A stretch of 23,352 nt of DNA from a virus: IMG/VR virus record IMGVR_UViG_3300014962_000438, positions 1 to 23,352 of that record; one strand, 5' to 3'. Position numbers and translations under genes: made by a program. Shown here piece after piece: positions 1-23,352 of this stretch (positions within the stretch are counted from its first letter, which is position 1; every line of letters begins with the position of its first letter). The notes below the pieces were generated by a model, which did not search any database, had not been told where the DNA came from, and worked only from the letters and a program-made list of their open reading frames with translations.

Positions 1-794
1 GTGGAACACCAGGTTCATCAGGAACTTCTGGTACAATAGGACCAACCGGTGATTCCGGTTCATCAGGAACATCAGGAACTGCTGGTACATCTGGTACTCC
101 TGGTTCAAGTGGAACATCTGGCACAAGTGGAACTCCAGGTTCATCAGGAACTTCTGGAATAGGAACTCCTGGTTCAAGTGGAACTTCTGGTACAAGTGGA
201 ACACCAGGTTCATCAGGAACTTCTGGAACAGGAACTCCAGGATCTTCTGGAACATCTGGCACAAGTGGAACTGGATTTTCAACAGTATCTAACTTTACTA
301 ATGATAGAGTATTAACATCAGACGGTACGGCAAATGCAGCGGTAGCTGAAAGTAATTTAACATTTAATGGTAGTTTATTGACTGTTCTCGGTTCAATATC
401 ATTAAGTAATCCCGGTGAATTAAGAACACCAGTATTAGTAGGTCCTGATGAAAAAATGACAACGCTAACGGTTTCAGCAAATGCTTCAGGTGGAATCCTT
501 ACATTCGATTTGACAAATGGTCCAGTATTTAGATTAACAATGGATGGTAATGTATCATCATTTACAACAAGTAACGATCCACCGGCAGGAACAGCTGCTG
601 GTTTTACATTGATAATTATTGGAAATGGAACTGCATACAGTGCAGCTTGGAATGCAAAATTCTATTGGCCCGGCGGAGCCCCAGCAATACCATCTACACT
701 TGGTAATGCTAGTGTGTTTACTTTTGTTACTTTTGATCAAGGTGGTTCATATTTAGGATTGGTGGTTGCAGATAATGTTGCAGGTGGTTTATGA
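1..794 (+). CDS. Collagen-like tail fibre / virion protein (5' partial)
   Basis: The reading frame is open from the left edge (first full codon at base 3), so the N-terminus is missing. The visible protein starts with about 90 residues of Gly-X-Y-type triplets rich in Ser, Thr and Pro (units such as GTSGTPGSSGTSG). A linker follows (DRVLTSDGTANAAVAESNL) of a kind common in phage fibre and structural proteins. A beta-rich C-terminal domain of about 130 residues ends with a motif resembling the conserved tail-protein pattern (WPGGAPAIPS, then FVTFDQGGSYLG). Phage collagen-like stretches are known to form trimeric fibre shafts, so I infer a trimeric fibre with a C-terminal head. A TTG at 378 is in frame but lies inside the conserved linker and is not a credible start. 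The next gene, an RCC1-repeat protein, follows 22 bases downstream, supporting a fibre/adhesion locus. Confidence 0.8.
   Translation, partial: GTPGSSGTSGTIGPTGDSGSSGTSGTAGTSGTPGSSGTSGTSGTPGSSGTSGIGTPGSSGTSGTSGTPGSSGTSGTGTPGSSGTSGTSGTGFSTVSNFTNDRVLTSDGTANAAVAESNLTFNGSLLTVLGSISLSNPGELRTPVLVGPDEKMTTLTVSANASGGILTFDLTNGPVFRLTMDGNVSSFTTSNDPPAGTAAGFTLIIIGNGTAYSAAWNAKFYWPGGAPAIPSTLGNASVFTFVTFDQGGSYLGLVVADNVAGGL
3..275 (+). repeat. Tandem collagen-like Gly-X-Y coding repeats
   Basis: Nearly continuous GGN-NNN-NNN triplets encode Gly-Thr-Ser, Gly-Thr-Pro and Gly-Ser-Ser units. The 20-base string GGTTCATCAGGAACTTCTGG recurs exactly at about 12, 138 and 207. The copies are alike in DNA as well as protein, which suggests recent slippage or unequal recombination. 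The block starts at or before the window edge, so its full length is unknown. Confidence 0.85.
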
Positions 795-816
795 TAAATT
801 ATAGAGGTTTTACGAT

Positions 817-3033
817 ATGATAAGTAATAATTTAATATTAGCAGCCGCCTCACAATCTGGATATGGTCAGTATCAAGATCCTCCAAACTACATTTGGGGA
901 GTGGGTGATACATTTAATGGACAATTAGATTCAAATATAACCGCATTAGAACCAGTACAAATAGGATCATTAACAAATTGGTCTGTATTAGGATCGGCAG
1001 ATTCAAATTCGTATAGTATAAAAACAGATGGAACTTTATGGTCATGGGGCGGAAATGGTTGGGGTGGATTGGGATTAAATATATCAACAATTGGTAATGA
1101 TAGATCGTCTCCAGTTCAAGTAGGATCATTAACCAATTGGCAAAGTTTGACATCATATAGAAGCCAAGGAAATCACACATTTGCAATAAAAACAGATGGA
1201 ACACTATGGGCTTGGGGTGAAGGGGCTGCAGGAATGTTAGGAGATGGTACAACTGTTACTAAATCTTCCCCAATTCAAATCGGTGCATTAACTGATTGGA
1301 TGCAGGTTTCTAGTGGTCAATCATTTACTATGGCCGTAAAAACAGATGGAACACTATGGGCTTGGGGACTTAATAATGTTAGTCAGTTGGGCTTAGGCGA
1401 TACAACTAATCGAAGTAGTCCGGTTCAAATAGGGGCATTAACAGATTGGTTAAAAGTTGCCTGTGGTGGTAGTCATACTGTTGCAATAAAACAGGATAAT
1501 ACAATTTGGTCTTGGGGATTTAATTCTAGTGGCCAATTGGGTTTGAATGATAAAACAAACAGAAACAGTCCTGTTCAAATTGGTACACTAACAGATTGGC
1601 TAACAGTTGTTTGTGGATTTCATTTTACAATTGCATTAAAAACAGATGGTACTCTATGGTCATGGGGAAATAATGGGTTAGGTGCTTTGGGTAACAATTC
1701 ATTTGCTTCATTTAGTTCACCAATTCAGATAGGTTCTTTAACCACTTGGGCAAATGTATTTTGTGGAAACTCAACAGTTCATGCAATAAAAACAGATGGT
1801 ACACTATGGGGTTGGGGTGGTAATACACAAGGAACAATAGGAGATGGGACTACAATAAGCAAATCTTCTCCGGTTCAAATTGGAACTTATACAGATTGGG
1901 AATCTATATCAAGTGGAAATCAACATACAATAGGGAAAAGAACAGATGGAACTTTGTGGTCATGGGGTGGAAATTCGGATGTAGCTGCTTTAGGAACAGC
2001 ACAAATTTCGGCTTTAGGTAGAACAGTTATGTATTCATCGCCTATACAAATTACGCACATATCTAATATTTCTAAAATTTCATTAGATGCAAAAACAGTT
2101 CATGCTATAAAAAAAGATGGAACACTTTGGACATGGGGATATGGTGAAAATGGTGAATTGGGAAATTCGTCACTCATAGGAAAGGCATCTCCAGTACAAA
2201 TAGGAACTTCAACGGATTGGTCAAAAATTTCATCTGGAGAAAAGCATACAGCTGCGGTAAAAACAAATGGGACGCTTTGGATGTGGGGAAGGAATGATTC
2301 CGGAGAATTAGGAAATCAAAACCCATTTGTAAGTGAATCTTCACCTATACAAATAGGTACTGATACGAATTGGTATATGGTGTCCGCTGGAGCGTCATAC
2401 ACATTTGCAATAAAAACAGATGGTACTCTATGGGCGTGGGGTGCGAACAATAGAGGTCAATTAGGAACTGGTAATACATCATATTATTCAAGTCCAGTTC
2501 AAGTTGGTGCTCTTACAAATTGGTCAAATGTTTTTGCTGGATACGATCATACTATGGCAATAAAAACAGATGGTACTCTATGGGCATGGGGTTACAACGT
2601 TAGAGGCCAATTGGGAATAGGATCATTTGTCAACAGATCATCTCCTGTACAGGTCGGTTTATTAACAAATTGGAGTGATATTGCTGTTGGTGGAACTGAT
2701 GGATATACTATTGCAATTAAAACTGACGGAACATTATGGTCATGGGGAAATCATGCCAACGGTATAAATGGATTATCAGTTTCATATAATAATAATTCTC
2801 CAGTTCAAGTTGGATTATTAACAAATTGGAAAAACATTTATACTAGCAAAAACGGCAGAAGTGCAATAGCATTAAAAACAGATGGTACTCTATGGGCGTG
2901 GGGTTTGAACAGTAGAGGTCAATTGGGATTGGGTGATAGAACAAATAGAAGTAGTCCTGTTCAAATAGGTACACTAACATCTTGGGTATCTGGATCATGT
3001 GGTCAATTTTCTTCTCTATTTTTAACTTCATAA
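817..3033 (+). CDS. RCC1-repeat beta-propeller protein, probable adhesin or fibre-associated protein
   Basis: The protein has 738 residues and is made almost wholly of RCC1 (ATS1)-type repeats of about 50 residues. Each contains a core like IKTDGTLWAWG followed by GQLG and SSPVQIG-type stretches. I count 13 clear cores plus a degenerate first one (YIWGVG near residue 27), 14 in all. RCC1 domains normally fold as seven-bladed propellers, so 14 units fit two propellers in tandem. There is no signal peptide or membrane helix. ATG at 817 follows an AGAGG site 9 bases upstream. The gene sits just behind a collagen-like fibre gene and upstream of a tail-fibre chaperone, so a role in host-surface binding is inferred, not shown. 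RCC1-like repeats also occur in bacterial surface proteins, so an acquired adhesin is the main alternative. Confidence 0.85.
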   Translation: MISNNLILAAASQSGYGQYQDPPNYIWGVGDTFNGQLDSNITALEPVQIGSLTNWSVLGSADSNSYSIKTDGTLWSWGGNGWGGLGLNISTIGNDRSSPVQVGSLTNWQSLTSYRSQGNHTFAIKTDGTLWAWGEGAAGMLGDGTTVTKSSPIQIGALTDWMQVSSGQSFTMAVKTDGTLWAWGLNNVSQLGLGDTTNRSSPVQIGALTDWLKVACGGSHTVAIKQDNTIWSWGFNSSGQLGLNDKTNRNSPVQIGTLTDWLTVVCGFHFTIALKTDGTLWSWGNNGLGALGNNSFASFSSPIQIGSLTTWANVFCGNSTVHAIKTDGTLWGWGGNTQGTIGDGTTISKSSPVQIGTYTDWESISSGNQHTIGKRTDGTLWSWGGNSDVAALGTAQISALGRTVMYSSPIQITHISNISKISLDAKTVHAIKKDGTLWTWGYGENGELGNSSLIGKASPVQIGTSTDWSKISSGEKHTAAVKTNGTLWMWGRNDSGELGNQNPFVSESSPIQIGTDTNWYMVSAGASYTFAIKTDGTLWAWGANNRGQLGTGNTSYYSSPVQVGALTNWSNVFAGYDHTMAIKTDGTLWAWGYNVRGQLGIGSFVNRSSPVQVGLLTNWSDIAVGGTDGYTIAIKTDGTLWSWGNHANGINGLSVSYNNNSPVQVGLLTNWKNIYTSKNGRSAIALKTDGTLWAWGLNSRGQLGLGDRTNRSSPVQIGTLTSWVSGSCGQFSSLFLTS
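1021..2940 (+). repeat. About 150-base coding repeats of the RCC1 propeller
   Basis: The K-T-D-G-T-L-W core begins at 1021, 1189, 1339, 1489, 1639, 1789, 1939, 2110, 2260, 2413, 2563, 2719 and 2875. Seven of the twelve intervals are exactly 150 bases and the others are 153-171. The 20-base string AAACAGATGGTACTCTATGG is present in the units at about 1639, 2413, 2563 and 2875. Conservation at the DNA level goes beyond what the fold alone requires. Confidence 0.85.
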
Positions 3034-3095
3034 TTTTGATCATAAATAAAAATTTTGTATATTGTAGATTATTTTAATTCATAAAAGGTTTTGTA

Positions 3096-4091
3096 ATGGA
3101 AAATAAAAATATACACCCATTAGATATTGCTTTACAATTTAGTGTAAATGGTATGCCGGATATGGGAGAAGATATATTGAGGAATCAACCACAGGATGAT
3201 TTACGTGTACTTTTTAATTTAGGATGGCACGAAATGCGCCATGGTAATCTTAAAAAAGGTTTTGAACATTTAAATTATGGAAGATACATAAATGTTTTTG
3301 GTCTTCCCGCTGTTAGTGGTAAAATATGGAAAGATGAATCACTTGAAGGAAAAACTCTATTATTCAGATGTGAAGGTGGATTGGGTGATCAAATTCTTAA
3401 TTTTCGTTTTGCAAAAACATTTCAAGAAATGGGAGCAAGAGTTTTAGTGTCATGTGCATCCGAATTAAAAGAATTATTTTCCCGTCACGGATTCATATGT
3501 GTTGATAATGAAGTTGTGACTGGAACATATTATGATTATTGGATTCCTGCAATGTCATCTGCTTATATTTTAGGAATGGAATTTAAAGACCTCGATGGTT
3601 TACCATATATTAGTGCAAATAATCCAAAAAAATTATTTTCAAAAGAAAATACATTGAAAGTTGGAATACGTTGGAGTGGTAATCCAAAATTTGAAGACGA
3701 ACAACATCGTAGATTTCCTCCAGAACTTATGATAGATTTACACGATATTCCAAATACAACTTTTTATTCACTTCAACGTGATGAAAATTGTATTGATGGA
3801 TTGCCATTTGCAGATATGCGTGAACAAATGAAAACATTTGAAGACACTACCGATATAATTTCTGGATTGGATTTGGTAATTACCTCATGTACTTCTATTG
3901 CACATCTTGCAGGTGCTATGGGTAAACCAACTTGGATAGTTACACCAATAATGCCATATTATACTTGGGCAGTTCCTGGTGAAAAATCTGCATGGTATAA
4001 TTCTGTAAAACTTTTTAGACAATCAGAATATAGTAAGTGGGATGATGTATTCCAAAATATTAGAAAAGAATTAACAAAATTAACTAAATAA
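3096..4091 (+). CDS. TPR-containing glycosyltransferase-like protein (GT9/heptosyltransferase-like fold)
   Basis: The protein has 331 residues. The N-terminal 70 look helical and TPR-like (FNLGWHEMRHGNLKKGFEHL). Next comes a Rossmann-like strand and glycine loop (FRCEGGLGDQ, Gly94-Asp98). The C-terminal half carries the features of GT-B enzymes of the ADP-heptose transferase type: KVGIRWSGNP, then DLVITSCTSIAHLAGAMGKP with His270 in the donor-binding region. ATG at 3096 has an AAAAGG site 7 bases upstream. It lies between an RCC1 adhesin-like gene and a tail-fibre chaperone gene. It could glycosylate a virion protein or host surface glycan, but the sugar and acceptor cannot be read from sequence. 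A catalytically inactive GT-B-fold structural protein is also possible. Confidence 0.7.
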   Translation: MENKNIHPLDIALQFSVNGMPDMGEDILRNQPQDDLRVLFNLGWHEMRHGNLKKGFEHLNYGRYINVFGLPAVSGKIWKDESLEGKTLLFRCEGGLGDQILNFRFAKTFQEMGARVLVSCASELKELFSRHGFICVDNEVVTGTYYDYWIPAMSSAYILGMEFKDLDGLPYISANNPKKLFSKENTLKVGIRWSGNPKFEDEQHRRFPPELMIDLHDIPNTTFYSLQRDENCIDGLPFADMREQMKTFEDTTDIISGLDLVITSCTSIAHLAGAMGKPTWIVTPIMPYYTWAVPGEKSAWYNSVKLFRQSEYSKWDDVFQNIRKELTKLTK

Positions 4092-4112
4092 CATTTCAAA
4101 AAAATAATGATT

Positions 4113-4120
4113 ATATTTAT
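4113..4120 (+). promoter_or_regulatory. ATATTTAT box before the tail chaperone gene
   Basis: The octamer lies in the 65-base gap after the glycosyltransferase-like gene and 36 bases before ATG 4157. TATTAT follows at 4129-4134. The distance to the start codon matches the copies before 11397 and 13340. Confidence 0.35.
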
Positions 4121-4156
4121 ATGTAGTGTATTATTTTCAATAAATCGGAATTATTT

Positions 4157-4609
4157 ATGAATTACATATTAGTTCAAAATGGACAAATAGTTGGAAGACC
4201 AAGACCTTTACCTGTTAGTTGGGAGAACATTTCAAATTTTCATGTACTTGATAATCAAACGGTAAAACAATATGGATGGTACCCGTATAGATTTGTTGAA
4301 GCACAAAAAAATGAAAATCAATATTACGATGGTAGTGATTTTGTTATTGAAGAAAATGAAGTTGTTGAATATCAAAAAGTTCGTAATAAAACCGAACAAG
4401 AAATATCAGAAGAAACCGAAAATATGTGGCGCTCTATTAGAGATAGACGAAATGAATTATTAAAAGAATGTGATTGGACACAATTACCGGATTCTCCATT
4501 GACAAATCAAAAACAAACAGAGTGGCAAATATATCGTCAATCGTTAAGAGATATAACTCAACAAACTAACCCATTCGCTATAAATTGGCCAACGCCACCG
4601 GAGAATTAA
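4157..4609 (+). CDS. Phage tail assembly chaperone (fibre assembly type)
   Basis: The protein has 150 residues. Its C-terminus carries the signature of phage tail assembly chaperones (Phage_tail_APC type): IRDRRNELLKECDWTQLPDS, then a WxxYRQSLRDIT stretch and a closing NPxxINWPTPP-like motif. The N-terminal half (ILVQNGQIVGRPRPLPVSW) is typical of the variable domain. Proteins of this group help fold or attach tail fibres and are usually encoded next to fibre genes, as here. ATG at 4157 has only a weak upstream site (CGGAA). The gene ends 1 base before the next gene's GTG start, so the two are probably co-translated. Confidence 0.8.
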   Translation: MNYILVQNGQIVGRPRPLPVSWENISNFHVLDNQTVKQYGWYPYRFVEAQKNENQYYDGSDFVIEENEVVEYQKVRNKTEQEISEETENMWRSIRDRRNELLKECDWTQLPDSPLTNQKQTEWQIYRQSLRDITQQTNPFAINWPTPPEN

Positions 4610-4610
4610 G

Positions 4611-5333
4611 GTGAATAAATCTGTTTTAAAATTGATTAAAGAATTAAATCTGTCTATATTCACAGAACAAGATTTGGTGGATAAAGAAATTATTGTTATT
4701 TTTCCTGGTAATTTTCAACCAATGGGACAACATCAAAGAGAAGAATATCAAAGACTTTGCCGTAAATTTGGTGTAGATAATGTTTTTGTTGTAACGGATG
4801 ATATGGTAAATAAACAAAAACATCCGTTTACATTTGATGAAAAGGTACAAATAATGAAAAGACACGGTATTAAAAATATAGAACGTGTATCAAATCCATT
4901 TATGCCAAATGAAATACTAAAAAATTTTGATGAAAATAATACAGTTGTTATATTTGCGGTTAGTCAAAAAAATCTTAAAGAATTAAAATCATATAAAAGA
5001 TTAACAAAATATAATGGTTCTGCAAAACTAACGATAAAGGATATACAAAATCCTTATGTATATTATATGATTACGAATGAAGTAAAATATGATATACCCA
5101 GTTTTGGTTTAATGAGTTTTGATACAATACAAAAGGCATTAGGTGATAGGGAAGCAAAATTATCAGAATTAAAATCACGTTTTATATCGATATTCGGTTG
5201 GTTTGATTCAAAAATATTTAATATGGTAATTAGTAAAATGAATATGGACAGAGGAAAGATAGTAGAGAAATCTAATCCATTGGGATTAGTGACAAGAACA
5301 TTTTGGAAAAAAGTTTACAATGAAATAAAATAA
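4611..5333 (+). CDS. Cytidylyltransferase-superfamily nucleotidyltransferase-like protein
   Basis: The 240-residue protein starts with GTG at 4611, supported by GGAG 7 bases upstream. An early strand and loop, IIVIFPGNFQPMGQHQ (Gly33 to Gln42), occupies the place of the GxFxPxHxGH nucleotide-binding motif. The spacing and first histidine are altered: only His41 is clear. The following VFVVTDD strand and the PFTFDEKVQIMKRHG helix match the general layout of the family (NMN adenylyltransferase, phosphopantetheine adenylyltransferase and similar enzymes). The last 80 residues are not recognised. T4-like phages often carry members with possible NAD or cofactor roles. The substrate is unknown, and the altered motif leaves open reduced or different activity. 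Confidence 0.65.
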   Translation: MNKSVLKLIKELNLSIFTEQDLVDKEIIVIFPGNFQPMGQHQREEYQRLCRKFGVDNVFVVTDDMVNKQKHPFTFDEKVQIMKRHGIKNIERVSNPFMPNEILKNFDENNTVVIFAVSQKNLKELKSYKRLTKYNGSAKLTIKDIQNPYVYYMITNEVKYDIPSFGLMSFDTIQKALGDREAKLSELKSRFISIFGWFDSKIFNMVISKMNMDRGKIVEKSNPLGLVTRTFWKKVYNEIK

Positions 5334-5343
5334 AGGTTATGTT

Positions 5344-5961
5344 ATGGAAATCAAAATTGACAGTATTAATGATGTGAAAAAACTTATTTCGGGAGAACAT
5401 GAAAGTCAAAACAGAGTTCAAGTTGGATTTACTCCTGATAAAAAAGAAGAAGATCAAACCAGAGCAATCGGTGAAAAATGGTTTGATTCGGATGGAAATG
5501 AATGGGAACAAAAAAATGGATATAAAATAAAATTAGGAAAAGTATGGCAACAAGAATTGCATGAGTATTTAAATTCATTTCCAAATTGTCCAAAAGAATC
5601 TTGTACGTGTGGAATACCAAAAAGACTAGACCAAAAAATGAAAAAAATACACGGTATGTGTTTTGACTGTGTTGTTAAAATGGAACACAAAATTCGTTTA
5701 GAAGGTAAGTGGGATGAATATGAAAAAACAAAATTAAAAGAAAATGCTATGGCTTGGCTAATTGAAGCCGAACGTGATAAAAATTTAATAGTTGATGAAT
5801 TATCAAGATTAGAATTTGCAAATGAATTTGGTGATATTGAAAAATGGGACACTAAAATTAATAAAGAAGAACTGTTATCTAAAATAGAAAATGAATTTGA
5901 AGAATTTAAAAGAAATTTTATAGAAAAATTAGAAAAGGATTTGGAGAAAACTGTTGAATAA
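5344..5961 (+). CDS. Conserved phage hypothetical protein with a Cys-rich, zinc-finger-like centre
   Basis: The 205-residue protein starts at ATG 5344 after an AAAGG site. Residues near 82-105 contain CPKESCTCG and, about 18 residues later, CFDC. This is a CxnCxC...CxxC arrangement that could bind a metal. Upstream is a conserved-looking IGEKWFDSDGNEWEQKNGYK stretch. The C-terminal third is highly charged and probably coiled coil. I recognise the overall type from other T4-like phage genomes but know no function. Its stop overlaps the next gene's TTG start by 8 bases, so it is translationally linked to the holin-like gene. Confidence 0.6.
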   Translation: MEIKIDSINDVKKLISGEHESQNRVQVGFTPDKKEEDQTRAIGEKWFDSDGNEWEQKNGYKIKLGKVWQQELHEYLNSFPNCPKESCTCGIPKRLDQKMKKIHGMCFDCVVKMEHKIRLEGKWDEYEKTKLKENAMAWLIEAERDKNLIVDELSRLEFANEFGDIEKWDTKINKEELLSKIENEFEEFKRNFIEKLEKDLEKTVE

Positions 5962-6217
5962 AATTAATATTTTTCGTGAAATATTTATAGGATCAACAGG
6001 CGAGGTGTCATCAAAAAGAGTAATGATGTTTTTATCTTTTTGTATGATGATTATGATGGCAATATTTTCTACTATTTATAGTATGAAAGTAGAACAGTTT
6101 ATATTTGATGGATTTTTATACATTGTTGTTGGAGGACTATTTTCTGTTGCCTCCGAAAAATTTAGCAATGCTTTTAAAAAAGTAGATGGAGAAAAAAGTG
6201 AAACAAGTAATAATTGA
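5954..6217 (+). CDS. Holin-like small membrane protein
   Basis: The 87-residue protein has two hydrophobic segments: about residues 24-43 (VMMFLSFCMMIMMAIFSTIY) and 51-66 (FDGFLYIVVGGLFSVA). They are separated by a short loop and followed by a polar, charged tail (ASEKFSNAFKKVDGEKSE). The N-terminal pattern GSTGEVSSKR before helix 1 is common in small phage holins. TTG at 5954 is chosen because GGAG lies 7 bases upstream and it keeps that segment; the first ATG would begin inside helix 1. The gene overlaps its neighbours on both sides and lies ahead of a peptidase gene, as expected in a lysis cassette. Function is inferred from topology and position. Confidence 0.65.
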   Translation: MNKINIFREIFIGSTGEVSSKRVMMFLSFCMMIMMAIFSTIYSMKVEQFIFDGFLYIVVGGLFSVASEKFSNAFKKVDGEKSETSNN

Positions 6218-6773
6218 AAGAGCAGTTCCAACTGATAAAAAACTTTACAATAGTGTTAAATCAAGAATAAAGAAAAAATATAAAGTCTGGCCAAGTGCAT
6301 ATGCATCCGCAGCTGTTGTTAAGGCATATAAGGCAGCAGGTGGTGGGTATAGAAATGTAAAAGAAACTTTAAACAATCCATCATATAAACTTGAAGGTTA
6401 TTCCACAAATTCATGTGGTAAGATAACAGAATTATATTTTGTATTAGGTGAAACAGAAAAACATAATTTAGAAGAAGCAGAATATCGTGGAAGAAAAGTA
6501 AGTTTAGGAAAACCATTCAGAACACCGGGTGGTCCCAAAAAGTTTTCAGTTTATGTTAAGAAACCAAATGGTAATGTTGTAAAAGTAAACTTTGGACATA
6601 AAGGTGAGGGTGGAAAGAAAACTATGAGAATAAAAAAGAGTAATGCAGCTCGAAGAAAATCTTTTAGAGCACGTCATAATTGTCAATCTCCTGGACCAAG
6701 ACATAAAGCAAGATATTGGAGTTGCCGTTTTGGGTGGCCAAAGTCTGGTAAAGGTGCAATAGATAAAACTTAA
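6198..6773 (+). CDS. Basic conserved phage protein with RRKSFRARHNC motif
   Basis: The protein has 191 residues from GTG 6198, which has GGAG at 6188-6191, 6 bases upstream. ATG at 6186 would add four residues and is the alternative. Either start overlaps the holin-like gene. The N-terminal part (LYNSVKSRIKKKYKVWPSAY then VVKAYKAAGGGY) resembles the small viral domain often paired with DUF5872. The C-terminal half is a separate conserved phage module: PFRTPGGPKKFSVYVK, then VVKVNFGHK, RRKSFRARHNC and ARYWSC. Its two Cys and nearby His could bind metal. The protein is strongly basic, so nucleic-acid binding is plausible. The function is unknown to me. Confidence 0.6.
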   Translation: MKQVIIERAVPTDKKLYNSVKSRIKKKYKVWPSAYASAAVVKAYKAAGGGYRNVKETLNNPSYKLEGYSTNSCGKITELYFVLGETEKHNLEEAEYRGRKVSLGKPFRTPGGPKKFSVYVKKPNGNVVKVNFGHKGEGGKKTMRIKKSNAARRKSFRARHNCQSPGPRHKARYWSCRFGWPKSGKGAIDKT

Positions 6774-6776
6774 GCC

Positions 6777-8666
6777 ATGAATGTAGATATATTTAAAGAA
6801 AAACTAAAACCAAAATTTTCTATAAAGACATTAGAAAATCCACAAAAAACGGCAGAACTTATTGCAGATGCTTATGAAAAAGCAACTATAAATATAAGTT
6901 CTACTATCTATGGATCAAAACTAATTTCTGCAGATAAAAGTGTTTTAGCGGATAATTTAAAAAAAGGTCTCGAATTAAATTCTAGAATAACAAAAAAAAA
7001 TCCCAATACCGTTGAGCCAGGATGGCTTATTATGGCAATGGGATTTTATTTATACTGGAATAGTGCAAAATTTACTCCAATGCCGCCAATGCCACCAGCA
7101 ACAAATCCAGCTCCAGTAAAAGATACGGGAACTATTTTAATTTTTCCTGGAAATCCAAAAAAATTAGCAGAAAATATAAAGAAAATTTTTATCACACAAG
7201 ATTTAGAATTTTTAATAAATAATCTTTCAAAGATACTATATTCACATTTAGCAACTATTACTGGTGTATATGTTGGTATAATAGCAGGAACACCACCTGT
7301 TCCATTAAATCCTATACCATGGACTGGATTGTTTGATAAACCTAAACAAAATGTTGATGGTAAACCTATAATAGATTCAAAACTTACATTTGAACAAGCA
7401 CTTCAAAATATATCAGTTCCAGAAGATATAAAAAAAACTCTAGTATTATTGGATATTCAATATATTTCTAGCGATGACAAATTACATATTGGTCAAATTA
7501 TGGTAAGTAAAGATGTTCAAAATGATGTTAAAGAATTTTTTAAAATTTTATTAGAAGAAAAATTCCCTATAAATAAAATGATTCCAGTTGTTAAATACGA
7601 TTGGGATGATGAAAAATCTATGGAGGATAATAACACATCTGGATTTAATTATAGAGTAATAGCCAATTCTGATAAAATGTCAAAACATTCATTTGGTTCG
7701 GCAATCGATGTAAACCCAAAATGGAATCCTGTTATTTATAGAGATGGAAAAATTTTGCCAAAAGGAGCATATCGTGATGAATCTGCACCGGGAACATTAA
7801 CTGATGATAACAAAGCAGTAAAATATTTGAAAAGTAAAGGATGGAATTGGGGTGGAGACTATAAATCTTTTAAAGACTGGCATCATTTTGACAAAGATAT
7901 AGATTCAAATGAGACAAAATCAAACGTTGTACCAACAAGTGACTACACATATGCTGAAATAAATCCAGCAACAGTTACAGTTGATATTGGTATACCAAAG
8001 ATAAAAAATAATATACAGTCTGGATTTCAACTTTTAAATATACCACAATGGCAACAAAGAGGATTTAAATGGTCATTTGCAAATTTAACATTATACGAAC
8101 CATCTGGTAAAGCAACGGGTGTATTTGTTAAACAAGGTAGAATTACAAACCCAATAACAGAATATCCATATTACACTATGAAAAGTGAAACAACTGGTGG
8201 TTCATTTTTTAGATATGTAACAATAGCTATTTTAAAAAATAACACAATAAAAATGTATGAAACTGATTACGATGTTAGGAGAAATATAATTCAGTCTGCA
8301 GAAGATAAAGTATTAAGAGAATTAAAATTTATTAAATTTGCTTTTTCTGGAACAGACTTATTAATCAGAGACGGTGGACCAATTGAGGAGAGAGCCGTTA
8401 GGATATTAGATGATGATAAATCAAGACCAAAAACATCAGTTGGATTTCATGGTAATAAATTGTATGTTGCAGTTACAACTGCTAAAACTTCACAAAATTG
8501 GATTAAATGGGGGAATACATTGAGAGAAATAAATGAAAATGCAACATGGATTTCTATGGATGGTGGTGGATCATCTACAATGGTTATCAAAGGAATAAAA
8601 AAACAAGTTGCAGAAGGAGTAGACGGTAGAAAAATATCTACTATAATTGGTTGGTACGAGGTATAA
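6777..8666 (+). CDS. M15-type peptidase fused to a phosphodiester glycosidase (NAGPA) domain; probable endolysin or virion hydrolase
   Basis: The protein has 629 residues. Residues 1 to about 240 are a helical, proline-containing region of unknown function, resembling N-terminal parts of some phage structural proteins. Residues about 270-375 form an M15 D,D-/L,D-carboxypeptidase-type zinc site: SKHSFGSAIDVNP supplies His304 and Asp311, and DWHHFD supplies Asp367 and His370. From about 415 a second domain shows the NAGPA (DUF2233-like) layout, with RDGGP at 531-535 and the hallmark ISMDGGGSSTM at 592-602. M15 enzymes cut peptidoglycan stem peptides; NAGPA-family enzymes cleave sugar phosphodiesters. 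I infer a cell-wall enzyme acting on peptide and possibly glycan polymer. It lies between holin-like and spanin-like genes. ATG at 6777 has no clear ribosome site. Confidence 0.8.
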   Translation: MNVDIFKEKLKPKFSIKTLENPQKTAELIADAYEKATINISSTIYGSKLISADKSVLADNLKKGLELNSRITKKNPNTVEPGWLIMAMGFYLYWNSAKFTPMPPMPPATNPAPVKDTGTILIFPGNPKKLAENIKKIFITQDLEFLINNLSKILYSHLATITGVYVGIIAGTPPVPLNPIPWTGLFDKPKQNVDGKPIIDSKLTFEQALQNISVPEDIKKTLVLLDIQYISSDDKLHIGQIMVSKDVQNDVKEFFKILLEEKFPINKMIPVVKYDWDDEKSMEDNNTSGFNYRVIANSDKMSKHSFGSAIDVNPKWNPVIYRDGKILPKGAYRDESAPGTLTDDNKAVKYLKSKGWNWGGDYKSFKDWHHFDKDIDSNETKSNVVPTSDYTYAEINPATVTVDIGIPKIKNNIQSGFQLLNIPQWQQRGFKWSFANLTLYEPSGKATGVFVKQGRITNPITEYPYYTMKSETTGGSFFRYVTIAILKNNTIKMYETDYDVRRNIIQSAEDKVLRELKFIKFAFSGTDLLIRDGGPIEERAVRILDDDKSRPKTSVGFHGNKLYVAVTTAKTSQNWIKWGNTLREINENATWISMDGGGSSTMVIKGIKKQVAEGVDGRKISTIIGWYEV

Positions 8667-8669
8667 ATA
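8662..8669 (+). promoter_or_regulatory. TATAAATA, exact match to the T4 late promoter core
   Basis: The octamer overlaps the stop codon of the peptidase gene and lies 23 bases before ATG 8693. It equals the T4 late -10 consensus. The same octamer also occurs inside coding sequence (6887 and 7568) in this AT-rich DNA, so chance is a real explanation. Confidence 0.25.
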
Positions 8670-8680
8670 AAATAAGTTTT

Positions 8681-8688
8681 ATATTTAT
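8681..8688 (+). promoter_or_regulatory. ATATTTAT box before the small basic protein gene
   Basis: This copy of the recurrent intergenic octamer ends 4 bases before ATG 8693, in a gap without a Shine-Dalgarno site. If the box acts as a -10 element, the transcript would begin at or near the start codon. Confidence 0.3.
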
Positions 8689-8692
8689 GTAT

Positions 8693-9037
8693 ATGACACA
8701 AGAAGAAAAAAATATAGTAAAACAAATAGTAAGAGAATATGTAATTCAATATGCTAAAGAAGGAAAAAAGCCGACCGGTGGTTTAACTGGATGGTTTAGA
8801 GATCGTTGGGTAGATATTTCTCGTAAGAAAAAAGGCGGTGGTCATCCAGAATGTGGAGCATCCGCAGGTAGCAAGGCAAGAAAAGGTGGAAAAAGAGCAT
8901 ATCCAAAATGTGTTCCTGCATCCAAAGCCGCTTCAATGTCAAAAAAACAAAAACGTAGTGCAGTTACAAGAAAAAGAAAGCACGGTGCAACGGGTCGTGG
9001 TAAAGCAAAAATGGTTTCAACAGATACAAAGGATTAA
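8693..9037 (+). CDS. Small basic Cys-containing protein (DUF5872-like)
   Basis: The 114-residue protein starts at ATG 8693; ATG at 8687 would add two residues. A short acidic helix (MTQEEKNIVKQIVREYVIQY) precedes a glycine/lysine-rich part. That part contains GGLTGWFRDRWVDISRKKKG, HPECGASAG and YPKCVPASKAASMSKKQK. The GLxxWFxxxWVDI core followed by YPKC-type residues resembles small viral domains of the DUF5872 kind. The remainder is very basic (KRSAVTRKRKHGATGRGKAK). Two Cys and one His may bind metal. Function is unknown; nucleic-acid binding would fit the charge. It lies between the M15/NAGPA gene and the spanin-like pair. Confidence 0.6.
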   Translation: MTQEEKNIVKQIVREYVIQYAKEGKKPTGGLTGWFRDRWVDISRKKKGGGHPECGASAGSKARKGGKRAYPKCVPASKAASMSKKQKRSAVTRKRKHGATGRGKAKMVSTDTKD

Positions 9038-9039
9038 TT

Positions 9040-9378
9040 ATGGAAGATTTTTTAACACAAAAAATTGGTAATTACATAAAAATATTTGCCATATTAGTTC
9101 TTTCAATTTTATTGATATACAATGTATATGAAAATAGTCGTTCAAAAGAACAATTAAGACAATCAACCAAAAAATCTGATAGTCTTGAGGCATTAATAGA
9201 AAAATATCAATACGATTATATTGATTTGAAAAAAAGAGCAGATGTACTCGATTCCATAATTAAAGTTCGTAAAGATAGTATTCTGATAGTAAAAGAACGA
9301 TTTTATATCTATAAAAGTAAAGAAATAAAAAATCCAGATGAAGCAACAAAATATATTATCAACTTTTTAAAAGAATAA
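9040..9378 (+). CDS. Inner-membrane coiled-coil protein, i-spanin (Rz)-like
   Basis: The 112-residue protein has an N-terminal membrane helix (about residues 13-29, IKIFAILVLSILLIYNV). A charged, predicted coiled coil follows (EQLRQSTKKSDSLEALIEKY onward) and runs to the end. This N-in, coiled-coil-out layout matches Rz-type inner-membrane spanins, which help disrupt the outer membrane at lysis. ATG at 9040 sits two bases after the preceding stop, with AAAGGA upstream. Position in the lysis block and the paired gene downstream support this. No sequence signature proves it, and spanins are recognised mainly by layout. Confidence 0.5.
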   Translation: MEDFLTQKIGNYIKIFAILVLSILLIYNVYENSRSKEQLRQSTKKSDSLEALIEKYQYDYIDLKKRADVLDSIIKVRKDSILIVKERFYIYKSKEIKNPDEATKYIINFLKE

Positions 9379-9381
9379 TTT

Positions 9382-9753
9382 ATGAAATATTTGGTTATAT
9401 TATTATTTTCAACAATAACAATTTTTGCATCTGAAAAAGATTCCGTTGTTTGTTTTAAAAAAAATGAAATTGTTAAATTGGCAAATCGTATTCAACTACT
9501 TCGTGATTCAATAGAATATTTAACGGCAGTTGTAAATATTCAAGATACCGTCATAGATTTATACCAATCAAGAACAGAAACATTTATAGAACAATTACGA
9601 AATCGTGATTATGTAATAGATGCCTGTCAAAAAAGAAGTAAAGAATTAGAAAAAATAAATGAAGAACTACAACCAAAATGGTATGATAATAAATTACTTT
9701 GGTTTTTTGGTGGAGTAGGAACTGTTTTAGGAATAATGTTTGTAGTACAATGA
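9382..9753 (+). CDS. Secreted coiled-coil protein with C-terminal membrane helix, spanin-like
   Basis: The 123-residue protein begins with a signal-like helix (MKYLVILLFSTITIFASE, possible cut after Ala16). A periplasmic coiled-coil region with two Cys (24 and about 74) follows. The last 20 residues form a second membrane helix (LLWFFGGVGTVLGIMFVV). A signal plus a C-terminal anchor is the layout of unimolecular spanins, but the lipobox cysteine those need is absent. It may instead pair with the preceding membrane coiled-coil protein. Its TGA overlaps the terminase start as ATGA. Function is inferred from topology and place only. Confidence 0.45.
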   Translation: MKYLVILLFSTITIFASEKDSVVCFKKNEIVKLANRIQLLRDSIEYLTAVVNIQDTVIDLYQSRTETFIEQLRNRDYVIDACQKRSKELEKINEELQPKWYDNKLLWFFGGVGTVLGIMFVVQ

Positions 9754-11336
9754 GTCAAGTCACTAAAAACTTAAAAGATATTATCAAAGAAGAATATGCC
9801 AAGTGTGCCTCAAATCCGGTATACTTTATGAAACGTTATGCTAAAATCCAACATCCAACTCGTGGCAAAATTCTTTTTGAATTATATCCATTTCAGGAAG
9901 ATGTTCTCAAAGAATTTAATGCAAACAGATGGAACATTGTATTAAAGTCTCGTCAGTTAGGTATATCTACATTAATTGCAGGTTACTCGCTTTGGTTGAT
10001 GTTATTCAATCAGGATAAAAATATTCTTGTTATTGCTACAAAACAAGAAACTGCTAAAAACTTGGTAACGAAAGTTCGTGTTATGTATGACAATATGCCA
10101 AGTTGGTTAAAAACAGGTGTTCAAGAAGATAATAAACTTTCACTTCGATTTAAGAATGGTTCACAGATAAAAGCCGTTTCTGCTGCTGCTGATTCTGCTC
10201 GTTCTGAAGCTCTATCACTTCTTATCATAGATGAGGCCGCCTTTATTGATGACATAGATAGAATATGGGCATCTGCACAACAAACACTTGCAACTGGTGG
10301 TACTGCAATTATCAACTCTACTCCAAATGGTGTTGGTAATTTTTATCATAAACAATGGGTAAAAGCAAAACTCGGAGAAAGTGCATTCAATCCAATAGAA
10401 TTATTATGGCAAGTTCATCCAGACCGTAATCAAAAATGGAGAGATGAACAAGATATTCTTTTAGGTCCTGATATGGCTAAACAAGAATGTGATGGAAACT
10501 TTCTTGCATCCGGTCGTGCTGTTATTGACGGTGAACTTGTTAAATGGTATGAAGATACCTATGTGTGTGAACCAAAAGAAAGACGAGGAATTGAAGATGC
10601 ATATTGGATATGGGATTATCCTGATCCTAATAAATCTTACATAGTAGTTGCTGACGTTGCTCGTGGTGACGGAAACGATTATTCAGCGTTTCATGTAATA
10701 GACGTTGATAATTTAGAACAAGTTGCGGAATACAAAGGAAAACTTGATACAAAAACATATGGTAATATGTTAGTATCAGTTGCTACAGAATATAATGATG
10801 CATTACTTGTAGTTGAAAATGCAAATGTTGGTTGGGCAGTAATTCAACAAATTATAGACAGAGGTTATCCAAATCTATATTACACATACCGTGAAGACGG
10901 TTACATAGATCCACTTGTACATATACCAAAGGGTTATGATATTAAAGATAAATCACAAATGGTTCCAGGATTTACTACAAGTTCAAAAACAAGACCATTA
11001 TTAATTTCAAAATTAGAAACTTATTTCAGAGAAAGAACACCCATAATAAAGTCTTCAAGATTGGTTGAAGAACTTTATGTTTTTGTTTGGAACGGTGCAA
11101 AGGCAGAGGCACAACAAGGATATAACGATGACTTAACATTGTCATTTTCTATTGGACTTTGGGTTAGAGATACTGCAATAAAATTACGTCAAGAGGGTTT
11201 AAATCGTACAAGAATGAGTTTAGATTATTTCGGTAAAGGATCAACTATACAATCATCTATATCGAATAATAAAGATGATGGTTGGTCTATGAAAGTTCGT
11301 GGTAACAATGAAGATTTAACTTGGTTGATTAAATAG
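9750..11336 (+). CDS. 17: Terminase large subunit, T4 gp17-like
   Basis: The 528-residue protein starts at ATG 9750, overlapping the previous stop as ATGA; an in-frame TTG at 9699 lies inside the upstream gene. The ATPase half shows a T4-type Walker A variant (KSRQLGIST, 66-74), Walker B (LLIIDEAAF, with Asp161-Glu162) and the coupling motif NSTPNGVGNF. The nuclease half has the RNase H-like acidic set: Asp302 in VADVARGDGND, Glu356 in LVVENANVGW and Asp460-Asp461 in YNDDLTLS. The enzyme binds the portal, pumps DNA into the prohead and cuts the concatemer. The length is somewhat under the T4 protein. No small terminase gene was recognised nearby. Confidence 0.95.
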   Translation: MSQVTKNLKDIIKEEYAKCASNPVYFMKRYAKIQHPTRGKILFELYPFQEDVLKEFNANRWNIVLKSRQLGISTLIAGYSLWLMLFNQDKNILVIATKQETAKNLVTKVRVMYDNMPSWLKTGVQEDNKLSLRFKNGSQIKAVSAAADSARSEALSLLIIDEAAFIDDIDRIWASAQQTLATGGTAIINSTPNGVGNFYHKQWVKAKLGESAFNPIELLWQVHPDRNQKWRDEQDILLGPDMAKQECDGNFLASGRAVIDGELVKWYEDTYVCEPKERRGIEDAYWIWDYPDPNKSYIVVADVARGDGNDYSAFHVIDVDNLEQVAEYKGKLDTKTYGNMLVSVATEYNDALLVVENANVGWAVIQQIIDRGYPNLYYTYREDGYIDPLVHIPKGYDIKDKSQMVPGFTTSSKTRPLLISKLETYFRERTPIIKSSRLVEELYVFVWNGAKAEAQQGYNDDLTLSFSIGLWVRDTAIKLRQEGLNRTRMSLDYFGKGSTIQSSISNNKDDGWSMKVRGNNEDLTWLIK

Positions 11337-11354
11337 TTTTCAGAATTTTTATAC

Positions 11355-11362
11355 ATATTTAT
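11355..11362 (+). promoter_or_regulatory. ATATTTAT box before the portal gene
   Basis: The octamer lies in the 60-base gap after the terminase and 34 bases before ATG 11397. TATAAT follows at 11370-11375, which could be an ordinary sigma-70 -10 element, though no good -35 was seen at the expected distance. Confidence 0.35.
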
Positions 11363-11396
11363 ATTCATGTATAATACTACTAATAAAAGGTGAAAA

Positions 11397-13286
11397 ATGG
11401 CTGAAAGAAAGTCTTTGTTTGACAGATTGAAGACTCTTTTTTCCACAAATGTTGTTGTAAGAAACGTTGGTGGTAAAAGATTAAAAGTTGTTGATACTGC
11501 ACGTTATCAGGCAGATGGAAACCCACATACATCGAAAGTAGTGGATAGATATGGTCGTCTCCATGGATCAAGAGGTACACCAATATCTGTATACAACCAA
11601 TATAATTCATTCTCTGCAACAAAAATAGACCTTTACACAGATTATGAGGCAATGGACACGGATGCAATAGTTTCATCGGCTCTTGACATTTATGCAGATG
11701 AAAGTACATTGAAAAATGATATTGGTGATGTTTTAAATATTAAAACTGATAATGATAATATACGAAAGATTCTTCGTAATCTATTCTATGACATATTAAA
11801 TATAGAATATAATCTTTGGCCTTGGGTACGTAATCTATGTAAGTACGGTGATTTTTATTTATATTTGGATGTAAAAGAGGGATTGGGTATTACAAACGTT
11901 GTTCCGTTTTCTCCATATGAAATGCAAAGAGAAGAAGGAACCGATCCAGAATATATTTATATGACTAAATTTATTTATGAGGGTCCACTCGGTAAAGGTG
12001 AATTTCAAAATTATGAAATTGCACATTTTCGTTTAATGGGTGATACTAATTTTTTACCTTATGGTAAATCCATGATAGAAGGTGCAAGAAAATTGTATAA
12101 ACAATTAGTTCTCATGGAAGATGCAATGCTTATTCACCGTATTATGAGGGCACCTGAAAAAAGAGTTTTTAAAGTGGATATTGGCAATATACCTCCAGGT
12201 GAAGTTGATACATATATTGATCAAATAATGAAAAAAATGAAAAAAGTTCCTGTAATGAACGAACAGACAGGTGAATATAATCTACGATTTAATATGCAAA
12301 ATCTTTTGGAAGACTATTATCTTCCAGTTAGAGGAGCACAGTCTGCAACAAGTATAGATACTTTACCTGGATTACAATATCAAGCAATAGAAGATGTTGA
12401 ATATCTTAAAAGTAAAATATTTGCTGCTCTAAAAATACCAAAGGCGTTCTTGGGTTATGATGAAACAACCGAAGGTAAGGCAACTCTCGCTGCTCTTGAT
12501 ATTAGATTTGCAAGAACAATAGAAAGAATACAAAGAATAGTAATTTCAGAATTAAGTAAAATTGCAATAGTACATTTATACGCTCAAGGTTATGAGAATG
12601 CTGATTTAGTTAATTTTGAGTTGGGTTTAACAAGTCCATCCATTGTTTATGAACAAGAAAAAGTTGCTCTTATGAAAGAAAGAGTAGATTTGGCGTCTCA
12701 ATTAATTGAAAATAAGTTGTTTTCTATGAAGTACATATACTCAAATATATTTAACTTATCAGATGACCAAGCTGAATTTGAAAGAAATGAAATACTTGAA
12801 GATATTAAACACAAATTCCGTCAAACTCAAATTGAAAGTGAAGGAAATGATCCAGCAATAACAAAAGAATCCTTTGGAACACCACATGATATTGCAGTTA
12901 TGCACACAAAGGGTGGTAGTTCAAAGATGTATCAAATAAATGACAATGAAATTCCAGATGGCGGTTGGCCTGGTGCAGGAAGACCTGCAAAAAATCTTTC
13001 ATATTCAACAGACGATAGTCCTTTTGGGAGAGATCCAATTGGTAAAAAGGATGTTGGTAACACATTAAAAGTAAATCAATCATCAAAACACACATATAAA
13101 AATAATTCACCATTATCAGTTGAATCAAAGATGATGGTACATGATTTTGATAAATTAATAAATAGTATGAATGGATTTAAGGTAAAAACTAAAGAAATTA
13201 TATCCGAAAGTTTAAAACCAGTTAAATATGACGAAGAAAATGAATCTAATTTACTTAATGAAGACAATTTATTAAAGGAATTGTAA
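11397..13286 (+). CDS. 20: Portal protein, T4 gp20-like
   Basis: The 629-residue protein starts at ATG 11397 after an AAAAGGTG site. It has the T4-type portal layout: DLYTDYEAMDTDAIVSSALD near residue 80, NLCKYGDFYLYLDV near 150, an IPYG-like NFLPYGKSMIEGARK near 220, RIMRAPEKRVFKVDIGN, and ALKIPKAFLGYDETTEGKAT near 350. A dodecamer of this protein forms the head vertex, starts prohead assembly and is the docking site for the terminase. It follows the terminase directly and precedes the head genes. The C-terminal part from about residue 500 (GGWPGAGRPAKNLSYSTDDS and onward) is low in complexity and makes the protein longer than the roughly 520-residue T4 portal. Confidence 0.95.
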   Translation: MAERKSLFDRLKTLFSTNVVVRNVGGKRLKVVDTARYQADGNPHTSKVVDRYGRLHGSRGTPISVYNQYNSFSATKIDLYTDYEAMDTDAIVSSALDIYADESTLKNDIGDVLNIKTDNDNIRKILRNLFYDILNIEYNLWPWVRNLCKYGDFYLYLDVKEGLGITNVVPFSPYEMQREEGTDPEYIYMTKFIYEGPLGKGEFQNYEIAHFRLMGDTNFLPYGKSMIEGARKLYKQLVLMEDAMLIHRIMRAPEKRVFKVDIGNIPPGEVDTYIDQIMKKMKKVPVMNEQTGEYNLRFNMQNLLEDYYLPVRGAQSATSIDTLPGLQYQAIEDVEYLKSKIFAALKIPKAFLGYDETTEGKATLAALDIRFARTIERIQRIVISELSKIAIVHLYAQGYENADLVNFELGLTSPSIVYEQEKVALMKERVDLASQLIENKLFSMKYIYSNIFNLSDDQAEFERNEILEDIKHKFRQTQIESEGNDPAITKESFGTPHDIAVMHTKGGSSKMYQINDNEIPDGGWPGAGRPAKNLSYSTDDSPFGRDPIGKKDVGNTLKVNQSSKHTYKNNSPLSVESKMMVHDFDKLINSMNGFKVKTKEIISESLKPVKYDEENESNLLNEDNLLKEL

Positions 13287-13294
13287 ATTTTTTC

Positions 13295-13302
13295 ATATTT
13301 AT
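13295..13302 (+). promoter_or_regulatory. ATATTTAT box before the gene at 13340
   Basis: The octamer lies in the 53-base gap after the portal gene, 37 bases before ATG 13340. That spacing is close to the 34-36 bases seen before the portal and tail-chaperone starts. Confidence 0.35.
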
Positions 13303-13339
13303 TCTATGAAAGTGTAAATTTTATTGGACATCTGCAAAA

Positions 13340-14182
13340 ATGAAAAAAATAAAACATTCAAAATTTAAAAACACTGCAATGTTATTCGAGTTACTTACTC
13401 GTCAAATAACATCTGATATTATTTCATCAAATGAATCTGCAGCTATTCAGATTCTAAAAAAACATTTTGGCAAAGATACAGAACTATTAAAAGAATATGT
13501 ACTGTATAAAACCTTATGTGAAGAAAAATTAAAATCAGAAACAAGAGCTAATATGTTAATTGATGCTGCTATAAAATCCAAAAAGAATATTAATAAAGCA
13601 AAATTAAATCAAGAAAAATATGAACTCATTAAAGCTATAAAAGAAAATTTTGATATTAACTTATTTTTTCAAACCAAAGTTCAAAACTATAAAGTATTAG
13701 CATCAATATACAAAATGTTTGAATATAAGGATATGGATAATCCGATAGAAATTACAAAATCCAGAATAACATTAATAGAAACAATAACCACAAAAACTAA
13801 TAACAAATTTATTAATGAAATTTCTACAATAGAAAATCAACCAAAAGATGTTAGATTGCTTTCACAGAAACTATTAATAGAAAAATTTAACAAAAAATAT
13901 AACGAATTTAATGAATCACAGAAAAATTTGTTAAAAGAATACATAGGAAATGTAAGCAATACAAATAATTTAAAGTCATTTGTACAAACTGAAGCATCTA
14001 CCATAAAAACAATATTTAAAAATAATATCTATAAAGTAAAAGATTCTTCTTTAAAAATAAAATTAAATGAAGTAATATCACTATTGGATCAATACGATAA
14101 TATTAAAACAGTAGAAGAAAATCATATATCTTCATTATTAAGATATTATAGTATAATAGATGATTTATCATGGAGTAAATAA
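13340..14182 (+). CDS. Head-region protein of unknown function
   Basis: The 280-residue protein is Lys-, Asn- and Glu-rich and looks almost entirely helical, with no membrane segment. Its start, MKKIKHSKFKNTAMLFELLTRQ, is a recognisable opening shared by proteins at this place in other T4-like phages, but I know of no assigned function. It lies between portal and protease, where T4 has prohead-core genes 67 and 68, so a core or assembly role is inferred from position only. The ribosome site is weak (GGACA). Its TAA overlaps the next ATG by one base. Confidence 0.55.
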   Translation: MKKIKHSKFKNTAMLFELLTRQITSDIISSNESAAIQILKKHFGKDTELLKEYVLYKTLCEEKLKSETRANMLIDAAIKSKKNINKAKLNQEKYELIKAIKENFDINLFFQTKVQNYKVLASIYKMFEYKDMDNPIEITKSRITLIETITTKTNNKFINEISTIENQPKDVRLLSQKLLIEKFNKKYNEFNESQKNLLKEYIGNVSNTNNLKSFVQTEASTIKTIFKNNIYKVKDSSLKIKLNEVISLLDQYDNIKTVEENHISSLLRYYSIIDDLSWSK

Positions 14183-14487
14183 TGGCAGACCAAATACACC
14201 CAAACAATTACCCAGCATCACAAGCAAACGATTTTGAAAGAAAAGGTCATCCTGGAAAATGGTTGAAATCCATTGCAGTATCTGGAGACCAATGGTATAC
14301 CGGATCAAACTACGGTGTGGGTGCAATAGTAACATACGGAACACCTGCTGGAACTGCACATCTTTCAGATGGTGGTAGTATTGCTTTATCAAATTTAGCA
14401 GTTGGACACATTCACGAATTATCTATTGAACGTATAACTGGTGGATCAAATGCATATGTATTAATTCGCAATCAAATAATTAGGTAA
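14182..14487 (+). CDS. Small beta-rich head-region protein of unknown function
   Basis: The 101-residue protein starts at ATG 14182, with GGAG 6 bases upstream and a one-base TAATG overlap with the preceding gene. It opens with a polar segment (DQIHPNNYPASQANDFERKG). Glycine-rich, strand-like stretches follow (VGAIVTYGTPAGTAHLSDGG, ALSNLAVGHIHELSIERI, YVLIRNQIIR). There is no signal or membrane helix. The compact beta-like sequence within the head cluster would suit a small virion protein such as a decoration protein, but there is no direct evidence. Confidence 0.5.
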   Translation: MADQIHPNNYPASQANDFERKGHPGKWLKSIAVSGDQWYTGSNYGVGAIVTYGTPAGTAHLSDGGSIALSNLAVGHIHELSIERITGGSNAYVLIRNQIIR

Positions 14488-14490
14488 GTT

Positions 14491-14994
14491 ATGAGCATAC
14501 AGTCTTTCATAAAACAAATACATGAATCAGAAGAATTTAGAAAGTTTAGAGAAGAAATCGAATTAGAAGAAACTAATACAACGGCTTCTGTTCCTGGATA
14601 TCAAACACCTAATGCATTTTCTCCGAGTAAAAGTAATTTTGAAAAAACTAGTAAAGATAATGCAGAAGTTCAAGGGTATAAACTCACTCAAAAACAAAAA
14701 AAGAAAAATTTTGAGTCTGTTTACAAACAAGCAATGAATATAATTAACGAAGGAACTTACAAAGAATTTCGTAAAGATGAAACTCGTAGTTCAAACAGAA
14801 AAATAAATGATTCCATAAAGAATATAAACAAAACAATTTATGAAGTGGAAAGAGTAGTTGAACATGCATTAAAATTAAAAACAGAAATGAATGTTGATCA
14901 AAGAACTCTTTGGGGTGAATCCATGAATAGATTGAGAAAAATATCCGAAAGAATAAACAGAATTACAAAAAAAATAAACGAATTGGGTGCATAA
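14491..14994 (+). CDS. Head-region protein, possible prohead core component
   Basis: The 167-residue charged, helical protein starts at ATG 14491. Residues about 27-45 (ETNTTASVPGYQTPNAFSP) match a motif type I associate with proteins beside the prohead protease in other T4-like phages. The C-terminal half (KINDSIKNINKTIYEVERVV to the end) is probably coiled coil. It sits directly upstream of the gp21-like protease, whose ATG follows its stop by one base. A scaffold or core role is inferred from position. The exact function is unknown. Confidence 0.5.
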   Translation: MSIQSFIKQIHESEEFRKFREEIELEETNTTASVPGYQTPNAFSPSKSNFEKTSKDNAEVQGYKLTQKQKKKNFESVYKQAMNIINEGTYKEFRKDETRSSNRKINDSIKNINKTIYEVERVVEHALKLKTEMNVDQRTLWGESMNRLRKISERINRITKKINELGA

Positions 14995-14995
14995 G

Positions 14996-15664
14996 ATGAA
15001 AGAATTACTTATAGACACTATATTGTTTAATGTAAACCCACAGCAGATAGTTGAAAGTCAAGGAAATAATGGTAAAGTTATAGTAAAAGGTGTATTACAG
15101 AGAGCAGAAGCAAAAAATCAAAATGGTAGGGTTTATCCCAAACAAATTTTGATGCGGGAAGTAAAAAAATATCAAGAAAACCAAATAAAAGAAAACCGTG
15201 CTCTTGGTGAATTAGACCATCCAGAATCATCCGTGATAAATCTTCGTAATGTATCACACAATGTACTTGAAGTAAAATGGAATGGTAATGATGTGGTTGG
15301 TGTTGTAGAAATATTACCAACACCATCTGGCAATATATTAAAAGAACTATTAAAATGTGGAATAAGATTGGGTATAAGTTCAAGAGGAATGGGGAGCGTA
15401 GAAGAAGTAAACGAGGGAACAGTTGAAGTACAAGACGATTTTGAATTAATTGGTTGGGATTTTGTTTCAAACCCATCAACACATGGTGCATTTATGTACC
15501 CATCTAGAAAAAATGAAGGTATGAATGAATCTTTGATTTCAGAAAGTATAGATATAAAAACAATTTCAAAAATAGATCCTAAAATAGAAAGAATACACAA
15601 AAACGTAACAAACATTATATGTGAAATTGGTAATGTTTGTGAATGTATATTTGATGGGAGATAA
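14996..15664 (+). CDS. 21: Prohead core protease, T4 gp21-like
   Basis: The 222-residue protein starts at ATG 14996, with GGGTG at 14985-14989; an in-frame GTG at 14987 would add three residues and overlap the previous gene. The herpesvirus/T4-type prohead protease signature is clear: NGRVYPKQIL, then GELDHPESSVINLRNVSH with catalytic His75, and RLGISSRGMGS with the catalytic serine at 128 or 129. A GWDFVSNPSTHGAF stretch follows. The enzyme digests the inner scaffold and trims the capsid protein during head maturation. The last 50 residues are less conserved and may be removed by self-processing. Confidence 0.93.
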   Translation: MKELLIDTILFNVNPQQIVESQGNNGKVIVKGVLQRAEAKNQNGRVYPKQILMREVKKYQENQIKENRALGELDHPESSVINLRNVSHNVLEVKWNGNDVVGVVEILPTPSGNILKELLKCGIRLGISSRGMGSVEEVNEGTVEVQDDFELIGWDFVSNPSTHGAFMYPSRKNEGMNESLISESIDIKTISKIDPKIERIHKNVTNIICEIGNVCECIFDGR

Positions 15665-15666
15665 AA

Positions 15667-16278
15667 ATGCCTGCATCGTCACAACAACAACAAAAAATAA
15701 TGGGATTGGCTCTTTCGTATAAAAGAGGAGACACACCTGCATCAGAAGTTAGTCCTACTGTTAAAAAGTTGGCAGATAATATGTCTGAAAAACAATTAGA
15801 AAAATATGCTGGAACATCCCATAAAGGTCTACCAAAAAAAGTAGGTGAGACAAAGGGTGATACAAAAATAAAAGTTGAAGATTTAAAACAAATGGTTCAA
15901 AGTGCAGTTGAAGAAGTTATGCAAGAAAGACTTTCTATGAAAAATTTAACACCTGAACAAAAACAAAGATACATAGAATCAATTGGTAGATATAATGAAT
16001 ACAAAGATATTGTTTATCGTTCAAATCATTTAGCCGAAACGGTAAATGAAATAAGAAATATAATAGAATTTGCTTCAAAAAATATGGTAGAAGAATCTGG
16101 TGATTGGTTTGAAGGTATATCGCATAGAAGAAATGCAAAAAAATTAAAAGAGGCATTTAAATTATTTGAAAAAACAACAGATAAAATAGTTAAGTTACAA
16201 TCAACACTCGAATCTATTTACGAAGGAATGGGTAAATATTTGGGTAAATTTTATGAAATAAATAACAAAGGAAAATAA
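15667..16278 (+). CDS. DUF3008-type N-terminus joined to a helical head-region domain
   Basis: The 203-residue protein starts at ATG 15667 after GGGAG, 6 bases upstream. Residues 1 to about 57 match the DUF3008 pattern: MPASSQQQQKIMGLALSYKR, then MSEKQLEKYA and SHKGLPKK. DUF3008 proteins are normally small stand-alone bacterial or phage proteins. Here a charged, helical part of about 140 residues follows (VEDLKQMVQSAVEEVMQERL, later EFASKNMVEESGDWFEGISH). The gene is between protease and bS21, so a prohead-core role is possible but not shown. Confidence 0.65.
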   Translation: MPASSQQQQKIMGLALSYKRGDTPASEVSPTVKKLADNMSEKQLEKYAGTSHKGLPKKVGETKGDTKIKVEDLKQMVQSAVEEVMQERLSMKNLTPEQKQRYIESIGRYNEYKDIVYRSNHLAETVNEIRNIIEFASKNMVEESGDWFEGISHRRNAKKLKEAFKLFEKTTDKIVKLQSTLESIYEGMGKYLGKFYEINNKGK

Positions 16279-16281
16279 GTT

Positions 16282-16512
16282 ATGAGCGATAGAGTATATG
16301 CACCAACATCAAAACCTGCTCATGTAAAGGTTAAGGCAAATGGAATGGATGTTGATTCTATGATTAGGATATTTAAGAGAAAAGTAAAAGAAGCCGGAAT
16401 ACTTGAAGAATATAAAGATAGGATGGAATATGTAAAACCATCTAAAAGAAAAGTAGAAAGAAAAAATGCCGCAGTTCGTAGACAAAGAAAAATGGATGCG
16501 GAAAATAAATAA
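16282..16512 (+). CDS. rpsU: Phage-encoded small ribosomal subunit protein bS21
   Basis: The 76-residue basic protein has the bS21 pattern. A short strand (VKVKANGMDVDSMIR) is followed by the helix IFKRKVKEAGILEE, then a YVKPS motif like the YEKPS/T of cellular bS21. A long Arg/Lys-rich helix follows (KRKVERKNAAVRRQRKMDAE). Cellular bS21 is about 55-75 residues and sits on the 30S platform near the anti-Shine-Dalgarno end of 16S rRNA. Published surveys report bS21 genes in several phage groups. The phage copy may exchange into host ribosomes and favour viral messages; this is inference. It lies among head genes, 3 bases after the previous stop, with AAAGGA upstream of ATG 16282. Confidence 0.85.
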   Translation: MSDRVYAPTSKPAHVKVKANGMDVDSMIRIFKRKVKEAGILEEYKDRMEYVKPSKRKVERKNAAVRRQRKMDAENK

Positions 16513-16527
16513 AAAATAAAAATAAAC

Positions 16528-16535
16528 ATATTTAT
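16528..16535 (+). promoter_or_regulatory. ATATTTAT box upstream of the scaffold-capsid pair
   Basis: The octamer lies in the 138-base gap after bS21, the longest in the window. TACAAT follows at 16541-16546. A promoter here would give a scaffold leader of roughly 100 bases containing the hairpin at 16613-16634. Confidence 0.35.
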
Positions 16536-16551
16536 TAGAATACAATACCCT

Positions 16552-16638
16552 ATGAAGTTAAGAATTAAAGAATATCTTAAAATATATGGGGTTTACATAT
16601 TTTTTTTGTTGATTGATGTTACAAATAACATCAAATAG
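16552..16638 (+). CDS. Possible 28-residue leader ORF with a hydrophobic core
   Basis: An ATG at 16552 opens a 28-codon frame ending at TAG 16636-16638, 12 bases before the scaffold ATG. The peptide begins MKLRIKEYLKIYGVYIFFLL and continues with IDVTNNIK, so it has a short hydrophobic stretch after a basic start. No ribosome site precedes it. It may be a chance open frame, or a leader peptide whose translation affects the hairpin that overlaps its 3' end. Confidence 0.2.
   Translation: MKLRIKEYLKIYGVYIFFLLIDVTNNIK
16613..16634 (+). promoter_or_regulatory. Hairpin in the scaffold gene leader
   Basis: TTGATGTT (16613-16620) and AACATCAA (16627-16634) pair perfectly over 8 bases around the 6-base loop ACAAAT. 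The stem ends 6 bases before the GGAG ribosome site at 16641-16644. No T-run follows, so it is not a terminator. It could influence message stability or scaffold translation. Confidence 0.4.
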
Positions 16639-16650
16639 TTGGAGATTTTT

Positions 16651-17757
16651 ATGAATGATTTACTTAAAGAAGCAATAGCAGATGCAAAAGCAGTTAGAGA
16701 AGTTGCTCTTGCAAATGCTAAACTTGCTTTAGAAGAAGCGTTTACACCAAAGCTTCAGTCAATGCTTTCAAAGAAACTTTCAGAAGAAGCAGAGTACGAA
16801 GAAACAGACGAGTCCGTTTTTGAGGCAGACGATGAAATGGAACATGGTTCATCAGAAGAAGATATGCAGGTAAAAGAGGAAGAAGATGAAGAACCTGCAT
16901 TTGATCGAATGAAAGAAGCCGATGATGAAGACGAAATGGACATTGATGAATTTTTTAGCGAAGCAGAAGGTGAAGAAGAAACTGAAGCACCTGTGCATGA
17001 TGAAGAACCAGTCGAAGAAGGTGAAGATGAAGAAGAAATCGATGAAGATTTGATGGAAATAATACGTCAATTAGAAGAAGATATTGATTCATCAGGAATT
17101 GGAACCGGTGATAATAAAAAACCATCACCAGTTGCTTCAGACGATAGTACAGAAGACAAAAAAGAAAAACTAGTTCAGTTGGTAAACGAAGAAGACGATG
17201 AAAAATCCGATGATATTGAAGAAATGTTTAGATCAATTCGTGAAGAAGACGAAGAAGAATCTAAAGAAAAGGTTGAAGAAGCTGAAGAAGATGATGAAAC
17301 CGTTGATATTAAGGAAATTCTACGTGCTCTTCGTGAAGAAGAAGACGAATCAAAAGAAAAGGTTGATGAAGGCGAAGATGAAGAAAAAGAAAAAGAAGTT
17401 GCTGAGGCAAAATTACGTGAAGCTTATGCTGTAATAACATTCCTTCGTTCTAAAATAAACGAAGTAAATCTTTTAAATTCAAAGTTGCTTTTCTCTAATA
17501 AAATTTTCAAAAAGTATTCTTTGTCCGAAAGTCAAAAGTATACTGTAATTGAGAATTTTGACCGTGCTTCAAGTTTACGTGAAGTAAAACTTGTATATGC
17601 AACACTTTGTGAGGCAATCAAATCAACAAAAACAAATGTAAAACCAATCAAAGAATCATTTGCAAGTAAACCAATTGGAAGCACACGACCAAAAAATATT
17701 ATTAACGAAAGTGATAATATGGCAGAAAGATTAAAATATTTAGCAGGTTTAAAATAA
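16651..17757 (+). CDS. 22: Prohead scaffold protein, T4 gp22-like
   Basis: The 368-residue protein starts at ATG 16651, with GGAG 6 bases upstream; an in-frame TTG at 16639 is less likely. The N-terminus is a helix (MNDLLKEAIADAKAVREVAL). Residues about 48-250 are extremely rich in Glu and Asp with short helical units. The C-terminal 120 residues form a normal helical domain (LREAYAVITFLRSKINEVNL onward) ending NMAERLKYLAGLK. Position between protease and capsid genes, composition and C-terminal layout all fit the prohead core scaffold, which is digested by gp21. The acidic part is longer than expected from the 269-residue T4 protein. Sequence identity to gp22 itself is weak by eye. Confidence 0.85.
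   Translation: MNDLLKEAIADAKAVREVALANAKLALEEAFTPKLQSMLSKKLSEEAEYEETDESVFEADDEMEHGSSEEDMQVKEEEDEEPAFDRMKEADDEDEMDIDEFFSEAEGEEETEAPVHDEEPVEEGEDEEEIDEDLMEIIRQLEEDIDSSGIGTGDNKKPSPVASDDSTEDKKEKLVQLVNEEDDEKSDDIEEMFRSIREEDEEESKEKVEEAEEDDETVDIKEILRALREEEDESKEKVDEGEDEEKEKEVAEAKLREAYAVITFLRSKINEVNLLNSKLLFSNKIFKKYSLSESQKYTVIENFDRASSLREVKLVYATLCEAIKSTKTNVKPIKESFASKPIGSTRPKNIINESDNMAERLKYLAGLK
17209..17395 (+). repeat. Duplicated acidic module within the scaffold protein
   Basis: Residues from Asp187 (DDIEEMFRSIREEDEEESKE) and from Asp219 (DIKEILRALREEEDESKEK) are two copies of one module about 31 residues long. Each is a short amphipathic helix then an acidic run ending SKEKVxE. A third related helix (EIDEDLMEIIRQLEEDID) lies near residue 130-147. 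Confidence 0.7.
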
Positions 17758-17775
17758 TTTATTAAGGATATTAAA

Positions 17776-19428
17776 ATGAGTATACAATCACTTTTAGGCG
17801 CAAGTGGAAATCCCCACAAACGTCTTATCGAAGAAAATCGTGGTATTGTTAAGAAATGGCAAAAATCAGGCCTTCTTGATAATATCAATAGCGATTACGA
17901 AAAGAACTCTATTGCAGTTCTTCTCGAAAATCAAGCAAAACAACTTATAGAAGAATCAAATCGCACAGGTACAGCAGCTGGTTCAGAAGAATGGGCAGGC
18001 GTTGCACTCCCATTGGTTCGCCGTATTTTCTCTGAAATTGCTGCGAAAGATTTTGTTTCAGTTCAACCTATGAACTTGCCTTCCGGCCTTGTATTCTATT
18101 TGGATTTCAAATATGGTACATCACAACCCGGCTTTACAGCAAATGCTGGTAAAGATTCACAGGCAGATTCATTGTTTGGTGTGACTGGTAAAGATGCAAA
18201 GAATGCTGATCCTTCAGGCGGTCTTTATGGTGCAGGACGCTTTGGTTATTCAATAAACGAAGCTTCCAGTGCTACACTTACAAATGGTGCACTTGCAGTT
18301 GGAACAATTGTAACAGGTTCAGTAAGTCACGCTACACCTAGCACATATCAACATGATACTGAATTTGAAAATGCTTACTCCGCGTCACTTGCAGCTGGAC
18401 AAATCTATACAGTAACTATTTCTTCATCAGCACTTGGTACAGCTGGTATAACAGATGCAGATTTCGAAGCAGTTCGTGCTTTTGTAATTAGTGGTTCAGG
18501 TATTGCTGAATACTTCCCACAGTACACATATACAAATGCGGCAAATACACAAATTACATTTGTTGTAAAATCAACTGCTGGTGTAGTAAATGCTGTTATT
18601 AAATACGAAAAGCAACCAACTGCTACAAGCCGTGGTGACTTTGAAGACCAATTAAACAATACAACTCTTGATATTCCAGAAATAAATTTGGAATTACGTT
18701 CAGAATCCATTGTTGCTAAAACACGTAAGTTGAAGGCAGTATGGACACCTGAATTTGCACAAGATTTGAATGCATACCACTCAATCGATGCAGAAGCCGA
18801 ATTGACATCAATGTTGTCCGAATACATTTCACAAGAAATTGATTTGGAAATTCTTGATATGTTGATTAAAAATGCACAAACAACAGAAAGATGGTCAGCT
18901 CGTATTGGTCGTACATATGATGCTGCTACTGGTATGTTTGATAACTATGCATCTGCTCAGGCACAGGCATCAGCTTTCAATCAACAAACATGGTTCCAAA
19001 CACTTGGCACAAAGATTCAAAAAGTATCAAACATAATTCATCAGAAAACACTCCGTGGTGGTGCAAACTTCCTCGTATGTTCTCCACAAGTTGCTACACT
19101 TCTTGAATCAATGCCTGGCTATGCAGTTGATGGTGAAGGTATGAAATTTGCAATGGGTGTTCAAAAGGTTGGTCAATTAAATGGTCGTATCACAGTCTAT
19201 AAGAATCCTTATATGCTTGAAAACCAAATTCTTGTTGGTTTCCGTGGTTCACAATTCCTTGAAACCGGTGCAGTGTATGCTCCATACATTCCACTTGTAA
19301 TGACACCATTGGTATACGATCCATCAAACTTCACACCAAGAAAAGGCGTGATGACTCGTTATGCTAAGAAGATTGTTCGTCCAGAGTTCTATGGTCTTAT
19401 CCAAATAGATTCTCTCGGTGACATCTAA
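17776..19428 (+). CDS. 23: Major capsid protein, T4 gp23-like
   Basis: The 550-residue protein starts at ATG 17776 after AAGGA. It carries T4-type capsid hallmarks: a helical propeptide, then PLVRRIFSEIAAKDFVSVQP and MNLPSGLVFYLDFKYG, which align well with the VRR...VQPMNSPTGQVFALR region of T4 gp23. The C-terminal part holds RGGANFLVCSPQVATLLES, GRITVYKNPYM, ILVGFRG and APYIPLVMTPLVYDPSNFTP. The fold is HK97-type. A candidate maturation site for the gp21-like protease is LIE/E, after Glu59. A variable, strand-rich stretch around residues 165-290 probably forms an inserted surface domain. Codons are visibly more C-ending (CTC, AAC, GGC, CGC) than in neighbouring genes, as expected for very high expression. 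A terminator follows. Confidence 0.96.
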   Translation: MSIQSLLGASGNPHKRLIEENRGIVKKWQKSGLLDNINSDYEKNSIAVLLENQAKQLIEESNRTGTAAGSEEWAGVALPLVRRIFSEIAAKDFVSVQPMNLPSGLVFYLDFKYGTSQPGFTANAGKDSQADSLFGVTGKDAKNADPSGGLYGAGRFGYSINEASSATLTNGALAVGTIVTGSVSHATPSTYQHDTEFENAYSASLAAGQIYTVTISSSALGTAGITDADFEAVRAFVISGSGIAEYFPQYTYTNAANTQITFVVKSTAGVVNAVIKYEKQPTATSRGDFEDQLNNTTLDIPEINLELRSESIVAKTRKLKAVWTPEFAQDLNAYHSIDAEAELTSMLSEYISQEIDLEILDMLIKNAQTTERWSARIGRTYDAATGMFDNYASAQAQASAFNQQTWFQTLGTKIQKVSNIIHQKTLRGGANFLVCSPQVATLLESMPGYAVDGEGMKFAMGVQKVGQLNGRITVYKNPYMLENQILVGFRGSQFLETGAVYAPYIPLVMTPLVYDPSNFTPRKGVMTRYAKKIVRPEFYGLIQIDSLGDI

Positions 19429-19450
19429 ACATAGATGGATTAGATAAAAT

Positions 19451-19480
19451 AAAGGAGTGAGATTTTCTCACTCCTTTTTT
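19451..19480 (+). terminator. Intrinsic terminator after the major capsid gene
   Basis: GGAGTGAG (19454-19461) and CTCACTCC (19467-19474) form a perfect stem around the loop ATTTT, extended by AAA/TTT to 11 pairs. T19475-T19480 provide the T-run. It is the only strong terminator seen in the window and lies 23 bases after the capsid stop, separating the head genes from the GAF-like/PhoH/neck genes. Confidence 0.9.
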
Positions 19481-19541
19481 GTTTTTGTAAAAATAATTTT
19501 AATACTTAATAATAATTGCTATCTTTTTTATTTCATAAATG

Positions 19542-19549
19542 CTATTTAT
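19542..19549 (+). promoter_or_regulatory. CTATTTAT box (variant of ATATTTAT) before the GAF-like gene
   Basis: A 7-of-8 match to the recurrent intergenic octamer lies between the terminator and ATG 19555 and ends 5 bases before the start. New transcription is expected somewhere in this gap because the terminator precedes it. There is no Shine-Dalgarno site. Confidence 0.3.
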
Positions 19550-19554
19550 TACAA

Positions 19555-20154
19555 ATGGAAGAATTGATAAATTATACAGACATCATTAAACTTGGAGTGT
19601 CTAGTTTGGCGACTCTTTTGGGAGTATTTTTGTCCTGGTATTTGAAATACAAGTACGGTGAATATAAACAACGAAAGATTGAAAAAGAAATATCAAATTC
19701 CAAACTCATACAAACAATCCTCGATCAACTGCTAGAAGAATACTCTTGTCAGAGAGTTTTTATATTACAAAGACACAATGGCGGTAAATATCAAACAGGT
19801 AAATCTATGAATAAACTTTCTACTTCTTTTGAATCATTAGAAGAAGGTGTTAGCACGGAGTTTATACAATATCAAAATTTACCAATGTCTTTATATTCAA
19901 ATTTTGTTGAAGATGTAACAAAACATAAAGCAGTATATCCGATTATAGAAGAAATATCAGATTTAATAACTAAAGCATTTTTCACACAACGAGGAACAAA
20001 ATCAGCAACGGTATATCCAATAAAAAAATCACAAGAGTTAATTGGCTTAATTGGATTTGAATGGACACACACTTCTGAAAATTTTAATGAAACTTTGGTT
20101 AAAGTTCAAGAAGATGTTAAAACAATAAGTGAAACACTATCAAAACTATTGTAG
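19555..20154 (+). CDS. Membrane-anchored GAF-like domain protein
   Basis: The 199-residue protein starts at ATG 19555; an in-frame TTG at 19516 would add 13 residues without any ribosome site. An N-terminal membrane helix (about residues 11-27, GVSSLATLLGVFLSWYL) is followed by a basic, charged linker. A cytoplasmic alpha/beta domain then has RVFILQRHNGGKY (Arg73-Gly77) and ends SATVYPIKKSQELIGLIGFE before a final helix. That RHNGG...IGxIGFEW layout resembles GAF-like domains found behind a membrane helix in other phages. GAF domains bind small ligands or cyclic nucleotides, but no ligand can be assigned. It is followed 8 bases later by PhoH. Confidence 0.55.
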   Translation: MEELINYTDIIKLGVSSLATLLGVFLSWYLKYKYGEYKQRKIEKEISNSKLIQTILDQLLEEYSCQRVFILQRHNGGKYQTGKSMNKLSTSFESLEEGVSTEFIQYQNLPMSLYSNFVEDVTKHKAVYPIIEEISDLITKAFFTQRGTKSATVYPIKKSQELIGLIGFEWTHTSENFNETLVKVQEDVKTISETLSKLL

Positions 20155-20162
20155 GAGTTTAT

Positions 20163-20894
20163 ATGACACTCGATAATGACTCAAATGAAATAAATGAAAA
20201 TAATGTTGATGGATTTGAAACAAATGGTATAAAGAAAGGAAGAAAAATAATAAAAAATAAAATACAATTTCAATTATCACTAAATGAAGAACAAAAAAAA
20301 GTAAAGTCAATGGCATTACAAGATACCGTTTCTGTTTTTTTAGGTAAAGCTGGTTCTGGTAAAACTCTTTTGGCTACACAAATAGCACTTGAATATCTTT
20401 TTTACCGTGAAGTAGATAGAATAATAATTACAAGACCAACAGTATCAAATGAAGACTTGGGATTTCTTCCAGGAAACATAAAAGAAAAAATGGATCCTTG
20501 GTTATCGCCTATACAAGCAAATATGCATATGTTGTATAGTAAAGAAAAGATTGAAAAATTGACACAAGAAGAAAAAATAGAGATTGCACCTATTAGTTTT
20601 CTTCGTGGCAGAACATTTGTTAATGCTTGTGTAATAGTAGATGAATCACAAAATGTAACAAAAACACAAATGGAAATGGTATTGTCTCGTTTGGGTGTAA
20701 ATTCAAAAATGATTTTAACGGGAGATGCAGGTCAAATAGATTTGAAACAGAAAAAAGATTCTGGATTACCATATTTATTTGATATGAAAGATAAGATTCA
20801 AGGATTAGGTGTATATGAATTAAAAACAAATCACAGACATCCAATAGTTGATAGTATATTAAAATATTTTGATGATAACAAAACAGAGAAATAA
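20163..20894 (+). CDS. phoH: PhoH-like P-loop ATPase
   Basis: The 243-residue protein starts at ATG 20163 after AGGAG. A 30-residue acidic then basic N-terminal tail precedes a PhoH domain. The domain has FLGKAGSGKT (Walker A, Gly61-Thr68), RIIITRPTVSNEDLGFLPG, the characteristic IAPISFLRGRTF, Walker B CVIVDESQN (Asp160-Glu161) and ILTGDAGQID. PhoH proteins are ATPases linked to phosphate-starvation regulons in bacteria and common in marine phages; their role there is unsettled (RNA metabolism and helicase-like activity have been proposed). It is placed between a GAF-like protein and neck-like genes. No pho box was recognised upstream. Confidence 0.92.
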   Translation: MTLDNDSNEINENNVDGFETNGIKKGRKIIKNKIQFQLSLNEEQKKVKSMALQDTVSVFLGKAGSGKTLLATQIALEYLFYREVDRIIITRPTVSNEDLGFLPGNIKEKMDPWLSPIQANMHMLYSKEKIEKLTQEEKIEIAPISFLRGRTFVNACVIVDESQNVTKTQMEMVLSRLGVNSKMILTGDAGQIDLKQKKDSGLPYLFDMKDKIQGLGVYELKTNHRHPIVDSILKYFDDNKTEK

Positions 20895-22031
20895 ATGTCA
20901 TACACAGATATTCCCATATGGCCTGGTAGTTCATCGTTTCAAGTTGGTGATACACCATTTGGTTTATACGATGCAGATGCTGAATTTCAATTAGATGCAG
21001 ACCATGTTGCAAATTGGTGTGCAAAAAGATTAGGTTATCCTCTAGTTGATATTGAATTACAAGATGAAAATTTTTATGCGTGTTTTGAAGAAGCCGTTTC
21101 AGAATATTCAAATCAAGTAAACCAATTTAATATACAACAAAATCTTTTAAGTTTAATAGGAACACCTACAAGTAATAATTTGACACATCAGAATATATCA
21201 GTTAATATGGGTGGACTTATTCAATTAGCAACTGAATATGGTGTTGATACATTTACAAATGGAAATGTTGAATTTTATAGTGCATCAATTGATGTTCAGA
21301 TTGGAAAACAAGTTTATGATTTAAACGCATTGGTTAGAGATGTTTATGTTCCAACTGGATCAATAGAAATAAAAAGAGTACATCATTATGCTCCACCAGC
21401 TGCAATGCGTTTTTATGATCCGTATTTAGGCAATCAAGCAATGTTAGATACATTCGGTTTTGGTGCATATTCAACCGGTGTATCATTTATGTTAATGCCA
21501 ATGTACGCGGATTTATTACGTGTTCAGGCAATTGAGTTCAATGACATGATGCGTAAGTCTGCGTATTCTTTTGAAATAATAAATAATAAATTGCGTATAT
21601 TTCCTGTTCCAACAAAACCATTTAAACTTTGGATGGATTATTTAATAAAAGAAGAAAGAAGTAATCCATTGAAATATCAATCTGGATCCGTCTCCGATTT
21701 TTCAAATGCACCATACGATTTTATGGATTATGGAAATATAAACTCTGTTGGAAAAACATGGATATACAGTTTCGCACTAGCATTGGCAAAAGAAACATTA
21801 GGATATATTCGTGGTAAATATTCATCAATTCCTATACCAAACGGTGAGACAACATTAAATGCTGCAGATTTATTATCAGCAGCAACAGCTGAAAAAACTG
21901 CTTTAATTGCAGAGTTAAGAGAAATACTAGATACAACAACACGTGCAAAATTGTTAGAGGCAAAAAGATCGGAAATAGAAAGTTTGAATGCTACCTTAGT
22001 TGGTAGTCCACTATTAATTTATATTGGATAA
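20895..22031 (+). CDS. 13: Neck protein, T4 gp13-like
   Basis: The 378-residue protein begins directly after the PhoH stop. The N-terminus (SYTDIPIWPGSSSFQVGDTP, FGLYDADAEFQLDADHVANW, RRLGYP-like KRLGYPLVDIELQDENFYAC) matches a family of virion proteins annotated as gp13-type neck proteins in marine T4-like phages. Later features include VHHYAPPAAMRFYDPY and a C-terminal helical, charged region. In T4, gp13 and gp14 close the filled head and accept the tail. A signal peptide and membrane helices are absent. The next two genes also look like connector or tail-completion proteins, which supports the call. Resemblance to T4 gp13 itself is not obvious by eye. Confidence 0.7.
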   Translation: MSYTDIPIWPGSSSFQVGDTPFGLYDADAEFQLDADHVANWCAKRLGYPLVDIELQDENFYACFEEAVSEYSNQVNQFNIQQNLLSLIGTPTSNNLTHQNISVNMGGLIQLATEYGVDTFTNGNVEFYSASIDVQIGKQVYDLNALVRDVYVPTGSIEIKRVHHYAPPAAMRFYDPYLGNQAMLDTFGFGAYSTGVSFMLMPMYADLLRVQAIEFNDMMRKSAYSFEIINNKLRIFPVPTKPFKLWMDYLIKEERSNPLKYQSGSVSDFSNAPYDFMDYGNINSVGKTWIYSFALALAKETLGYIRGKYSSIPIPNGETTLNAADLLSAATAEKTALIAELREILDTTTRAKLLEAKRSEIESLNATLVGSPLLIYIG

Positions 22032-22035
22032 TTAA

Positions 22036-22560
22036 ATGCCATTATTCCATGGAAAACGTGATGCAAGTTTAATTCACAAATTGAATGTGGAATTGATTAG
22101 TGATATTATTGATACAAGAGTTGCATTGTATAAACTTTCAATACAAGATACCAAAACAAACATATACAATGAATCAGATAAAAAAATATATTTTAGTCCA
22201 ATAATAATACCAGCATTAATAGATTATCAGGCACAAACATATGAAGGAACGGAATTTGGTCAAGACTATACTCAATTGTGTAATTTTGGATTCATTAGAG
22301 AATATTTAAAAGAAGCTGAAACTTTTGTTGAGGTAGGTGATGTTATTGAATACAATAGTGAGTGGTGGGAAATAGATTCCATACAGGAGAATCAATATTT
22401 TGGTGGAAAAAATCCAGAATATTCGTTTGCAACAGAAAAGTGGGGATATAATGTATCTATAATAGCTTCTTCTCATTTAACAAGAAGGTCGAGAATACAT
22501 ATAGAAGAATTTAGACCGGCAGTAATTAAAGATGTAAATGATTTACCGAGTAACATATAA
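22036..22560 (+). CDS. 14: Neck protein, T4 gp14-like
   Basis: The 174-residue protein starts at ATG 22036, four bases after the preceding stop, with a weak GGA site. The opening MPLFHGKRDASLIHKLNVEL is typical of the phage family annotated as gp14-type neck proteins. Mid-protein GDVIEYNSEWWEIDSIQENQ and the late WGYNVSIIASSHLTRRSRIH stretch belong to the same family. It would join gp13 at the head-tail connector. The stop overlaps the next ATG by one base (TAATG). Confidence 0.65.
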   Translation: MPLFHGKRDASLIHKLNVELISDIIDTRVALYKLSIQDTKTNIYNESDKKIYFSPIIIPALIDYQAQTYEGTEFGQDYTQLCNFGFIREYLKEAETFVEVGDVIEYNSEWWEIDSIQENQYFGGKNPEYSFATEKWGYNVSIIASSHLTRRSRIHIEEFRPAVIKDVNDLPSNI

Positions 22561-23352
22561 TGAAAAATTCTTCAAAATATAGAATACCTCCAATAAAAAG
22601 AACACAGAGTTCTTTTATAGATGATATAAATTCAAAAGAAAATCCTAGAATAGATTTAGGGCAGGCAAGAGAAACACAAATTCGCCGTGATAAAGATAAA
22701 GTAAAAAGTTTAGGGATAACCCTTTATGATATAGATTTTGCTGTTAAATCTTTTATAGATAAAAAGATGCAAATTAAAGTAGAAGATAATGGTGAATCAA
22801 TAGATGTACCAACGGTATATGCTAATGCAGAAAAATGGGCATCAATACAAAAAGACGGTTTCTTAAAAGATAAAAAAGGAAAAACAATAGTTCCAATGAT
22901 AACATTTCGTAGATCTGATGTAACAGTTGTTCCTGAAATGCGTAGAAATAAAGTAGCAACCACAAATCAAATTAGATACATAATGAAACAACCATATTCA
23001 GCAAATCAACCGTATGATAGATTTAGTATTCAATATGATAATAAAAAATCTTACGAATATTTCATAACACCTGCTCCAGATTATGTTGATGTTACTTATG
23101 ATTTTATTATGTGGTGCGAATACCAATCACAATTAAACTACATAATAGAAAATTTTATCTATTATGCCGGTCAATCTTTTGGTGAAAAAAACTTTTTTAA
23201 ATTTGCAACAAATTTAGATAACGTTAGTATGGAAGATAATAATACAACTGGACAAGATAGAGTAGTTCGTGCAAATTTTCAATTGAAAGTACATGGATAT
23301 TTAGTTCCAAAAGATATATCAACAGAAACAACAACAAAAAGAATAGTATCTC
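22560..23352 (+). CDS. Virion structural protein, possible tail-completion protein (3' partial)
   Basis: An uninterrupted frame runs from ATG 22560 to the right edge, at least 264 residues. It starts MKNSSKYRIPPIKRTQSSF. It contains ITLYDIDFAVKSFIDKKM, VPTVYANAEKWASIQKDGFL and KDKKGKTIVPMITFRRSDV. A conserved-looking late part follows: QPYDRFSIQYDNKKSYEYF, TPAPDYVDVTYDFIMWCEYQ and RVVRANFQLKVHGYLVP. This pattern belongs to a structural protein found after the neck genes of marine T4-like phages. Its place matches T4 gp15 (tail terminator), but I cannot confirm that homology. The minus-strand frame at 22724-22963 is a shadow of this gene. Confidence 0.65.
   Translation, partial: MKNSSKYRIPPIKRTQSSFIDDINSKENPRIDLGQARETQIRRDKDKVKSLGITLYDIDFAVKSFIDKKMQIKVEDNGESIDVPTVYANAEKWASIQKDGFLKDKKGKTIVPMITFRRSDVTVVPEMRRNKVATTNQIRYIMKQPYSANQPYDRFSIQYDNKKSYEYFITPAPDYVDVTYDFIMWCEYQSQLNYIIENFIYYAGQSFGEKNFFKFATNLDNVSMEDNNTTGQDRVVRANFQLKVHGYLVPKDISTETTTKRIVS

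Follow-up and report, generated by a model that had tools for sequence, protein, structure and literature searches.

The DNA analyzed here, a 23,352-base virus record referred to as the window throughout, comes from a large T4-like phage that carries its own copy of a ribosomal protein, bS21, among its capsid genes. Across 119 capsid lineages, bS21 copies with an N-terminal extension are associated with strong Shine-Dalgarno (SD) sites in front of the capsid gene, which suggests, on comparative grounds, that these phages retune the choice of messages. The explanation that we prefer, and regard as probable although only just so, is that phage bS21 swaps into host 30S subunits and favors SD-led phage messages.

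The window contains a T4-type head module, in which the genes for the terminase large subunit (TerL), gp20 portal, S77 prohead protease, DUF3008 protein, bS21, scaffold-like protein, gp23 major capsid protein (MCP), and PhoH follow one another in this order, with bS21 and the head genes all on the + strand. An earlier reading made from the letters alone (the sequence-only reading) had placed bS21 between a DUF3008-type gene and the scaffold gene, which was confirmed by the ORFs of the window and their Pfam/PHROG matches. The features are as follows.

9750-11336, + strand: terminase large subunit (PF03237, phrog_2)
11397-13286, + strand: gp20-type portal protein (PF07230, phrog_213)
14987-15664, + strand: prohead protease, Peptidase_S77, gp21 type (PF03420, phrog_207)
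15667-16278, + strand: DUF3008-domain protein, directly upstream of bS21 (PF11450)
16267-16272, + strand: SD of the bS21 gene, AAAGGA (duplex about -5.8 kcal/mol)
16282-16512, + strand: phage-encoded ribosomal protein bS21, 76 aa (PF01165, TIGR00030, phrog_21469; AF2 model; Foldseek)
16282-16320, + strand: N-terminal extension of bS21, MSDRVYAPTSKPA (alignments, extension length, model)
16547-16592, + strand: conserved, terminator-like hairpin (ACCCTA / TGGGGT) between bS21 and scaffold, with a T-tract at 16600-16607
16613-16634, + strand: second hairpin, TTGATGTT/AACATCAA, immediately 5' of the scaffold SD; base changes in relatives are paired
16651-17757, + strand: acidic scaffold-like protein (SD GGAG at 16641-16644; position as in phage Mel-JY01)
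17776-19428, + strand: major capsid protein gp23 (PF07068, E 7e-79; SD AAGGA at 17764-17768)
20163-20894, + strand: PhoH-like ATPase (PF02562; SD AGGAG)

For two of these genes, an ATG was favored over the TTG that opens the longest ORF, i.e. 9750 over 9699 for the terminase and 16651 over 16639 for the scaffold. No Rfam family and no tRNA were found in the window. The window also encodes a 738-aa protein (817-3033, + strand) consisting mostly of RCC1 repeats (11 stretches; RCC1-like propeller, E 2e-150), which is unusual in a phage and adjoins a collagen-repeat protein (3-794). A 629-aa protein (6777-8666, + strand) joins a Peptidase_M15 endolysin-like domain to a phosphodiester glycosidase (NAGPA) domain.

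The ORF at 16282-16512 encodes a genuine bS21 with the bS21 helical fold. It starts with ATG and encodes 76 aa, as the sequence-only reading had it, and the antisense frame over the span is broken by an internal stop. Both curated profile cut-offs are exceeded across the whole bS21 core, with 47.5 bits for PF01165 (Pfam; cut-off 27, E 1.5e-12) and 50.7 bits for TIGR00030 (NCBIfam; cut-off 28.95, E 1.1e-13), and the PHROG family phrog_21469, "ribosomal protein S21," matches as well (E 5.6e-9). A phmmer search of the PDB returned 22 distinct chains, every one of them named S21 or bS21. The AlphaFold (AF2) model (mean pLDDT 79, pTM 0.43) has predicted helices at residues 24-38, 40-48, and 53-75, and Foldseek matched it exclusively to ribosomal bS21 chains and organellar homologues. 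The best matches (8rd8_NV, 8ekc_u, and 4ybb_AU; probability 0.97-0.99, E-values only 0.06-0.13) come from the ribosomes of P. urativorans and E. coli, the organellar homologues being weaker. None of the E-values is below 0.05, because the protein is small and helical. Profile search and structure prediction, two of the checks proposed together with the original assignment, thus bear it out. Because bS21 is kept in >200 IMG/VR contigs and occupies the same position in Microcystis phage Mel-JY01, it is not a chance ORF.

As assessed by alignments, window bS21 has an N-terminal extension of ~12 residues that is missing in E. coli and F. johnsoniae bS21. Residues 1-6 are low-confidence/disordered in the model, and the pattern MSDRVY..KPAHVKVK is conserved in the window's bS21 group. 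The position of Tyr54 is occupied by Arg in the window, and by Arg/Lys across its clade. F. johnsoniae bS21 (PDB 7jil), which belongs to the same family, controls access to the anti-SD, and the reading of SD sites, in that species (McNutt 2023, PMC9976891). It has no N-terminal extension, has Tyr54, and is encoded by an rpsU gene with an extended SD, and window bS21 differs in all three respects. Two hallmarks of the Bacteroidia-type, anti-SD-sequestering bS21 are absent, namely Tyr54 and a strong rpsU-type SD, the SD in the window being ordinary (about -5.8 kcal/mol) rather than extended as in Bacteroidota rpsU (< -13 kcal/mol).

The sequence-only reading further held that bS21 is made together with the capsid genes. 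Although the gene does lie in the same head cluster, the terminator-like hairpin and T-tract that follow it, which are conserved in the window's subclade, split it from the scaffold and capsid genes, and it is therefore more likely to be co-transcribed with its upstream neighbors, the DUF3008 and protease genes, than with that of the capsid. Judging from this arrangement, bS21 may end one transcript, and scaffold and capsid may begin another. The second hairpin (16613-16634) is likewise conserved, and where its bases differ among 8 relatives, they do so in pairs that preserve the stem. A conjectured phage promoter motif downstream of bS21 showed neither enrichment in the window nor a clear pattern in relatives. 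A perfect 12-bp hairpin, terminator-like on both strands, is found directly after the capsid gene (19451-19477).

A survey of IMG/VR contigs yielded 214 confirmed bS21 candidates. The virus copies form a group of their own, and no close bacterial bS21 emerged as their source, a scan of bacterial genomes having yielded one poor 20-residue match and no near bS21. Mel-JY01 bS21 is 52% identical to that of the window (72% for the capsid protein), and the cultured immuto phages of Flavobacterium, whose capsid is related (55%), lack bS21. Capsid-based scans defined 119 distinct capsid lineages. In 69 of them, a sense-strand bS21 gene lies upstream of the capsid gene, mostly by about 1-2.6 kb, in a slot between the protease and scaffold/capsid genes. 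As assessed by local phmmer, the DUF3008 domain is present in 22/69 lineages with bS21 vs 1/50 without. On the capsid tree, the presence of bS21 requires five changes, which is most simply read as an old gene lost several times. A very divergent bS21 occupies the same slot in the 484-kb huge phage LR756508 (L137:6771-7010), whose record is unannotated.

To quantify SD use, we scored GGAG, GAGG, or AGGA at -18 to -5 of the start as an SD core; we chose this definition ourselves and kept it simple, as we did in taking the first ATG as the ORF start and in assigning functional labels by homology to Mel-JY01 genes. In the window, a core precedes 10/24 starts vs 1.9 expected (maximum 6 in 1000 shuffles), which agrees with the earlier remark that many of these genes have GGAG/AAGGA sites. 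In the 119 lineages, an SD core precedes the capsid gene in 64/66 lineages with extended bS21, 0/3 with non-extended bS21, and 6/50 with no bS21, the latter six all belonging to one clade; a Fisher value on these counts ignores the relatedness of the lineages. Orthologue by orthologue, SD sites were found for 59/62 MCP genes in lineages with bS21 vs 0/45 in bS21-less lineages outside that one clade, and for 38/49 vs 0/37 PhoH genes. When all genes are considered, 393/789 have an SD with N-extended bS21 (50%, background 5%), and 21/267 with non-extended bS21 (8%, background 7%). The extended groups with Lys, Arg, and Tyr/Phe at position 54 reach 42, 47, and 58%, respectively, vs a background of 3-6%, with a sharp peak near -10. 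Chance or composition as a cause of the signal is ruled out by this peak and by the flanking and intragenic background. Residue 54 (Tyr vs Arg/Lys) was rejected as the determinant of SD use because both types use SD sites.

Where bS21 is missing, SD use is at background level in 4/5 branches of the capsid tree. The large bS21-less clade has 9% vs 7% background, and three further bS21-less branches have 4 vs 5%, 7 vs 7%, and 8 vs 4%. Two contigs (162 and 99 kb) in which no bS21 was found anywhere have an SD in front of 9/208 and 3/126 ORFs, respectively; the cultured, bS21-less Flavobacterium phage immuto has no SD sites. Non-extended bS21 likewise accompanies SD-poor genomes (LR756508, L294, L306, the Bacteroidia-type phages L112-L131, and four huge phages). 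The main exception is a clade formed by L333 and five relatives (L340, L341, L342, L348, and L292), which uses SD sites (21% vs 3% background; 6/6 MCP genes) and lacks bS21 throughout, including a contig as long as 297 kb. This clade speaks against the preferred explanation, as does the fact that, the lineages being kin, the tree offers only 2-5 independent contrasts, which puts significance out of reach. What carries the case is how large the contrast is, its recurrence in separate losses, and the data for individual orthologues rather than a corrected p-value. The split by N-terminal extension was noticed post hoc, from the exceptions, so that fresh data are needed. The idea in the sequence-only reading that such sites are used more efficiently thus gains comparative support from 119 lineages.

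Is the effect directed at late messages, as had also been proposed? In two sister groups of the window's clade, the bS21 gene has no SD (0/18 for the other Arg types and 0/24 for the Tyr/Phe types; 0/42 in total), whereas the capsid gene almost always does (19/19 and 22/24; 41/43 in total), and in four long contigs replication genes are SD-poor (7/48) vs late genes (38/85). An SD-free bS21 gene combined with SD-bearing late genes is the pattern that a switch would need. However, the TerL and portal genes of these groups are also without SD sites, and the pattern may therefore just as well single out those virion proteins that are most abundant. The window's own clade is different: an SD precedes its bS21 gene in 20/23 cases, and early (9/23) and late (19/52) genes are alike, i.e. 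there is no visible late switch, which counts against our preferred explanation. SD use is thus late-biased in the sister clades only and extends to early genes in the window's clade, and the proposed reprogramming for late messages is supported only in part.

A stronger form of the preferred explanation, which we consider unlikely, is a switch in SD-blind hosts. Native Bacteroidota ribosomes would translate the early genes and the SD-free bS21 message; N-extended bS21 would then free the anti-SD and turn these ribosomes SD-reading, and SD-bearing late messages (capsid, scaffold, and tail) would win. The window's clade would be derived, its SD sites having spread genome-wide. The SD counts of the two sister groups fit this scheme, as do the Bacteroidia-like Tyr54 of Y-type copies (e.g. 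KAAYIQ in L197) and the finding that C-terminal loss in F. johnsoniae bS21 exposes SD reading (PMC9976891). Conversely, the Tyr54 that Y types keep should block the anti-SD, the window's clade lacks an early/late contrast, and independent contrasts are few.

Host type could drive both the presence of bS21 and SD use. Lineages with bS21 would infect SD-reading hosts and their bS21-less sisters SD-blind Bacteroidia (e.g. Flavobacterium), phage SD sites would mirror the host, and bS21 would boost or restore initiation in general. This is a real possibility, if on the unlikely side. It is consistent with the genome-wide SD sites of the window's clade, early and late alike, with the Arg/Lys that, as in E. 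coli, stands in place of Tyr54, with the absence of SD sites in immuto, a bS21-less sister infecting Flavobacterium, with SD use without bS21 in the L333 clade, and with the record of Mel-JY01 from Microcystis. On its own, however, matching to the host leaves unexplained the SD-free bS21 gene in 42/42 sister-group lineages, their SD-poor replication genes, and the pairing of non-extended bS21 with SD-poor genomes. Host-related genes of the bS21-carrying phages also tell against it. Fib_succ_major proteins are encoded by several of them (G001, G003, Mel-JY01, and G033), and the 177-kb contig G003 (IMGVR_UViG_3300028394_000036; L096-L104) encodes a TonB-dependent receptor with a CarboxypepD_reg domain (L103:11427-14228), closest to Hymenobacter among plasmids, both of which hint at Bacteroidota-like hosts. 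The same contig encodes full-length GroEL, glutamine synthetase, asparagine synthase, SAM synthetase, and SAM lyase domains. A cyanophage identity via psbA was rejected, with no Photo_RC in 13 records. Although Microcystis is the recorded host of Mel-JY01 (L011/PP395634), the phage has a Fib_succ_major gene and no psbA-type gene to support that record, and its host may be a companion bacterium of the culture. Conversely, genome-wide SD sites in the window's clade argue against Bacteroidia hosts. Since the host pointers conflict (Fib_succ_major/TonB genes and a Flavobacterium sister phage vs the Microcystis record and genome-wide SD sites), the two leading explanations stay apart.

Phage copies of bS21 have been reported, as the sequence-only reading stated (Mizuno 2019, PMC6375957; Al-Shayeb 2020, PMC7162821; Chen 2022, PMC9723584), and because head-cluster bS21 is already published, the basic find is not new. 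Mel-JY01 RpsU (PP395634, WWT39311) resembles that of the window in gene order, strand, SD use, and N-terminal extension but has Lys at the Tyr54 position, and extra genes separate it from scaffold. Chen 2022 described head-cluster bS21 in Bacteroidetes phages, transcribed with head genes and expressed late. Their freshwater clades a-e are, like our phage, large myoviruses with bS21 in the TerL/portal/protease/capsid region, for which a late-stage ribosome takeover was proposed, as here (PMC9723584). By contrast, their bS21 is on the opposite strand (sense in the window, as in 69/119 lineages), and position 54 is invariably aromatic there, whereas it is Arg in the window and Arg/Lys across the clade. 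The N-terminal extension of ~12 residues also sets window bS21 apart from their set, and their text describes no SD link. In the main text of Al-Shayeb 2020 (PMC7162821), huge-phage rpS21 has N-terminal extensions, as in the window, proposed to favor phage mRNAs, and the SD analysis there concerns rpS1, not rpS21. Among the viral bS21 found by Mizuno 2019, the copy of Pelagibacter phage HTVC008M, a phage bS21 like ours from a different phage and host, enters E. coli 70S ribosomes but left them nearly inactive in vitro (PMC6375957), which weighs against the preferred explanation. A role outside translation regulation, in which bS21 would only top up 30S assembly or serve as a basic structural protein inside virions, is quite improbable. 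Packaging was raised by Chen 2022 (PMC9723584), and the protein is small, basic, and encoded next to the scaffold and protease genes; the strong link with SD use and the conservation of the bS21 core point the other way.

In the explanation that we prefer, the product of the window gene would be a functional bS21 that replaces the host's own copy in 30S subunits. We infer this replacement from the fold, the profile match, and the exchangeability of another phage bS21; the timing of its action and the causal direction of the bS21-SD link are inferred as well. Beside the 16S anti-SD tail, phage bS21 would favor initiation on SD-carrying phage messages, above all those for abundant virion proteins (scaffold, capsid, and the PhoH neighbor), and the N-terminal extension would be the part likely to act on the SD:anti-SD helix or the mRNA. 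In the main texts of the published papers searched, no connection between bS21 and SD sites is described for phages, and the link of N-extended bS21 with capsid-gene SD sites across 119 lineages appears to be new. Since 2019, no more than general proposals have been offered for why phages carry bS21. The link of N-extended bS21 with capsid SD sites, traced orthologue by orthologue, provides a concrete, testable hypothesis, and the SD-site idea was in this respect the valuable part of the sequence-only reading. If the link is causal, these phages would make a specialized ribosome that alters the initiation rule of their host.
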